A DNA stretch of 64,000 nucleotides, taken from assembly GCA_002840405.1 (NCBI GenBank), contig PHAR01000001.1, forward strand, positions 516,320 through 580,319, in the 5' to 3' direction. The notes beneath the pieces are model-generated. The model made no database searches. It had not been told where the DNA came from and saw only the letters and a program-made list of their open reading frames with translations. The DNA is from Deltaproteobacteria bacterium HGW-Deltaproteobacteria-8 (lineage in GTDB: Bacteria > Desulfobacterota > Desulfovibrionia > Desulfovibrionales > Desulfovibrionaceae). Position numbers and translations under genes: made by a program. Shown here one piece after another: positions 1 to 64,000 of the stretch; positions within the stretch are counted from its first letter, which is position 1; each line of letters begins with the position of its first letter.

Positions 1-21
1 TTCCCCAAAGGACACCACCGG

Positions 22-1311
22 ATGATCCAGTGCGCCCCCCCCGCCGCCAGCCTTGTCCACAACTCCAGCCAGAAGGCCCTGGCCCTGATCCTGACGGCCT
101 TGCTGCTGGCCCTGGCCGCCTGCGGCAAAGGGGATGACAAGGGCTCCAAGGCCAAGCGACCGGTTGCCGTCTCCGTTGCCGAAGCCACGGCCATGAACGT
201 GCCCGTGCTGGTTTTGGCCGTGGGCAATGTCGAGGCTTACGCGAGCGTGGTCATCAAGCCCCAGGTCAGCGGCATCATCGCCAAGCAGCTGGTGCGCGAC
301 GGGCAGGACGTGCAAATAGGCACCCCGCTCTTCCTCATCGACCAGCGCACCTACCAGGCCTCGCTGCAGGAGGCCCAGGCCCGCCTGCAAAAGGACCAGG
401 CCCAGTCCCAAAAGGCCGAGGACGACCTGCGCCGCTTCAAGGAGCTGTTCGACCAGGGCGCCGTGAGCCGCGAGCAGCTGGAGCAGATCCAGGCCAACAC
501 CATCGGGCTGCGGGCCTCCCTGGCCCTTGACCGCGCCCAGGTGGAGCAGGCCCGCCTCCAGCTCGGCTTCGCCAGCATCACCTCGCCCATCGCCGGACGC
601 GCCGGGCATGTGCTGGTGCAGGAAGGCAACCTGGTGGGCAAGTCGAGCGACGACCGCGCCCTGGTGATCATCAACCAGATACAACCCATCTTCGTCTCCT
701 TCTCCGTGCCGGAGCGCCACCTGCCGGAGATTCAGAAGCAGTATGCCCTGGGCCAGCTCCGCGTGGAGGCCCAGACCGCCGAGGGCGTGGTGCTGGACAC
801 GGGCAGGCTCGCCAGCATCGACAACGCCGTGGACAAGACCACCGGCACCATCCGCCTCAAGGCCGTGTTCGACAACAAGGGCAAGAATCTCTGGCCCGGG
901 CAGTTCGTGCGCGCCTTCCTGCGCCTGGCCGAACGCGAGAACGCCGTGGTCATCCCGGCCCAGGCCGTGCAGACCGGCGTGTCCGGCCCCTTCGTCTTCG
1001 TGGTCAAGGCCGACAACACCGTGGAGATGCGCGCCGTCACCGTAAGCCCGGCACCGGACCAGAGCATGGTGGCGGACACGGGCGTGGCCCCGGGCGAGAA
1101 GGTCGTGGTGGACGGCCAGGTCATGCTCGTGCCCGGCTCGGCGGTGGAGATCAAGACCGCCAAGGACGCGCCCAAGGCCAAGGAGGCCGCCCCGGCTGCC
1201 CAGGCCAATGCTTCGGCACCCCATGCCAACGCCCCGGCTGCCGCAGCCCCGCCAACGCAGAAACCACCGGCCCATTTTGCAGGAAACGCCACAAAGAACG
1301 CCGGGAACTAG
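22..1311 (+). CDS. RND efflux periplasmic adaptor (membrane fusion) lipoprotein
   Basis: This is the periplasmic adaptor that bridges an RND pump to an outer-membrane channel. The N-terminus has a hydrophobic signal segment (about residues 18-33) ending in the lipobox LAAC, so Cys34 is probably lipidated. The barrel/lipoyl parts flank a long Gln/Glu/Arg-rich alpha-hairpin (about residues 105-180), as in HlyD/AcrA proteins, and the lipoyl segment contains SPIAGRAG. The last ~50 residues are an Ala/Pro-rich low-complexity tail not needed for the fold. An AAAGGA ribosome site lies just before the ATG. The pump gene follows with a 2-base gap, so the two are surely co-transcribed. No outer-membrane factor gene is in the window. 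The substrate cannot be read from sequence. Confidence 0.93.
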   Translation: MIQCAPPAASLVHNSSQKALALILTALLLALAACGKGDDKGSKAKRPVAVSVAEATAMNVPVLVLAVGNVEAYASVVIKPQVSGIIAKQLVRDGQDVQIGTPLFLIDQRTYQASLQEAQARLQKDQAQSQKAEDDLRRFKELFDQGAVSREQLEQIQANTIGLRASLALDRAQVEQARLQLGFASITSPIAGRAGHVLVQEGNLVGKSSDDRALVIINQIQPIFVSFSVPERHLPEIQKQYALGQLRVEAQTAEGVVLDTGRLASIDNAVDKTTGTIRLKAVFDNKGKNLWPGQFVRAFLRLAERENAVVIPAQAVQTGVSGPFVFVVKADNTVEMRAVTVSPAPDQSMVADTGVAPGEKVVVDGQVMLVPGSAVEIKTAKDAPKAKEAAPAAQANASAPHANAPAAAAPPTQKPPAHFAGNATKNAGN

Positions 1312-1313
1312 CC

Positions 1314-4300
1314 GTGAACCCCGCCCGCATCTTCATCGAGCGCCCGATCATGACCACCCTGGTCATGGCCGCCATCCTCATCTTCGGCGTCATGGCCTAT
1401 TTCAAGCTGCCCGTGAGCGACCTGCCCAACGTGGACTTCCCCACCCTGCAGGTCTCGGCCACCATGCCCGGCGCCAGCCCGGAGACCATGGCAGCAAGCG
1501 TGGCCACGCCACTGGAGAAGGAATTCTCCAACATCTCTGGCATCGACTCCATGACCTCCACCAACACGCTGGGCAACACGCGCATCACGCTCCAGTTCAA
1601 CCTGGAGCGCAACATCGACGCCGCAGCCCAGGATGTGCAGGCGGCCATCGCCTCGGCCCAGCGCTACCTGCCCTCGGAGCTGCCCGCGCCCCCGGTGCTG
1701 CGCAAGGTCAACCCGTCGGACCAGCCCATCCTGTACCTGGCAGTTTCCTCGCCCACCATGCCGCTCTACCAGGTCAACGAGTACGCCGAGACCTTGCTGG
1801 CCCAGCGCATCTCCATGATCAGCGGCGTGGCACAGGTCATGGTCTACGGCCAGCAGAAATACGCCGTGCGCGTGCAGCTCGACCCAAACCAGCTGGCCAG
1901 CCGGGAGATCGGCGTGGACGAGGTGGCCGAGGCCGTGCGCAAGGGCAACTCCAACATCGCCACCGGCACCCTCACCGGCCCCATGCGCGAGTACACGGTG
2001 CAGGCCAGCGGCCAGCTGAACGACGCCAAGGCTTACCGCCCGCTGGTCATCGCCTACCGGGGCGGCGCGCCCGTGCGCCTGTCCGATGTGGGCGACGCCA
2101 TCGACTCCGCCGAGAACAACAAGCGCGCCAACCGCTTCAACAACGAGCCCGCCCTGATCCTGGCCGTGCAGCGCCAGCCCGGAACCAACACCGTGGGCGT
2201 GGTGGACGCCATCAAGCAGGTGCTGCCGAGCTACCTGAAGCAGCTGCCCGCCTCGGTCAAGGTGGTCACCCTCATCGACCGCTCGGAGTCCATCCGCGAG
2301 AGCGTGGACGACGTGAAGTTCACCCTGGTGCTGACCATCTTCCTGGTGGTGCTGGTGATCTTTTTGTTCCTCAGGAACGTCTCGGCCACCTTCATCCCGA
2401 GCCTGGCGCTGCCCATGAGCGTCATCGGCACCTTCGCCTGCATGCTCCATTTCGGGTTCAACCTGGACAACATCTCGCTCATGGCGCTGACCCTGGCCGT
2501 GGGCTTCGTGGTCGACGACGCCATTGTGGTGCTGGAGAACATCGTGCGCCACACCGAGGCGGGCATGCTCCCGCGCGAGGCCGCGCTCAAGGGCTCCAAG
2601 GAGATCGGCTTCACCATCGTGTCCATGACCATCTCGCTGGCCGCCGTGTTCATCCCGGTGCTGTTCATGGGCGGGGTGGTGGGTCGGCTGTTCAATGAGT
2701 TCGCCGTGACCATCATGGCCGCCATCCTCATCTCCGGGTTCGTCTCCCTTTCCCTCACGCCCATGCTGGCCAGCCTGATGCTGAAAAAGGGCGCCCACAC
2801 CCAGCACGGGAAATTCTACATCGTCACCGAGCGCGGCTTCCAGGCACTGCTCCAGCTGTACGACACCACCCTCAAGTGGACCATGCGCCACCGGCGCATC
2901 ACACTCGGCTTCTCGCTGGCGCTTCTGGTCTTCACGGCCTTTCTCTTCGTCATCATCCCCAAGGGCTTCATCCCCAGCGAGGACATCGGCCAGCTCACCG
3001 GCGTCACCGAGGCCGAGCAGGGCATCTCGCTTGAGTACATGCTGGAGCACCAGAACCGCGTGGCCGACATCATCGCCGCGGACCCGAACATCGAGGGCTT
3101 CATGTCCCTTGTCGGCGCTGGCGGGCCGAACCCGGCGGGCAACTCCGGGCGCCTCCTGATCCGCCTGAAGCCGCGCCACGAGCGCAAGATGACGGCGGAC
3201 GAGGCCATGCAGTCCCTGCGCAAGAAGCTCTCCGGCGTGGTGGGCATCAAGACCTTCCTGCAGAACCCGCCCCCCATCAACCTGGGCGCGCGGTTCACCA
3301 AGGCAGATTACCAGTTCACCCTGCAAAGCCCGAACACGGCGGAGCTGTTCCAGCTCTCCCAGGCCCTGGAGGCCCACCTGCGCGAGCTGCCCGAACTCCA
3401 GGACGTGAACAGCGACCTGCAGTTGAAGAACCCGCAGCTCAACCTGACCATCGACCGCGACAAGGCCGCCGCGCTGGGCCTCACGGCCATGCAGATCGAG
3501 GACGCGCTCGGCATCGCCTACGGACCGCGCGAGGTCTCGACCATCTTCGCGCCGAACAACTCGTACAAGGTGCTCGTGGAGCTGGCCCCGCAGTTCCAGC
3601 GCGACGCCATGGCCATCAACATGCTCAACGTGCGCGCGGCCTCGGGCAAGCTGGTGCCCTTCTCCACCCTGGTCCGGCAGGACCTCGGCGTGGGCCCCAT
3701 GGCCGTGAACCACTCCGGCCAGCTGCCCTCGGTGACCATCTCCTTCAACCTGCGGCCCGGCGTTTCCTTGAGCCAGGCCGTGGAAAAGGTGCAGAATGCG
3801 GCCCGCGAGATGCTCCCGGCCGAGTTCAGCACCACCTTCCAGGGCACGGCCCAGGCCTTCCAGTCGTCCTTCAAGGGCCTGTGGGTGCTGCTCATCGTGT
3901 CCATCGTGGTCATCTACATCGTTCTGGGCATCCTGTATGAAAGCTTCATCCACCCCCTGACAATCCTCTCAGGCCTGCCGAGCGCGGGCGCGGGCGCGCT
4001 GCTGACCCTCATGCTCTTCGGGCTGGACCTGAACCTTTACGGCTTCGTCGGCATCATCATGCTCATCGGCATCGTCAAGAAGAACGCCATCATGATGATC
4101 GACTTCGCCCTGGACGCCCAGCGGACCCTGGGCAAGGACGGCGAGACGGCAATCTATGAGGGCGCGCTGGTGCGCTTCCGGCCCATCATGATGACGACCA
4201 TGGCCGCGCTCATGGGCACCCTGCCCATCGCCATGGGCTTCGGCGCCGGGGCCGAGGCGCGCAGGCCGCTGGGCCTGGCCGTGGTGGGCGGGCTCATGGT

Positions 4301-4415
4301 CTCCCAGCTTCTGACGCTGTACTTCACGCCCGTGTACTACGTGTACCTGGACAAGGTGCAGCGGAAGCTCTCGGCCGCGTTCGGACGGGGCAAGAACGGC
4401 CAGACCGATGCCTAG
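1314..4415 (+). CDS. RND multidrug efflux pump permease (AcrB/MexB/MdtB family)
   Basis: This is an inner-membrane proton-driven exporter that pairs with the preceding adaptor. Its length (1033 residues) and layout are typical of HAE1/MdtBC-type RND pumps: a first membrane helix after the start, a periplasmic porter domain, a membrane block near residues 335-535, a second porter domain and a final membrane block (about 860-1020). The segment VGFVVDDAIVVLENI is the conserved fourth-helix motif with the proton-relay Asp pair, and GIVKKNAIMMIDFA is the matching signature in the second half. The start is GTG directly after the adaptor stop; an in-frame ATG 36 bases later (IFIERP-I-M) is possible but would remove the conserved first residues. 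Drug specificity is unknown. Confidence 0.95.
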   Translation: MNPARIFIERPIMTTLVMAAILIFGVMAYFKLPVSDLPNVDFPTLQVSATMPGASPETMAASVATPLEKEFSNISGIDSMTSTNTLGNTRITLQFNLERNIDAAAQDVQAAIASAQRYLPSELPAPPVLRKVNPSDQPILYLAVSSPTMPLYQVNEYAETLLAQRISMISGVAQVMVYGQQKYAVRVQLDPNQLASREIGVDEVAEAVRKGNSNIATGTLTGPMREYTVQASGQLNDAKAYRPLVIAYRGGAPVRLSDVGDAIDSAENNKRANRFNNEPALILAVQRQPGTNTVGVVDAIKQVLPSYLKQLPASVKVVTLIDRSESIRESVDDVKFTLVLTIFLVVLVIFLFLRNVSATFIPSLALPMSVIGTFACMLHFGFNLDNISLMALTLAVGFVVDDAIVVLENIVRHTEAGMLPREAALKGSKEIGFTIVSMTISLAAVFIPVLFMGGVVGRLFNEFAVTIMAAILISGFVSLSLTPMLASLMLKKGAHTQHGKFYIVTERGFQALLQLYDTTLKWTMRHRRITLGFSLALLVFTAFLFVIIPKGFIPSEDIGQLTGVTEAEQGISLEYMLEHQNRVADIIAADPNIEGFMSLVGAGGPNPAGNSGRLLIRLKPRHERKMTADEAMQSLRKKLSGVVGIKTFLQNPPPINLGARFTKADYQFTLQSPNTAELFQLSQALEAHLRELPELQDVNSDLQLKNPQLNLTIDRDKAAALGLTAMQIEDALGIAYGPREVSTIFAPNNSYKVLVELAPQFQRDAMAINMLNVRAASGKLVPFSTLVRQDLGVGPMAVNHSGQLPSVTISFNLRPGVSLSQAVEKVQNAAREMLPAEFSTTFQGTAQAFQSSFKGLWVLLIVSIVVIYIVLGILYESFIHPLTILSGLPSAGAGALLTLMLFGLDLNLYGFVGIIMLIGIVKKNAIMMIDFALDAQRTLGKDGETAIYEGALVRFRPIMMTTMAALMGTLPIAMGFGAGAEARRPLGLAVVGGLMVSQLLTLYFTPVYYVYLDKVQRKLSAAFGRGKNGQTDA

Positions 4416-4517
4416 GCCGCCTCTAGCCGTTCGGGCACGCCCCGCAAGGGTCGGCTGAATGCTTGGGGAAATTAGCCGAGGCGCGACGCACCGGCCCGGG
4501 CTCTTTCAAGACGTCCC

Positions 4518-5153
4518 TCAGACGGGTGTCTTGGTCACCACCCGGAGCGTTCCCACAGAGAGAATCTCCAACACCGCGCCTTGCGCCAACAGCGTCTCGT
4601 AATAGCTCGTCACGCCGGGAAACATGCCGATGTCATGGAAAGCAACAAGCCCCTCCGGGATAAGCCAGGGCGACCAGAGTTCAAAGTCGCGCCGGGAGGC
4701 CTCGGCCGAATGGTCGCCGTCGATGAACAGCAGGCGGATGGGATGGCTCCAGCCCACACAGGCCTCCTCCGATCCGGCCTTGATGGTGTGCACCCAGTCC
4801 TCCACGCCCGCCAGGCGCAGGTTCTTGCGGAACATCTCGTACAGCCCGCAGCCGTTCATCCGGAAAGCGGACTCGTCGCCGCCCCTGTGTTCCGGCGAGC
4901 CAAGGAAATGGTCCACTGCCACGACCTTCTCGCGCCGGGCACGCTTGGAGCCATACGCCAGATAGGACGTCGAACGCCCGGCAAAGCTGCCGATCTCAAG
5001 AATGCACCCCACCCCTGGCCCCTGTTCTGCCAACATGAACAGCGCATAACCTTCTATGGGGTCCAGAAACCCCTCGATGGGTGAGAACATGTCCGAAAGG
5101 ATCCAGTAATCAGCCACAATGCCTATGGACTGCAACATCGGTTTAAGCCACAT
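4518..5153 (-). CDS. Class I SAM-dependent methyltransferase (Methyltransf_24-like)
   Basis: A 211-residue protein with a Rossmann-type methyltransferase core. ILEIGSFAGRST is motif I (SAM-binding glycine loop), VVAVDHF is the acidic end of strand 2, LLFIDGDHS is the strand-4 motif typical of Methyltransf_24 and cephalosporin-hydroxylase-like proteins, and LVAFHDIGMFPGV follows. These enzymes often act on sugars or small metabolites, frequently near surface-polysaccharide genes, but no such genes are adjacent here. A GGGAG ribosome site sits 6 bases before the ATG. The gene converges with the RND pump and stands alone; the substrate is unknown. Confidence 0.8.
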   Translation of the reverse strand: MWLKPMLQSIGIVADYWILSDMFSPIEGFLDPIEGYALFMLAEQGPGVGCILEIGSFAGRSTSYLAYGSKRARREKVVAVDHFLGSPEHRGGDESAFRMNGCGLYEMFRKNLRLAGVEDWVHTIKAGSEEACVGWSHPIRLLFIDGDHSAEASRRDFELWSPWLIPEGLVAFHDIGMFPGVTSYYETLLAQGAVLEILSVGTLRVVTKTPV

Positions 5154-5257
5154 AGCGCGCTCCCGCAGGCATGCCGACGCATGCGGATAGTGACACAGCG
5201 TGAATTATTCACGGCTATAGACAATCTCTTCGGCCATATTCGAAAAGTCTTCACCCC

Positions 5258-5893
5258 TTGCGCCCATTCTCTCAGCCAATGGCGGAACGCTCCAGCCAAT
5301 ACAGCCGGGGCAAACACGGCCATGTAGCTGAGCCGGGGAAGATCGGAGAGGCAGGGCCTGCGATTCCAAACCATTGTTTATCTTACACACTTCCAGCCCA
5401 CACGACTGTACCATCCAGCACAGCCCTGAATGTCAACGGAGAATATACATTTTATGGGACAACAGACTTATACAACAAAACAAATGCATTCACCTCAATT
5501 TCTACAACCGGTGGATCGAAGATATGTTTTGATCTGTCCACTGCCAACTCATACATAAGTATTTTCAATCAAGGCTCAATGACACTCAGAGGTGACGTGT
5601 ATGTACGCACTTCAACTTCAACGTCGTGCTTTGATTACACGAACAAAGTTTCGAACGTAAATTTTGAAAACTTTGAATATGCGAAGCGAGTGTATATGGA
5701 TGTCGGAGGGACTGTAACTTTTAATGGAGGAAGCAACTGGTTTGGCACAATATATTCCTCCGGCAACATCTACCCTGGCGGAGGCGGGTCATATATTGGA
5801 GCGTTCTATAAAAACAATAAATTCAATCCTGATAGCACTTGGTCATACTCACGCTTCGTCGCTTCTGATTACGTGTCAACATACTGGCCCTGA
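5258..5893 (+). pseudogene. Low-GC fragment resembling a pilus-associated beta-helical (DUF7305-like) domain
   Basis: From about 5370 the composition drops sharply: many A/T-ending codons and Asn, Ser, Thr, Tyr and Phe, unlike every neighbour. The readable protein is a repetitive beta-rich stretch (SMTLRGDVYVRT, VGGTVTFNGG, NWFGTIYSSGNIYPGGG) that recalls the C-terminal bactofilin-like/DUF7305 domain of PilX-type pilus proteins. The first ~37 residues are GC-rich, look non-coding, and give no ribosome site, signal peptide or membrane helix. I therefore read this as the 3' remnant of a transferred gene rather than a working one. A hairpin followed by seven Ts lies ~135 bases downstream on the same strand, which suits the end of a former transcript. 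The family assignment is tentative. Confidence 0.4.
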
Positions 5894-6028
5894 TCGGCTG
5901 AATGCGCTTGCTGTCTTTTTGCTCAGCATAATGCACTTCTGGGAAAGCATGATTCACAAGCGTATGGCTGAGAGACGAAACGGGGGGAAGTCCAGGGCGG
6001 GCGCTTGCGGACAAAGAAATGGGGCCTA

Positions 6029-6055
6029 GGCTTACACCTAAGTCCCTATTTTTTT
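6029..6055 (+). terminator. Putative intrinsic terminator
   Basis: GGCTTA, a CACC loop and TAAG(T)CC form a short stem with a one-base bulge, followed by CTA and a run of seven Ts. The stem is weak. It points rightward, downstream of the low-GC fragment; nothing else on this strand would use it. Confidence 0.4.
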
Positions 6056-6164
6056 GGTAGTTTGATCAGGACTTGGACCTGCGGCCAGCGGGATATGAGC
6101 CCGATGCATGGCCGCTGGCAAAGAGAACGGGGGGCCTGGGGCGGAGCCACACGCCGGGGGCTGA

Positions 6165-6452
6165 CTAGCCGTCGATGAAATCCGTGATGAGTTTGACGAG
6201 CTTTTCGTACTGGGCGACGGGATCGCCGGTGGCGACGGACTGCTCCTGGCAGCGCATGAGGTAGCGGCGCATGATCTGGCCCGTTGCCGAGCGCAGGGCC
6301 GAACGCACCGCCCGCACCTGGACCAGAATATCTTCGCACTCCTTGCCCTCGTCGATCATGCGCTGGATGCCGCGCACCTGGCCCTCGATGCGCTTCATGC
6401 GCGCCAGGACATCCTTTTTAAGAGCTTCTTGATCCTTGACCTGCTTGACCAT
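6165..6452 (-). CDS. CsoR/CstR-family sulfur- or metal-responsive repressor
   Basis: A 95-residue all-helical DNA-binding repressor of the CsoR/RcnR/FrmR family (core LARMKRIEGQVRGIQRMI, then QVRAVRSALRSATG). Cys39 and Cys68 are spaced as in Cu(I)-sensing CsoR (Cys36/Cys65) and persulfide-sensing CstR (Cys31/Cys60). The histidine four residues before the second Cys that CsoR needs for copper is Tyr64 here, which favours a thiol/persulfide sensor. This fits its place after a triple rhodanese and a sulfur-type reductase. The start is chosen at an ATG with a perfect AGGAGG five bases upstream. The frame stays open upstream to 6650 and reads as a Cys/His-rich stretch, so a longer form cannot be excluded. 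Its likely operator is at 12154-12168. Confidence 0.85.
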   Translation of the reverse strand: MVKQVKDQEALKKDVLARMKRIEGQVRGIQRMIDEGKECEDILVQVRAVRSALRSATGQIMRRYLMRCQEQSVATGDPVAQYEKLVKLITDFIDG

Positions 6453-6700
6453 GTAGGCCTCCTCCTGGGCTGTGTGCATGTGCTCGCCCGTGGCGCACTC
6501 AGAGTGCGGCTCCGGGACAACGCAAAGGCAGCCTTCCCCGTGCCCGCAGGGGGTAAGCAGTGCGGGCTCACCACCAGCGCCTTGCATGTCACCGAACGCC
6601 GGACTTGGCAAGAGGACCTCCTGTGGAACAGCTGGATTCGGTGCGCGCAAGAGTCACCTGGCACACCGCTGGGACAGGAACAATTGCAATCTGAAACATG

Positions 6701-6738
6701 GCCAGGCCAGGGGCGCACGGGTCCGCCCCCGGCCTGGC
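6701..6738 (-). terminator. Strong hairpin between the rhodanese and repressor genes
   Basis: GCCAGGCC (6701-6708) pairs perfectly with GGCCTGGC (6731-6738). Inside a single mismatch, GGGGCG (6710-6715) pairs with CGCCCC (6724-6729) around an 8-base loop. On the reverse strand this follows the rhodanese stop by 8 bases. No T-run follows, so it may be a Rho-assisted terminator, an attenuator or an mRNA-stabilising end that separates repressor expression from the reductase operon. Confidence 0.5.
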
Positions 6739-6746
6739 GCACTGGC

Positions 6747-7844
6747 TTACTTCTTCTTGTTGTCGATGATCTCGCAGACGCCATCCTTGGAGCACTTGGT
6801 GGTGGCTTCCAGGTAGTACACGTCCTTGACATCCTTACGCATTTCACGCGTCATGTAATAGGCTTCGCCGCTGCGCGAGCCTGTGGAGCACACGAAAACC
6901 GTGGGCTTCTCGAACTTCATGCCCGGCAGCTTCTTCTCCAGCTCGTTCACGCTCATGTTGACCGCACCCTTGAGGTGTCCGGCCTTGTACTCGTCGGCAT
7001 CGCGCACGTCGATAACCGTGATGCTGTCCGGCTTCTCGGCCATGATCTTCTTGAACTGCTCGATGCTGAAGGCGCCTTCCTGGCCGCCGGTCTCAACCTT
7101 GAGGCCGTTGCCTGCCGCGCCATAGGCCTTGGCCCAGGCGGGCTCGCCAGCCTCGAAGACCTTCACGTTGGTGTAGCCCAGGGCCTTGGCCTTGGCGGCG
7201 CTCTTGTGGCTCAGGGGGCACTCGTAGCCACCGCAGAAGAAGACCAGCTCGACGGCCTTGTCGGCGGGCAGCAGGCCCGTCTTCTTCTCAAAGGCGGAGT
7301 CAGGGATGGACACTGCCGAGGGGATGCTGCCCTCAAGGAACTTCACCAGCGGGCGGGAGTCCACCAGCAGGAAGTTCTCGCCCTTGGTAATCATGTCCTT
7401 GACCACTTCCAGACCGATGGCCGGGACATTGCCCTTGGCGACCCACTCCGGGTAGCCGCCGGGGAACACCTTGACGTTCTTGTAGCCAAGCTTCTCGGCC
7501 TTCTTGGCGGAGGAATGGGAGAGCTTGCACGTCGGTCCCTCGCAATAATAGACAAGGGTGGTGTTCTTGTCCTTGGGCAGCAGGTCGACCTTCTTGTCGA
7601 ACTCGCTGTCCGGAATGCTGATGGCGGTGGGGATGTACCCTTGGATGAACTTGCCCTGGTAGGGGCGCGCGTCGATGAGGAGCACGTCCGCCGGGTGCGG
7701 CACCTTGACCAGGGGCTTCACGTAGTCGATGCCGACGAGGTTCTTGTAGAACCAGTCCGGGTTGGCGGCCTGGGCCTGCACCGCAAAGGCCAGGGCCAGG
7801 AGCGCCAGCAGAAATGCCTGGAAGAGTCGCTTGCCGTTACGCAT
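6747..7844 (-). CDS. Exported triple-domain rhodanese (sulfurtransferase)
   Basis: A 365-residue protein with a Sec signal peptide (RLFQAFLLALLALAFAVQAQA), so it acts in the periplasm. Three rhodanese domains follow. Each has the aspartate strand (LLIDARP, LLVDSRP, VIDVRDADEY) and a catalytic cysteine loop: CEGPTC (domain 1), CGGYEC (domain 2) and CSTGSR (domain 3). Only the third loop has the canonical CxxGxR form; the first two carry a second cysteine at the loop end. The family moves sulfane sulfur between thiosulfate or polysulfide and acceptors. Lying directly after the molybdopterin reductase genes, it probably feeds or receives sulfur from that enzyme. The chosen ATG has GGAGAACCC before it; an upstream ATG at 7877 is less likely because it precedes the signal peptide. 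Confidence 0.9.
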   Translation of the reverse strand: MRNGKRLFQAFLLALLALAFAVQAQAANPDWFYKNLVGIDYVKPLVKVPHPADVLLIDARPYQGKFIQGYIPTAISIPDSEFDKKVDLLPKDKNTTLVYYCEGPTCKLSHSSAKKAEKLGYKNVKVFPGGYPEWVAKGNVPAIGLEVVKDMITKGENFLLVDSRPLVKFLEGSIPSAVSIPDSAFEKKTGLLPADKAVELVFFCGGYECPLSHKSAAKAKALGYTNVKVFEAGEPAWAKAYGAAGNGLKVETGGQEGAFSIEQFKKIMAEKPDSITVIDVRDADEYKAGHLKGAVNMSVNELEKKLPGMKFEKPTVFVCSTGSRSGEAYYMTREMRKDVKDVYYLEATTKCSKDGVCEIIDNKKK

Positions 7845-7931
7845 TGGGTTCTCCTTGTTCTCTAGGGTTTGTCGCATCGTCCCGGGCTGGAGGACTCCCC
7901 CGCGCCCGCATAAACCAAACAGGATGGCCCG

Positions 7932-8639
7932 CTACTTCGGGCCAGCATCGCCCTTTTCCAGCGATTCCAGCCACAGGCCGTGGTGGTGGCGGGCGTAGTC
8001 CTCGGGCACGCTGCCCGTGAACATGCTGCGGAAGCCGGGCTTTTCCTCGGGCGAGATGGCGGCCATGTAAATGTGCACGAGCAGACCCGCGAAGACCAGG
8101 CCCACGGCCAGGTAGTGCAGGGTCACGGCCCAGCCGACGAACACGGTTGCCGTGGCCGGAATGAGCTTGTCGGACAGAAGCAGCACCGCGCCCGAGAGCA
8201 CAATGGCCACACCGCCCGCCACCGAGGCCTGGGCAAAGGCCTTCTGGCCCATGTTGTAGTAGCCCTGGGGCGGCAGCTCACCGCCAACACCAACCGTCAT
8301 GCGGCCCATCTTGCGGATAAGCCAGGAGAGGTCGCCCGGGCGGACGCTGAAGATCTCCTTCAGGAAATACTTCGCGCCCTTGGCGTTCACCGCCAGGTAG
8401 GCCAGGAAGCCCAGCACCCAGAGCACGCCCGCCACCTCGTGGATGACGAGCAGCACGGCCCCGCCTGCGCTGCCGCCGCCGAAAAGGGCGCGCAGGGCAT
8501 CGGGCAGCCACGCGCCCAGCGGGTTCAGGCGCTCGTTTTTGATGAGCCCAAGCCCGGTGATGAGCAAAACGAGCCAGGAGGCCGCGTTGAACCAGTGGAT
8601 GAGGATGTCGGATGTGTCGTGGCGCTTGAGGTTACGCAT
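7932..8639 (-). CDS. b-type cytochrome membrane subunit of the sulfur/thiosulfate-type reductase
   Basis: A 235-residue integral membrane protein of the formate dehydrogenase gamma/PhsC b561 type. It starts with RHDTSDILIHWFNAASW, where His lies at the head of the first membrane helix, and has further histidines in later helices (VIHEVAGVLW, LHYLAVGL, LLVHIYMA) suitable for two b haems. It would carry electrons between the quinone pool and the ferredoxin subunit. The start ATG overlaps the end of the ferredoxin gene by 8 bases (ATGCGTAA), so translation is coupled. A longer frame upstream lies within the ferredoxin gene and is rejected. Confidence 0.9.
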   Translation of the reverse strand: MRNLKRHDTSDILIHWFNAASWLVLLITGLGLIKNERLNPLGAWLPDALRALFGGGSAGGAVLLVIHEVAGVLWVLGFLAYLAVNAKGAKYFLKEIFSVRPGDLSWLIRKMGRMTVGVGGELPPQGYYNMGQKAFAQASVAGGVAIVLSGAVLLLSDKLIPATATVFVGWAVTLHYLAVGLVFAGLLVHIYMAAISPEEKPGFRSMFTGSVPEDYARHHHGLWLESLEKGDAGPK

Positions 8640-9471
8640 GACCGCCCTCCTCCTTCTTCTCAGTATTCGGCTTGTCGTCACTTGGCTTGCCGCCGTTAGG
8701 CTTGTCGTCGGTCCCGTGCGCTCCGCCTGAGCCGTGTGTTCCGGCCCCGACAAAGAGCTGCCGTCCGAGCATGGCCAGCACGCCCAGGCCGGACAGGCCC
8801 ACCGCCCACTTCACCGCCGGGGCCACCACTCCGGCCAGGAAGTCGAAGGAGAGCGGGTCCACCGGCTGCACGGCCCAGCCGTCCGGGGCGGTGCTCGCGA
8901 TGTAGTACATGTTGGGCTTGGTATCCTTGCCCTTGGCGATGACGCGCACCACCTTGCCCTGGTTGGCGGCCAGCAGCTTTGCCGCGTCGCTGTTCGGATC
9001 GTTGATGTCGCCGAACACGCGGGCCTTGGTGGGGCAGGTGTCGACGCAGGCCGGAGCCAGGCCAGCGGCCCGGCGCTCCGGGCAGTAGTTGCACTTGTCG
9101 GCGATGCGCTTCACCGGGTCGCGGAAGCGCGCGCCGTAGGGGCAGGCCTTGATGCAGTTGCCGCAGCCGATGCACAGCCTGGGGTCGATGACCACGGTGC
9201 CGTCGCTTGCGCTCTTGTAGGTGGCCCCGGTGGGGCAGGCCTGGATGCAGGTGGGTTCGTCGCAGTGCATGCACGCGCCGGGCTGGAAGTGCCCATGGCC
9301 CAGCTTCTTGGACCCATCCGAGGCGTTCACCAGCGGCGGCACGGCCTCCTTGATCCAGTTGCGCCAGACCCCGCGCGACACGCCGTTGGCCTGCTTGCAG
9401 GCGGCCACGCAGCCCTTGCAGTCGATGCACTTGGCCGAGTCGATGACCATGGCCAGCTTCTGGGTGCTCAT
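8632..9471 (-). CDS. Four-cluster 4Fe-4S ferredoxin subunit with C-terminal membrane anchor
   Basis: A 279-residue electron-transfer subunit. Four groups of cysteines (CIDCKGCVAAC, CMHCDEPTCIQAC, CIGCGNCIKAC, CNYCPERR...CVDTC) match the PhsB/PsrB/FdnH layout for four [4Fe-4S] clusters. A hydrophobic helix at about residues 218-242 (AVKWAVGLSGLGVLAMLGRQ) would anchor it to the cytochrome b subunit, followed by a Gly/Lys/Asp/Glu-rich tail of ~35 residues. It has no signal peptide of its own and is presumably exported with the Tat-targeted catalytic subunit. Its ATG overlaps the stop of that gene (ATGA), a sign of coupled, stoichiometric synthesis. Confidence 0.92.
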   Translation of the reverse strand: MSTQKLAMVIDSAKCIDCKGCVAACKQANGVSRGVWRNWIKEAVPPLVNASDGSKKLGHGHFQPGACMHCDEPTCIQACPTGATYKSASDGTVVIDPRLCIGCGNCIKACPYGARFRDPVKRIADKCNYCPERRAAGLAPACVDTCPTKARVFGDINDPNSDAAKLLAANQGKVVRVIAKGKDTKPNMYYIASTAPDGWAVQPVDPLSFDFLAGVVAPAVKWAVGLSGLGVLAMLGRQLFVGAGTHGSGGAHGTDDKPNGGKPSDDKPNTEKKEEGGHA

Positions 9472-11675
9472 GCCGCCCCCTTCTTCTTCACGCTGAGGAA
9501 GGTTTCATGAATGGCCGAGTTGCCGCAGATGGAGTCGAAGCGGCTCTCCATGAGCTCCACGATGCTCGCCCCCACTCCCTTGGTGTGCGACAGCCCTCCG
9601 GAGATGCTGCCAAAGCCGCTGAGCATGTACACGGTGTCACGGCGAATCTTCGGCGTGACCAGGGCTTTCAACTCGCCCTTGCCCGCCGGGCTCTCCACCT
9701 GGACCACGTCGCCCTGGCGGACGCCCAGTTCCTTGGCCGCGTCCTCGTTCAGCCAGAGCATGTTCTCCGGCTCGAACTCGGACAACAGCGCGTTGTTGGT
9801 GCTGCTGCCCTGGGTGATGCAGGCGCTGCGGCCCACCACCAGCCGGAACTTTCGGGCCGCATCCGGGGTGGTCTTTGGCGGCTGGTACACCGGCAGGGGG
9901 TCCAGGCCCATTTCCGCGTAGCGCGAACAGTACAGCTCGATCTTCTGGCTCGGGGTCTTGAAGGGCGCCCCGTCCGTGCCGCCCAGGGGCGGATTGGGCG
10001 GGTAGAACACGCCGTCGCGCTTGATGATCTCCGCAGCCTCGGGGAAGGCGGCCAGCTGCTTCAGGCGGTAGGCCGGGATGTCGAAGTCGAAGAACTCGGC
10101 CAGGCCGAGCTTGCCGGCCAGGGCCTTCAGGATGTCGAACACCGGGCGGCTCTCGTACAGCGGGGGAATGACCGGGTCGCGCCAGACCAGGCACGCGCCC
10201 TCGGCGCCGGACTGCAGCGCCTGCACCGGGTCCTGGCGCTCCATGGCGCTTGGCGCAGGCAGCACCAGGTCGGCCATCCAGGCCGTGTCGCTCATGGCGA
10301 TGTCCACCACCACCATGAAGTCCAGCTGGTCGATCATCTCGCGGGTCTTGCGGCGCTCAGGCGCGGTGGCCATGGGGTTGGTCTTGTACACGAACCAGCC
10401 CTTGATCGGGTACGGCGCACCCTTGATGACCGCCTCGCGGGTGAGCACAAAGGAGCCCTCGTCGTCAAAGAGCAGGGGCACGCTCTTGGCGTCCACGCGG
10501 CCCGGGGGGCTGTCATCGTACCAGGGCGGCTCAAAGGCGACCTTCTTCAGGCCCGCCGGGCGCGCCGGAACAAGCCCGCCGGGCCGGTCGTAGTTGCCGA
10601 GCAGCGCGTTGACGATGGCGAAGCTGCGGCGGATCTGGGTGGAGTTTTCGTAGTCCGAGGTGCGCCGGCCAGGATAGACCATGGAGGCAGGGGCCGCAGC
10701 GGCCAGTTCCCGGGCCATGCGCCGGATGTCCGCAGCCGGGATGCCGGTCTGCTTCTCGGCCCATTCCGGTGTCATGTCGGCCACGTGCGCCGCGAGCTTG
10801 TCGAGACCGCTGGTGCGCTCGGCCATGTATTTGGCGTCGTAGAGCTTTTCGCTGATGATGACGTTGGCCAGCGCGAGCATGAAGGCCATGTCCGTGCCGG
10901 GCTGGATGGGGTACCATTCCGAAGCCAGGGCCGCGCTCTTGGTGTAGCGCGGGTCCAGCACCACCACCTTGGCCCCGTTCCCCATGATGGAGATGAGGTC
11001 CATGCTGTCGGGCGTGACCAGGGCCTCCAGGCGGTTGGCCCCGGCCAGGATGACGTACTTGGAGTTCTTCACGTCGGGCAGGGGCACATCGCCGAAGGTG
11101 TCCAGGAAGGCCCGGTTGCCGGAGAGCAGGCACAAGGACTCGTGGCTGGTGACGTTGAAGGAGCCGAAGGCCTCGGCAAAGCGGTTCACAAAGCCGCTCT
11201 GCATGTCCGCCCCGGCGCTGAAGAGCATGCCGCAGCGGGTGTACTTGGCGGCGATGTCCTTCATCTTGGTGGCAGTCAGCTCAATGGCCTCGTCCCAGGA
11301 GATGGCCTTCCACTTGCCCTCGCCGCGCTTGCCCACGCGCAGCAGGGGCGTCTTCACGCGGTCCGGGTCGTAGACCTGGGCCACGCCCGCGTTGCCGCGC
11401 GCGCAGAGCATGCCGCGCGACTTGGTGAACTTGGGGTTGGGATCAAGCTTGGTGATGACGCCGCGCTCCACCCGGGCGATGAGCCCGCAGCGGTTGAAGC
11501 ACATGTCACAGACGCTCAGCTTCGACTCCCACTTGGGCGCCTTGGCGGCTGGCGCGGCCTTGGCCTCGGGCGCGGTCACGGCGCCAACGGCCGTGGCCGC
11601 CACCGCCGTTGCCGAGGCCCCGGCCAGGCGCAGGAAGTCGCGCCGGGAAATTCGCTTGGTCTCGCTGTCACTCAT
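9468..11675 (-). CDS. Molybdopterin oxidoreductase catalytic subunit (thiosulfate/polysulfide reductase family)
   Basis: A 735-residue Mo-bisMGD enzyme of the PhsA/PsrA group. Residues 10-18 are a twin-arginine motif (SRRDFLRLA), so it is exported folded. Cys56, Cys59, Cys63 and Cys91 (C-x2-C-x3-C-x27-C) hold the proximal [4Fe-4S] cluster. The conserved SHESLC segment offers Cys182 as the probable Mo ligand, as in thiosulfate, polysulfide and sulfur reductases rather than the Sec/Cys of formate dehydrogenases. With the downstream ferredoxin, cytochrome b and rhodanese, the likely job is periplasmic reduction or disproportionation of thiosulfate, polysulfide or tetrathionate. The exact substrate, and direction, cannot be fixed from sequence. 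Confidence 0.9.
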   Translation of the reverse strand: MSDSETKRISRRDFLRLAGASATAVAATAVGAVTAPEAKAAPAAKAPKWESKLSVCDMCFNRCGLIARVERGVITKLDPNPKFTKSRGMLCARGNAGVAQVYDPDRVKTPLLRVGKRGEGKWKAISWDEAIELTATKMKDIAAKYTRCGMLFSAGADMQSGFVNRFAEAFGSFNVTSHESLCLLSGNRAFLDTFGDVPLPDVKNSKYVILAGANRLEALVTPDSMDLISIMGNGAKVVVLDPRYTKSAALASEWYPIQPGTDMAFMLALANVIISEKLYDAKYMAERTSGLDKLAAHVADMTPEWAEKQTGIPAADIRRMARELAAAAPASMVYPGRRTSDYENSTQIRRSFAIVNALLGNYDRPGGLVPARPAGLKKVAFEPPWYDDSPPGRVDAKSVPLLFDDEGSFVLTREAVIKGAPYPIKGWFVYKTNPMATAPERRKTREMIDQLDFMVVVDIAMSDTAWMADLVLPAPSAMERQDPVQALQSGAEGACLVWRDPVIPPLYESRPVFDILKALAGKLGLAEFFDFDIPAYRLKQLAAFPEAAEIIKRDGVFYPPNPPLGGTDGAPFKTPSQKIELYCSRYAEMGLDPLPVYQPPKTTPDAARKFRLVVGRSACITQGSSTNNALLSEFEPENMLWLNEDAAKELGVRQGDVVQVESPAGKGELKALVTPKIRRDTVYMLSGFGSISGGLSHTKGVGASIVELMESRFDSICGNSAIHETFLSVKKKGAA

Positions 11676-11696
11676 GAAAGCCCCCTTGAGGGTGTG

Positions 11697-11730
11697 CGGC
11701 GGGCCTGGGCCGGACTGCCCCGGCCCGCCG
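11697..11730 (-). other. Intercistronic hairpin between cytochrome c and reductase genes
   Basis: CGGCGGGCC (11697-11705) pairs perfectly with GGCCCGCCG (11722-11730). Inside it, GGGC (11707-11710) pairs with GCCC (11717-11720) around a 6-base loop. It fills the 77-base gap after the cytochrome gene. There is no T-run, so it is more likely an mRNA-processing or partial-termination element that sets cytochrome above reductase levels. Confidence 0.5.
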
Positions 11731-11752
11731 TGCGGTCACGCCATGCCCGTGG

Positions 11753-12070
11753 CTAGTTGCACTTGGCCGGAGTCGGAGAGTCCTTGGCGTAGTCGTGCAG
11801 GTAGGCGAAGATGTCGCCACGGTCCGCATCAGACACGCCCTTCCAGTCCTTGTAGCACTTGATGGACTCGACCTTGGCGAAGGTCTTCTTCCAGTCGGCC
11901 TGGGTCTTGGAATTGGGCGAAAGATCGGACGCCGTGACGCCGTGGCAGGTGCGGCACTTGGCGCGGTACAGGAACTTGCCCTTGCGGGCGTTGCCCTCGG
12001 CAAAGGCCAGGCTGGCGACGGCCAGGGCCAGGATCAGGGCAGTGACGATGCCGATGCTGCTGCGCTTCAT
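11753..12070 (-). CDS. Small periplasmic monohaem cytochrome c
   Basis: A 105-residue precursor with a signal peptide (ALILALAVASLAFAEG) and one covalent haem site, CRTCH, near residue 40. The mature part is ~80 residues with two further cysteines (SIKCYKDW, PAKCN) that could form a disulfide. It is the first gene of the reverse-strand sulfur operon and may exchange electrons with the reductase. The ATG is preceded by GGAG at the right distance; the frame is open further upstream but that part lacks a ribosome site. A CsoR-type palindrome lies ~85 bases upstream of the start. Confidence 0.88.
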   Translation of the reverse strand: MKRSSIGIVTALILALAVASLAFAEGNARKGKFLYRAKCRTCHGVTASDLSPNSKTQADWKKTFAKVESIKCYKDWKGVSDADRGDIFAYLHDYAKDSPTPAKCN

Positions 12071-12153
12071 GGGATTCTCCTTTGTTTTGCTTTCCAGTTT
12101 GCGGGGCTGGGCCGTTTGGCTGCAACACCAGTTGTCACCCCACGCTTGCCAAA

Positions 12154-12168
12154 TACCCATACGGGGTA
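12154..12168. promoter_or_regulatory. Candidate CsoR/CstR-type operator
   Basis: A perfect inverted repeat TACCC-N5-GGGTA. CsoR-family repressors bind C/G-tract inverted repeats flanked by TA, and a member is encoded at the end of this operon. The site lies between the divergent cytochrome c and kinase-like genes, 84 bases before the cytochrome start. Assignment as the operator is inference. Confidence 0.5.
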
Positions 12169-12268
12169 CCCGTGTCAAGAGGCTACAAGGAAACATAACA
12201 CAAAAAAGTAAGAAAAACACAGCACGGCCCACCCGCCTGTACGGCTTACGGCTGGAACGTGTAACGCC

Positions 12269-12297
12269 TTGACGAGACGCACAAAAATTTGTATAGA
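12269..12297 (+). promoter_or_regulatory. Sigma70-type promoter for the kinase-like gene
   Basis: TTGACG (12269-12274), a 17-base spacer and TATAGA (12292-12297), five of six and four of six matches to the consensus. AGGAGG at 12312-12317 and the ATG at 12324 follow, so the leader is very short (about 20 bases). Confidence 0.65.
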
Positions 12298-12323
12298 ATG
12301 CATATCAAACCAGGAGGAGCTCC

Positions 12324-13271
12324 ATGCCCGAATCCGTCCGAGCACTTGTGGAGCGCTTCAAGCCGCCCGTAAGCGTGGGGACGTACGGGACGGTGTTCAC
12401 GGACACCACGGAGTTCATGAACATCAGCTACGGCGATGTCATCGACGTGGGCCAGCGGCACTATCTCGTCCTGGGCGACGAGCGCGAGCGCCGTTTCGGC
12501 ATGGAAGACCCAAAATTCTGGGTCAAGCGCTGCGTGGAGCTTGAGTCCGGGCAGTACCGCATCCTCAAGCTCGAATTCCAGGAGAGCTTTGACCAGCACA
12601 TCGGGCCGCTGACCATCACCTGCCACCGCAGCGCGGCCAAGGAAGCGCGCATCCTGCGCCTGGTGGCGGGCGATCCACGCTTCATGCAGGGCCAGGGCGT
12701 CAAGGACAGCAGGGGCAACCTGGTGCGCGTGCTGGAGCGCGTGGCCGGGCGCAGGCTGGACCTGAACATCGAGGACATCCACACCACCCACCGCGAGTAC
12801 TTCCTTGATGTCTACCCCGGCATTCTCACGCGCTTCATCAAAGCCTGCCGGGCCATCCACCATTTGCACCAGCACGGCGAGACCCACGGCGACATCCGCC
12901 GCGACCACCTCTACGTGGACCACAAGACCGGCGACTACTGCTGGATCGACTTCGACTACGGCTACGACTCGGTGGAGAACCCCTTCGGCCTGGACCTCTT
13001 CGGTCTGGGCAACATCTTGTCCTTCATCACCGGAAAGGGCGTGCACGCCATCCAGGAGGTGGACGCGGACGCGCTTTCCATCACCGAGGAGGACTGCGCC
13101 CTGTTCTTCCGGCACCGGGTGGTGAACCTGAGGAAGATCTTCCCGTACATCCCAGAGGACCTGAACCGCGTGCTCATGCACTACTCGTCCGGGTCCGAGG
13201 TGTTTTACGAAACCGTGCCCGAGCTTCTGGCCGACCTGGAGCCCTGCCTGGACGCCCTGCGCCGGGCCTGA
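12324..13271 (+). CDS. Protein-kinase-like protein
   Basis: A 315-residue soluble protein with a kinase-like fold but altered motifs. The catalytic-loop equivalent is HGDIRRDH (His188-Gly189-Asp190), with His in place of the usual Asn, and the metal-binding DFG is DFD (Asp209-Phe210-Asp211). Upstream, RILKLEF may supply the lysine strand and SAAKEARIL the helix-C glutamate. There is no clear glycine-rich loop. It resembles Ser/Thr or small-molecule kinases with HGD loops; activity is plausible but not certain. It has its own strong promoter and ribosome site, and a universal stress protein gene follows by 33 bases, so a stress-response role is a reasonable guess. Confidence 0.65.
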   Translation: MPESVRALVERFKPPVSVGTYGTVFTDTTEFMNISYGDVIDVGQRHYLVLGDERERRFGMEDPKFWVKRCVELESGQYRILKLEFQESFDQHIGPLTITCHRSAAKEARILRLVAGDPRFMQGQGVKDSRGNLVRVLERVAGRRLDLNIEDIHTTHREYFLDVYPGILTRFIKACRAIHHLHQHGETHGDIRRDHLYVDHKTGDYCWIDFDYGYDSVENPFGLDLFGLGNILSFITGKGVHAIQEVDADALSITEEDCALFFRHRVVNLRKIFPYIPEDLNRVLMHYSSGSEVFYETVPELLADLEPCLDALRRA

Positions 13272-13304
13272 AACACAACCTCACGAGTGATCACGGAGGA
13301 CCGC

Positions 13305-13760
13305 ATGGACGTAAAGAACATCCTCATCAGCGTGGACGCCTCAGACAACGCCCTGCGCGCCGTGGACTACGCCGCCACAATCCTCGCCGCGACTCCGGGC
13401 GTCCGCGTGACGCTTCTGTATATCGAGCGCGCGCCCAACCGAGACAAGTTCGAGAACGAAAAAGCCTGGCTGAACCAGTGCAGACTGGACCATGACCGCG
13501 TCTTCGACTTTCTGGCCAAGGCCCGCAGCGTCCTCATGGCCGAGGGCCTGCCGGAAGGGGCCGTGTCCGAGCGAACGGTCTTATGCAGCGCGGAGCCAAG
13601 CATCGCCCAGACCATCCTGGACGTGCAGCAGGAAGGTGGCTTCGGCACCCTTGTTGTGGGCCGCCGGGGACTCACCAAGGGCGAGGAGTTCCTCTTCGGC
13701 AGCGTTTCCAGCAAGCTGGTGCACAACGCCAAGAACTGCGCGGTCTGGGTGGTGCAGTAG
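13305..13760 (+). CDS. Universal stress protein, UspA family, ATP-binding type
   Basis: A 151-residue single-domain Usp protein. It begins with the strand KNILISVDASDNALRAVDYA and ends with VVGRRG...FLFGSVSSKLVHNAKNCAVWVV. That end segment matches the ATP-binding signature G-x2-G-x9-G-S, so this is a nucleotide-binding Usp (MJ0577-like) rather than the UspA type that lacks it. The ATG at 13305 is preferred over an in-frame GTG at 13287 because GGAGGA lies 4 bases before it and the protein then starts at the usual place. It follows the kinase-like gene closely and probably shares its promoter. Confidence 0.9.
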   Translation: MDVKNILISVDASDNALRAVDYAATILAATPGVRVTLLYIERAPNRDKFENEKAWLNQCRLDHDRVFDFLAKARSVLMAEGLPEGAVSERTVLCSAEPSIAQTILDVQQEGGFGTLVVGRRGLTKGEEFLFGSVSSKLVHNAKNCAVWVVQ

Positions 13761-13784
13761 CCGGGCGCGGTTCAAGCAAACAAG

Positions 13785-13812
13785 TTGCATTGCCATGCGG
13801 TTTTGCTACGGT
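13785..13812 (+). promoter_or_regulatory. Putative promoter of the first caspase-like gene
   Basis: TTGCAT (13785-13790), a 16-base spacer and TACGGT (13807-13812). The -10 is weak, but the same TTGCAT-N16-TA arrangement occurs before the second caspase-like gene, which supports it. Confidence 0.4.
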
Positions 13813-13841
13813 TGAGCAAAGACTCGTGGTGAGGTACTGTT

Positions 13842-15743
13842 ATGGCCCTGCGTGCGCTCCGCTGGCTCCTTTTCGCGCTCCTGGCGACAGGCTTGCTGGC
13901 CGCGTCGGCCCTGGCCGCGCCCTCAAGCGGCGAGGAGCGCCACGCCCTGGTCATCGGCAACTCCGCCTACAAGTCCGCCCCGCTCAGGAACCCCGCCAAC
14001 GACGCCAGGGACATCGCCGCAGCGCTGAAGGACCTTGGCTTCAAGGTGACGCTGTTGACCGACGCCAGCCACCAGAAGATGGATGCGGCCGTGCGCGAGT
14101 TCGGCCTGAACCTGCGCCAGGGCGGGGTGGGCCTGTTCTACTACGCCGGGCACGGCGTGCAGGTGGCGGGTGAGAACTACCTCGTGCCCGTGGACGCCAA
14201 CATAGCCTCTGAAAGCGACGTGAAGTTCAGCTGCCTGAACGCCGGGCTGGTGCTGGGCAAGATGGAGGACGCCGGGAATTCGCTCAACGTGGTCATCCTC
14301 GACGCCTGCCGCAACAACCCCTTTGCCCGCAGCTTCCGCAGCGCGGAGCGCGGCCTGGCCAAAATGGACGCGCCCACGGGCTCCCTCATCGCCTACGCCA
14401 CAGCCCCGGGCTCCGTGGCGGGCGACGGCACGGGCAAAAATGGCGTGTACACCAAGCACCTGCTGCAGAACATGCGCGTGCCCGGCCTGCCCATCACGGA
14501 CCTGTTCATGCGCGTACGCATGGGCGTGGTGGCGGAAACAGGCAAAAAGCAGGTGCCCTGGGAGTCCAGCTCCCTGACCGGGTATTTCTACTTCAAGGGC
14601 GCAAGCGACCCTGGCCTGGCCCCGCCAGTCGGCCAGGCCCTGGCACCAGCGCCGGCTCCTGTCCCTGCTCCGGCCCTGGCACCTTTGGTGGATAAGCCGA
14701 AGACCGCCCCGGCCCCTGTGATCGACCTCAAGGCTGAGCGGCGGCGCATGGCCGAAGATGCTGCGCGGCTCAAGCGCGAAAAGCAGGAACTGGCGCAGCT
14801 CCAGTCCCTCCAGGCCGAGAGGGATCGCCTTGAGGACGAGCGCCAGAAGCTGGAGCAGGCCAAGCTGCTGGCCATGAGCACACGGCCCAAGCAGGCCCCT
14901 CAAGCGGCTCCGGCTGTCGCGCCCCAGGCCAATGCCCATGCCGCGCAGTTCGCGCAACTGGCCCGCGCTGGCCTGCCCGGCGCTTACGCGTATTTCGAGC
15001 AGGCCGTGCAGGCCCGGGCCAACGACTCTGATGCCCGCGCCGGGCTGGCCATCGCGTTGGTCTTCTCCGGACGCGAGGCCGACGCCAGATACCAGGTCCA
15101 ACGTTTGGATGAGTCCGGCGCACAAACATCGAGCGTGCGCCTCGCCAAGGGGCTGATGCTGGGGCTTTCCGGCAACGCGGACAGCCAGTACCAGCTGAGC
15201 CGCGCGCTGGAGGACGACGCGGACAAGGCTCTGGTGCTGCTGTGCCAGACGGCGGCCGCAGTCACGAAGTCCGAATACGACAAAGGCCAGCGGCTCATGG
15301 CCGACTATGCCACCCTGGTGCCTGAGCCAGAGCGCAGTGAATACGCCAGGAGCCTGGCGAAGCGTACCGACCCTCTCTCGGCCATGACCGGAACCTTCAC
15401 CTGGACGGCGGCCCAGGGCCAGTGGGGGCATGAGGCGAGCATGACGCTGGTCTTGGCTGCCGACAACGGCACCCTCTCAGGCTCCGGCACTATGATCCAC
15501 CAGGCCACCACCATGACCTCAGCCTTGAGCGAGGTGGAGGTCCGCGGCACCACCATGAGCTTCGTGTTCATGGCAAAGTACCTGCTCTTCATCGGCGAGC
15601 AGTACCGGTTCACCTGTGCCCTGACCAAGGATCCCGGCATCATCGCCGTGGTCAAGGCCGAGGTGCTGCGCATGGGCTCCTACACGGAGATGACGCGTTG
15701 GTCGAACAGCAGGCTTGTGCGCCAGTCCACCCCGCGGCCCTGA
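13842..15743 (+). CDS. Exported caspase-like (peptidase C14) protein with coiled coil and helical-repeat tail
   Basis: A 633-residue protein with a signal peptide (first ~26 residues). It carries a caspase/metacaspase p20-type domain (about 30-255). The catalytic dyad is visible as His104 in YYAGHG and Cys156 in DACRNNP. A Pro/Ala linker, a charged Glu/Arg/Lys-rich coiled coil (about 290-345), TPR-like helices (about 365-510) and a ~110-residue beta-rich end follow. Proteases of this type cleave after basic residues or act as scaffolds. It is secreted across the inner membrane and its next-door gene is a close paralogue. It lies upstream of the T6SS locus, but a link is only positional. Confidence 0.85.
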   Translation: MALRALRWLLFALLATGLLAASALAAPSSGEERHALVIGNSAYKSAPLRNPANDARDIAAALKDLGFKVTLLTDASHQKMDAAVREFGLNLRQGGVGLFYYAGHGVQVAGENYLVPVDANIASESDVKFSCLNAGLVLGKMEDAGNSLNVVILDACRNNPFARSFRSAERGLAKMDAPTGSLIAYATAPGSVAGDGTGKNGVYTKHLLQNMRVPGLPITDLFMRVRMGVVAETGKKQVPWESSSLTGYFYFKGASDPGLAPPVGQALAPAPAPVPAPALAPLVDKPKTAPAPVIDLKAERRRMAEDAARLKREKQELAQLQSLQAERDRLEDERQKLEQAKLLAMSTRPKQAPQAAPAVAPQANAHAAQFAQLARAGLPGAYAYFEQAVQARANDSDARAGLAIALVFSGREADARYQVQRLDESGAQTSSVRLAKGLMLGLSGNADSQYQLSRALEDDADKALVLLCQTAAAVTKSEYDKGQRLMADYATLVPEPERSEYARSLAKRTDPLSAMTGTFTWTAAQGQWGHEASMTLVLAADNGTLSGSGTMIHQATTMTSALSEVEVRGTTMSFVFMAKYLLFIGEQYRFTCALTKDPGIIAVVKAEVLRMGSYTEMTRWSNSRLVRQSTPRP

Positions 15744-15761
15744 GCCAACACCGCAATGGGC

Positions 15762-15789
15762 TTGCATTTTTCATGGAGTGGGATAAATT
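15762..15789 (+). promoter_or_regulatory. Putative promoter of the second caspase-like gene
   Basis: TTGCAT (15762-15767), 16 bases, TAAATT (15784-15789). It begins 18 bases after the stop of the first paralogue and mirrors that gene's own promoter, so the duplication seems to have included the promoter. Confidence 0.5.
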
Positions 15790-15820
15790 AGTGCGTAACA
15801 CTCCACGGAGGGGCCCCCCC

Positions 15821-18049
15821 ATGCGCCGCGCCACAGCACGATTCGCCCTGGCTCTGCCCCTGCTTCTGCTTTGGTGCTTCGCCTTGTGTGCTCCGGCCCT
15901 CGCCGCGCCCTCGGGCAGCGAGGAACGCTACGCCCTGGTCATCGGCAACTCCGCCTACAAATCCGCTCCGCTGAAAAATCCCGCCAAGGACGCGCGCGAC
16001 ATGGCCGCCCTGCTGGGGTCCCTCGGCTTCAAGGTCACCCTCAAGGTCAACGCCGGCCAGAAAGACATGGAAGAGGCCGTGCGCGAGTTCGGCCTGAACC
16101 TGCGCAAGGGCGGGGTGGGCCTGTTCTACTTCGCCGGGCACGGCGTGCAGGTGGCGGGCAACAACTACCTCGAGCCTGTTGACGCCAAGATCCAGAGCGA
16201 GAGCGACGTGCGCTACGAATGCGTGGACGCCGGGCGCGTGCTCGGCAAGATGGAGGACGCGGGCAACACGCTGAACATCGTCATCCTCGACGCCTGCCGC
16301 AACAACCCCTTCAGCCGGGGCTTCCGTAGCGCGGACCGTGGCCTGGCCGAGATGCGCGCGCCCACGGGCTCCCTCATCGCCTATGCCACGGCCCCGGGCT
16401 CCGTGGCCAGCGACGGCACCGGCGAGAACGGCGTGTACACCAAGCATCTGCTGAAGAACATGCGCACCTCCGGCCTGCCCATCACCGACGTGTTCATGCG
16501 CGTGCGCATGGGCGTGGTGGGTGAAACCGCCAAGAAGCAGGTGCCCTGGGAGTCCAGCTCCCTCACCGGCTACTTCTATCTTACTGGTGACGACAAGGCC
16601 GTCCAGACCCTGGCTCCGGCTTCTGTCCCTGCTCCGGTTCCTGTCCCTGCTCCGGCCCTGGCCCCTGAGGTGGAAAAGCCGAAGCCCGCCCCGGCGATCG
16701 ACATCAAGGCCGAACGACGGCGCATGGCCGAGGAGGCCGCGCGGCTCAAGCACGAGAAGGAGGAGCTGGCGCAGCTCCAGGCCCTCAAGACCGAAAAAGA
16801 CCGCATTGAGGCCGAGCGCCAGAGGATCAGCGAGGCCAAGCTCCTGGCCATGGGCTCCAGGCCCAAGCAGGCGCCGCCCGCCCAGGCATCCCAGGCCAGC
16901 AGGCCCGCCAGCAGATCCGACGTGGCCGCCAACGCGCCCTACTTCGCCATGCTCGCGCGCCACGGCGTCAGCGATGCCCAGCACTATTTCGAGTCCGCCC
17001 TGCAGGCCCGGCCCGACGACGCCGACGCCCGCGCCGGGCTGGCCGTGGCCCTGCTGCTGCACAAGCGCGAGGCCGACGCCAAGTACCAGGTCCGGCGCGT
17101 CGAGGAATCCGGACAGACCACCCCCGGCACCCGCGTGGCGCGCGGCTTCATGCTCGGCATGGAGGGCCAGCTCTCCGACAGCTCCTACCAGCTCAACCGC
17201 GCGCTGGAGGAAGGCGCGGACCGCGCCCTGGTGCAGCTGGCCATTGCCACGGCAGCGACCAAGAAAAACGACATGGACCAGGCCAAGAGGGCCATGGAGG
17301 AATACCGCTCGCTTGTGCCGCCAATGGAGGAGAACGACTACGCCAAGGACCTGGCGAGCAAGGTCGACATCGTGGGCCGGCTGGTGGGCACCTTCTACTG
17401 GACCATGCTCAGCAAGGAGATCAACTCCATGTCGAGCACCGTCACCTTCTCGCGGCTGGGCGAGGGCCTCGCGGCCAGCTCGGGCGGGTATGCGGGCGGC
17501 ACCATCAGCAACCTGAAGATCTCCGGCAAGCATTTGAGCCTGACCTGGACAGCAACCGTCTTCCTCATCACCAGCACCTTCGAGGTCACCGCCGACCTTG
17601 CAGGCGACCTGGACACCATCCCGGTCACCTACCACGAGGCCGGATCGCCCGCGATGCTGCGCGGCTTCTTCATCCGCCAGGGCAGCATGGCCCAGAACAT
17701 GGCCTACCACGCCAACCCGGCGGACTGCTTCATCGCCACCGCAGCCTATGGCGGGGCCTTCGAGGACCAGGTGACCACCCTGCGCCGCTTCCGCGACGAC
17801 GTGCTCCTGGACTTCCAGTGGGGCCGCGACTTCGTGGCCACCTACTACCGCTTGAGCCCGCCCCTGGCCGACGCCATCCGCCAGCGCCCCTGGGCGCGGG
17901 CTGCGGTGCGCGGCGCGCTCCTGCCGGTGGTGCTTATGGCCGGGGCAGCCACGGGCGACGTTGAAAGCGCGGCCTGGCTGGGCCTGTGCGCGGGCCTCAT
18001 GGCCGCGGGCGTGCTCGTGCTGCGGGTCCGCCGCTCCCGACAGGGCTAG
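15821..18049 (+). CDS. Exported caspase-like protein with C-terminal CFI-box and membrane segments
   Basis: A 742-residue tandem paralogue of the preceding protein. It has a signal peptide (ALPLLLLWCFALCAPALAA), a caspase domain with His107 (YFAGHG... here FAGHG) and Cys159 (DACRNNP), the same coiled-coil segment and TPR-like helices. Unlike its twin it ends with a CFIATAAYGG motif (Cys636) followed by a segment rich in Arg/Asp and then two hydrophobic stretches. This is the CFI-box C-terminal domain, seen at the ends of exported bacterial proteins. The ATG is set by GGAGG about 9 bases upstream and by the signal peptide; an in-frame upstream extension to 15698 overlaps the previous gene and is rejected. 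Confidence 0.87.
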   Translation: MRRATARFALALPLLLLWCFALCAPALAAPSGSEERYALVIGNSAYKSAPLKNPAKDARDMAALLGSLGFKVTLKVNAGQKDMEEAVREFGLNLRKGGVGLFYFAGHGVQVAGNNYLEPVDAKIQSESDVRYECVDAGRVLGKMEDAGNTLNIVILDACRNNPFSRGFRSADRGLAEMRAPTGSLIAYATAPGSVASDGTGENGVYTKHLLKNMRTSGLPITDVFMRVRMGVVGETAKKQVPWESSSLTGYFYLTGDDKAVQTLAPASVPAPVPVPAPALAPEVEKPKPAPAIDIKAERRRMAEEAARLKHEKEELAQLQALKTEKDRIEAERQRISEAKLLAMGSRPKQAPPAQASQASRPASRSDVAANAPYFAMLARHGVSDAQHYFESALQARPDDADARAGLAVALLLHKREADAKYQVRRVEESGQTTPGTRVARGFMLGMEGQLSDSSYQLNRALEEGADRALVQLAIATAATKKNDMDQAKRAMEEYRSLVPPMEENDYAKDLASKVDIVGRLVGTFYWTMLSKEINSMSSTVTFSRLGEGLAASSGGYAGGTISNLKISGKHLSLTWTATVFLITSTFEVTADLAGDLDTIPVTYHEAGSPAMLRGFFIRQGSMAQNMAYHANPADCFIATAAYGGAFEDQVTTLRRFRDDVLLDFQWGRDFVATYYRLSPPLADAIRQRPWARAAVRGALLPVVLMAGAATGDVESAAWLGLCAGLMAAGVLVLRVRRSRQG

Positions 18050-18506
18050 GGCGCCGTCACGCCTCACGGCAGGGCGCGCACCAAACCGCATCGGCCCATT
18101 GCTCTCCCTTTCCATCGCCTCGGCCGCGCACCTGCGCCGACCAAGTCCTTTGCCCCGAACGCGCCGTCTTAGACACGCCAAGCGGCGCGAAAGCCCTGGC
18201 CACAGTCCCTCCCAGTACCCCTGCCGCGCCGGGACTGCCTGCGTTGGGGGGGGGTGCCCTTCGCAACGCGCAAACCCTCGGCCAGGATTCTGGACCGTCC
18301 TGGCCAATAGACGTGGTTAGTTGAGCTAATGAGTCCGCTTTACTCTGAAAGATGTCCTATGTTATGAGGAACAATATGTAGTCGAAGGGTTTGGCGGCAA
18401 GAATGGAGAATACGTTTTCCGCGCGCATCCAGAGCTGCCTTTGAGACCGTGTTTTTTGCCGGCATCCGGGCGCGTCTTCCCGTGCTCCTGATGACTCGGA
18501 GGACCA
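18050..18506. other. Intergenic region upstream of the T6SS locus
   Basis: 457 bases without a gene. It has a GCCGT/ACGGC hairpin (18053-18070) just after the caspase stop, a run of nine Gs (18246-18254), and an AT-richer stretch (about 18310-18420) that is the likely place for the tssA promoter. I see no convincing -35/-10 pair and no sigma54-type TGGCAC-N5-TTGC site. GGAGGA at 18498-18503 is the tssA ribosome site. Confidence 0.6.
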
Positions 18507-20078
18507 ATGGACTTTCTTGAGCTAGGGAAACACCCCATAACCGAAGCCAACCCGGCGGGCGATGACGCCCGGTATGAACCGGAATATGATGCGCTTCAGC
18601 AACAGATCGACAAACTCTCCAGCGCCACTGCCGGTGGCGAGGTTGACTGGAAGAGCATCGCCGCACTCTCCCAGGCGCTTCTCTCGGAAAAAACAAAAGA
18701 CATCAAGGTCGCATCGTACCTTGGCGTGGCCCTGCTGCACCTGGAAGGCGTAGACGGACTCTCCACGGGCACGCAGGTTCTCCTCGATCTCATCACCAAT
18801 TTCTGGGAAACCATGCACCCGGCCAAGGCGCGCCTGCGGGGCCGCTTCAACGCCGTGTCCTGGTGGATGGACAGTGTTCAGGCCTTCCTCACCGGCTACA
18901 GCGGCCCGGAAGTCCCCCAGGCCACAGTTGACATTCTCTCGCAGCGCCTGAAGGACCTGGACTCCGCCCTTTCCGGCCAGGCCCCGGACGCCCCCATGCT
19001 CAACAAGCTGGCGGCCTTCGCCAATGCCCTGCCCGTCCAGGCCCCCGCAGCGCAGGCCCAGCCCCAGGCCGCCGCCCAGGCGAACCGGACGGCCACGCCC
19101 CCTGCACAGCCTGTCACGCAAAGCGCTGCCCCTGCTGCCTCAACTGCGGCTGCCGCGTCCGCCAAAACCCTCGGCTCGGAAGACGAGTACCGCAAGGCGC
19201 TCGCCACCGGCCTGGCCGAGCTGGCCGCAGTGGCCGACTACATGCTTTACAATGACGGCGCGGACCGCATCGGCTACCGCCTCCGCCGCATAGCCGCCTG
19301 GCTGCCCGTCTCGTCCCTGCCGCCGGCGGACAATGGCCAGACCATGATCCCGCCGCCCGAGGGCTTCGTGAAGGACGCCATCGTCCAGCAGCTGGCGGGC
19401 CGCGATTTCCGGGGCGCGCTGCAGGCTGCGGAGTCCCGGATCGGGCAATACCTGTTCTGGCTTGACCTCAGCCGTTTCGCGGCCGAGGCCCTGGACGGCC
19501 TGGGCGGCGACTACCGCGACGCCAAGCTCGCCGTGGAGGAGGAGACCAGGATCTTCGTCAAGCGCCTGGGCGGCGTGGTCTCCCTGTCCTTTGCCGATGG
19601 GACGCCTTTTGCCGACGCCAAGACCAGGACCTGGCTGAGGGGGCTCGCCGACGACGGCTCTGCCCTGCCGACAGAGCCCGGCGACGGGGCCTCCTTGTCC
19701 GCCAGCGTCTTTGCCGAGGCCTCACGGTTGGCAAAGGACAACCACGTGTTCGATGCCGTGACCATCCTGCAAGGCAGCCTGGCCAACGCCTCTTCGGGCC
19801 GGGAGCGTTTCATGCTGCGGCTGGGCATGATCCGCCTGCTCACGGACGTGGACCAGAGCGCGCTGGCCCATGCCCATGTCGAGGAGATCCTGGAGCAGAT
19901 CAAGGAGTACCGCCTGGAGCTGTGGGAGCCGGACCTGGCCCTGAACGGCTTCACCACCGCGCACGACGCGCTGACCGCAGAGGGCGGCGACGAGGCCATG
20001 GCCCTCGCCAAGAACACATTGCAACGCATCGGCAGGGTGAACCCCGCCGCCGCGCTCAAAATGAACGGACTGGGTTGA
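18507..20078 (+). CDS. tssA: T6SS protein TssA (ImpA-type)
   Basis: A 523-residue cytoplasmic T6SS assembly protein. Residues 8-125 are the ImpA N-terminal domain (start HPITEANPAGDD, then NFWETMHPAKARLRGRFNAVSWW). An Ala/Pro/Gln-rich linker (about 175-215) leads to a long helical VasJ-like C-terminal part. TssA binds the baseplate and membrane complex and guides sheath and tube polymerisation. It opens the T6SS operon, 47 bases ahead of tssB. Confidence 0.93.
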   Translation: MDFLELGKHPITEANPAGDDARYEPEYDALQQQIDKLSSATAGGEVDWKSIAALSQALLSEKTKDIKVASYLGVALLHLEGVDGLSTGTQVLLDLITNFWETMHPAKARLRGRFNAVSWWMDSVQAFLTGYSGPEVPQATVDILSQRLKDLDSALSGQAPDAPMLNKLAAFANALPVQAPAAQAQPQAAAQANRTATPPAQPVTQSAAPAASTAAAASAKTLGSEDEYRKALATGLAELAAVADYMLYNDGADRIGYRLRRIAAWLPVSSLPPADNGQTMIPPPEGFVKDAIVQQLAGRDFRGALQAAESRIGQYLFWLDLSRFAAEALDGLGGDYRDAKLAVEEETRIFVKRLGGVVSLSFADGTPFADAKTRTWLRGLADDGSALPTEPGDGASLSASVFAEASRLAKDNHVFDAVTILQGSLANASSGRERFMLRLGMIRLLTDVDQSALAHAHVEEILEQIKEYRLELWEPDLALNGFTTAHDALTAEGGDEAMALAKNTLQRIGRVNPAAALKMNGLG

Positions 20079-20124
20079 GCTTCGCCGCGAAGGCGTTTGG
20101 AACGATTAAACGGAGGTCGCGAAC

Positions 20125-20607
20125 ATGGCGAAAGAAGGATCGGTAGCTCCCAAGGAGCGGGTGAACATCGTCTACAGACCGGAAACTGGTGACGCCAAGG
20201 AAGAAGTCGAGCTGCCCCTGAAGCTCCTGGTGATGGGAGACTTCTCCCAGAAGACCGACGACCGCATGGTCGAAGACCGCGACCCCGTCAATATCGACAA
20301 GGATAATTTCAACGCCGTGCTCAAGGCCCAGAACCTGGAGCTCAACCTCGGCGTGGACAACAAGCTCAGCAAGGAACCCGGCGCGCAGATGGCCGTGAAG
20401 CTCAAGTTCGAGAGCCTGAAGGATTTCGATCCGGATGAGATCCTCAAGCAGGTCCCCGAACTCCAGAAGCTCATGGAGCTCAGAGAGGCCCTCAAGGCCC
20501 TGAAGAGCCCGCTGTCCAACGTGCCGGATTTCCGCAAGAAGGTGCAGGACCTCGTCAAGGACGCGGGCGCACGCGAACGGCTTCTGAAAGAACTTGGAAT
20601 CGAGTAG
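20125..20607 (+). CDS. tssB: T6SS contractile sheath small subunit TssB (VipA)
   Basis: A 160-residue protein of normal TssB length. It contains the family segments VNIVYRPETGDAKEEVELPLKLLVMGDFS and the later FESLKDFDPDEILKQVPEL (cut here into two descriptions for clarity: the N-terminal strand region and the DFxPD segment). It forms the small half of the contractile sheath with TssC, whose gene starts 10 bases later. GGAGG precedes the ATG. Confidence 0.96.
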   Translation: MAKEGSVAPKERVNIVYRPETGDAKEEVELPLKLLVMGDFSQKTDDRMVEDRDPVNIDKDNFNAVLKAQNLELNLGVDNKLSKEPGAQMAVKLKFESLKDFDPDEILKQVPELQKLMELREALKALKSPLSNVPDFRKKVQDLVKDAGARERLLKELGIE

Positions 20608-20617
20608 GGGGACATCC

Positions 20618-22102
20618 ATGGCTGAAGAAAAACTCCAACAGCAGCAAGAGGCCGCCGGAGCGACGACCACCGGCTCCCTGCTGGACGACATTGTCGAGGC
20701 GACCAAACTCAAGCCGAGTGATGAGGCCTATTCCGTGACCAAGGCGGGGCTGCAGGCCTTCCTTGAGGAGATGGTCAAGCCCGAACGCGAAGGCGCCAAG
20801 GTTTCCGGCAACCTGGTCGACGACATGCTGGCCCAGATCGACCAGAAGCTTTCCCTCCAGATGGACACCATCATCCACAACAAGGACTTCCAGCAGATGG
20901 AGTCCTCGTGGCGCTCGCTCAAGTTCCTGGTGGACAGGACCGATTTCCGCGAGAACGTCCGCATCCAGATGATGAACGTCTCCAAGCAGAACCTGCTTGA
21001 CGACTTCGACGACGCGCCGGAGATCACCAAGTCCGGCCTGTACAAGCAGGCCTACACGGCCGAGTACGGGCAGTTCGGCGGCCAGCCTTTCGGCGCCATC
21101 ATCGCCAACTACGACTTCGGCCCCGGCCCCCAGGACATGAAGCTGCTGCAATATTGCGCGTCCGTGTCGTCCATGGCGCATGCGCCCTTCATCGCCGCCG
21201 CCGGAACCGAGTTCTTCGGCATCGAGAAATGGAGCGAGCTGCCCAACCTGAAGGACCTCAAGTCCATCTTCGAGATGCCGCAGTACGCCAAGTGGCAGTC
21301 CTTCCGCGAGTCCGAGGATTCGCGCAACGTCGGCCTGACCCTGCCGAAGTTCCTGCTGCGGCTGCCCTACGGACAGGACACCCTGCCCGCCAAGAGCTTC
21401 AACTATCAGGAAACCGTGGCCGACGGCGACGACGACTTCTGCTGGGGCAACACGGCCTTCGCCTTTGCCTCCAAGCTCACCGACTCCTTTGCCAAGTACC
21501 GCTGGTGCGCCAACATCATCGGCCCCCAGGGCGGCGGCGCGGTGGAGAACCTGCCGCTGTACCAGTACCAGGCCATGGGCGTGGTGCAGAACAAGATCCC
21601 CACCCAGGTGCTGCTCTCGGAGCGCCGGGAATACGAGCTGGCCGAGGAAGGCTTCATCGGCCTGACCATGCGCAAGGGCAGCGACAACGCGGCCTTCTTC
21701 TCCGCAAACTCCTGCCAGAAGGCGAAGAACTTCGGCACCAGCAAGGAAGGCAAGGAGGCCGAGCTCAACTACAAGCTCTCCACCCAGCTGCCCTACATGA
21801 TGATCATGGACCGCCTGGCCCACTACATCAAGGTCATCCAGCGCGAGAACATCGGCACCTGGAAGGAGCGCGGCGACCTGGAGCGCGAGCTCAACACCTG
21901 GATCTCCCAGTACGTGACGGAGATGGATGACCCGGCGCCCAGCGTCCGCAGCCGCAGGCCGCTGCGCATGGCCCAGATCGAGGTCAGCGACGTGGAAGGC
22001 GATCCGGGCTGGTATCAGGTCTCTCTCAAGGCGCGTCCGCACTTCAAGTACATGGGCGCCTCCTTCACGCTGTCTTTGGTGGGCAAGCTGGACAAGGAAT
22101 AG
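20618..22102 (+). CDS. tssC: T6SS contractile sheath large subunit TssC (VipB)
   Basis: A 494-residue sheath subunit. Family hallmarks are the early LDDIVEATKLKPSD, FQQMESSWRSLKFLVDRT, the FFGIEKWSELPNL segment, a CWGNTAFAFA stretch and the C-terminal domain ending in SFTLSLVGKL. With TssB it builds the sheath whose contraction fires the Hcp tube and is later recycled by ClpV. The ATG after AGGGGG is preferred to an in-frame upstream start inside tssB. Confidence 0.96.
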   Translation: MAEEKLQQQQEAAGATTTGSLLDDIVEATKLKPSDEAYSVTKAGLQAFLEEMVKPEREGAKVSGNLVDDMLAQIDQKLSLQMDTIIHNKDFQQMESSWRSLKFLVDRTDFRENVRIQMMNVSKQNLLDDFDDAPEITKSGLYKQAYTAEYGQFGGQPFGAIIANYDFGPGPQDMKLLQYCASVSSMAHAPFIAAAGTEFFGIEKWSELPNLKDLKSIFEMPQYAKWQSFRESEDSRNVGLTLPKFLLRLPYGQDTLPAKSFNYQETVADGDDDFCWGNTAFAFASKLTDSFAKYRWCANIIGPQGGGAVENLPLYQYQAMGVVQNKIPTQVLLSERREYELAEEGFIGLTMRKGSDNAAFFSANSCQKAKNFGTSKEGKEAELNYKLSTQLPYMMIMDRLAHYIKVIQRENIGTWKERGDLERELNTWISQYVTEMDDPAPSVRSRRPLRMAQIEVSDVEGDPGWYQVSLKARPHFKYMGASFTLSLVGKLDKE

Positions 22103-22167
22103 CTTCTCGCTCTTGTCGCGTTGAATGCTTGCCCGGCGAGAGTGTCAGGCTAAACGTGGCCTCAACA

Positions 22168-22184
22168 TAGTGTAAATAACACTA
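22168..22184 (+). promoter_or_regulatory. Inverted repeat in the hcp leader
   Basis: TAGTGT-AAATA-ACACTA, a perfect 6-base inverted repeat directly before the AAAAGGAG ribosome site of hcp, in the 95-base gap after tssC. It could be an operator or a leader hairpin that controls Hcp output. Function is inferred from position only. Confidence 0.4.
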
Positions 22185-22197
22185 AAAGGAGAACGAT

Positions 22198-22683
22198 ATG
22201 GCCCTTACCTCGTACATGAAAGTGACAGGAAAGACGCAAGGTCAAATCAAGGGCGACTGCGATCAGGCCGACCCCAAGAAAAAGGACACGATCCTGCTGT
22301 ACGCCATGGACCACCATGTCGAGATTCCCAAGGACACCCACACCGGCCTGCCCACCGGCCAGCGCATCCACATGCCCTTCAAGGTCGTCAAGCACAAGGA
22401 CAAGTCCTCCCCTATGCTGTTCCAGGCTACCTGCAAGGGCGAGCAGATGACTGTCGAAATCAATTTCTTCAGCATCGACCCCACCGGAAAAGAGAACAAC
22501 TACTACACGATCAAGATGGAAAACGCCATCGCGGTCGACATGGGTGAATACACCCTGATGACCTTTCTCCCGGAGAACAAGCCCTACAGGGACATGGAAG
22601 AGATCAGCTTCACCTACTCCAAGATCACCTGGACCTACAACGACGGCAACATCGAGTACACCGACGACTGGAAAAGCGCCTAG
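22198..22683 (+). CDS. hcp: T6SS tube protein Hcp (TssD)
   Basis: A 161-residue Hcp1-family beta-barrel protein that stacks as hexameric rings to form the inner tube. It starts ALTSYMKVTGKTQGQIKGDC and has the conserved THTGLPTGQRIHMPFKVVKH region (early loop and strand), and ITWTYNDGNIEYTDDW at the end. It has normal length and no effector extension. Its own leader with an inverted repeat and a following hairpin suggest it is expressed more strongly than the rest of the operon, as expected for a protein needed in many copies. Confidence 0.96.
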   Translation: MALTSYMKVTGKTQGQIKGDCDQADPKKKDTILLYAMDHHVEIPKDTHTGLPTGQRIHMPFKVVKHKDKSSPMLFQATCKGEQMTVEINFFSIDPTGKENNYYTIKMENAIAVDMGEYTLMTFLPENKPYRDMEEISFTYSKITWTYNDGNIEYTDDWKSA

Positions 22684-22694
22684 GCCCACACGCA

Positions 22695-22720
22695 GAAGGG
22701 GCTCCTCCGGGAGCCCCTTC
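22695..22720 (+). terminator. Perfect hairpin after hcp
   Basis: GAAGGGGCTCC, loop TCCG, GGAGCCCCTTC: an 11-base perfect stem in the 56-base gap between hcp and tssE. No T-run follows, so it may cause partial termination or protect the 3' end of an abundant hcp message while letting some read-through into tssE. Confidence 0.6.
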
Positions 22721-22739
22721 GCTTCCGAGCGGAGGACTG

Positions 22740-23159
22740 GTGAGCGAACAAAGACTGCTTGAACGCATTCGGCTCATGGAGCAGGACCCGGACAGCCGCG
22801 AAGTGGCCGAGCCCGTTCTGGTCGTGGGCTCCATCCTCGAGTACTTGCGCATGATCCTGAACACCAGGCAGGGAAGCGTCGAGATCGCGCCGGACTTCGG
22901 GGTGCCGGACTTCACGGACATGTTCGGGGCGTCCGGCATGGAGTGCGTGCGGGACATAGAGGCGGCCATGACCAAAGTCATCACGAAATACGAACCCCGG
23001 ATGCAGAACGTGAAGATCGAATTCATCCCCCAGGAGGACGCTCCCCTGGCGCTCCAGTTCAAGCTCCAGGCCAAGCTGATGCTGGAGAACCGGGACATGC
23101 CCGTGGTTTTCGAAACAACGCTCGACCCCGACGGCCGCATTACGGTCAAAGACAGCTAG
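22740..23159 (+). CDS. tssE: T6SS baseplate protein TssE (gp25-like)
   Basis: A 139-residue GPW/gp25-family protein. It begins with SEQRLLERIRLMEQDPDS, has SILEYLRMILNTRQGSVEIAPDFGVPDF (the conserved NTR-QGS-xxxPDFGxPD element) and a glutamate-rich middle. It is the sheath-initiating baseplate wedge component. The start is GTG with GGAGGA 5 bases upstream, which is unusual within this operon where ATG dominates. Confidence 0.94.
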   Translation: MSEQRLLERIRLMEQDPDSREVAEPVLVVGSILEYLRMILNTRQGSVEIAPDFGVPDFTDMFGASGMECVRDIEAAMTKVITKYEPRMQNVKIEFIPQEDAPLALQFKLQAKLMLENRDMPVVFETTLDPDGRITVKDS

Positions 23160-23163
23160 GCCC

Positions 23164-24894
23164 ATGATCGAAAAGTACTACCAGAGAGAACTGACGCACC
23201 TGCGCGAGCTGGCCGTCGAGTTCGCCAAGAACCACCCCGCGCTGGCCCCCATGCTCACCGGGCCGGGGTCTGACCCCGACGTCGAGCGCCTGCTGGAAGG
23301 CACCGCGTTCTTGTCGGGCATGGTCAACCAGAAGCTCGACGACGAGTTTCCGGAGATCGTCCACGGGCTCATCCAGCTCGTGTTCCCGCATTACCTGCGG
23401 CCCATCCCGTCCACCACCATCATCAAGTTCACGCCCAAGCCGAGCCTCATGGAGACGGTCACGGTCCCGTCCGGCACGCAGATCGCCTCCATCCCGGTGA
23501 TGGGCACTCCCTGCACCTTCTCCACCACCTTTAACGTCGACCTGCACCCGCTGAAGATCACCAGGGTCGCGCTGCAGCAGGGCGCGGGCCGCTCGGGCAC
23601 GCTGACCATCGGGCTGGAGCTCAAGGGCTTGACCCTGGAAAACTGGAACGTCTCCAGCCTGCGGTTCCATCTGGCCGGGGACGCGGCCGCCGCCGCCGAA
23701 CGCTACAAGATCATCTTCAACTGCATCCGCGGGCTGCGCATTGGCGCGGAGGGCGGGACCTCGGCCCTGCTGGGCACAGGCAACCTCCAGGCCGTGGGTT
23801 TCGAGGACGACGAGGCGCTGCTGCCCTACCCGTCCCAGTCCTTCCCCGGCTACCGCATCCTTCAGGAATACTTCATCCTGCCGGAAAAATTTCTTTTCTT
23901 CGATGTCACCGGCCTGGAGAACTGGAAGGGCCGGGGCGGAGACAAGCGCTTCGAGATCGTGCTGGAGCTGGACAAGCTCCCGGCCGAGCCCATCCGCTTT
24001 ACGGAAGAGCACCTCTGCCTGTTCGCCTCGCCCGCCATCAACCTCTTCCAGCGCGACGCGGAGCCTGTGATCCTGGACCACAAGCGGCCGGACTACCAGG
24101 TGCGGCCCTCGGGCGACACCGGGGGCGAGTTCCAGGTCTACTCCGTGGACAAGGTGGTCGGGTACATCCAGGGAACCGTGGAGGAGCGCCCCTACAAGCC
24201 GTTCCACATGTTCAACCCCCAGACCGGGGAGATGCCGGTCTATACCGTGCGGCTCCAGCGCTCGCCCATCCGGGACAAGACCGAACTCTTCGTCTCCGTT
24301 GCCTACCCCTCCCAGCAGAAGGAGCCCAAGCTCGAGACCCTGTCCATGTCCCTGACCTGCACCAACGCGTCTCTGCCGGAGAAGCTCCGCTACGGCGACA
24401 TCTCCCAGCCCACGTCCACCTCGCCGGAGCTGGCCAGCTTCGAGAACATCCGCCAGCCCACGTCCCCGGTGCAGCCGCCGCTGGGCAGGAACCTCCTCTG
24501 GCGGCTCTTGTCGCACCTGTACATCAACTACCTCTCCATGGCCGACGTGGAGAGCCTGCGGGCCATGGTCAAGCTCTATGTCTTCACCGACACCCGTGAC
24601 CGGGGCTCGGTGGTGGCTAACACCAAGCGTGTGGACGCCATCGCCGACATGCACGTGACCGAGGGCGACCGGCTGGTGAAGGGGCTGGTCATGCGCGGGC
24701 GCGAGATCAAGATGTCCCTCAACCGGGAAGGCTTTGCCAACGGCGGCGACATGTACCTGTTCGGCTCGGTGATGAACCGTTTCTTCTCCGGCTATGCCTC
24801 GGTCAACTGCTTCACCCGCCTGACCGTTGAAGAGACGCTCAACAAGGAGTTGTTTCGTTGGAATGCAATGATCGGCGACCGCCCGCTGCTGTAA
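23164..24894 (+). CDS. tssF: T6SS baseplate protein TssF
   Basis: A 576-residue TssF (VasA/ImpG) protein. It begins with the family hallmark YYQRELTHLRELAVEFAKNHP and then DPDVERLLEGTAFLSG and HYLRPIPSTTIIKF. It forms the baseplate wedge with TssG and TssK. Its 3' end overlaps the start of tssG by 37 bases, so the two are translationally coupled. Confidence 0.96.
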   Translation: MIEKYYQRELTHLRELAVEFAKNHPALAPMLTGPGSDPDVERLLEGTAFLSGMVNQKLDDEFPEIVHGLIQLVFPHYLRPIPSTTIIKFTPKPSLMETVTVPSGTQIASIPVMGTPCTFSTTFNVDLHPLKITRVALQQGAGRSGTLTIGLELKGLTLENWNVSSLRFHLAGDAAAAAERYKIIFNCIRGLRIGAEGGTSALLGTGNLQAVGFEDDEALLPYPSQSFPGYRILQEYFILPEKFLFFDVTGLENWKGRGGDKRFEIVLELDKLPAEPIRFTEEHLCLFASPAINLFQRDAEPVILDHKRPDYQVRPSGDTGGEFQVYSVDKVVGYIQGTVEERPYKPFHMFNPQTGEMPVYTVRLQRSPIRDKTELFVSVAYPSQQKEPKLETLSMSLTCTNASLPEKLRYGDISQPTSTSPELASFENIRQPTSPVQPPLGRNLLWRLLSHLYINYLSMADVESLRAMVKLYVFTDTRDRGSVVANTKRVDAIADMHVTEGDRLVKGLVMRGREIKMSLNREGFANGGDMYLFGSVMNRFFSGYASVNCFTRLTVEETLNKELFRWNAMIGDRPLL

Positions 24895-25901
24895 CGGGCG
24901 ACCTGCTCGACAACCCGCGGGCCTATTCCTTTTTCCAGGCCATCCGCCTCTTGCGCCTGCATGTCGGCATGTGCTCGGGCGCGGGCCTGGAGGATTTCCT
25001 CCGCGACCACCTGCGCGTGCGCCCACAGCTTTCCCTGGGCTTTCCCGCCACGGACATCACCCGCATCGACACGCTGCCCCAGGAAGGCAGGGACATTTTC
25101 CGCATTGAGGCGACGTTCATGGGCCTCTACGGGGCCTCGTCGCCCATGCCCACGTTCTACACCGAGGAGCTGCTGGAAGAGTCCTCGGATGACAAGTCCG
25201 TCACCCGCGAGTTCATCGATGTCCTGAACAACGACTTCTACATCCAGTTCTTCCGCGCCTGGAGCCGTTCCAGGCTCATGGTCAAGGCCGTTGACGAGCG
25301 CGACAACTCCTGGCTGGAGCGGCTCAACTGCCTGCTCGGCTTCGGGCACGCGGAGACGCGGGGCGCGATCCCGGAGGAGTGCCGCAGCTTCCGCCACATC
25401 GGGCTCTTGACCCAGTACCCGCGAAGCGCCCTGGGGCTGAAGACCCTGCTGAAGGACGCCCTGGAGCTCGGCAACGTGCGCATTGAGCAGTGCGTGCTGC
25501 GCAAGGTGAAGATTCCGGAGGACCAGCGGTTCAGCCTCGGCGAGGACTCCAACGTCCTGGGCGAGCGGTCCTGGATCGGCGAGGAGCTGGACGACCGCAC
25601 GGGCAAATGCGCCGTGGCCGTGCGCGAGCTGGACGCCACGCAGTATCACGACATGCTGCCCGGAAACGCGGGCGGCAAGAAGCTCGACAACATGGTCCGC
25701 AGCTACCTGGTGGAGCCGTTCAAATATGACCTCGTGCTTGAACTGCGGCCCGGCGAAGCCCAGGCCGCCATCATCGGCGGGGAGACCTGGTCCAGGCTCG
25801 GGTACGACACCTGGATATTCTCTGGAGAGGGCATCGAGCATGCGGAGGCGACCTTCCCGAATGATGGCGGCCAGGTGCATGCCGCCAACGCCACGATGTA
25901 G
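24858..25901 (+). CDS. tssG: T6SS baseplate protein TssG
   Basis: A 347-residue TssG (VasB/ImpH) protein: AYSFFQAIRLLRLHVG near the start, PQLSLGFPATDITRID, and MGLYGASSPMPTFYTEELL are conserved elements. The only start that keeps the conserved N-terminus is TTG at 24858, inside tssF, with AAGGAG 9 bases upstream; no ATG or GTG lies in frame before the FFQAIRLL segment. The rare start plus overlap probably lowers TssG output relative to TssF, in line with a 2:1 TssF:TssG wedge. Confidence 0.92.
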   Translation: MECNDRRPPAAVTGDLLDNPRAYSFFQAIRLLRLHVGMCSGAGLEDFLRDHLRVRPQLSLGFPATDITRIDTLPQEGRDIFRIEATFMGLYGASSPMPTFYTEELLEESSDDKSVTREFIDVLNNDFYIQFFRAWSRSRLMVKAVDERDNSWLERLNCLLGFGHAETRGAIPEECRSFRHIGLLTQYPRSALGLKTLLKDALELGNVRIEQCVLRKVKIPEDQRFSLGEDSNVLGERSWIGEELDDRTGKCAVAVRELDATQYHDMLPGNAGGKKLDNMVRSYLVEPFKYDLVLELRPGEAQAAIIGGETWSRLGYDTWIFSGEGIEHAEATFPNDGGQVHAANATM

Positions 25902-25961
25902 GGCAACGACACGCTAAGGGCCGACACGCTGCAAGGCCGAGGACACGCAAGGAGACACGCG

Positions 25962-28610
25962 ATGATCAACGTTGACATGAAGAGCCTGCTTTCCAAGCTC
26001 AACACTTACAGCACCAACGCCCTGCACAACGCGGCCGGACTCTGCGTCTCGCGCACGCACTATGAAGTCACCGTGGAGCATTTCTTCCTCAAGTGCCTGG
26101 AGGACGTGAACAGCGACCTGCCGCTGATCCTGCGCCAGTACGGCGTGGAGTCGGCCCGGTTCACGGCGGCCCTGTCCGACGTGCTGGAGGACTTCAAGTC
26201 CGGCAACTCCGGCAAGCCCGTGTTCTCGCCCATGTTCATCGAGCTTGTGGAGGACGCCTGGCTCATCGCCTCGGTGGAGCTCGGCGACACCCGCATCCGC
26301 TCCGGCGCGGTGCTGCTGGCCTTCCTGGCCAAGCCGAACTTCTACGCCTCCGGGGCGTACGCCAGCCTGTTGTCCGAGGTCAGCCGCGACTCCCTGCTCA
26401 AGGACTTCTGGTCCATCGCCAAGACCTCGGTGGAGCACAAGCTCCCGGCCGCCGAACCCGGCGGCTCGGCCTCGTCGGCTCCTGGCGCGGCCAAGGGCGC
26501 GGGCGGGTTCATCGAGCGCTTCTGCGTGGACTTCACGGCCAAGGCCAGGGACGGCGGCATCGACCCCGTGTTCGGCCGCGACGCCGAGATGCGACAGATG
26601 GTGGACATCCTGGCCCGCCGCCGCAAGAACAACCCCATCCTGGTGGGCGAACCCGGCGTGGGCAAAACCGCCGCCATCGAGGGCCTGGCCCTGCGCATCA
26701 TCGAGGGCGACGTGCCTGAAGTCTTAAGCGGCGTGACCCTGCTCGGCCTGGACATGGGCCTGCTGGAGGCCGGCGCAGGCATGAAGGGCGAGTTCGAGAA
26801 CCGCCTCAAGGGCGTCATCGACGAGATCAAGTCCAGCGAAAAGCCCATCATCCTGTTCATCGACGAGGCCCACACCCTGGTCGGCGCGGGCGGCTCGGCA
26901 GGCGGCTCGGACGCGGCCAACCTGCTCAAGCCCGCCCTGGCGCGCGGCGAGCTCAAGACCTGCGCGGCCACCACCTGGACCGAGTACAAGAAGTATTTCG
27001 AGAAGGACCCGGCCCTGGCCCGGCGCTTCCAGCTGGTCAAGCTGGACCCGCCGTCGGTGGATACCACCACCATCATCCTGCGCGGCCTGCGCGACAGCTA
27101 CGAGAAGTCGCACAACGTCATCATCCGCGACGACGCGGCAGTGGCCGCCGCCGTCTATTCCGACCGCTACATCGCGGGCCGCTTCCTGCCGGACAAGGCC
27201 ATCGACCTCTTGGACACCACCTGCGCCCGGGTCAAGGTCAACCTGTCGTCCAAGCCCGCCGTGCTGGAGGACTGCGAACGCACGGCCCAGGCCCTGGAGC
27301 GCGAGAAAAAGGCCCTGGAGCGCGACCGGCTGAACGGCGTGGCCATAGACGAGGCCCGGTACAAGGAGGTCGTGGAGACCATCGCCGCCAAGACCGCTGA
27401 GGCGGACAGCATCCGCGAGCACTGGCTCAAGGAGAAGGGCGCCGCCCACGCGGTGCTCGACGCCCGCAAGCTGGTCCTGGAGGCCAGCACCGCCGAAAAC
27501 GCGGACGAGGGTGCGGTCGGCAAGCTCAAGGGCGAGCTCGACGCGCGGGACAAGGAGCTGGCCGCCCTCCAGGGCGACGAGCCCATGGTGCAGATCGAGG
27601 TGACCCCGGACCTTGTCGGGCGCGTGGTCTCCGACTGGACCGGCATCCCGGTGGGCAAGATGGCGCGCGACGAGGCCAAGACCGTGGTCGACCTGGACGT
27701 GCGGCTCCAGGACCGGGTCAAGGGCCAGAACCAGGGGCTGGCCGCCATCGCCGAGGTCATCCGCGCCTCCAAGGCGGGCATCAAGAATCCGGACCAGCCC
27801 ATCGGCGTGTTCCTGCTGGTCGGACCCTCGGGCGTGGGCAAGACCGAGACCGGCCTGTCCCTGGCCGACCTGCTGTTCGGCAACGAGAGCTCGGTGGTCA
27901 CCATCAACATGAGCGAATTTCAGGAGAAGCACACGGTCTCGCGGCTCATCGGCTCGCCTCCGGGCTATGTCGGCTACGGCGAGGGCGGCATGCTGACCGA
28001 GGCGGTGCGCCGCCAGCCGTACAGCGTGGTCCTGCTCGACGAGGTGGAGAAGGCGCACCTGGACGTCATGAACACCTTCTACCAGGTGTTCGACAAGGGC
28101 ATACTCACCGACGGCGAGGGCAAGGACATCAATTTCAAGAACACCATCATCATCCTGACCTCCAACCTCGGCACCGACGTCATCCAGGAGATGACCGGGG
28201 CCGGCGGCGAGATGCCGCTTGAGGCCGTGGTCTCGGCGATCCGGCCCATCCTCTCCCAGCACTTCAAGCCCGCGCTTCTGGCGCGCATGAGCGTGGTGCC
28301 CTTTGTCAGCCTCGACCCCGGGGCCATGAAGCTCATCGTCCGGCTGAAGCTTGGCAAGCTCAAGAAGATGCTTTTGAACAACAACAAGATGCTGCTCTCC
28401 TTTGACGAGGCCGTGGTGGACCAGATCGCGGCCCGCTGCACCGAGGTGGAGACCGGGGCGCGCAACATCGAGTACATCCTGAACGGGAACGTGCTGCCCC
28501 AGATGTCAAAGGAGATCCTGGGCCACATGACCCAGGGCGGCATGCCGTCGGCCGTGCACTTAAGCGTTGCCGAAGACGGCTCCTTTGCCATGAAGTTTTC
28601 CCAGAACTAG
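25962..28610 (+). CDS. clpV: T6SS AAA+ ATPase TssH (ClpV)
   Basis: An 882-residue double-AAA+ unfoldase. It has the ClpV N-domain (about 1-160), first AAA with Walker A GEPGVGKT and Walker B ILFIDEAHTL, a ClpB-like middle region (about 410-520), and second AAA with GPSGVGKTETG and VVLLDEVEKAH. It disassembles contracted TssBC sheath for reuse. It follows tssG by 60 bases and has its own ribosome site. Confidence 0.96.
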   Translation: MINVDMKSLLSKLNTYSTNALHNAAGLCVSRTHYEVTVEHFFLKCLEDVNSDLPLILRQYGVESARFTAALSDVLEDFKSGNSGKPVFSPMFIELVEDAWLIASVELGDTRIRSGAVLLAFLAKPNFYASGAYASLLSEVSRDSLLKDFWSIAKTSVEHKLPAAEPGGSASSAPGAAKGAGGFIERFCVDFTAKARDGGIDPVFGRDAEMRQMVDILARRRKNNPILVGEPGVGKTAAIEGLALRIIEGDVPEVLSGVTLLGLDMGLLEAGAGMKGEFENRLKGVIDEIKSSEKPIILFIDEAHTLVGAGGSAGGSDAANLLKPALARGELKTCAATTWTEYKKYFEKDPALARRFQLVKLDPPSVDTTTIILRGLRDSYEKSHNVIIRDDAAVAAAVYSDRYIAGRFLPDKAIDLLDTTCARVKVNLSSKPAVLEDCERTAQALEREKKALERDRLNGVAIDEARYKEVVETIAAKTAEADSIREHWLKEKGAAHAVLDARKLVLEASTAENADEGAVGKLKGELDARDKELAALQGDEPMVQIEVTPDLVGRVVSDWTGIPVGKMARDEAKTVVDLDVRLQDRVKGQNQGLAAIAEVIRASKAGIKNPDQPIGVFLLVGPSGVGKTETGLSLADLLFGNESSVVTINMSEFQEKHTVSRLIGSPPGYVGYGEGGMLTEAVRRQPYSVVLLDEVEKAHLDVMNTFYQVFDKGILTDGEGKDINFKNTIIILTSNLGTDVIQEMTGAGGEMPLEAVVSAIRPILSQHFKPALLARMSVVPFVSLDPGAMKLIVRLKLGKLKKMLLNNNKMLLSFDEAVVDQIAARCTEVETGARNIEYILNGNVLPQMSKEILGHMTQGGMPSAVHLSVAEDGSFAMKFSQN

Positions 28611-28633
28611 CGACACCTTGAGAGGAGTCCCCT

Positions 28634-30883
28634 ATGGCGGAACAAATCAAGCCGAAGTTCGTGTTCGAGTCCAAGGCCTTGGACAGGAATACCTTCTCCG
28701 TCGTCAAGTTCGCGGGCACCGAGGGGCTGTCGTCCCTGTACCGGTTCGACATCACCCTGATCTCCAAACAGGCCGACCTCGACCTGGCCGAGATCCTGCA
28801 GAACCCGGCGGAGTTCACCATCAAGCGCAGCGACGGCGACATCCCCTTCCGGGGCATCCTCAGCTCCTTTGAGCAGCTGCAGCAGGCCGGGGAGTATGTC
28901 TTCTACCGCGCGGAACTGGTGCCCAAGCTGTGGTGGAGCACGCTGACCCAGCACAACCAGATCTTCCTGAACAAGACCGCCCAGGACTTCCTCAACGATG
29001 TGCTCAAGGACGGCGGCTTGAAGCAGGGGCTGAACTACGACTTCAAGCTGCAGGGCGCGTACCCGTCCTGGGAATACATCTGCCAGTATGGCGAGTCGCA
29101 CTTCAGCTTCGTGTCCCGCTGGCTTGAGCGCGACGGGATGTACTACTACTTCGAGCAGACCGACCAGGGCGAGAAGATGGTCATCACCGACACGCACATC
29201 TCGCATTCGGTCATGTCCGAGGGCACGTCCCTGATCTACTCGCCGCCCAGCAACATGGACCACATCAAGCGCGAGGAAGTGGTCAAGAACTTCATGCTCA
29301 AGCAGCAGCCCATGCCCAAGAAGGTGCTGCTGAAGGACTACAACTACCGCAAGCCGAGCCTGGAGATGATGGCCGAGGCCATCGTCTCGCCAAATGGCTT
29401 TGGGGAAATCTACATCTACGGGGAGCATTTCCAGACCCCCGGCGATGGCGAGAAGCTCGCCAAGGTCAGGGCCGAGGAATACCTGTGCCGGGAAAAGGTC
29501 TTCCATGGCGTGTCCACGGTCCCGTACATCCGCACCGGCTACATCTTCGAGCTCAAGGACCACTACCGCCAGGACTTCAACCAGCGCTACCTGACCATCG
29601 AGGTGACCCACGAGGGCAGCCAGGAGGCCTACCTGATCTCCGGCCTGGGGCTGCACCTGGCCAAGGACGAGGACCGGCTTTACTACCGCAACTCCTTCTC
29701 CTGCATCCCGGCCACCACGCAGTTCCGGCCCGAGCGCAAGACCGAGAAGCCCAAGTTCCACGGCTCCATGAACGCCAAGATCGACGCCTCGGGCAGCGGC
29801 CAGTATGCCGAGCTGGACAGCCAGGGCCGCTACAAGGTCGTGCTGCCGCTCGACACCTCTGGCCGCAGCGGCGGGAAGGCCACGGCCTGGCTGCGCATGG
29901 CCCAGCCCTACTCCGGTTCAGACCACGGCATGCACTTCCCCCTGCACAAGGACACCGAGGTCCTGCTCACCTGCATCGACGGCGACCCGGACCGGCCCAT
30001 CATCCAGGCCGCAGTGCCCAACCCCGAGACCCCCAGCCAGGTGACGGACTCCAACCAGACCCAGTGCCTCATCACCACCGGCGGCCAGAACCGCATCCAC
30101 ATGGAAGATGTGACCGACAGCGAGGGCATCCTGATACAGACCCCCAAGTCGGACTCATGGCAACGGCTTGGGGCCCCCAATGCCCAGGCGACTGCTCGGG
30201 ATACCAAGCCCGACGGCATCGCGATGCATACGGACGGCACGGTTGACATCACCACACAGGACTATTCACTGATGGTGAAAGGCGACGAGACAAGAACGGT
30301 CAAGGGCTCCTCGGAAGCGCATGTCTATGGCAGCAGGTTTGAATCCTTTCTGGGAGAGAAGCTGCACCTGTCGGCAGGGGTTTTCACCAGCCTCAAGACG
30401 GCGTATTCGGTCTACTCCGCATGGAAAGAATACAAGTTCAAGCAGAGCGTTACCAAGATGCGAGGCGATGTGCAAAAGCTCACGGGAGAGGTCAGCACCC
30501 TCACCGGGAACCAGACGGACATCGCCGAGAGCGTTACCGAGTTGACCGCTGCGCACACCCAGCTGCGTGAGGACCACAGCACCCTCACGGGACAGCACAA
30601 CGCGCTCAAAGGCCAAACCGCGAGTCTCGCCGGGCAGACCAGCAAGCTCGCCGGCAGCGTAGAGAAGGTTTCCGGCGACGTAAGCAAGCTCGCCGGGGCG
30701 GAAAGCGAACTCTGCGGCGAGGTGACCAAATTGACGGGCATGTTCACTAGAAGCGTCGGCGAGAGCGTCTCCATGATCGGCCTGAAGACACAGAGCATTG
30801 CCACCAAGACAACGGTTTCCGGAGAGGCAAGCCACATCTCCGGTGAGGTGAACACCATCGCCGGATTGATCAACCAGATATAG
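28634..30883 (+). CDS. vgrG: T6SS spike protein VgrG (TssI) with heptad-repeat C-terminal tail
   Basis: A 749-residue spike trimer subunit. Residues 1-~510 are the usual gp27/gp5-like VgrG core (FRGILSSFEQLQQAGEYVFYRAELVP; WEYICQYGESHFSFVSRWLERDG; GDPDRPIIQAAVPN near the OB fold). The remaining ~240 residues are atypical. After a beta-prism-like stretch (DGTVDITTQDYSLMV), residues 613-745 are almost pure seven-residue repeats of the form x-x-x-L-(T/A/S)-G-x, about 13 in register. No known toxin domain is visible in the tail. It may be a trimeric stalk that carries the DUF4150/PAAR-like tip or the downstream accessory proteins. Confidence 0.94.
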   Translation: MAEQIKPKFVFESKALDRNTFSVVKFAGTEGLSSLYRFDITLISKQADLDLAEILQNPAEFTIKRSDGDIPFRGILSSFEQLQQAGEYVFYRAELVPKLWWSTLTQHNQIFLNKTAQDFLNDVLKDGGLKQGLNYDFKLQGAYPSWEYICQYGESHFSFVSRWLERDGMYYYFEQTDQGEKMVITDTHISHSVMSEGTSLIYSPPSNMDHIKREEVVKNFMLKQQPMPKKVLLKDYNYRKPSLEMMAEAIVSPNGFGEIYIYGEHFQTPGDGEKLAKVRAEEYLCREKVFHGVSTVPYIRTGYIFELKDHYRQDFNQRYLTIEVTHEGSQEAYLISGLGLHLAKDEDRLYYRNSFSCIPATTQFRPERKTEKPKFHGSMNAKIDASGSGQYAELDSQGRYKVVLPLDTSGRSGGKATAWLRMAQPYSGSDHGMHFPLHKDTEVLLTCIDGDPDRPIIQAAVPNPETPSQVTDSNQTQCLITTGGQNRIHMEDVTDSEGILIQTPKSDSWQRLGAPNAQATARDTKPDGIAMHTDGTVDITTQDYSLMVKGDETRTVKGSSEAHVYGSRFESFLGEKLHLSAGVFTSLKTAYSVYSAWKEYKFKQSVTKMRGDVQKLTGEVSTLTGNQTDIAESVTELTAAHTQLREDHSTLTGQHNALKGQTASLAGQTSKLAGSVEKVSGDVSKLAGAESELCGEVTKLTGMFTRSVGESVSMIGLKTQSIATKTTVSGEASHISGEVNTIAGLINQI

Positions 30884-30895
30884 GAACACGGCCCC

Positions 30896-33800
30896 ATGAA
30901 GATATTCAAGGAAAAGCAGCACTCCTTTTTCCCGCGGCCCTTCGGTATCCGGGACGCGCTTTACTTGAGCGTCGGGGTCATGGCCTTCATCGACCTGAAC
31001 GACCCCGGGACCCTGCTCACCGAGCAGGAGCTGTGGAAGACCCTGCCCGGCGAACTCGGCCCCAAGCCGGTCATGGACCAGGGCATCCCAAAGCCGCGCG
31101 GCGAGGTCCTGGTCACCGGCTCCTGCCACGCCCCGCGCGGGCAGATGCGCCCTGCCTCGCAGGTGCGGGTGCGCGTGGGCGAGGTGGACAAGAAGCTCAG
31201 CGTCTACGGCGACCGCTACTGGAAGAACGGGCTCATCACCGAGGCCGAGCCCTTCGTGGAGATGCCCATCGTCTGGCCCAATGCCTATGGCGGCGAGGGT
31301 TTCGCCAAGAACCCCCTGGGCAAGGGCATCCACAAGCTGCCCATGCCCGACGGCTCCATGCTCGTGCCGCTGCCCAACCTGGAGCTGCCCGCCCAGCAGA
31401 TCGGCTCCCCCGGGCAGTCCCCGGACCCTGCCGGGTTCGGCCCGCTGGACCTCATGTGGCCACAGCGGCTGGGGAAGAGCGGCACCTACGACGAGAAGTG
31501 GAAGAACGAGCGCTGGCCTTACTTCCCGGACGACATGAACTACGAGTTCTTCAACATGGCCTGCGCGGACCAGTTCGCCACGGGGTATTTCGAGGGCGGC
31601 GAGGCCGTGACCATCGAGAACATGCACCCGGACCTGCCGGTCATCCAGACCACGTTGCCAAGGCTCAGGATGCGCTGCTTCGTGACCCTGAACACCCAGT
31701 TCAAGCCGCACACCTTCCCCGCCGGACCGCTGCCCTCGCACCAGATAAGTGAGACCGACGAGTTCCGCGAGGTCACGACCCAGCTGGAGACGGTCTGGCT
31801 GTTCCCGTCCATCATGCGCGGGCTGCTCATCTATCGCGGCAGCACCAGAATCATGGACGAGGAAAATGGCGACGTGCTCCGCGTCCTGATCCGCCACGAG
31901 CAGCAGTCCGAGGCCCCAAAGCCCATCGAACACTACCGGGACCTGCAGATCCAGCTCCTGGACCGGGGCGTGGGCGTGGACATGTCCGCCGCCGAGGCCG
32001 CCTTCGACGACGCCATGCAAAAGGCGCAAGCCTCCATGGTCAAGATCAAGAACATCCCCAAATTCGTGGACGCCATACGCCAGAAGGCCCTCGGCAATCG
32101 TCCAACCATGCCCATGGCGGAACCGGAGGAGGTGCTCGCCAAATCCAAGGCCATGCTCGCCGAGCAGTCCGCCCTGCTGGACAGGCTGGAGACCATGGCC
32201 AAGGGCATGCTGGCCAAGCATGGGCACATGATCGCATTCGACACCAGCATCTTCGACAGGTTCCGCGCCAAGATCGCAGAGATCGGCAACACCGTGGAGC
32301 AAAGCACTGCCAAGCTCTCCGCCACCAAGCAGAAGCTTGAGACCACGCGCGCCGCCATGATCAAGGAGCTCACGGGCAAACTCAAGGCAGTGAAGCCGGA
32401 ACATCTGGCCAAGGCGGGAGTGGACCCGGACGCGATGCTGCCCCCGGGCTTTCCGTTCAGCAAGAAGGGCAAGCCGTGGCATGACCGGGGCTTCCCCTTC
32501 GTCGTGGGCTGCCGCAAGGCGCTGGCTGAGGACCGCGCAACCCAATCCGCTCTGAAAGAGCTGGGCTTTCAGTCAGCAACCATTCATGCCGCGTGGCTCG
32601 GCGTCAACACGGACGCCCGGTATGATGCTCCGTCCGACTGGGGTCTCAAAGATCAGGACGTTCCCGCGCCCGAGGGCGTGCTCCTTCCCACAGGACTGGT
32701 GCTCCCCCGCTTCGACGGCCCAGTGCTGAACCGCATAGCCTGCCGCACGGCGCAACCCGAGGCAGGAGCCGTTGCAGCCGGAGCAGACCATGTTGTCGTC
32801 GGCCCGGACCACGTCATCCCCGGTTCGACCGCAACCGCCCTGTTCCTGCCCGCCGCCACGCTCATAGACCTGCCTTCCATGCCAGCGGCGCAGGGCGCGC
32901 CCGTGGTCTGCGTGGCCGATGACCTGCAAGCCCTGTTCATGGAACAGGAAGTGGGCGACTGCTGCTCCGTACTCTCCATGCCTGCGCCGGACACCAAGCT
33001 CGACAAGAATGCCGCAGAAGCGCTGAAGAAGGCGCAAACCGTGCTCGTGGTGCGCCCTGCCGGTTTCTCTTCCCGCATCGAACTGCGCGAGGACTGGGGG
33101 GCATGGAAACAGGTCTTGCCCACTGCGGAGCCGCTGGAATTGAAGCACGGCGCAACCGTGTTCCAAGCCCGCAGCAAGGATGCGGACATCCGCCAGTGGG
33201 TCTTCGACCACCTGCCCAAAACGCATGCGCAGGAGCATTCCGTCGCGCTGGGGAAACCCGCCCCCGGCAAGCCGCCAAGTGAAGATTTCCTCAAGGGGTT
33301 CAAGCCGGTCTTTCCTGATGTCATGGCGCTGACAAAGGGCGTCCATGCCGAGGTTAAGCAGGCCATGGAGGCGAAGTTCGCCCCGATGCAGGCAGAGGGC
33401 GCCACTCTGCTCGGCAAGCTCAGGGCAATAGCCACCGAGTATGCTGCCAAATATCCGGACAGCGGCATCGACCCCGCCCAAATAACTGTGGAGGCCACAG
33501 GCGCGCCCAGAACCACCTACGCCGAAGTCGGACAGAAGGTCTCGACCGCCATCCGCAGACATGCGGACAACCTGCGCGCCCAGAACCACCTGACCCCGGA
33601 ACTGGCCACCAGGATGGAGACGCAAGCCGCCAGCGCCGAACGCATGGGGACTGAAGGCGAAGCGAAATACACAGCCCTGGCGACCAAGATGGAGGCGAAG
33701 AAGCTGGAACTGGCGGGGGGGCTGAAAAAGCTCAAGGCCATGGAGCCACCGGAGCAGGCCAAGGCCAAACTCCTGGAGTATGGCCTCGACCCGGACGCCA

Positions 33801-34807
33801 TCCGGCCCTTGACCCGCGAGCAGGTGCAGCGCATGCACGAGCAGGGCAAGCCCCTGGCCGGAGCCATCCTGTCCGGGGTGGACCTGTCTGGCCTGGACCT
33901 GACCGACGCAGACCTGAGCGGCTGCAGGCTCAGCGGAACGCTCTTCACCAATACCCGGCTCGACGGGGCGCGGCTGGTGCAGGCCATGGCCGACAAGGCG
34001 GATTTCACCAAGGCCTCCCTCAAGGGCGCGGTCCTGGAGCGCGGCATGTTCGGCAAGGCCCTGTTCAGGGAGAGCGACCTGACCGGCTCCAAGGCCCGGC
34101 AGGCGATCTTCAGGGAGAGCGATTTCTCCGGCGCCACGCTGGCCGACGCCGACTTCGACATGACCATCCTCGAAAAGACCGACTTCACCAGGGCCAACCT
34201 CACCGGCGCCCGCATCAACATGTGCATGGTCAGCGGCAAGGCGGACAAGGCCGACTTCCAGAGTGCCCGCATCACCAAGTCCCTCTTCAAGGGCAGCAGC
34301 CTCGACAACGCGGATTTCCGCAAGGCCTCCGTCAACCAGAGCCTGTTCAACGGCGCCAAGGGCAAGAAGGTCAACTTCGCCGGGGCCAACCTGGACAAGC
34401 TGCGCAGCGGCGGCAACACCGAATTCCCCGGAGCGGACTTCACCGACGCCACCTTGCGCGGGGCCGGGCTGCGCGACACGGACCTGACGGGCTCCACCTT
34501 CCTTGGGGCCGACCTTGAGAGCGCCATGATCGAGAACAGCCAGCTTGTGGACACCAACTTCAACGGCGCTTCGGCCAAGCGGGCGCGGTTCACCAAGAGC
34601 AACCTGGAGGGGGCCAGCATGCGGGCCGCCAACCTGTTCATGGGCGGCTTGCGCAAGACGCGGCTGGTGAACACCGACCTGCGCGGCTCCAACCTGTTCG
34701 CTGTGGATTTCTACAAGTCCGTGGTGGGCAAGACCCGGTTCGAGGGCGCGAACCTGAAGAAGAGCCAACTGCACGACAGGCTCGACCTGCTGGAAAAAGA
34801 CGAATGA
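30896..34807 (+). CDS. Large DUF2169-pentapeptide-repeat T6SS accessory protein
   Basis: A 1303-residue protein, 12 bases after vgrG. Residues 1-~345 resemble DUF2169 (opening FGIRDALYLSVGVMAF; WPNAYGGEGFAKNPLG; GYFEGGEAVTIENMHPD). Residues ~360-540 are charged helices, ~545-800 are an unassigned alpha/beta region (contains VVCVADDLQALFM and TVLVVRPAGF), ~800-985 are more helices, and ~988-1290 are pentapeptide repeats (A(D/N)LxG type, e.g. VDLSGLDLTDADLSG) forming a right-handed beta-helix. DUF2169-pentapeptide proteins occur with VgrG and DUF4150 in T6SS loci and are thought to help assemble or load effectors; the middle region is new to me. The stop overlaps the next start (ATGA). Confidence 0.82.
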   Translation: MKIFKEKQHSFFPRPFGIRDALYLSVGVMAFIDLNDPGTLLTEQELWKTLPGELGPKPVMDQGIPKPRGEVLVTGSCHAPRGQMRPASQVRVRVGEVDKKLSVYGDRYWKNGLITEAEPFVEMPIVWPNAYGGEGFAKNPLGKGIHKLPMPDGSMLVPLPNLELPAQQIGSPGQSPDPAGFGPLDLMWPQRLGKSGTYDEKWKNERWPYFPDDMNYEFFNMACADQFATGYFEGGEAVTIENMHPDLPVIQTTLPRLRMRCFVTLNTQFKPHTFPAGPLPSHQISETDEFREVTTQLETVWLFPSIMRGLLIYRGSTRIMDEENGDVLRVLIRHEQQSEAPKPIEHYRDLQIQLLDRGVGVDMSAAEAAFDDAMQKAQASMVKIKNIPKFVDAIRQKALGNRPTMPMAEPEEVLAKSKAMLAEQSALLDRLETMAKGMLAKHGHMIAFDTSIFDRFRAKIAEIGNTVEQSTAKLSATKQKLETTRAAMIKELTGKLKAVKPEHLAKAGVDPDAMLPPGFPFSKKGKPWHDRGFPFVVGCRKALAEDRATQSALKELGFQSATIHAAWLGVNTDARYDAPSDWGLKDQDVPAPEGVLLPTGLVLPRFDGPVLNRIACRTAQPEAGAVAAGADHVVVGPDHVIPGSTATALFLPAATLIDLPSMPAAQGAPVVCVADDLQALFMEQEVGDCCSVLSMPAPDTKLDKNAAEALKKAQTVLVVRPAGFSSRIELREDWGAWKQVLPTAEPLELKHGATVFQARSKDADIRQWVFDHLPKTHAQEHSVALGKPAPGKPPSEDFLKGFKPVFPDVMALTKGVHAEVKQAMEAKFAPMQAEGATLLGKLRAIATEYAAKYPDSGIDPAQITVEATGAPRTTYAEVGQKVSTAIRRHADNLRAQNHLTPELATRMETQAASAERMGTEGEAKYTALATKMEAKKLELAGGLKKLKAMEPPEQAKAKLLEYGLDPDAIRPLTREQVQRMHEQGKPLAGAILSGVDLSGLDLTDADLSGCRLSGTLFTNTRLDGARLVQAMADKADFTKASLKGAVLERGMFGKALFRESDLTGSKARQAIFRESDFSGATLADADFDMTILEKTDFTRANLTGARINMCMVSGKADKADFQSARITKSLFKGSSLDNADFRKASVNQSLFNGAKGKKVNFAGANLDKLRSGGNTEFPGADFTDATLRGAGLRDTDLTGSTFLGADLESAMIENSQLVDTNFNGASAKRARFTKSNLEGASMRAANLFMGGLRKTRLVNTDLRGSNLFAVDFYKSVVGKTRFEGANLKKSQLHDRLDLLEKDE

Positions 34808-35868
34808 GCAGCATGACGCGCAACCAGATTTTGTCGGCCATCGCCGACAACCAGACCCTTGAGGGCGTGAACGTCTCCGGCGTTGACCTGTCCGGCGCGG
34901 ACCTGACGGGCGGGCGCTTTCGCAAGGCGGTCATGCACGGAGCGAACCTGGCCGGGGCCAACGTGCTCAAGACCGGCTTCAGGGACTGCGACTTCAGCGG
35001 GGCCAACTTCGACGGCACGGACCTGACCAAGGTGGACCTGCGGGGCATGACCTTTGCGGGCGCGTCCTTCCGGCAAACCAAGATGCACATGACGCTGCTG
35101 CAGAATACCGACTTCTCCGGCGCGGACATGCAGGGCGCGGAGCTCACCTGGTCCGTGGCCCAGCATTCCAGTTTCAAAGGCGCGGACATGCGCTCCATGA
35201 AGATCCTCAAAACCGTACTTTCCCACTCCGACCTCGACCAGGCCAACCTGGCCGGGGCCAGCCTGGACCGCGTGGTCTTCAACGGCTCCACCTTCAAGGG
35301 CGCCAAGCTCAAGGGCGGCTCCTTCTTCAAGATCATGCTGCGCGGGGCGGACCTGGAGGGCCAGGACATCTCAGGGCAAAAGTTCGCCCAGGTGCTGCTG
35401 GACAGCGCAAACCTCAAGGGCGCCAACCTGTCCGGCGCGGATTTGACCATGTCCAACTTCATGGGTGCGGACCTGACCGGCGCAAATCTCTCAGGGGCCA
35501 CGGCCCGTAGCTGCATGTTCAACGGGGCCATGGTGCGGGAGGCCAATTTCTCCCGGGCGGACCTGACCAAGGCCTATTTCGGCGAGGCCGACGCCACCCT
35601 GGCGGATTTCTCCGGGGCCATCATGGTGCATGCCATCTTTGCCGGGGCAGGCTGCCAGGCGGCCAGGTTCGTGGGCGCGCATCTGCAGCATTCCGATTTT
35701 TCCCACGCGGACCTGACGCACGCGGATTTTTCCCGCGCGTCCATGTACCGGGCCAAGATGCACCGCGCCCTGGACAAGGACACCAACTGGGACGGCGCTT
35801 CCCGGATCATGCTCCAGGGCACGGACAAGGACCTCGAAGAGGCCGAAAACTGGACGCGGCCCGCATAA
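34804..35868 (+). CDS. Pentapeptide-repeat protein
   Basis: A 354-residue protein made almost entirely of A(D/N)LxG pentapeptide repeats (from about residue 17 to 335), e.g. VDLSGADLTGG, ANLAGANVLK, ANLKGANLSGADL. It folds as a right-handed quadrilateral beta-helix and has no signal peptide or membrane helix. Its ATG overlaps the stop of the large pentapeptide protein (ATGA), so the two are made together, and it looks like a duplicate of that protein's C-terminal helix. In this setting it is more likely a T6SS scaffold or adaptor than a gyrase-mimic resistance protein. Confidence 0.85.
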   Translation: MSSMTRNQILSAIADNQTLEGVNVSGVDLSGADLTGGRFRKAVMHGANLAGANVLKTGFRDCDFSGANFDGTDLTKVDLRGMTFAGASFRQTKMHMTLLQNTDFSGADMQGAELTWSVAQHSSFKGADMRSMKILKTVLSHSDLDQANLAGASLDRVVFNGSTFKGAKLKGGSFFKIMLRGADLEGQDISGQKFAQVLLDSANLKGANLSGADLTMSNFMGADLTGANLSGATARSCMFNGAMVREANFSRADLTKAYFGEADATLADFSGAIMVHAIFAGAGCQAARFVGAHLQHSDFSHADLTHADFSRASMYRAKMHRALDKDTNWDGASRIMLQGTDKDLEEAENWTRPA

Positions 35869-35893
35869 TTTTTCCAAAGACGCAGGAGGATGC

Positions 35894-36517
35894 ATGCATA
35901 ATCTGGCGGAAAAGATCATCCCGGCACGGCCGGAACTGGAATATGGCACAGTGGTGTCGTCGGGCGACGCCGTTGTCGTCGCCGTGCCCTTCGGCGAGAT
36001 TCAGGCGGTACGCGCCGCAGGCTGCCTCATCCGCCCGGAAAAGGGCGACAGCGTGCTGCTGTCCGTCGACGCCCAGGGCGGGGCCTGGGTGTTGTCCGTG
36101 CTCGAACGCGCGGGAGTAACGCCCACGGCCCTGGAGTTTGAGGGCGACACGGTGCTGCGGATCAAGGGCGGCGGCCTGACCGTGGCCCCGGACACGGAGC
36201 TCACCTGCGTCACCGGGAAGGCGTCCCTGCATGCCGAGGACGCAGAAGTGACGGCTGGCCGGGCCACCCTGACCGCCCGCCTGTTCTCAAGCCAGGTGGA
36301 GCTGGTCAAGCACGTGGCCGGAACCGTGGACGACATCAGCCGCGAGTTCACCCGCCGCGTGGTCAATTATTTCCGCTTCACCACGGAGCACGAGGACTGC
36401 CAGGCCAGGTCGAGCAGACAGCTGGTGGAGGAGACCATGACCATGCACAGCAAGAACACGGTCATCGTGTCCGAAGAGCACGTCAAGATCGACGGCGAGC
36501 TCATCCACATGGGCTAG
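35894..36517 (+). CDS. DUF3540 family T6SS accessory protein
   Basis: A 207-residue protein. The first ~100 residues are beta-rich (GDAVVVAVPFGEIQAVRAAGCLIRPEKGDSVLL as a stretch of strands), the middle has repetitive short strands (TCVTGKASLHAEDAEVTAG), and the end is helical with a His-rich MTMHSKNTVIVSEEHVKIDG. DUF3540 proteins occur between DUF2169/pentapeptide and DUF4150 genes in T6SS loci. The beta-solenoid-like middle with its final 'DGELIHMG' resembles a VgrG C-terminal prism, so it may extend or cap the spike. AGGAGG lies 5 bases before the start. Confidence 0.75.
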   Translation: MHNLAEKIIPARPELEYGTVVSSGDAVVVAVPFGEIQAVRAAGCLIRPEKGDSVLLSVDAQGGAWVLSVLERAGVTPTALEFEGDTVLRIKGGGLTVAPDTELTCVTGKASLHAEDAEVTAGRATLTARLFSSQVELVKHVAGTVDDISREFTRRVVNYFRFTTEHEDCQARSSRQLVEETMTMHSKNTVIVSEEHVKIDGELIHMG

Positions 36518-36616
36518 GGCATGTTCCGGAACGCAGGACTTGCGCGTTCGCACGGGCTATCCGGGCGCGCAGATAAAGAAAAGGAACTCGTCAGCAAAGC
36601 CTGACAAGGAAACGCC

Positions 36617-37021
36617 ATGTTTGCATTAACTCAAGGCGCAGGAATCGACTTCGGCTTCCCGGACTGCTGCCTGACCCCGGTGGGGCCGGTGCCGGTGCCC
36701 ATTCCGTACCCGAACATCGCCGAATCGGCCACCACGGCCCCGGCGGCCTACAACGTGCTGACCGACTGCATGCCCACCCTGACCCAGATGTCGCTTGGCC
36801 TGGTCAGCGAGGGCGACGAGCCCGGCGTGCTCATGGGCGTGGTGTCGCACCTCGAATCGGGCCAGACCGAGTATCTCGTGGGCTGCATCACCATCCTGGC
36901 CGACGGCCTGCCCGTGCAGCGGCTCACCAGCGTCACGGGCCAGAACTGCCTGGCCGTGCTGCCCAACGCGCCGGGCATGTGCATCTGCCCCAGCCAGTGC
37001 ACAGTGCTGACCCTGGGCTAG
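36617..37021 (+). CDS. PAAR-like DUF4150 protein (T6SS spike tip)
   Basis: A 134-residue DUF4150/PAAR-like protein. It has FPDCCLTPVGPVPVPIPYPNIA, the Pro/Val-rich element of this family, and a cysteine-rich end (NAPGMCICPSQCTVL). PAAR-like proteins form a sharp cone on the VgrG tip and often carry a toxin; this one ends after the cone, so it is a bare tip. It is the only PAAR-type gene in the locus, which makes it the probable tip for the upstream VgrG. An AAGGAAA ribosome site precedes the ATG. Confidence 0.82.
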   Translation: MFALTQGAGIDFGFPDCCLTPVGPVPVPIPYPNIAESATTAPAAYNVLTDCMPTLTQMSLGLVSEGDEPGVLMGVVSHLESGQTEYLVGCITILADGLPVQRLTSVTGQNCLAVLPNAPGMCICPSQCTVLTLG

Positions 37022-37064
37022 CAGAGGGAAGACTTCCAGCGGCGCGCCCAACGAGGAGGGACTC

Positions 37065-37838
37065 ATGGCCAAGTGCGTTTTTATAAGCATCCTGGAAAAG
37101 GACGAGACCAAGGGCCGGGGGCTCTTCCAGGCCGTGACCCGCTACGGGCTCGCGGTGAACGGCCATTTCTGGTCCGACAACCTGGAGAAGATGGAGTGGG
37201 CCGGCCCCATCAATGAGCTGAGCAAACCCGAGGTCGGCGTCTGGCTGATCAAGGGCGGCAAGGCCAGCTTCGAGAACCCGGCCATCCGCTTCGGGCTGGG
37301 GCTGCTCGCGGCCGCAGTCCAGGCGCGGCGCGGCCACGGGTTCCCCATCCTGTGCATCTGCGACGATGGCAGCCTGGACGTGGACACGCTGCCCACGACC
37401 CTCAGGAGCGCGGAGGTGGTGGACGAGGCCAAGCTGGGCGTCAAGCTGGCGGCCAGGGCCAACATGCCCATCCCGAAGATCGCGCCGGAGTACCGCTTCG
37501 ACCTGTACCCCCTGCCCAGCCTCGGCCTGTGGGTGGAGACCGGCCCGGCGCCAGGCCATGCCTGGAAGGGCGCGCTGCTCGGCGTGTCCGGCGGGAGCAT
37601 CGAGGCCCACGGCGTTGGCCCGGCCGGGATGCTGCCCGACAAGTGCGTGCTGAACTACCCCATGCAGGGGCTCAAGCTGGAGCTGGGCGGCAAGGACTAT
37701 GTGGGCTGGGCCGTGCAGAACGCGCTCGGCGAGAACGACTCGTACTACGTGAAGGTCGCCGGGACCCCGGACAGCCTGCTGCTCGGCGAACTGCCCGAGG
37801 GCGACGACGCGGAGCTCTTCTCCCTGACCCTGAAATAG
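37065..37838 (+). CDS. Unrecognised protein downstream of the PAAR-like gene
   Basis: A 257-residue soluble protein; I do not recognise its family. It has no signal peptide or membrane helix. The first half looks alpha/beta (MAKCVFISILEKDETKGRG, RFGLGLLAAAVQARRGHGFPILCICDDG as a strand-helix-strand block); the second half is beta-rich (LGLWVETGP, LKLELGGKDYVGW, DSYYVKVAG). It sits 43 bases after the PAAR-like gene, the usual place for a T6SS effector or its partner. It could be an effector cargo, a chaperone or an effector-loading protein. No immunity gene follows in the same direction: the next gene is on the other strand, which argues against an antibacterial toxin with a standard immunity partner. 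Confidence 0.6.
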   Translation: MAKCVFISILEKDETKGRGLFQAVTRYGLAVNGHFWSDNLEKMEWAGPINELSKPEVGVWLIKGGKASFENPAIRFGLGLLAAAVQARRGHGFPILCICDDGSLDVDTLPTTLRSAEVVDEAKLGVKLAARANMPIPKIAPEYRFDLYPLPSLGLWVETGPAPGHAWKGALLGVSGGSIEAHGVGPAGMLPDKCVLNYPMQGLKLELGGKDYVGWAVQNALGENDSYYVKVAGTPDSLLLGELPEGDDAELFSLTLK

Positions 37839-37852
37839 GACATCACGCCCTC

Positions 37853-39415
37853 CTACCAGCTGAAGCCGAAGCTGAACCGTTGCCCGCTGGAGAGGATCTC
37901 CGGGGCCAGGGTCAGGCTGATGTCCAGCGGGGTTCCGCCGTCATGCTCCCCGTGCGCCGCCACCGAGAGGTCGTGCGGCGCGGGCAGGCCCAGCGACTGG
38001 ATGTACAGGGCGATGGCCTGCGCGAGGTCGGTCTCGAGGTCCTTGATCTCGCCACGCCGGGTGGCGGACATCCGGATGAGGAAGCCGGTCAGCAGGGACA
38101 AAAACAGCCGGAACTTCAACGGCCCGCCGTCCATGGTGACCGCGCCCGCGGCAAAGACCTGGTCCCGGCCCGGCGTTGCGGCCAGGGGCAGAATGCCCGC
38201 CCGCTTGAAGTCCGCCAACCGCTCCAGACCCAGCGGAACCTCCAGCGGCGAGGGCCTGGGGCCGTCCGTAAGCGGCATCTGCTCCAGGCTGACGCTGCCG
38301 CGCTCGTCCAGGCGGGTGGGCCGGCCATGCACGGCCACGCTTTTGGCGCACAGCGCGCTAAGTCCCCAGGCCGCGCTGGCCCAGAGCGGCTCCGCCTCGC
38401 TGAAGCCCTGTCCCGCAAAGCCGGGCTCCGGCCGGTGCAGGGGCCGGGCCAGCACGCCGCCGACGCAGGGCGCGAGCCAGCCCGCACCGGGCCGGGCGGC
38501 CAGGGTCTTCCAGCGGGCGTACTCCGGGCCTTCCAACTGGCCCGGGATGTAGCGCACCGAGCCAAGCTCGCCCCAGTCAGCTATCCCCAGGAAATTCGAC
38601 CCAATAGGCACCACAAGCGGGGCAAGCAGGGCCTCGGCGAAGTCCATGGCCCGCTCCAGCACGGCCATGTCGCGGGGGGTGTTGGCCAGGGGCAGGTCCA
38701 GCAGCGCCATATCCGGCGGGCTGCCCGCCAGGGCGGTTTCGAGCTGGTCAAAGACCGGGAGGCTGTCGCCCTGCGGCAGGGGGACAAGGGTCAGGCGCAC
38801 GGAGGTCGTCGCGCCCGAGGGGACCTGCCGGGCCAGCAGCTCGGCGCCGCGCCAGGCGGCCTCCAGGCGCCGGAAATTACGGTCCGCGAAGATGGCCTGC
38901 AAAAGACGGCTGTGGATGGCATCGAGCTGCTGCACAAGGCCGCCAGCGGCCCTCGGCGCTATAGGATCCCCTCCCCCACCGCCACCGGTGTCGACCAGGG
39001 ACAAGAGGTCATCCAGGGCGCTGGCCTTGGCCGATGCGCCAGAGGCGATCTGGGAGGCAGCCTGCGGGGCCGGGATGCTGATGATCCGGGCCACGCGAGG
39101 GCAGACCATCGCCAGCCCGGCAGGGGCTCCCCCGGCCGCGAGGTGGTCCTTGGCCGCCTGGAGCTCCTGGAGATACGGCGCGCCCGAGGCCAGGTTGCCC
39201 GGCCTGAACCCGGCCATGCTTTTCACGGTCACCGCCATTGAGCCGTCAGGGCAGAGCCCCTTGTCCACGGGAATGTCCAGGGTCGGCGAAAGCTCGGCCA
39301 GGGCGGAGTCCAGGGACTGGGAATCAACGCTGAGCACGGGGGGGGCGGCCAGGTCCAGGGCCGGGGAAAACGGCGCCAGGGCCAGGATGGTGAAGACGGG
39401 GGGAGTGATGCGCAT
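37853..39415 (-). CDS. Divergent TssB-TssC sheath fusion paralogue
   Basis: A 520-residue protein on the opposite strand inside the T6SS locus. Its first ~110 residues follow TssB in order (FTILALAPFS for the LLVMGDFS strand; VDSQSLDSALAELSPTLDIPV; MAVTVKSMAGFRP for the FxxLxDFxP element). The rest follows TssC: a linker, FRRLEAAWRGAELL (for FQQMESSWRSLKFL), LGIADWGELGSV (for FFGIEKWSELPNL), ARWKTLAARP, WGLSALCAKS, and a C-terminal strand RFSFGFSW. Thus one polypeptide carries both sheath subunits in shortened, diverged form. The start is fixed by AGGAGG 5 bases before the ATG. It may cap, nucleate or regulate the sheath, or be specific to the baseplate. Assignment is my own alignment by eye. 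Confidence 0.72.
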   Translation of the reverse strand: MRITPPVFTILALAPFSPALDLAAPPVLSVDSQSLDSALAELSPTLDIPVDKGLCPDGSMAVTVKSMAGFRPGNLASGAPYLQELQAAKDHLAAGGAPAGLAMVCPRVARIISIPAPQAASQIASGASAKASALDDLLSLVDTGGGGGGDPIAPRAAGGLVQQLDAIHSRLLQAIFADRNFRRLEAAWRGAELLARQVPSGATTSVRLTLVPLPQGDSLPVFDQLETALAGSPPDMALLDLPLANTPRDMAVLERAMDFAEALLAPLVVPIGSNFLGIADWGELGSVRYIPGQLEGPEYARWKTLAARPGAGWLAPCVGGVLARPLHRPEPGFAGQGFSEAEPLWASAAWGLSALCAKSVAVHGRPTRLDERGSVSLEQMPLTDGPRPSPLEVPLGLERLADFKRAGILPLAATPGRDQVFAAGAVTMDGGPLKFRLFLSLLTGFLIRMSATRRGEIKDLETDLAQAIALYIQSLGLPAPHDLSVAAHGEHDGGTPLDISLTLAPEILSSGQRFSFGFSW

Positions 39416-39541
39416 GCGGCCTCCTCGGACAGGAACATTTTCGGGCCAGGAGCGTTCTCGGGGCGTTGGACAGATCATAGCGGAAAACAGTTCGGATTGG
39501 AAACAGAGTCCTGGCAAGGGTTGCGGCGCTGTCGTGATGCA

Positions 39542-39570
39542 TCGACATTGATTGATTTTTTGTGTAGAAA
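39542..39570 (+). promoter_or_regulatory. Putative promoter of the tssJKLM operon
   Basis: TCGACA (39542-39547), a 17-base spacer and TAGAAA (39565-39570), in an AT-rich patch of the 218-base region between the divergent sheath-like gene and tssJ. It would start transcription about 60 bases before the tssJ GTG and make the membrane-complex genes a separate unit. Confidence 0.5.
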
Positions 39571-39623
39571 TTTCCAGGTCGGTAATGCTGCCGGTTTCAG
39601 GTGTGGGAATATCTACGCACAGA

Positions 39624-39631
39624 GGGGGGGG
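39624..39631 (+). repeat. Run of eight Gs in the tssJ ribosome-binding region
   Basis: A homopolymer of eight Gs lies within AGAGGGGGGGGCG, 2 bases before the likely GTG start of tssJ, so it forms the Shine-Dalgarno region. Slippage here would alter spacing to the start codon. Confidence 0.6.
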
Positions 39632-39633
39632 CG

Positions 39634-40215
39634 GTGTACGGCAAGTTATTGATTCCGCTTCTGTTTGCCTCTGCACTTCTGGCCGCAGGTTGTGGCGGCG
39701 GGCAACAGAAACCGCAGAATCCAACGACCGTCACGTCCCCTGCGCTGAGCCCGGCGGACATCAAGTGGACCTATCAGATCAACGCCATCAGCCTCAAACT
39801 TGGCGTGGACAAGAACCTGAACGAGTACCAAGGCGCGCCGCATGCCCTGCTGCTCTGCGTCTACCAGCTGTCCAGCCAGAACAAGTTCAAGGAGACGGCA
39901 GGCACATCCACCGGGCTGAACGCCTTGTACGACTGCAAGAGTTTCGACGCCTCGGTGACCCATGTGCAGCGGGTGTTTGTCCAGCCAGGCCAGAACGCCA
40001 CCCTGTCCATGGACAGGGCTGAGGGGACCAAGTTCATGGCCGTGGCCGCAGGGTACTATGATCTGCAGGGGACCGGAGCCACCAGGACCTGGCAGATCCC
40101 GATGGAGACATCTGAGAAAGGCATGCTTTTTTGGAAGGATACGCTATATGCCCCAGCAAAACTGGACGCGATGCTGATCCTTGGTCCGCACGAGTTACAG
40201 AAGGTAGGAGAGTGA
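39634..40215 (+). CDS. tssJ: T6SS outer-membrane lipoprotein TssJ
   Basis: A 193-residue TssJ/VasD-type lipoprotein. The signal segment LLIPLLFASALLAAGC gives a lipobox cysteine at about residue 20. The mature beta-sandwich has ALLLCVYQLSSQNKF (the family LYQL-x-n-F element), VFVQPGQNATLSMDRAEG and the final AMLILGPHEL. TssJ anchors TssM to the outer membrane. The GTG at 39634 is preferred over GTG 39601 because the G-rich ribosome site lies just before it and the signal peptide then has normal length. Confidence 0.88.
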   Translation: MYGKLLIPLLFASALLAAGCGGGQQKPQNPTTVTSPALSPADIKWTYQINAISLKLGVDKNLNEYQGAPHALLLCVYQLSSQNKFKETAGTSTGLNALYDCKSFDASVTHVQRVFVQPGQNATLSMDRAEGTKFMAVAAGYYDLQGTGATRTWQIPMETSEKGMLFWKDTLYAPAKLDAMLILGPHELQKVGE

Positions 40216-40218
40216 GGC

Positions 40219-41598
40219 GTGCAGGCTGACAAACCGCTGTTTTGGCACCAGGGTCTCTTTCTTCAGCCCCAGCACTTCCAGCTGGCCGACATGCACCAGT
40301 TGCACCGGCTGCGGGCCTTGCGTGAATTCGGCCAGCCGCATTTCTGGGGCATCACCCGCCTCGCCATCCGCACGGGCGCGCTCGAGCGGCGCAACTTCGA
40401 GGTGAGCGACGTCGAGATCCTGTTCGACGACGGCAACCTCGTCTCCTTCCCCGGGAACGCCACCCTCGCCCCCCGCTCCTTTGACAAGGCCTGGGTGGAT
40501 GGGGAGAAGCCGTTCATGGTCTACCTGGGCCTGCGCAAGTGGAACCCCGAGGGCGGCAACGTCTCCCTGGTGGAGGGTGACGCGCCCACGGCCAACACCA
40601 TGTTCTCGGCCTCGCCCACCCCGGAGGACACCCCCGACTTCCTGGGTGCCGGGCCGGTGGCCCAGATCAAGCCCATGCGCTTCGTGCTCCGCCTGTTCTG
40701 GGAAACCGAACTGGAGGACCTTGGCTCCTACTCCCTCATCCCCATCGCCCGCCTGCTGCTCGACGGCGAGCAGGTCCACCTGGCCGACAACTTCTCCCCG
40801 CCCTGCCTGACCATGACAGCCTCCGCCACCTTGTCGAACACCTTCAAGGGGATCAGCGACCAGGTGGCCTCGCGCTGCCGCCGCCTGGAGGAATACAAGA
40901 ATCCGGGCGGGCTCGGCGCGGGCGATCTCGACTTCTCCTCCACGGTCTTCCTCCTGGCCCTGCGCACGCTCAACCGCTACGCCCCGCTGCTCAAGCACCT
41001 GGCCGACGCCCCCCACATCCATCCGTGGCAGGCCTTTGGCCTCTTGCGCCAGGTCGTGGGCGAGCTGTCGTCGTTTTCGCGGGATGTCTCCGCTCTCGGC
41101 GAAGGCCTGCATGGCGAGAAGCTGCTGCCGGACTACGACCACGAGAACCCTGCCGCATGCTTCGAGGCCGCGCGCGCCCTCATCACGCGCATCCTGGACA
41201 GCCTGACCGCCGGGCCGGAGTTCATGACCCAGCTCCTCTACGAGGACCCCTACTATTCCGCCGACCTGCCGGAACGGGCCTTTTCCCCGGGCAACACGTA
41301 CTGGCTGCTCATCCGCACCAGCGAGCCGGAAAACGCCCTGCCCGAGGTGCAGAAGATGGCGAAGCTCTCCGCCACCAGGGGCATGAGCGCGCTTCTGGCC
41401 AGGGCCGTGCATGGCATCGGGCTGACCTATCAGGAGAATCCGCCGCCCGGCCTGCCGCGCACCAAGGGCGCGCTGTGCTTCCGCGTCGACACGGACAGCC
41501 CGCTTTGGGAAGGGGTCGAGAAAACGCGCAGTATTTCGCTGTACTGGGATTCCGCCCCCAAGGACATGGTGGCCTACATCGCAGCCCGAAGAGGATAG
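40219..41598 (+). CDS. tssK: T6SS baseplate-membrane complex connector TssK
   Basis: A 459-residue TssK protein (start KPLFWHQGLFLQPQHFQLAD, the family signature; later FVLRLFWETELEDLGSYSLIPIARLL). It joins the baseplate wedges to TssL/TssM in the membrane complex and is related to phage receptor-binding proteins. The start is GTG, 3 bases after the tssJ stop, with AGGAG 8 bases upstream. Confidence 0.96.
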   Translation: MQADKPLFWHQGLFLQPQHFQLADMHQLHRLRALREFGQPHFWGITRLAIRTGALERRNFEVSDVEILFDDGNLVSFPGNATLAPRSFDKAWVDGEKPFMVYLGLRKWNPEGGNVSLVEGDAPTANTMFSASPTPEDTPDFLGAGPVAQIKPMRFVLRLFWETELEDLGSYSLIPIARLLLDGEQVHLADNFSPPCLTMTASATLSNTFKGISDQVASRCRRLEEYKNPGGLGAGDLDFSSTVFLLALRTLNRYAPLLKHLADAPHIHPWQAFGLLRQVVGELSSFSRDVSALGEGLHGEKLLPDYDHENPAACFEAARALITRILDSLTAGPEFMTQLLYEDPYYSADLPERAFSPGNTYWLLIRTSEPENALPEVQKMAKLSATRGMSALLARAVHGIGLTYQENPPPGLPRTKGALCFRVDTDSPLWEGVEKTRSISLYWDSAPKDMVAYIAARRG

Positions 41599-41604
41599 CG
41601 CCCC

Positions 41605-42348
41605 ATGCATTTGTCGGATTGCTTCCTCGAATTCTTCACCTTCATCCGCTATCTGGCCGATTCTCCGGAAATGGCTGACGCGGACTACGCGACAGTACGC
41701 GCGGACATCTCGCTTCTCATCAAACGGCTGGACGCCCGGTCGAAGAAGTGCGCGGCAACCCCGGAGCAGCTCGACATGGCACGCTTCGCCGTGTTCGCCT
41801 GGGCGGACGAGGCCGTGCTCTGCTCCGCCTGGCCGGGCGCGCGCGACTGGCTCAAGCACCCGCTTCAGCGCGAGTACTACGGCACGGCCAACGCGGGCGA
41901 GGAGTTCATCGCGCGGCTGCACGGGCTGCTCGGCGGCAGGATGCCGGAGGCTGGAGCAGACGGCGGCAGCATCCTCGCCAAGTTTGCCAAGGAGTCAGGC
42001 CTGGAGCCCAGTGGCGAGATCGGGAGCGTCGAGGTCCTTGAGGTCTTTGCCCTCTGCCTCGCCTTGGGGTACACGGGCATGTATTTCAGCGAAGCCGACC
42101 GGGGACGGCTCGACCAGTTGCGCCAGGACTGCGTCCTGCGCGTCGTGGGCAAGCAGGCCTCGGGCGTCTTGTCCGCCTTTCCCCAGGCCTACGGCAGCCC
42201 CAAGAACCTCCAGCACGCCGCAGGGCATGGGCGGGTGTTCGACCCGCTAGAGATCGTCTTCGCCCTGCTCCCGCTTCTGATCTTGACCGGCATCTATTTC
42301 GCCTACCGCGGGATGCTCCAATACAGCCTGAACCTCTGGTTCGGGTAG
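41605..42348 (+). CDS. tssL: T6SS inner-membrane protein TssL (DotU/IcmH)
   Basis: A 247-residue DotU-family protein with a cytoplasmic helical domain (FFTFIRYLADSPEMADADY; MARFAVFAWADEAVLCS; WLKHPLQREYYGTANAGEEF) and a single C-terminal membrane helix (about 213-235). It stops there: the OmpA-like peptidoglycan-binding extension found in some TssL proteins is absent, so another protein must give the cell-wall anchor. It sits between tssK and tssM. Confidence 0.95.
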   Translation: MHLSDCFLEFFTFIRYLADSPEMADADYATVRADISLLIKRLDARSKKCAATPEQLDMARFAVFAWADEAVLCSAWPGARDWLKHPLQREYYGTANAGEEFIARLHGLLGGRMPEAGADGGSILAKFAKESGLEPSGEIGSVEVLEVFALCLALGYTGMYFSEADRGRLDQLRQDCVLRVVGKQASGVLSAFPQAYGSPKNLQHAAGHGRVFDPLEIVFALLPLLILTGIYFAYRGMLQYSLNLWFG

Positions 42349-42381
42349 AACCGTGACCAGACGTCGCAAGCAACAGGACGC

Positions 42382-45300
42382 ATGAAGAGATTCCTCGTCG
42401 CAGCCCTCAAGATTCTCCTGCTGATACTGCTGTTCGTGGCAGCGGCGGTGGGGTCGTATGCGCTGGTCAACTACATGGCCTGGCCCTGGTGGGCTGGGGC
42501 CTGTCTCTTCGGCGGCCTCATTGGCCTGGCCACGTCCGTGCTGTTCCTGCGCAAATGGCTGCTGCGCCGGCGCGAGAGGCGGTTCGTCAAGCGGATCATC
42601 GACCAGGACGAGACCGCCATCGCCGCGGCCCCGGCCCACGAGCGGCAGCGCCTCCGGGACCTGCAGGAGCGCTGGAAAGAGGCCGTGGAGCTCCTGCGCG
42701 CCTCGGAGCTGCGCAAGCGCGGCAACCCGCTGTATGTTCTGCCCTGGTACATGGTCTTCGGCGAGTCGGATTCCGGCAAAACCACGGCCATCACCAACAG
42801 CCGCTTGACCTCCATCCTGACGGACGTCGGCCCCATGCCGGGCGTCTCGGCCACGAAGAACTGCGACTGGTGGTTCTTCGAGGAGGCCATCATCCTCGAC
42901 ACGGCAGGGCGCTATGCAATCCCGCTGGACGAGTCCCAGGACAAGGAGGAGTGGGAGCATTTTCTCACGCTGCTGGTTAAATACCGGAAAAGGGAGCCCC
43001 TCAACGGGCTCATCATCACGGTTCTGGCGGACCAGCTGCTGGCCGGGAACATCGACGCCCTGACCGAATACGGCCGTGGCATCCGGCGGCGCGTGGACAC
43101 GCTCATGCGCGTGCTGGGCGCGCGTTTCCCGGTGTATGTGCTGGTCACCAAGCTGGACCTCGTCTTCGGCATGAAGGGGCTCATCGAGGTGTTGCCGGAA
43201 GAGGCGCTGTCCCAGGCCATGGGGCTGGTCAACGAGGCCACGTGCTCCGATCCCGAGGCCTTCGTGGACAAGACGGTCCTCAGCGTGACGGAGCGCCTGC
43301 GCGAACTGCGCCTGCTGCTGCTCGACAGCGCGAGCCGCTTCGACCCCGCCTTCCTGCTCTTCTCCGACGAGCTGGGCAGGCTCGCCCCCGGGCTCAAGGC
43401 CTTTTCCAAGGCGGTCTTCGAGGATAATTCCTACCAGGAATCGCCGCTGCTGCGCGGCATCTTCTTTTCCAGCGGCGAGCAGAAAGGCGAGCTTCACTCC
43501 GAATTTCTAAGCGGCCTGGCCTCCCTTGGCGGCATCAAGAGACGCCTCCCCGACACCAATCGCGGAGTGTTCCTGCACGATTTCTTTTCCAAGGTCCTGC
43601 CCCGCGACCGCAACCTGTTCACCCCCATCATGGAATACCTCCGCTGGAAGCTGCTCACCAGGAACCTGGGCATGGCCTCCTGGCTGCTGGGGCTCTTTTT
43701 CGTCTGCGGCCTCTTGAGCCTGTCCTATCTGGGGAACCTGCGGGCCATGAACGACCTGTTCGACGCCTTCCCGAAGAAGCCCGCGTATTCGGCCAATGTC
43801 GACGAGCGGGTCGTCGAAATGGCGTCCTTCAGGCAACGCATCACGCACTTGGACGAGCTGAATTCCAACTGGTGGGTGCCCCGCATGGGGCTGGACATCA
43901 GCCTTGAGGCCCAGGAAAAGGTGCAGGCCCTGTACTGCGAGCAATTCAAGCGCGTGCTGCTCGAGCCCTTTGACGCGCAGCTGCACAGGGCCATCGGCAA
44001 GCTCGACACGAAATCCGCAGAGCAGCTCACCAGCGATTACATCGCCTTGCTGGTCTGGCGCATCGACCTGATCAAAAGCCAGCGCGCAGGCGGCACCTTC
44101 AAGACGCTCTCCGCACGGCAGATGCCCGCCGGCAACATCCTGGCCGAGGTGGTTCCCGGATTCAACCAGGACCTCATGGGCTACTTCGGCCAGAACTACA
44201 TCGCCTACCTGCTGTGGAACAACGACAAGGAGAGCCTGCGCGAGCAGCAGCTCCTGCTCGAGGCGGGCCTGGGCAAGGTGCTCAGCCTCAAGGGCAACGA
44301 CTTCAACTGGCTGGTGGATTGGGCCAACCAGAATCCGGCCGTGCATCCGGTCACCTACCGCGACTTCTGGGGCGGCCCGCCGCTGCCCCTGGGCGACGAC
44401 GTGTACATCCCCCCGGCCTACACCACCGCAGGCCGGGAGGTGCTCAAGAACTTCCTGACCGAGCTGCGCAACGCCATGAAGGACACCACGGAGTTCGACA
44501 AGCAGGAGAAGCGCTTCTGGGCGTGGTATGCGAACTCGTTCTACACCGCCTGGTATGAATTTGCGGACCACTTCCGCGAAGGCGAAGGCCAGCTTTTGAC
44601 CATGACGGACCACCGCGACATGGCCGCGCGCATGTCCACCGTGGACAATCCGTACTACTCCCTGCTCACCCGGATGCAGACCGAGTTCGCCCCGCTCAAG
44701 GACTTCGCCACGCCGCCGGACTGGGTCGGGCAGGTGGCGTATTTCAATGCCATTCTGGCGCAATACAAGGCCAGCAAGTCCAAGGGCGTGGCCGAGATCT
44801 CGGAGCGGGCGGAAGACGCCCTGCGGAAGACCATGGCGGAGCTGGGCGGCACCCTGGCCGTCAGCATCGAGAAACGCATCGAGGCAGCCAACAAGCTGGA
44901 TTCCCTCATGGCTGTCCTGGCCAACATGGGCCATTTCGCCGACACCCAGAAGGACGCCTTCAAGAGCGCCACGGCGCTGTATCCCGGCGGCGGCGGCTCG
45001 TCCGGCGGTTCCGACGCGGCCGGGGCGGCTAATGCCGCCGGAGCGGCAAGCCCCGCCGGCGGCAAGCCCGGCAGCAAGAGCCCCGTGGACGAGGCTGCCC
45101 AGGCCATCTCCACGCTCAAGTCGCTCATGGGCATCAAGGGCCGTGGCGAGGGCCTGTTCTGGGACATGGTGTCCGGTCCCCTGCGCTACATCGTCTATGT
45201 CATCACCATGGAGGCCTCCTGTGAGCTGCAGGAGCTCTGGGAGGGTCGCGTCATGGCCGAGGTCGCCCATGTGCCGAGCGACAAGCGGCGCGAGAAGCTG

Positions 45301-45915
45301 TTCGGCAAATCCGGGCTGGTCAACGCCTTCACCAGCGGCCCGGCCAAGCCGTTCCTGCGCCGCGACGCCAAGGGCTGGCACGGCCAGAGCTGGTTCGGCA
45401 TCCCGTTCCCGTTCCTCGACGACTTCTTCACCTTCCTCAACGAAGGCGCGCGTGGAAGCCAGCAGCTTCAGCCTGAATACAAGGTGACCATGTCCACCGT
45501 CCCCACCACAGTGAACGTGGGCGCCAGCGAGGAACCCTATGCCACGCGGCTGGAGGTGGAATGCGGCAGCGAGCAGCAGGTGCTGAACAACTTCAACTAT
45601 TCCGAAAGCAAGGTCTTCACCTGGAAGCCGGAAGAATGCGGCGCCACGACCCTGACCATTGAGTTCCCCGGGCTGAAGCTGGCCCGGATCTATGACGGCA
45701 AGTTCGGTTTCGCCAAGTTCCTGGATGATTTCAGGCAGGGCGCCAAGACCTTTACCCTGCAGGATTTCCCTGAGCAGAGAAGGGGCCTTGCCGGGCTGGG
45801 CGTGAGGAGCATCACCGTGGGCTACACATTCAAGGGGGCCACCCCTGTCCTGGGCGTGCTGGACATCGAGCCCATCAATCTTCCGGAGTCCATAACGGAC
45901 TGTTGGCAGCAGTAG
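42382..45915 (+). CDS. tssM: T6SS inner-membrane protein TssM (IcmF)
   Basis: An 1177-residue IcmF-family protein. Two membrane helices near the start (about 8-55), a cytoplasmic NTPase-like domain with Walker A GESDSGKTT (about 127-135), a further helix near 430-450 (ASWLLGLFFVCGLLSLSYL), and a large periplasmic part that contacts TssJ. A Gly/Ala/Ser-rich insert (about 870-900: GGGGSSGGSDAAGAANAAG) is an unusual flexible linker. The conserved C-terminal beta domain ends at ITDCWQQ. The Walker A is intact, so nucleotide use is possible. Confidence 0.96.
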   Translation: MKRFLVAALKILLLILLFVAAAVGSYALVNYMAWPWWAGACLFGGLIGLATSVLFLRKWLLRRRERRFVKRIIDQDETAIAAAPAHERQRLRDLQERWKEAVELLRASELRKRGNPLYVLPWYMVFGESDSGKTTAITNSRLTSILTDVGPMPGVSATKNCDWWFFEEAIILDTAGRYAIPLDESQDKEEWEHFLTLLVKYRKREPLNGLIITVLADQLLAGNIDALTEYGRGIRRRVDTLMRVLGARFPVYVLVTKLDLVFGMKGLIEVLPEEALSQAMGLVNEATCSDPEAFVDKTVLSVTERLRELRLLLLDSASRFDPAFLLFSDELGRLAPGLKAFSKAVFEDNSYQESPLLRGIFFSSGEQKGELHSEFLSGLASLGGIKRRLPDTNRGVFLHDFFSKVLPRDRNLFTPIMEYLRWKLLTRNLGMASWLLGLFFVCGLLSLSYLGNLRAMNDLFDAFPKKPAYSANVDERVVEMASFRQRITHLDELNSNWWVPRMGLDISLEAQEKVQALYCEQFKRVLLEPFDAQLHRAIGKLDTKSAEQLTSDYIALLVWRIDLIKSQRAGGTFKTLSARQMPAGNILAEVVPGFNQDLMGYFGQNYIAYLLWNNDKESLREQQLLLEAGLGKVLSLKGNDFNWLVDWANQNPAVHPVTYRDFWGGPPLPLGDDVYIPPAYTTAGREVLKNFLTELRNAMKDTTEFDKQEKRFWAWYANSFYTAWYEFADHFREGEGQLLTMTDHRDMAARMSTVDNPYYSLLTRMQTEFAPLKDFATPPDWVGQVAYFNAILAQYKASKSKGVAEISERAEDALRKTMAELGGTLAVSIEKRIEAANKLDSLMAVLANMGHFADTQKDAFKSATALYPGGGGSSGGSDAAGAANAAGAASPAGGKPGSKSPVDEAAQAISTLKSLMGIKGRGEGLFWDMVSGPLRYIVYVITMEASCELQELWEGRVMAEVAHVPSDKRREKLFGKSGLVNAFTSGPAKPFLRRDAKGWHGQSWFGIPFPFLDDFFTFLNEGARGSQQLQPEYKVTMSTVPTTVNVGASEEPYATRLEVECGSEQQVLNNFNYSESKVFTWKPEECGATTLTIEFPGLKLARIYDGKFGFAKFLDDFRQGAKTFTLQDFPEQRRGLAGLGVRSITVGYTFKGATPVLGVLDIEPINLPESITDCWQQ

Positions 45916-45939
45916 GCTGCATTGGAACGGAGCAGTGGC

Positions 45940-46659
45940 GTGCTAATGGCTTTCTACCGAAGATTCTACATCCTGCTCTTCCTGATCTGGCTTGGGGCCA
46001 CGGCGGGAGTCTTCGTGCTTACCGTGTGGGGCGACCTCGGCACGTTCCTGACTGATTTCCAGAAGATCGCCAGCGCCGGGATGGAACCGAGCGACATGAA
46101 CGCCTCCGACGTGGACGCCATCGCCCGGGCAGCGGACAAGGCCGTGCAGGAATCGCAGATGGCCAAATACATCGTCCGCAGAGAAGTCTCCCGCGAGGTG
46201 CTGTCCATCGAGAAGAACGTGAAGAAGGTCTTCAGGATCAAGGACAGCACAACGGATGCGGCGGTTGAGACCCTTGCCCGGGACCGGGAGGCGGCCCTGC
46301 GGGACCAGCCCCGGCCTGATTCCGGCACGGGCGAGCTCAAGGCCCTGACCTTCACCAAGACCAGCGCCCGGATGACCGCCCATCTCTCGACCACCAGGAT
46401 CGTGGACAAGGTCACGACCTTCTGGATGTCGCACCCGACCCGGCTCGTGGTCGACCTGCGCGGCGGGTGGGAAAACGTCGTCTCCCGAACCCATACCTTC
46501 ACCGACAGCTTCATCTCCCGGGTCGTCATCGGCACACAGCCCGACAGGCTGCGGGTTGTCTTCAACTTCCAGGACACCAAGGCGCCCCAGGGCGAGCGGC
46601 CCGACCTGATCTACTCGGACAACGGCCTGGACATCGTGGTGGACAACACCGCCAAGTGA
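45940..46659 (+). CDS. Membrane-anchored AMIN-domain protein at the end of the T6SS operon
   Basis: About 239 residues. It has one N-terminal membrane helix (FYILLFLIWLGATAGVFVLTVW), a charged helical stretch (about 35-125) and a C-terminal AMIN domain (from about 140: MTAHLSTTRIVDKVTTFW...PTRLVVDLRGG...RVVIGTQPDRLRVVFNF). AMIN domains bind peptidoglycan or guide envelope machines such as amidases and secretins. The gene follows tssM by ~25 bases, so it probably belongs to the membrane complex. TssL here lacks a peptidoglycan-binding domain, and this protein may supply that anchor. The start is uncertain: GTG 45940 has GGAG 7 bases upstream; ATG 45946 and TTG 45922 are alternatives. Confidence 0.7.
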   Translation: MLMAFYRRFYILLFLIWLGATAGVFVLTVWGDLGTFLTDFQKIASAGMEPSDMNASDVDAIARAADKAVQESQMAKYIVRREVSREVLSIEKNVKKVFRIKDSTTDAAVETLARDREAALRDQPRPDSGTGELKALTFTKTSARMTAHLSTTRIVDKVTTFWMSHPTRLVVDLRGGWENVVSRTHTFTDSFISRVVIGTQPDRLRVVFNFQDTKAPQGERPDLIYSDNGLDIVVDNTAK

Positions 46660-46682
46660 CCCGCGCGGCCCCCGGAACAGGC

Positions 46683-46723
46683 CAAGGCCGCCAGCGGGAG
46701 CCATTCTTCCGCCAGCGGCCTTG
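46683..46723. terminator. Bidirectional hairpin between convergent genes
   Basis: CAAGGCCGC (46683-46691) pairs perfectly with GCGGCCTTG (46715-46723) around a 23-base loop. It lies between the T6SS operon end and the reverse-strand lipoprotein gene, the expected place for a shared terminator; there is no strong T-run on either side. Confidence 0.45.
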
Positions 46724-46810
46724 TTGCCAAAGGGTATGTCTTTCGAGAGGTCTATTCCGTCAGGTGCCATCTCTTCGGACGGCCTGGCCGGGACCTTTAG
46801 GGTCAAGCCG

Positions 46811-47320
46811 TTATTTCGCGGCCTCCGGGGCAGGCTTGGCGGCATCTCCCGGGGCAGCCTCGGTCTTGCGCACAAAGGCCATTTTGGTGATGATGCCGGT
46901 CTTGGCGCGGTAGCTGATGAGCACGTTGTAGCCCTTGGCCGGCGCGTAGATGAGCCTCTCCTCGGCGGCCTCGAAGGCCTTGATGAAGATGGAGAATATC
47001 TCGGTGATGATGCCGCGGCCCGGTTCGGGGTCGGCCTTGATCTCCACCTTGCCGCCGAACTTCTCCACCTTGGAGAGCCATTTGTCCATGCGCTCAGGGA
47101 TGTTGTTCAGGGTGATCACCGCCGGGAAGAGCACGTCCACGCTCTCCTGTCCGGCCTCAAGGGAGGCCGAGAGCTTGTAGTCGAAGCCCGTGGTGTCCAT
47201 GAACTGGACCTCCTTCTGGGCTGCGGTCCCGGCGGCCGGGTTCTGGGGGGCGCAGGCAGAGACCAGGAAACACAGAAAACATGCGGCCAACAGCGCCAGG
47301 ATTGATTTTTCTCGCTTCAT
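46811..47320 (-). CDS. Uncharacterised lipoprotein
   Basis: A 169-residue protein with a clear lipoprotein signal: SILALLAACFLCFLVSAC, so Cys at about residue 23 is the lipidation site. The mature part has a beta/alpha pattern (VQFMDTTGFDYKLSASLEAG; ITEIFSIFIKAFEAAEERL; YNVLISYRAKTGIITKMAF) and a Pro/Ala/Lys tail. I do not recognise its family. AGGAGAGG precedes the ATG. On its strand TTGACA (47389-47384) lies ~65 bases upstream, with a weak -10, and may be its promoter. It is not part of an operon. Confidence 0.75.
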   Translation of the reverse strand: MKREKSILALLAACFLCFLVSACAPQNPAAGTAAQKEVQFMDTTGFDYKLSASLEAGQESVDVLFPAVITLNNIPERMDKWLSKVEKFGGKVEIKADPEPGRGIITEIFSIFIKAFEAAEERLIYAPAKGYNVLISYRAKTGIITKMAFVRKTEAAPGDAAKPAPEAAK

Positions 47321-47526
47321 GGTCCCTCTCCTCTCGGATGAAATATCAGGCTATGTAAACGCCCTAGGATATCAGGGCAATCCTGTCAACAGCCATGCCC
47401 GGCCGCCGCGCCCGCCACAGGGACCGCCAGGGGCCGACCCCTTGCCTGCTGACGACGAATGACGTACATCACACCCGTTTCAACGCCCGGCCCAGAACCA
47501 CTAAAACCTCACAAGCGGCGGAATCA

Positions 47527-50763
<3,237 letters not shown>

Positions 50764-50764
50764 C

Positions 50765-50830
50765 GGTCCGCCAGCGGACCACGGTAGAACCGGAGGGTGC
50801 TCTTGCCCTCCGGAGGCTCTTTTATTTGTT
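50765..50830 (+). terminator. Intrinsic terminator after carB
   Basis: CCGGAGGG (50790-50797), loop TGCTCTTG, CCCTCCGG (50806-50813) then AGGCTCTTTTATTTG. A second, smaller hairpin GGTCCGC/GCGGACC lies just before it (50765-50780). Together they form the clearest Rho-independent terminator in the window. Confidence 0.85.
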
Positions 50831-50864
50831 TACCCGGCGGGCACCCCCCGGACAGGACACATCA

Positions 50865-52268
50865 ATGAAGCGTGATTATTGTGGTCTCTTCGGCATCTAC
50901 GGACACCCCGAGGCCGCGCGCATGGCCTACTTCGGACTTTACGCCCTGCAGCACCGCGGGCAGGAATCCGCCGGCATCGTCACCTGGGACGGCCAGGGCA
51001 TCCGCGAGCAGCGCGGCATGGGCCTGGTGCACGACGTGTTCAACGAGCGGCACCTGGGCAAGGAGCTCAAAGGCCAGATCGCCCTGGGCCATGTCCGCTA
51101 CTCCACCACCGGCGTCTCGCTCATCAGAAACGCCCAGCCCTTCCTGGTGCGCTTCAAGGACTGGCACATCGGCGTGGGCCACAACGGCAACCTGGTGAAC
51201 ACCCTTGAGCTGCGGCAGGAGTTGGAGAATGACGGCTCCATCTTCCAGACCACCATGGACACCGAGGTCTTTGTCCACCTGATCGCCAAGCACATGAACG
51301 GCAGCACCATCGAGGAGGCCATCCTCAAGGCCTGCGCGCGGGTCAAGGGAGCGTACTCGCTCCTGATCCTGGCCAACAACAAGCTCCTCGCCGTGCGCGA
51401 CCCCCACGGGCTGCGGCCCCTGTGCCTGGGCCGGCTGAACGACAACTACGTCTTCGCCTCCGAGACCTGCGCCTTTGACTTGATCGAGGCCGAATACATC
51501 CGCCAGGTGGAGCCCGGCGAGATGATCGTCATCGAGGGCGGACGCCTGACCAGCCACCGTCTGCTGGAAACGGCCCCCAAGCGCCAGTGCATCTTCGAGC
51601 TCATCTATTTCGCCCGGCCCGACTCCATGGTCTTTGACGAGGGCGTGTACGAGCGCCGCAAGGCCATGGGCGCGAAGCTGGCCATGGAAGCGCCCGTGGA
51701 CGCGGACTTCGTCATGCCCTTCCCGGACTCCGGCAACTACGCGGCCGTGGGCTATTCCCAGGCCTCGGGCCTGCCGCTGGAGCTGGCCATGATCCGCAAC
51801 CACTACGTGGGCCGCACCTTCATCCAGCCCAGCCAGGACATGCGCAACTTCAGCGTGCGCGTGAAGCTGAACCCCGTGCGCAGCATGATCGAGGGCAAGC
51901 GCATCCTGATCGTCGAGGACTCCATCGTGCGCGGCACCACCATCCGCACCCGCGTGAAGAAGCTGCGCGAGATGGGCGCGAGAGAGATCCACATGCGCGT
52001 CTCCTGCCCGGCCATCCGCTTCCCCTGCTTCTACGGCATCGACTTCTCCAGCAAGGGCGAGCTCATCGCCGCCACCACCCCGGTGAACGACATCGCCCGG
52101 TTCATCGGCCTAGACAGCCTGCACTACCTGTCCATCCCCGGCCTGCTTGATTCCGTGGTGGAAAAAAATGCCCACTGCCTGGCCTGCTTCGACGGCAACT
52201 ACCCCATTGCGCCCTGCGCGCACCAGGGCAAGATGTGCCTGGAGGCCGAGTCCAAGGTGGTAGGCTAG
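50865..52268 (+). CDS. purF: Amidophosphoribosyltransferase
   Basis: A 467-residue enzyme of the first committed purine step (PRPP + glutamine to phosphoribosylamine). The N-terminal Ntn-type glutaminase domain starts MKRDYCGLFGIYG; Cys6 would be the nucleophile after removal of five residues. GHVRYSTTG and NGNLVNT belong to this domain. The C-terminal phosphoribosyltransferase has the PRPP loop VEDSIVRGTT. A late cysteine-rich stretch (CPAIRFPCFYGID; AHCLACFDGNYPIAPCAHQGKMC) fits the [4Fe-4S]-containing Bacillus-type PurF. The ATG at 50865 is preferred; upstream frame is within the terminator tail. Confidence 0.96.
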   Translation: MKRDYCGLFGIYGHPEAARMAYFGLYALQHRGQESAGIVTWDGQGIREQRGMGLVHDVFNERHLGKELKGQIALGHVRYSTTGVSLIRNAQPFLVRFKDWHIGVGHNGNLVNTLELRQELENDGSIFQTTMDTEVFVHLIAKHMNGSTIEEAILKACARVKGAYSLLILANNKLLAVRDPHGLRPLCLGRLNDNYVFASETCAFDLIEAEYIRQVEPGEMIVIEGGRLTSHRLLETAPKRQCIFELIYFARPDSMVFDEGVYERRKAMGAKLAMEAPVDADFVMPFPDSGNYAAVGYSQASGLPLELAMIRNHYVGRTFIQPSQDMRNFSVRVKLNPVRSMIEGKRILIVEDSIVRGTTIRTRVKKLREMGAREIHMRVSCPAIRFPCFYGIDFSSKGELIAATTPVNDIARFIGLDSLHYLSIPGLLDSVVEKNAHCLACFDGNYPIAPCAHQGKMCLEAESKVVG

Positions 52269-52276
52269 GAGCCGCC

Positions 52277-53302
52277 ATGAGCGACTGCCCGGGCAACGGC
52301 ACCTCGAACGGCACCCCGCCGGCCGGCGGCTGGCTTGAACTGGCCCGCGAGGTCCTGGACATCGAGATGGAGGGCCTGGCCGCCGTGCGCGACCAGCTTG
52401 ACGGCGGCTTCACCGAGGCCCTGGAGCTTCTGGCGGCCTGCAAAGGCCGCGTGGTGGTCACGGGCATCGGCAAGTCCGGGCTCGTGGCCCGCAAGATCGC
52501 GGCCACCCTGTCCAGCACCGGCACCCCGGCCTTCTTCCTGCACCCGGTGGAGGGCGCCCACGGCGACCTGGGCATGATCCGGGGCGAGGATGTGGTGCTG
52601 GCCCTGTCCAACTCCGGCGAGACCGACGAGTTGAACAACCTGCTGCCCGCCCTGCGCGCGCTAGGCGTGTCCGTTGTGGGCATCACCTCCGGCGCGGACT
52701 CCACCCTGGCGCGCATGTCCGACGTGGTCATCGAGGCCCGCGTCCCGCGCGAGGCCTGCCCCATGAACCTGGCCCCCACGGCCAGCACCACCGCAGCCTT
52801 GGCAGTGGGTGACGCCCTGGCCGTGTGCCTCATGCGCATCAAGGACTTCGGCACCAAGGACTTCAAGCGCGTGCATCCCGCCGGAGCCCTGGGCGCACGC
52901 CTGTCGCAGCCGGTTTCCAACTTCATGCACACAGAAAAGATGCCCGTGACGCCGCAAACCGCCCCTGTGTCCCAGGCGCTGGCCGCGCTGAACGCCGGGG
53001 GCTTCGGCTTGGTGGCCGTGACGGATGAGGCCGGGCTGCTGGCGGGCGTGCTCACCGATGGTGACGTGCGCCGCATGCTGTTCCATGAAAATGGCTACAA
53101 CCCCGCCTGGCCGGTCACCGCCTTCATGACGGTCAATCCGCGCAGCGTGGACACCACCGCCAGCTCGGGCCAGGTGCTGGATCTCATGGAGGCCAAACAG
53201 ATCACTGTGCTTCCTGTGCTGGCCAGGGATGGCACTCTTGCTGGGCTCGTGCATGTGCACGATCTGCTGGGCAAGGGCAACGTCCGCTTTGCCCCGGAGT
53301 AA
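52277..53302 (+). CDS. kdsD: Arabinose-5-phosphate isomerase (KdsD/GutQ family)
   Basis: A 341-residue enzyme converting ribulose 5-phosphate to arabinose 5-phosphate, the entry to KDO and lipopolysaccharide. A SIS sugar-isomerase domain (about 35-180: VVVTGIGKSGLVARKIAATLSSTG; HPVEGAHGDLGM; ALSNSGETDEL) is followed by two CBS domains (about 210-340: MPVTPQTAPVSQAL; LLAGVLTDGDVRRML; ITVLPVLARDGTLAGLVHVHDLL). The order matches KdsD. AGGAG overlaps the purF stop, so it is co-transcribed with purF. Confidence 0.95.
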   Translation: MSDCPGNGTSNGTPPAGGWLELAREVLDIEMEGLAAVRDQLDGGFTEALELLAACKGRVVVTGIGKSGLVARKIAATLSSTGTPAFFLHPVEGAHGDLGMIRGEDVVLALSNSGETDELNNLLPALRALGVSVVGITSGADSTLARMSDVVIEARVPREACPMNLAPTASTTAALAVGDALAVCLMRIKDFGTKDFKRVHPAGALGARLSQPVSNFMHTEKMPVTPQTAPVSQALAALNAGGFGLVAVTDEAGLLAGVLTDGDVRRMLFHENGYNPAWPVTAFMTVNPRSVDTTASSGQVLDLMEAKQITVLPVLARDGTLAGLVHVHDLLGKGNVRFAPE

Positions 53303-53305
53303 CCC

Positions 53306-53857
53306 CTGGACAGAAATACCGCCACCGCCGCACCTGCCTTTGGCAAGGACCCCTGCAGCCGCTGTGCGGAAATTTCTGGCACCTGCTGCTCCCTTTCGCC
53401 CGGCCAGGAGGAGTTCTGCTTTCCGCTCTCGGACAGTGAGCGCGCAGACATGGAAGCCGCCGGGGCCGGACCGGACATGTTCTTCACCCAGGTCAACACC
53501 CCAAATTTTTTGGACAACCTCTGCCGCCTGTTCCCAGGCGAGGAGGCCAGACTGGGCGAGCTATTTCCCCCCGGGGGTGCGCATAGCCGCCTGGCCGTGA
53601 GCCTGACCGGCGCATGCCTGCTGCTGGGGCCCGAGGGCTGCAGCCTGCCGCGTGAAGCCAGGCCCTACTACTGCCGCCTGTTTCCCTTCTGGATACGCGG
53701 GGGCCGACAGATGTATTTCGAGTCCAAGGAGTGCCAGGCCCTGCGCGAGAGTCGCGGCGGGGCCGGGCTTTTGAAACGCCTGGGCATGACCGAAACAGGC
53801 GTCATCGAGCTGTACCAACGATTACGCGAGGCCTGGGGCCTCACGGAGCGCAGATAA
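53306..53857 (+). CDS. YkgJ-family cysteine-cluster protein with non-standard start
   Basis: About 183 residues. The family motif C-x2-C-x6-C-C is visible as CSRCAEISGTCC near residue 18, with later cysteines (FCFPLS, NLCRLFPG, GCSLP, YYCRLFPFW, ECQAL) expected for a zinc or iron-sulfur site in YkgJ (UPF0153) proteins. The first in-frame ATG, at 53450, would remove this motif. The frame is open back to the kdsD stop with no ATG, GTG or TTG before the motif. The best candidate is CTG at 53306, with GGAG 6 bases upstream. Otherwise expression would need read-through. It ends in TAA that abuts the mrcA ATG. Function is not known beyond metal binding. Confidence 0.65.
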   Translation: MDRNTATAAPAFGKDPCSRCAEISGTCCSLSPGQEEFCFPLSDSERADMEAAGAGPDMFFTQVNTPNFLDNLCRLFPGEEARLGELFPPGGAHSRLAVSLTGACLLLGPEGCSLPREARPYYCRLFPFWIRGGRQMYFESKECQALRESRGGAGLLKRLGMTETGVIELYQRLREAWGLTERR

Positions 53858-56269
53858 ATGCCCGCAGCGAAGACTCCCCCGAAGAAAACGACCAAGAACG
53901 CCAAAAAGAAGCCCGGAAGTACCACCGCAATGAGACGCAGCAGACGATTCAAACGCAAGATGCTCTGGGGCCTGTTGTCATTGCCCCTGATCGGGATCGC
54001 CATGGTGGTCCTGGCCTTCTGGTGGCTGTCCCACGACCTTCCGGGCTTCAGGTCCATCACCGACTACAAGCCGCCCCTGGTGACCACAGTGCTGGCGCGC
54101 GACAACCAGGTGCTCGGCTATTTCTACAAGGAAAAACGCTTCCTGGTGCGCCTGCAGGACATGCCCGGGCACCTGCCCAAGGCCTTCCTGGCGGCCGAGG
54201 ACTCCGGCTTCTACAAGCATGACGGCATCGACCCCTGGGCCATCGCCCGGGCCATGCTCATGAACCTCAAGGCCGGGGGCATCCGCCAGGGCGGCAGCAC
54301 CATCACCCAGCAGGTGGTCAAGCGCCTGCTCCTGACTCCGGAGAAGAGCTTCGAGCGCAAGATCAAGGAGGCCATGCTGGCCTACCGCCTGGAGAACTAC
54401 CTGACCAAGGACGAGATCCTGACCATCTACCTCAACCAGATCTACCTGGGCTCCAAGGCTTACGGGGTTGAGGCGGCGGCGCGGGAGTACTTCGGCAAGC
54501 ACGTGCAGAACCTGACCCTGGCCGAGAGCGCCATCCTGGCAGGCCTGCCCCAGGCCCCCAGCCGCTACAATCCTTACTCCGACCCCGCTGCGGCCAAGAT
54601 CCGCCAAAAATACGTCCTCGACCAGATGCTCGGCCAGGGCTTCATCACCAAGGCCCAGCACGACCAGGCCATCGCCCAGAAGCTGGTGTACAAGAGCATG
54701 GAGGACCACTCCTGGAAGATCGGCGCGTACTACCTGGAAGAGGTCCGCCGCTTCCTGGTCGACAAGTACGGCGAGGACGAGGTCTACCAGGGCGGGCTCA
54801 CGGTTGAGACCGCCTGCGAGATTCCGCACCAGATCGCGGCCGACAACGCCATGCACCGGGGCCTGGCCGACATCGCCAAACGCAAGGGCTGGGAAGGCCC
54901 GGCCGGACATCTCAAGCCCGAGGAATACGCCCGCTTCCTGGACGAGACCCGCAGCGGCGAGGCTCCGAAGCCCGGCGTCTGGCTGCGCGCCCTGGTGGTG
55001 GAGACCGCCAAGGACAAGGCCCAGGCCCGGTTCGGCCAGTATAGCGGCGACATCCCGGCCAGCAGCACCACCTGGTGCCGCAACGCCGTGAAGGGGCTCA
55101 CCGGCGCCGCCGCGCCCGTTCCCGGCGACCCCTCGCGCATCCTGCACAAGGGCGACATCGTCTGGGTCACCGTGCGCGAGAACAAGGGCGGCCGCTTCCT
55201 GCTCAACCTGGAGCGCGAGCCCGGCCCCGAGGGCGCGCTGGTGTCCATCATGCCCGGCACCGGCGAGGTCGTGGCGCTTTCCGGCGGCTTCAGCTTCGAA
55301 AAAAGCCAGTTCAACCGCGCCACCCAGGCCAAGCGCCAGCCCGGTTCGTCCTTCAAGCCCATCGTCTACTCCACGGCGCTCGACAACGGCTTCACCCCGG
55401 CCTCTGTGATCATGGACGCGCCCATCGTCTTCGCCAACGTGGAGCAGGGCACCATCTGGCGTCCGGAAAACTACGAGGACATCTTCTACGGCCCCACCCT
55501 GCTCTCCACCGCGCTGGCCAAGTCGCGCAACCTCGTGACCATCCGCGTGGCCCAGAAGATCGGCATCCGCAAGGTCATCGAGCGCGCCCGGGCCATGGGC
55601 ATCGAAAGCGAGCTGCCCGAGAACCTGTCCATCGCGCTCGGGTCCTCTGCCCTGACCCTGATCAACCTCTGCCAGGCCTACACGACCTTCCCCAACGGCG
55701 GCTCCTACGTGAAGCCGCGCATGGTGCTCTCGGTGCGCAGCGCCTGGGGCGAGACCCTGTACAAGTCCGAGCCGGAGTTCGTGGAGGCCATGAGCCCGCA
55801 GACCGCCTTCATCATGGTGTCCATGCTGAAAGAGGTCATCAACGTGGGCACCGGCGGCGCGGCCAAGGTGCTCGGCCGCCCCCTGGCGGGCAAGACCGGC
55901 ACCACCAACAACGAGCAGGACGCCTGGTTCATGGGCTTCACCCCGTACCTTTTGACCGGCGTGTACGTGGGCTACGACCAGTTGCAGAGCATGGGCCGGG
56001 GCGGCACCGGCGCGTCGTCCGCCCTGCCCATCTGGCTGGCCTATCGCCAGGCCATTGAGGACCGCTACCCGCCCCAGGACTTCACCCCGCCCGAGGGCAT
56101 CGTCTGGTCGCGGGTGGAGAACAGCCAGGCCATCAGCTCCAAGGGCGAGCACGTATCCGAGAGCTACTTCCTGCCCTTCAAGGAGGGCACGCAGCCCACA
56201 GTCACCGATGTGGGCGCGGCCGAAGGCAGCGCAGCCTCGGACGCGGACCTGATGAAGCAGGCGTTCTAA
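53858..56269 (+). CDS. mrcA: Penicillin-binding protein 1A (bifunctional peptidoglycan synthase)
   Basis: An 803-residue class A PBP. It has a basic cytoplasmic tail (KTPPKKTTKNAKKKP), a membrane helix (about 39-60), a glycosyltransferase domain with catalytic Glu114 (AAEDSGFY), GGSTITQQ and RKIKEAMLA, and a transpeptidase domain with the SxxK motif at Ser497 (SSFK), SRN as the SxN motif, and KTG at Lys679. It is of the usual length and fully active by its motifs. Its ATG immediately follows the previous stop (TAAATG), so the two genes are coupled. Confidence 0.95.
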   Translation: MPAAKTPPKKTTKNAKKKPGSTTAMRRSRRFKRKMLWGLLSLPLIGIAMVVLAFWWLSHDLPGFRSITDYKPPLVTTVLARDNQVLGYFYKEKRFLVRLQDMPGHLPKAFLAAEDSGFYKHDGIDPWAIARAMLMNLKAGGIRQGGSTITQQVVKRLLLTPEKSFERKIKEAMLAYRLENYLTKDEILTIYLNQIYLGSKAYGVEAAAREYFGKHVQNLTLAESAILAGLPQAPSRYNPYSDPAAAKIRQKYVLDQMLGQGFITKAQHDQAIAQKLVYKSMEDHSWKIGAYYLEEVRRFLVDKYGEDEVYQGGLTVETACEIPHQIAADNAMHRGLADIAKRKGWEGPAGHLKPEEYARFLDETRSGEAPKPGVWLRALVVETAKDKAQARFGQYSGDIPASSTTWCRNAVKGLTGAAAPVPGDPSRILHKGDIVWVTVRENKGGRFLLNLEREPGPEGALVSIMPGTGEVVALSGGFSFEKSQFNRATQAKRQPGSSFKPIVYSTALDNGFTPASVIMDAPIVFANVEQGTIWRPENYEDIFYGPTLLSTALAKSRNLVTIRVAQKIGIRKVIERARAMGIESELPENLSIALGSSALTLINLCQAYTTFPNGGSYVKPRMVLSVRSAWGETLYKSEPEFVEAMSPQTAFIMVSMLKEVINVGTGGAAKVLGRPLAGKTGTTNNEQDAWFMGFTPYLLTGVYVGYDQLQSMGRGGTGASSALPIWLAYRQAIEDRYPPQDFTPPEGIVWSRVENSQAISSKGEHVSESYFLPFKEGTQPTVTDVGAAEGSAASDADLMKQAF

Positions 56270-56288
56270 GAGAAGCACTCTGTTCCGC

Positions 56289-56324
56289 AGGCCTGGGGGG
56301 CCCCTTCTGGGGTTTCCCAGGCCT
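56289..56324 (+). terminator. Hairpin after mrcA
   Basis: AGGCCTGGG (56289-56297) pairs perfectly with CCCAGGCCT (56316-56324), with an inner CCCC/GGGG pairing around TTCT. There is no T-run; it may terminate partially before the PhzF-family gene. Confidence 0.5.
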
Positions 56325-56345
56325 TACGAAAACGGGAGGTCAGCC

Positions 56346-57170
56346 ATGCCGCAAGCCTTTCCGCTCTATCAGGTCGACGCCTTTGCCGAGGGCGTGTTCT
56401 CCGGCAACCCGGCCGCCGTGGTGCCGCTGGACTCCTGGCTGCCCGACGAGACGCTCTCCGCCATCGCGGCGGAAAACAACCTCTCGGAGACGGCCTTTTT
56501 CGTGCCCCTTCCTCCACAGGCGGACGGCGACCGGGGCTATCACCTGCGCTGGTTCACGCCGACCTTTGAGATCGACCTCTGCGGCCACGCCACCCTGGCC
56601 GCCGCGTTTGTCCTCTTCAACGAGCTGGGCTTTTCCGGCCAGCGCCTGCGCTTCGAGTCCCAGAGCGGGCCGCTGTTTGTCGAGCGCATGGGCGAAAAGC
56701 AGGGTGATTTACTGACCCTGGACTTCCCCTCCTGGCCGCCAAAGCCTGTGGCGATCACCGAGACCATGGTCCGGGCCTTTGGCGCAGAGCCCCTCGAAGC
56801 CTTTGCCCTGCGCGACCTCTTGTGCGTGTTCGCCGACGAGGACATTGTGCGCACCATGACCCCGGACCTCGCGGCCTTCCATGAGCTGCCGTACGTCTGC
56901 AACATCGCCAGCGCCCCTGGGCGGCCAGGCGGCGGCTTCGACTTCGTGTCGCGCGTATTTTGCCCGGAGGTGGGCATCCCGGAGGACCCGGTGACGGGCT
57001 CGGCGCACAGCCTGCTCACGCCCTTCTGGGCCGCGCGCCTGGGCAAGACCAGGCTCAACGCCTTCCAGGCCTCCCAAAGGGGCGGCAGACTGTTCTGCGA
57101 GCTCCTGGGCGACCGCGTGCGCATCTCAGGCCGGGCAGCGCTGTACCTGCGCGGGACCATCTACGTGTAG
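56346..57170 (+). CDS. PhzF-family isomerase/epimerase
   Basis: A 274-residue PhzF protein (start FPLYQVDAFAEGVFSGNPAAVV; ENNLSETAFF with the conserved catalytic Glu; the FEIDLCGHATLAAA motif; and EDPVTGSAHSLL). These are duplicated diaminopimelate-epimerase-like folds that act on small acidic metabolites; only the phenazine enzyme is well studied, and there are no phenazine genes here. An ACGGGAGG ribosome site precedes the ATG. Confidence 0.92.
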   Translation: MPQAFPLYQVDAFAEGVFSGNPAAVVPLDSWLPDETLSAIAAENNLSETAFFVPLPPQADGDRGYHLRWFTPTFEIDLCGHATLAAAFVLFNELGFSGQRLRFESQSGPLFVERMGEKQGDLLTLDFPSWPPKPVAITETMVRAFGAEPLEAFALRDLLCVFADEDIVRTMTPDLAAFHELPYVCNIASAPGRPGGGFDFVSRVFCPEVGIPEDPVTGSAHSLLTPFWAARLGKTRLNAFQASQRGGRLFCELLGDRVRISGRAALYLRGTIYV

Positions 57171-57203
57171 CCGGTTCAAGACCACCTCTAGCGCGGGAGC
57201 CCC

Positions 57204-58121
57204 GTGGACAGCCTTTTCGTCGCCGCCATAAGCCTTTTGGCCGGCATCCTGCTGCGCTGGTCCGGGCGGCTGCCCGAGGGCTCTGACCGCACCCTGGCCG
57301 GGGTGGTCATCCAGTTCTGCGTGCCGCCCGTGGCCTTCCTGGCCGCCCGCGCCATGCCCCTTAACGCCGAGGTCTTCCTGCCCGGCAGCATGGCCTGGAT
57401 CATCTTCACTGGGGGATTCGTGTTCTTCGGGCTGGCGGCACGGCTGCTCGGCCTGTCGCGCCAGACCTTTGGCTGCCTGCTGCTGGCCGGGGGCATGAGC
57501 AACGTCATCTTCATCGGCCTGCCCATGATCGAGGCCTTCTACGGCCGCGACCTGACCTATGTGGCCTTCTTGTGCGACAACCCCGGCACCACCATCGTCC
57601 TGGCCATCCCCGGCGTGCTGCTGGCCTCGCACCTCTCGGGCAAGGGCGGTGGCGGCGGCGCGGCCATGCGCAGCGCGCTGGGCCGGATGCTGCTCTTCCC
57701 GCCCTTCCAGGCCCTGGTGCTGGGGCTTATGCTGCGCCCCCTGGCCCTGCCGGAGTGGCTCCTCTCAGGCCTTGCGCGCATCGGCGCGACCCTGGTGCCG
57801 CTGTCCCTGGTGGCCGTGGGCCTGGGCTTGACCTTCCGCCTGCCCAGAGAAAGGGCCAAGCCGCTGGCTCTGGGCCTGGCCTACAAGCTCGTGCTGGCCC
57901 CGGCGCTCATCTGGCTGGTGGCGGCGCATGGTTTCGGGAATACCGGGCTGGTGGCCCAGGTGACGGTGTTCGAGGCGGCCATGCCGCCCATGGTCCTGGG
58001 GGCCATCCTGGCCACGGAGAACGGGCTCGACCCTGAGCTGGCCGCCCTCATGGTGGGCATCGGCACGCCGCTGTCGTTCCTCACGCTGCCGGCGTGGCAC
58101 TGGCTGCTGGGCGGGATGTAG
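57204..58121 (+). CDS. AEC-family auxin efflux carrier-like transporter
   Basis: A 305-residue membrane protein of the AEC/bile-acid-type fold, about ten hydrophobic segments. It has an early PPVAFLAARAMP and a FVFFGLAARLLG helix typical of the family. Bacterial members export or import organic acids such as malate. The start is GTG with GGGAG upstream. It is probably co-transcribed with the PhzF-family gene; the substrate is unknown. Confidence 0.85.
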   Translation: MDSLFVAAISLLAGILLRWSGRLPEGSDRTLAGVVIQFCVPPVAFLAARAMPLNAEVFLPGSMAWIIFTGGFVFFGLAARLLGLSRQTFGCLLLAGGMSNVIFIGLPMIEAFYGRDLTYVAFLCDNPGTTIVLAIPGVLLASHLSGKGGGGGAAMRSALGRMLLFPPFQALVLGLMLRPLALPEWLLSGLARIGATLVPLSLVAVGLGLTFRLPRERAKPLALGLAYKLVLAPALIWLVAAHGFGNTGLVAQVTVFEAAMPPMVLGAILATENGLDPELAALMVGIGTPLSFLTLPAWHWLLGGM

Positions 58122-58133
58122 GCGCGCTTCGGG

Positions 58134-59417
58134 CTAGGTCAGCTGCAACAGCACAAAGAACCAGGCGATGCCGCAGCCCAGCAGCAGCACGCAGGGAATG
58201 AGCAGCCGCCGCCAGGCCTGGGCAAGGTCTACCGTAAAGAACTGGCAGGACAGGATGAAGCAGACGTGCAGGGGCGAGACCATGACCCCGGTGAACCCGG
58301 CGAACAGGCCGAGCACCACATAGGGAATGAACTGGGGGTTGTCTGCGGGCACGCCCCCGGCGCTGGCGCCGAGGATGCCGAGCAGGATGGGGAAGGTGGA
58401 GCCCACGAAGGCCACGGTGATGCCGGAGATGGCCCCCACCAGGAAGGGCAGCAGGAGCGTCAGGGCAAAGAGCGCGCCCGGGCCGGAGGCCACATGCGAG
58501 AGCTGCTGCACGGCGCCGGACTCACCGAGCACGTCCTTGAACATCAGGATGGCCACCACCAGCGCCACCAACTCATAGAGCGCGGGCTTGCGCAGCACCC
58601 CGGCCACGAACTGCGGCCCCACGCGGTTCTGGATCAGCGCGCAGAGAATGGACAGAACAAGGGCGGCCATGATGCCCAGCTCAAAGGGCCAGCCCGGCGC
58701 GAGCAGCGTCATGCCCACCTCCAGCCCCAGCCCCCCGATGATGGCCACCAGCATGGGCAGGCCGCTTGAGAGCACGGCCCCGAGGTCGCGCGGGGCCTGC
58801 TCCGGCACCGAATCCTTCAGGTGCGCCACGGCCGGGCGCATGATAAACACCCAGCCGAGCGCCATGCACAGGCCGATGCACGGCAGGGTGTAGCAGATCA
58901 GCTGCGCCAGGGGGATTCCGGCCAGGGATGAGGCCAGGATGATGCCCGGATACAGCGGCCAGCACAGCTCCCAGAGGTGCCGGAACCAGTAGTTCACCAG
59001 GGCCATGTCGCGCCGGGCCAGGCCCAGGTCGCTGGCCATGTCGCGCACCATGGGCGCGGAGAACACGGCCCCGCCGGGCATGGGCAGAAAGCCCACCAGG
59101 GCCGGGAAAAAGGCCAGGCGCAGGCGCGGATCGCGCAGATAGCCCGAGGCCGCCTGCATCAGCCGGTTGGTTTGGCCGCTCTTGTCCAGCACCTCGCTTA
59201 GGAACAGGATCAGGGCCAGGATGACGACAAGGAAGACCGTGCCGTGCTGGATGGTCGAAGCCGCCGAGACCTGCAGCCAGACCAGCGGGCTCATGCCGAA
59301 AAGCAGGGCCAGGGCGAACCCGCCGGCCAGCACGGACAGCCAGAGCGGCTGGCGCAGGCGCAGGCCCAGCAGCATGACGCCAAAGGCGGCGAGCACCTTG
59401 GCCAGGGGCAGATACAA
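58134..59417 (-). CDS. DUF401-family integral membrane protein
   Basis: A 427-residue transporter-like protein with about ten to twelve membrane segments. It has the family pattern FLPMPGGAVFSAPMV early on and PLYPGIILASSLAGIPL later, and ends in a Leu-rich hydrophobic helix. DUF401 proteins belong to the IT (ion transporter) superfamily; function is unproven. The start is unclear: the listed TTG lacks a ribosome site and the frame is open a few codons more upstream (IVIESLLLY), so the true start may be non-standard or slightly upstream. The gene converges with the AEC gene, 12 bases between stops. Confidence 0.8.
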   Translation of the reverse strand: MYLPLAKVLAAFGVMLLGLRLRQPLWLSVLAGGFALALLFGMSPLVWLQVSAASTIQHGTVFLVVILALILFLSEVLDKSGQTNRLMQAASGYLRDPRLRLAFFPALVGFLPMPGGAVFSAPMVRDMASDLGLARRDMALVNYWFRHLWELCWPLYPGIILASSLAGIPLAQLICYTLPCIGLCMALGWVFIMRPAVAHLKDSVPEQAPRDLGAVLSSGLPMLVAIIGGLGLEVGMTLLAPGWPFELGIMAALVLSILCALIQNRVGPQFVAGVLRKPALYELVALVVAILMFKDVLGESGAVQQLSHVASGPGALFALTLLLPFLVGAISGITVAFVGSTFPILLGILGASAGGVPADNPQFIPYVVLGLFAGFTGVMVSPLHVCFILSCQFFTVDLAQAWRRLLIPCVLLLGCGIAWFFVLLQLT

Positions 59418-59452
59418 GAGCAGACTTTCGATAACGATGGGCTCCGTTGCGA

Positions 59453-59500
59453 CATTTCCAGCGGCGTTTCCAGCGATGTTTTCAGCGGCATTGCCAGCGG
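59453..59500. repeat. Four tandem 12-base repeats
   Basis: CATTTCCAGCGG, CGTTTCCAGCGA, TGTTTTCAGCGG, CATTGCCAGCGG: four imperfect head-to-tail copies of 12 bases in the gap upstream of the DUF401 gene, 36 bases before its apparent start. Their consensus is roughly CrTTTCCAGCGG. Confidence 0.75.
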
Positions 59501-59628
59501 CAAGAGCGGGTGATACTCCCTTTGCGCGCGGACGAAAAGACCGGAGGGCCTGCCCACCACGCAGGGAAATCCGAGCAGCCGCGCCGGTTCACGCCCCGCC
59601 AATCCATTCCAGCCAGGAGACCATACCC

Positions 59629-60114
59629 ATGACCGCGCCCACGACCGTGCCCATGACCGCCGACAACGCCCGCGCCCACATCACCGCCCTGCTCCTGGAA
59701 CGCACGTCCCAGGACGAGGCCCGGCGCAAGGAGGCCCTGCGCGACTATCTGGACGTGACCCAGGCCACCACCGACCACGCCACCTCCGAGGCCCTGGCCG
59801 GGCTGATCCCGGCGCTCATGCCCGCGCTCTACGCCAAGTGGATCGGCATGTTCGCCGACCGCCTGCTTGCCACCGTGCCGCTGGAGCAGATCGAACTGGT
59901 GTGCGACGGCAGCGCCGCGAACGCTGCGGCCCTGACCCTGGCCTATGTGATGTTTCTGGAGTCCGCGCGCATGGAGCGGCAGATCGACGAGGACCTGGCC
60001 GCGCTTGGAGTCGGCGCCGCCGCAGACGGGCAGGACCAGGCCCTGGCCGACATGGCGGCCAGCTACATCCGCGCGCGCCTGGGCGTGCTGGCGGACAAGG
60101 CGAAGAAGCAGTAG
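59629..60114 (+). CDS. Small uncharacterised protein
   Basis: A 161-residue acidic helical protein without signal peptide or membrane helix. I do not recognise the family. Helices run from about residue 12 to the end (HITALLLERTSQDEARRKEALRDYL; ALTLAYVMFLESARMERQIDEDL), a pattern seen in coiled or TPR-like proteins. AGGAGA lies 8 bases before the ATG; the longer frame upstream is non-coding. It lies between convergent genes and its promoter would be in the repeat-bearing gap. Confidence 0.6.
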   Translation: MTAPTTVPMTADNARAHITALLLERTSQDEARRKEALRDYLDVTQATTDHATSEALAGLIPALMPALYAKWIGMFADRLLATVPLEQIELVCDGSAANAAALTLAYVMFLESARMERQIDEDLAALGVGAAADGQDQALADMAASYIRARLGVLADKAKKQ

Positions 60115-60119
60115 GGAGC

Positions 60120-60134
60120 CGGGCCTCAGGCCCG
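60120..60134. terminator. Short GC hairpin between convergent genes
   Basis: CGGGCC-TCA-GGCCCG, a 6-base perfect stem with 3-base loop in the 39-base gap between the small unknown gene and the TPR gene. No T-run, so a weak or shared terminator at best. Confidence 0.35.
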
Positions 60135-60153
60135 CCCGGATCTTGAGGCGGAG

Positions 60154-60723
60154 CTAGGCCGAGAGCGCCCGCTCCACGGCCTCGGCCACCGTGCCCGGGT
60201 CGGGCAGGGCGGCGGCCAGGGCGGCCTCGTCAATGGGCTCACCATCGTCCTCGCCGTTCCCTGGCTGGAGCGCGCTCTCCACCAGGGCAATCTGGATGTT
60301 CAGCTCGCGCTGGAGCGCCACGTTGTGCGGGTCGAAGTGGAGCTTCCAGACCACGGCGGCCTTCTGCACGCGGTCCAGGCGCGCCAGCACCAGCCCCAGA
60401 AAAAGAATGGCCCGGTTGTTCGAGCGGTTGCGCTGCATGATGCGCTCGAACTCCACCTTGGCCGGGATGTAGCGGCCCAGCTTGTACAGGCACTCGCCCA
60501 GGCGCTGCCTGGCCTCGACGTTCTCGCGCTCGTGCTCCAGGAACTTGCGGTACAAGGCGACAGCGGCCTCAAAGCTCCCGGCGGCAAAGGCTGCGTTGGC
60601 CTCGGCCAGGATGGGCGCGGTCTCCGAGGCGCTGGCCATGGGAGCGGCCTCGGCCCCGCGCAGCTTGTCCATGAACCCAAACAGCAGCCTGCGCCGCTTG
60701 ATATCGATCTCTTCCTTGCCCAC
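60154..60723 (-). CDS. TPR-repeat protein
   Basis: A 189-residue protein. After a basic segment (IKRRRLLFGFMDKLRGAEAA), TPR motifs appear at about residues 40-130 (ANAAFAAGSFEAAVALYRKFL; RLGECLYKLGRYIPAKVEFERIM; ILFLGLVLARLDRVQKAAVVW), followed by an acidic tail. It likely forms a protein-protein scaffold. The start is GTG with AGGAGG 6 bases upstream; the long upstream frame overlaps the divergent AOR leader and is rejected. Confidence 0.8.
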   Translation of the reverse strand: MGKEEIDIKRRRLLFGFMDKLRGAEAAPMASASETAPILAEANAAFAAGSFEAAVALYRKFLEHERENVEARQRLGECLYKLGRYIPAKVEFERIMQRNRSNNRAILFLGLVLARLDRVQKAAVVWKLHFDPHNVALQRELNIQIALVESALQPGNGEDDGEPIDEAALAAALPDPGTVAEAVERALSA

Positions 60724-60853
60724 TGCCGCCCTCCTGCCTGCCTTTGAACCCGGGCCAGCGGCCGCTTGGCCCTTGCGATTCCTGGCGACAGAGCATACTT
60801 CTTTCGGCCACGGGGTCAAGGCTCCAATTCTCGGGAGGCAAGGGACAAACCAC

Positions 60854-62644
60854 ATGATCGGCCCGGATATGTTTGGCTGGACAGGGAAGATCCTGCGCGT
60901 GGACCTGGGCACAGGGGCTCAGGATGTGCTGCGCCTGCCCGAGGCCGTGTACCACGACTATCTGGGCGGCAAAGGCCTGGGCGGGTACCTGCTGCGCGAC
61001 TGCGCCAGCCTTTCGACGGATGACCCCGCCCTGCCGCTGGTCCTGGCCGTTGGCCCGCTCACGGCCACCATCGCGCCCACCTCGGGCCGCTGCCACCTGA
61101 CCACCCGCTCGCCCCTCACCGGCGCGGTCGCCGACTCCAGCGCAGGCGGACGGCTTGGCACGGAACTGGCCCGCGCGGGCTGGGACGCCGTGATGATCGT
61201 GGGCCGGGCCGAGCGCCCCATTGGCATCGAGATCGACGACGCCAGCGTGCGCCTGGTGGACGCCAGCGCCCTGGCCGGACGCGACACGGCTGAAATTTTC
61301 ACGCTGCTGCGCGAGCGCCGCAAGGGCGGCTCCATCGCCACCACCGGACCGGCCGCAGACACCGGCTGCCTCTTCGCCAGCCTCATCGTGGACACGCACC
61401 ACGCGGCCGGGCGCTGCGGCCTGGGGCGCGTGGCCGGGCAAAAGAACCTCAAGTACCTGGCCGTGCGCGGCACGGGCCGCCGCAAGGTGGCCGACCTTGC
61501 CGGGCTCAAGGCCGCGCGCGAGGACATCCTGCGGCTCACCGCCGCCTCTCCGGTGCTGCTGGGCCAGCACGGGTTCTCCTGCTTCGGCACGGGCAGCATC
61601 TTCGACCTCATGGACTCCCGGCGCATGATGCCCACGGACAATTTCCAGCGCACCCGCTTTCCCGGTGCGGAGAAGCTCAACGCCAACGCCTACAAGCAGC
61701 GCTACCAGCCGCACCGACACGGCTGCCAGGGCTGCCACGTCCTGTGCAAAAAGATCGCGGCCGACGGGCGCTCCATGCCCGAGTTCGAGACCATGAGCCA
61801 CTTCACGGCGCTCATCGGCAACACGGACCTGGAGCTGGTGATGCGCGCGGGGGACCTCTGCAACCGCCTGGGCCTGGACACCATCAGCGCGGGCGCCACC
61901 CTGGCCTGCTTCCGGGAGATCAGCGGCGAGACCCTTGGCGGGGAGCGCGTGCTGGAGCTGCTGACGGGCATGGGCACGGGCATGGGGCCGGGCGCGGAAC
62001 TGGCCCAGGGCTCGGCGAAATACGCCGCGAGCATGGGCCGCCCGGAGCTGTCCATGAGCGTCAAGGGCCTGGAGCTGCCCGCCTACGACCCGCGCGGGGC
62101 CTATGGTCTGGCGCTGGCCTACGCCACCAGCGCGCGCGGCGGCTGCCATCTGCGCGCCTACCCCATCAGCCACGAGATTTTGCGCAAGCCCGTGGCCACG
62201 GACCGCTTCAGCTTTTCCGGCAAGGCGCGCATCATCAAGATCGCCGAGGACGCCAACGCCGTGGTGGACTCGCTCATCGCCTGCAAGTTCTTGTTCTTCG
62301 CCGCCAGCCTGGAGGAATATTCCCGCGCGTATTCCGCAGTGACAGGCGTTTCCGCAACGGCCCAGGACCTGCTCCTCATCGGCGAGCGCATCGACTACCA
62401 GGAGCGGCTGATGAACGCGCAGAACGGCTTCCGCGCCAAGGACGACGACCTGCCCCAGCGCTTCTTTGCCGAGGAAGGCACCAGCGGCCCTGGCCTGCCC
62501 ATCCCGCCCATCCCGCGCGAGGACTTCCTGGCCGCCCGCGCCGCGTACTACCGCATCCGTGGCCTGACGCCGGACGGGCTGCCCACGAGGGAGACGGCCA
62601 AGCGCCTCGGCCTGCCCTGGCCGCAAGAGTTGGAGAGCGCATGA
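60854..62644 (+). CDS. Aldehyde:ferredoxin oxidoreductase family protein
   Basis: A 596-residue tungsten/molybdopterin-type enzyme that oxidises aldehydes to acids with ferredoxin. The N-terminus has WTGKILRVDLGTG and DYLGGKGLGGYLLRDC; the [4Fe-4S] ligands are Cys291, Cys294 and Cys298 (C-x2-C-x3-C) and Cys477 (LIACKF). SGRCHLTTRSPLTG is the conserved pterin-region element. It is shorter than typical 605-residue AORs only slightly. The gene overlaps the next start (ATGA). The ATG at 60854 is preferred; a second ATG at 60869 gives the more usual short N-terminus. Confidence 0.9.
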   Translation: MIGPDMFGWTGKILRVDLGTGAQDVLRLPEAVYHDYLGGKGLGGYLLRDCASLSTDDPALPLVLAVGPLTATIAPTSGRCHLTTRSPLTGAVADSSAGGRLGTELARAGWDAVMIVGRAERPIGIEIDDASVRLVDASALAGRDTAEIFTLLRERRKGGSIATTGPAADTGCLFASLIVDTHHAAGRCGLGRVAGQKNLKYLAVRGTGRRKVADLAGLKAAREDILRLTAASPVLLGQHGFSCFGTGSIFDLMDSRRMMPTDNFQRTRFPGAEKLNANAYKQRYQPHRHGCQGCHVLCKKIAADGRSMPEFETMSHFTALIGNTDLELVMRAGDLCNRLGLDTISAGATLACFREISGETLGGERVLELLTGMGTGMGPGAELAQGSAKYAASMGRPELSMSVKGLELPAYDPRGAYGLALAYATSARGGCHLRAYPISHEILRKPVATDRFSFSGKARIIKIAEDANAVVDSLIACKFLFFAASLEEYSRAYSAVTGVSATAQDLLLIGERIDYQERLMNAQNGFRAKDDDLPQRFFAEEGTSGPGLPIPPIPREDFLAARAAYYRIRGLTPDGLPTRETAKRLGLPWPQELESA

Positions 62645-63819
62645 CCAGCCTGCTCGCCAAATACGCCGCCAAGCTGGCCGCCACGGGCCTCATTGCGCCC
62701 GGCGACGTGCTCATGGCCGCCCTGGACGACGAGCTGATCAGCGCCCTGCTCCTGGCCCGGCCCAGCGGCGTGTACCAGGCCGTCATGGCCGAGCTGGCCC
62801 GGCAGGCTCTGGCCGACGGCAGCGCAAGCATCACCCCCGGCGACTGCGAGACGCGCACCTTCCTGCACGACCTGCCCGTGGTGGACGGCCTGAGCGCGGA
62901 GGGCGTTGTCCAGGCCCTGCGCCAGCGCAAGGGCTGCGTCATTCTGCATAAAGGCGAAGCCCTTGTGGCGTCCTTCGGCACCGTGAGTCCGGAGCAGGCT
63001 TACGTCACCATGAGCTCCATGTGCTTCGCCTGCTTTGTGGCCTATTTCGCCGAGCACCTGCGCCGCGCGCGGCTGGGAACCCTCACCCCAGAACGCCGGG
63101 CGGCCTTTTCCCGCGTCACGGCCCTGTTGCCCCTGGACCGGGGTGAGATTGACGGCATGCCCGACCTCCTGCCCGGCCCCTTTGAGAGCGAGGACGCCGC
63201 GCGCGAGGCCATGATCCAGGCTGGCCGCCACACCGTGGAATACGGCCTGGTGGACTCCTACTTCGGCAACATTTCCTACAGGCTGGGCGACACCATCCTC
63301 ATCAGCCAGACCGGCAGCTCGCTGGACGAACTTGGGCCGTGCATCGACCCCTGCCGCCTGGATGGCTCCTCCTGCGCCGGCATCACGGCCTCCAGCGAGT
63401 ACTCCGCGCACAAGGCCGTGTACGAGGCGGAGATGGCAGGGGCGGGCGCGCGGGCCATCCTGCACGGCCACCCGCGCTTCTCGGTGATTTTGTCGCTGGA
63501 CTGCGAGCGCCTGGACTGCCCAAATCTCGGCGAGTGCCACCGCGCCTGCGACACCCCGCGCGCCGTTGTCGACGACTCCTGCGGCCTGTCTGTCCCCATC
63601 GTGCCGGGCGAGGTGGGCACCGGGCCTTTCGGCCTGTGCAACACCCTGCCCCCGGCCCTTAACGCGACCACCGGCGGAAAGCGCGGAGCCATCGTGTACG
63701 GCCACGGGCTGTTCACCCTGGGCGCGGCGGACTTCCGCGACGCCTTCGCAAGCCTTATGGATGTGGAGCACTTCTGCCGGGCGGAGTACTTCCGCCGGGT
63801 GGCGGAGCTCGGAGGGTGA
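62641..63819 (+). CDS. Class II aldolase/adducin-like protein, cysteine-rich, coupled to AOR
   Basis: A 392-residue protein. The C-terminal ~210 residues have class II (zinc) aldolase features: YFGNIS, QTGSSLDEL, SSEYSAHKAVYE with Glu253, HGHPRF with His275 and His277, and YGHG with His355. Two cysteine-rich stretches (GPCIDPCRLDGSSC; LDCERLDCPNLGEC) inserted around these motifs are not usual and could bind a metal or FeS cluster. The N-terminal ~165 residues resemble a second, incomplete aldolase-type half (KGCVILHKGEALVASFGTVSPEQAY). Its ATG overlaps the AOR stop (ATGA), so it probably works with AOR on an aldehyde or its precursor. Confidence 0.75.
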   Translation: MTSLLAKYAAKLAATGLIAPGDVLMAALDDELISALLLARPSGVYQAVMAELARQALADGSASITPGDCETRTFLHDLPVVDGLSAEGVVQALRQRKGCVILHKGEALVASFGTVSPEQAYVTMSSMCFACFVAYFAEHLRRARLGTLTPERRAAFSRVTALLPLDRGEIDGMPDLLPGPFESEDAAREAMIQAGRHTVEYGLVDSYFGNISYRLGDTILISQTGSSLDELGPCIDPCRLDGSSCAGITASSEYSAHKAVYEAEMAGAGARAILHGHPRFSVILSLDCERLDCPNLGECHRACDTPRAVVDDSCGLSVPIVPGEVGTGPFGLCNTLPPALNATTGGKRGAIVYGHGLFTLGAADFRDAFASLMDVEHFCRAEYFRRVAELGG

Positions 63820-63880
63820 AAAGAGGCGTGTGAGGACTCCCGCGCCATTTTCTCCTGGCATATCCATTTCCTTCCGCCCG

Positions 63881-63897
63881 CAGGGGTGATACCCCTG
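63881..63897 (+). other. Small perfect hairpin upstream of the last gene
   Basis: CAGGGGT-GAT-ACCCCTG, a 7-base perfect stem with a 3-base loop in the gap between the aldolase-like gene and the last partial gene. It could be a weak terminator or an operator. Confidence 0.35.
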
Positions 63898-63938
63898 CCC
63901 TCCTGCACCTTATGGCAGAGCAATCCCGGGGGCGACTC

Positions 63939-64000
63939 ATGACTAACCTGAAACGCGCGGCTCTTTTGCCCGTGCTGGCGCTCACCGCGGCCAGCATCCT
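63939..64000 (+). CDS. Start of an exported protein, cut by the window edge
   Basis: The readable 20 residues begin MTNLKRAALLPVLALTAAS, a typical Sec signal peptide (basic n-region, Ala/Leu core). GGGGG lies 8 bases before the ATG. The rest lies beyond the window, so no function can be given. Confidence 0.5.
   Translation, partial: MTNLKRAALLPVLALTAASI

What the first reader, a model, noticed from the sequence alone, without database searches (positions are those of the whole stretch)
37853..39415. A single protein that looks like a fused, diverged TssB-TssC sheath subunit
On the reverse strand inside a complete T6SS locus, one 520-residue protein follows TssB over its first ~110 residues and TssC over the rest, in the same motif order as the normal tssB and tssC 16 kb upstream. 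Normal TssB and TssC are separate and assemble 1:1. A fused and shortened copy could be a terminal-ring, baseplate or decoy version that starts, caps or limits the sheath. Its opposite orientation and its place between the accessory genes and tssJ suggest separate control.
Basis: partly seen in the sequence, partly recalled or inferred. Interest (0 to 1): 0.75.

Follow-up and report, generated by a model that had tools for sequence, protein, structure and literature searches.

The report
Conserved one-armed fused TssB-TssC protein
A bacterial harpoon (type VI secretion system) carries, besides its two ordinary sheath proteins, a third one in which both are fused into one chain that lacks one of the two linking arms, and this fast-changing extra part is found scattered across a whole phylum, which suggests a special piece that starts, caps or brakes the sheath.

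Summary
ORF 37853-39415 (-), 520 aa, is a TssB-TssC fusion: Pfam VipA and VipB both pass cut-off; profiles put residues 5-97 on TssB 29-128 and 155-481 on TssC 73-450; its AlphaFold2 model matches VipB (Z 28.8). It is no artefact: 19 of 288 family genomes and 15 of 345 phylum genomes hold it, dN/dS is 0.12-0.45, and its distances track those of the genome's own TssC (Mantel r 0.82).

It supplements the normal sheath (TssC found in 32 of 34 genomes). The TssB N-arm (donor strand of the sheath handshake) is missing in 38 of 38 proteins read; the C-terminal strand and a LLDEII-like, ClpV-type motif are kept. It differs between genomes about three times as much as TssC. In the phylum sample it follows an FHA gene in 11 of 12 loci, but in none of 26 other loci.

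Best reading: a low-copy, ClpV-addressable, one-armed sheath subunit acting at a sheath end as cap or brake. Identity is strong; position and function are inferred. The paper searches made showed no description of it.

The parts
37853..39415 (-). Fused TssB-TssC protein, 520 aa
   Evidence: 38 proteins of the family read
39125..39403 (-). TssB-like part, residues 5-97 (TssB 29-128); the TssB N-arm (1-28) is absent
   Evidence: hhalign; 6-9 residues before the core strand in 38 of 38, 29-36 in 21 of 21 TssB proteins
38951..39064 (-). Disordered linker, residues 118-155
   Evidence: pLDDT under 50 in the AlphaFold2 model
38993..39016 (-). LLDEII-like, ClpV-type motif in the linker, residues 134-141
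   Evidence: 38 of 38 fit a loose pattern, 25 of 38 a strict one; compare LLDDIVEAT in the local TssC and the LLDEII text of PMC4239648 (passages)
37973..38953 (-). TssC-like part, residues 155-481 (TssC 73-450)
   Evidence: hhalign; model matches VipB Z 28.8, 337 aligned, 2.7 A
37856..37972 (-). C-terminal strands (two acceptor-like strands and a last strand 513-519), residues 482-520
   Evidence: DSSP of the model; W within the last 5 residues in 38 of 38; roles inferred
39539..39566 (-). Conserved element between the divergent fused gene and tssJ, role unknown
   Evidence: alignment of 9 loci; only exact match in the window
20125..20607 (+). canonical tssB
   Evidence: Pfam 194 bits, NCBIfam equivalog
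20594..22102 (+). canonical tssC
   Evidence: Pfam 426 bits, NCBIfam equivalog 698 bits
22740..23159 (+). tssE (gp25-like)
   Evidence: Pfam GPW_gp25
25962..28610 (+). clpV (tssH)
   Evidence: AAA domains and ClpB_D2-small, in T6SS order
37065..37838 (+). Neighbour gene unk257, 257 aa, convergent with the fused gene
   Evidence: no Pfam, NCBIfam or PHROG match; within 1 kb in 15 of 17 own-family loci
39601..40215 (+). tssJ, divergent from the fused gene
   Evidence: Pfam T6SS-SciN

Best explanation
The gene encodes an accessory, single-chain paralogue of the TssB-TssC sheath protomer. Shown by sequence and model: it has the sheath fold, keeps TssC-like C-terminal strands and a basic residue at the site needed for sheath assembly (VipB K223), and keeps a ClpV-type motif in its linker, but it has lost the TssB N-terminal arm. 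That arm is the donor strand that ties a protomer to its neighbour and has been proposed to pass contraction from ring to ring. Inferred: the protein is made in small amounts, docks on the sheath by its remaining C-terminal strand, and occupies a sheath end, more likely the distal one, as a cap or brake, because protomers without the N-arm link cannot carry growth or contraction onwards normally. ClpV can then strip it off through the LLDEII-like motif. In some lineages it is probably co-expressed with an FHA protein beside PP2C and kinase genes, that is, tied to phospho-control of T6SS assembly; in the window it lies on its own strand, divergent from tssJKLM.
For: Fold and domain identity. 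N-arm: 6-9 residues before the core strand in 38 of 38 against 29-36 in 21 of 21 TssB; in several members an in-frame stop close upstream rules out a longer arm (L016, L017, L018 and others). ClpV-type motif in 38 of 38 by a loose pattern; 25 of 27 fetched TssC partners show LL-[DES]-[DE]-I. Residue at the VipB K223 position is K or R in 38 of 38; at the D333 position it is not acidic in 15 of 38, the window included. In V. cholerae K223A blocks assembly; D333A and N-arm insertions allow assembly, block contraction and are dominant negative (PMC5797969, passages). Each subunit hooks by two strands to the ring nearer the baseplate (PMC5813253, passages). An addition to TssC: 19 of 19 family genomes, 13 of 15 others. 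Mean p-distance 0.638 against 0.218 for TssC over 27 genomes, Mantel r 0.82, 0 of 2000 permutations as high; dN/dS 0.12-0.45 in 10 pairs. FHA gene upstream and co-directional in 11 of 12 phylum-sample loci, clpV directly upstream in the twelfth.
Against: No expression, interaction or imaging data. The acceptor-like strands look present, so a further ring might still be added, which a true cap should prevent. The D333 position is acidic in 23 of 38 members and the next residue in 32 of 38, so loss of that contact is not general. T6SS clusters of like gene order without the gene exist (L157-L160), so it is not needed for the machine as such. FHA linkage is not general: 7 of the 12 phylum-sample loci come from one family (f13), and no FHA match is found in 17 own-family loci nor in 9 further loci (L034, L036, L037, L040-L044, L089; some short); the window's genome has no FHA match at all. 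Two genomes with the gene gave no TssC at E 1e-40: G654 (86% complete) and G519, which is 99% complete although its contig starts at tssE; in G220 only a 39% TssC remains beside a split copy. The ClpV motif is pattern evidence, and the loose pattern was written after seeing the linkers. Two of the 27 TssC partners lack the LLDEII-like form. I chose the start codons.
Confidence: 0.4

Rival explanations
1. Soluble regulator: the protein never enters the sheath but binds an FHA protein, ClpV, or free TssB/TssC and so gates assembly or recycling (a decoy or adaptor).
For: FHA gene directly upstream and co-directional in 11 of 12 phylum-sample loci, with PP2C-like and kinase-like genes in the stretch in the same 11 (Pfam checks); clpV directly upstream in L117; fast divergence; the LLDEII-like motif could titrate ClpV. 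FHA proteins activate assembly and bind TagF elsewhere (PMC5995506, passages).
Against: Conservation of the whole sheath fold including C-terminal strands and the K223 site is more than a decoy would need. No FHA match in 26 other loci or in the window's genome. Odds lowered from 0.25 to 0.22 on recount for this reason.
Confidence: 0.22
2. Baseplate-side starter ring: it sits between TssE and the first TssBC ring, hooks to TssE by its C-terminal strand and receives the arms of the first normal ring.
For: C-terminal strand and acceptor-like strands present, N-arm lost; TssE is proposed to accept first-ring linkers (PMC5813253, passages); neighbour of tssJKLM in the window's clade.
Against: TssE is present and relatives do without the gene (L158-L160). 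By the published contraction model a ring without N-arms next to the baseplate would hinder firing (inference).
Confidence: 0.17
3. Alternative bulk sheath: it co-polymerises along the sheath or builds a second, one-chain sheath.
For: One-chain sheath proteins of phages and extracellular injection systems match its fold.
Against: N-arm missing in 38 of 38; weaker sequence constraint than TssC (mean p-distance 0.638 against 0.218); TssC found in 32 of 34 genomes that hold it.
Confidence: 0.08
4. Decaying relic of a tssB-tssC fusion without function.
For: Fast divergence; broken copy in G220.
Against: dN/dS 0.12-0.45 in 10 pairs, presence in several families of the phylum, co-inheritance with TssC. 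In G220 no close TssC is left either.
Confidence: 0.03

Closest known systems
TssB/TssC (VipA/VipB) sheath heterodimer
   Same: Both folds in the same order; basic residue at the VipB K223 site; LLDEII-like motif; C-terminal strand
   Different: One chain; no TssB N-arm; the TssB end (129-160) and the first 72 TssC residues replaced by a linker; an addition to the normal pair; fast diverging; below both NCBIfam equivalog cut-offs
Second TssC homologue TssC40 of Agrobacterium tumefaciens (PMC3702570, passages)
   Same: An extra TssC-family protein beside the sheath TssC, not redundant with it
   Different: In the passages read it is a TssC homologue, with no word of a TssB part; not compared by sequence here
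One-chain sheath proteins of contractile phages, pyocins and extracellular injection systems
   Same: Fold match whose range runs from residue 1-7 to 506-510 in the top rows (8kee Z 23.9, 306 aligned; 9gts 21.9; 6rao 21.6; 3j9q 20.3)
   Different: Sequence is T6SS-like (VipB 71 bits); the only PHROG match is a family of unknown function at E 0.011
TssE/gp25
   Same: No donor N-arm, and could accept arms (inference)
   Different: TssE is only a small gp25-like protein (139 aa here); the fused protein has the whole sheath fold and a C-terminal strand

Membership tests
TssB/VipA family (PF05591, TIGR03358) | Pfam domain match over cut-off | tested here: met
   28.2 bits against 24; partial, profile 50-122 of 155
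TssB/VipA family (PF05591, TIGR03358) | NCBIfam equivalog score | tested here: not met
   22.8 bits against 97.25
TssB/VipA family (PF05591, TIGR03358) | N-terminal donor arm | tested here: not met
   TssB 1-28 unaligned; 6-9 residues before the core strand in 38 of 38 against 29-36 in 21 TssB
TssC/VipB family (PF05943, TIGR03355) | Pfam domain match over cut-off | tested here: met
   71 bits against 27
TssC/VipB family (PF05943, TIGR03355) | NCBIfam equivalog score | tested here: not met
   49.5 bits against 271.5
TssC/VipB family (PF05943, TIGR03355) | VipB fold | tested here: met
   AlphaFold2 pLDDT 83.8, pTM 0.84; Z 28.8 to 5ojq_A over 337 residues
Functional sheath protomer | C-terminal strand after the acceptor strands | tested here: met
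   strand 513-519 in the model, W within the last 5 residues in 38 of 38; donation to a neighbour not tested
Functional sheath protomer | Assembles into a contractile sheath | not testable with these tools
   needs imaging or cryo-EM
ClpV substrate of the VipB type | LLDEII-like helix motif | tested here: inconclusive
   window protein has ALDDLLSLV; 38 of 38 by a loose pattern written after inspection, 25 of 38 by a strict one
ClpV substrate of the VipB type | Binding to the ClpV N domain | not testable with these tools
   needs a binding assay
One-chain phage/eCIS sheath | Sequence family match | tested here: inconclusive
   no sheath PHROG at E up to 1; fold matches
TssC40-type second TssC | Sequence relationship | not tested
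   only text passages read

The most novel reading that the evidence does not exclude
A natural contraction insulator: a one-armed, single-chain sheath protomer that joins the T6SS sheath but cannot pass on the N-arm pull, so that it caps growth or stops the contraction wave until ClpV removes it, under FHA phospho-control in some lineages. It would be a dedicated end or brake subunit of the T6SS sheath and a natural counterpart of the laboratory VipA-linker and VipB-D333A mutants.
Probability: 0.3. Interest if true: 0.82.

Novelty: new variant of a known kind. Interest (0 to 1): 0.62.

Why it matters
How a T6SS sheath stops growing, what sits on its distal end (composition called unclear in PMC5813253, abstract and passages) and how contraction spreads are open questions. 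A conserved protomer that has lost one of the two linking arms and kept the rest gives a natural probe for both. It also shows that TssB and TssC have been joined into one chain in nature and kept, as a supplement, in several families of a phylum.

Tried and rejected
Unrelated family: rejected; the best sequence and fold matches are T6SS sheath proteins. Sequencing or frame artefact: rejected by conservation and selection (4 of the 10 pairs have dS above 1, from 1.03 to 2.5, and are less reliable). Phage origin: no sheath PHROG match; a viral-contig scan with six exact peptide patterns confirmed none, a weak scan. Replacement of TssC: not supported. Constant link to DUF2169 clusters: not borne out. 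A scan of genome contigs with the single protein found nothing; the scan with the 18-row alignment gave 13 loci, of which L045 and L046 are ordinary separate tssB plus tssC. Plasmids: the window protein hits 140 records, none covering 80% of the query; a distant member hits 433, 2 of them covering 80%. Of those two I opened one (H23), and besides it H22 (75% covered); both have separate tssB and tssC; the other records were not opened. Presence outside the phylum is not excluded.

Counting rules: the 38 proteins are 18, L034, L036, L037, L040, L042, L043, L044, L089 and one from each of L116-L127. Left out: L035, L038 and L039 (contigs of the same length as those of G219, G192 and G172, so the same proteins), L041 (runs off its contig), G220 (split), G438 and G646 (cut by contig ends).

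Neighbour unk257: only a receiver/TIR-like N-terminal domain at middling Z (12.2 best).

Full report
What is there. The minus-strand ORF 37853-39415 encodes 520 aa with a strong ribosome-binding site. It matches T6SS_VipA (TssB) and VipB (TssC) in Pfam, each above the curated cut-off, and falls far below the NCBIfam equivalog cut-offs of both. In the PDB its sequence relatives are TssC chains and, weakly, TssB chains; a 26-row profile finds both clearly (VipB chains at 1e-32, HsiB1 at 8.5e-8). hhalign maps 5-97 to TssB 29-128 and 155-481 to TssC 73-450.

Structure. AlphaFold2 on a 12-row alignment gives pLDDT 83.8, pTM 0.84, with residues 118-155 below pLDDT 50. VIA-align puts T6SS TssC chains first (5ojq_A Z 28.8, 337 aligned, 2.7 A) and then one-chain sheath proteins of a cyanophage, the Streptomyces and AFP injection systems and pyocin (Z 20-24), whose aligned range begins at residue 1-7 and ends at 506-510, i.e. 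touches both halves (a range gives only the first and last aligned residue). Foldseek gives the same families. The protein reads as a TssB-TssC heterodimer written as one chain.

What is missing and kept. In the handshake two TssC strands are joined by a TssC C-terminal strand of one neighbour and the TssB N-terminal strand of another (PMC5807055, passages), and each subunit hooks by two strands to the ring nearer the baseplate, where TssE is proposed to take the arms of the first ring (PMC5813253, passages). The fused protein has 6-9 residues before the TssB core strand in 38 of 38 members; 21 of 21 TssB proteins have 29-36. The N-arm is therefore gone. A last strand ending in W is kept in 38 of 38. 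The site of VipB K223 is K or R in 38 of 38; the site of D333 is E or D in 23 and T, S, L, N or R in 15, the window among them (L397), although the next residue is E or D in 32. I mapped these two sites by the gapless alignment of the local TssC to 5mxn and their spacing of 110. In V. cholerae K223A prevents assembly, while D333A and N-arm insertions permit assembly, block contraction and act dominantly (PMC5797969, passages). The linker carries a motif like the LLDEII motif of the VipB helix that binds ClpV (PMC4239648, passages; see also PMC5048182, passages): 38 of 38 by a loose pattern written after I had seen the linkers, 25 of 38 by a strict one. The local TssC has LLDDIVEAT; of 27 TssC partners 25 show such a form and 2 (G526, G666) do not.

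Distribution. Family: 19 of 288 genomes at E 1e-20, one of them (G220) with a split copy. Order sample with an 18-row profile: intact members score 3.8e-113 or better, the split copy 6.7e-50, and ordinary TssC 1.6e-34 down to the 1e-25 limit of the search, a clear gap. Phylum sample: 15 of 345 genomes at E 1e-40, the window's own included, 9 of 224 genera. Named contigs with members are labelled Desulfovibrionaceae, Syntrophus, Desulfotignum, Desulfocapsa and unplaced proteobacterial or deltaproteobacterial bins. The contig lengths of G172, G192 and G219 equal those of L039, L038 and L035, so the window's family is probably Desulfovibrionaceae (inference). All 19 family genomes also hold a TssC, though G220 has only a 39% one; 13 of 15 others hold TssC, the misses being G654 (86% complete) and G519 (99% complete, contig starting at tssE).

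Evolution. Over 27 genomes the distances of the fused protein and of the same genome's TssC correlate (Mantel r 0.82, 0 of 2000 permutations as high), with mean p-distance 0.638 against 0.218: co-inherited but under much looser constraint than the bulk sheath. NG86 dN/dS is 0.12-0.45 in 10 pairs, 4 of which have dS above 1.

Neighbourhood. In 17 own-family loci with 20 kb read (L072-L088), unk257 lies within 1 kb in 15 and DUF2169/pentapeptide genes lie in the stretch in 15; in the window's clade the fused gene is convergent with unk257 and divergent from tssJKLM. The window's order fits the DUF2169 synteny type C of PMC11883445 (passages). Clusters of like order without the fused gene, with unk257 before tssJ, occur in two genomes of the window's genus (L158, L160), in L159 and on a Caballeronia plasmid (L157). 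So the gene is an optional insert at that place. Of the 14 other phylum-sample hits, 12 loci were fetched (L116-L127); an FHA gene lies upstream in the same direction in 11, with gaps of about 100 bases or less, or overlap, in 10 and about 470 bases in L120, and PP2C-like and kinase-like genes lie in the same stretches; in L117 clpV ends 5 bases upstream (FHA confirmed by Pfam in L118-L124 and L126). These 12 come from five families, 7 from one. No FHA match was found in the 17 own-family loci or in 9 further loci. FHA proteins with PpkA and PppA control T6SS assembly in other bacteria (PMC5995506, passages). The window's genome has no FHA match.

Control region. Between the divergent fused gene and tssJ, the 9 loci aligned (of 10 of this layout with both flanks read; L079 not included) share a block TACAC...TGTCGA, with the only exact match to it in the window at 39539-39566. 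A sigma-70-like match lies at 39503-39474 on the gene's strand. Roles are unknown.

Reading. Shown: identity, conservation, missing arm, kept strands and motif, addition to TssC, linkage. Inferred: entry into the sheath, end position, ClpV removal, FHA control. I favour an end subunit (cap or brake), more likely distal, because a ring without N-arms beside the baseplate would hinder firing under the published model; the evidence does not decide it.

Literature. I searched for natural fusions, special TssB/TssC paralogues and FHA-linked sheath proteins (listings, plus the passages named above) and saw no description of a TssB-TssC fusion of this kind; the library lacks most subscription papers.

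Noticed in passing
window 13842-15743 and 15698-18049: Two tandem genes with caspase-like (Peptidase_C14) and TPR domains just upstream of tssA.
   Followed up: no
window 37065-37838: unk257: no known family; 52 of 288 family genomes, wider than the fused gene; model has a receiver/TIR-like N-terminal domain (Z up to 12.2) and a beta-rich C-terminal part; sits between clpV and tssJ in L158-L160; a 37% relative on a Caballeronia plasmid.
   Followed up: partly
window 39539-39566: Element conserved in the 9 aligned fused-gene/tssJ intergenic regions, unknown role.
   Followed up: partly
L155 3375-3379: On a Yersinia enterocolitica plasmid tssB and tssC are adjacent in the same frame, separated by the tssB stop and one codon, which shows how simply such a fusion could arise.
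   Followed up: no
L034: Contig labelled Desulfocapsa whose fused protein is 87% identical to that of G021 in the window's family; possibly misbinned or transferred.
   Followed up: no
L090 (G220) 9596-10084: Split fused gene next to tssK, tssL and a piece of tssM; this genome has only a 39% TssC elsewhere.
   Followed up: partly
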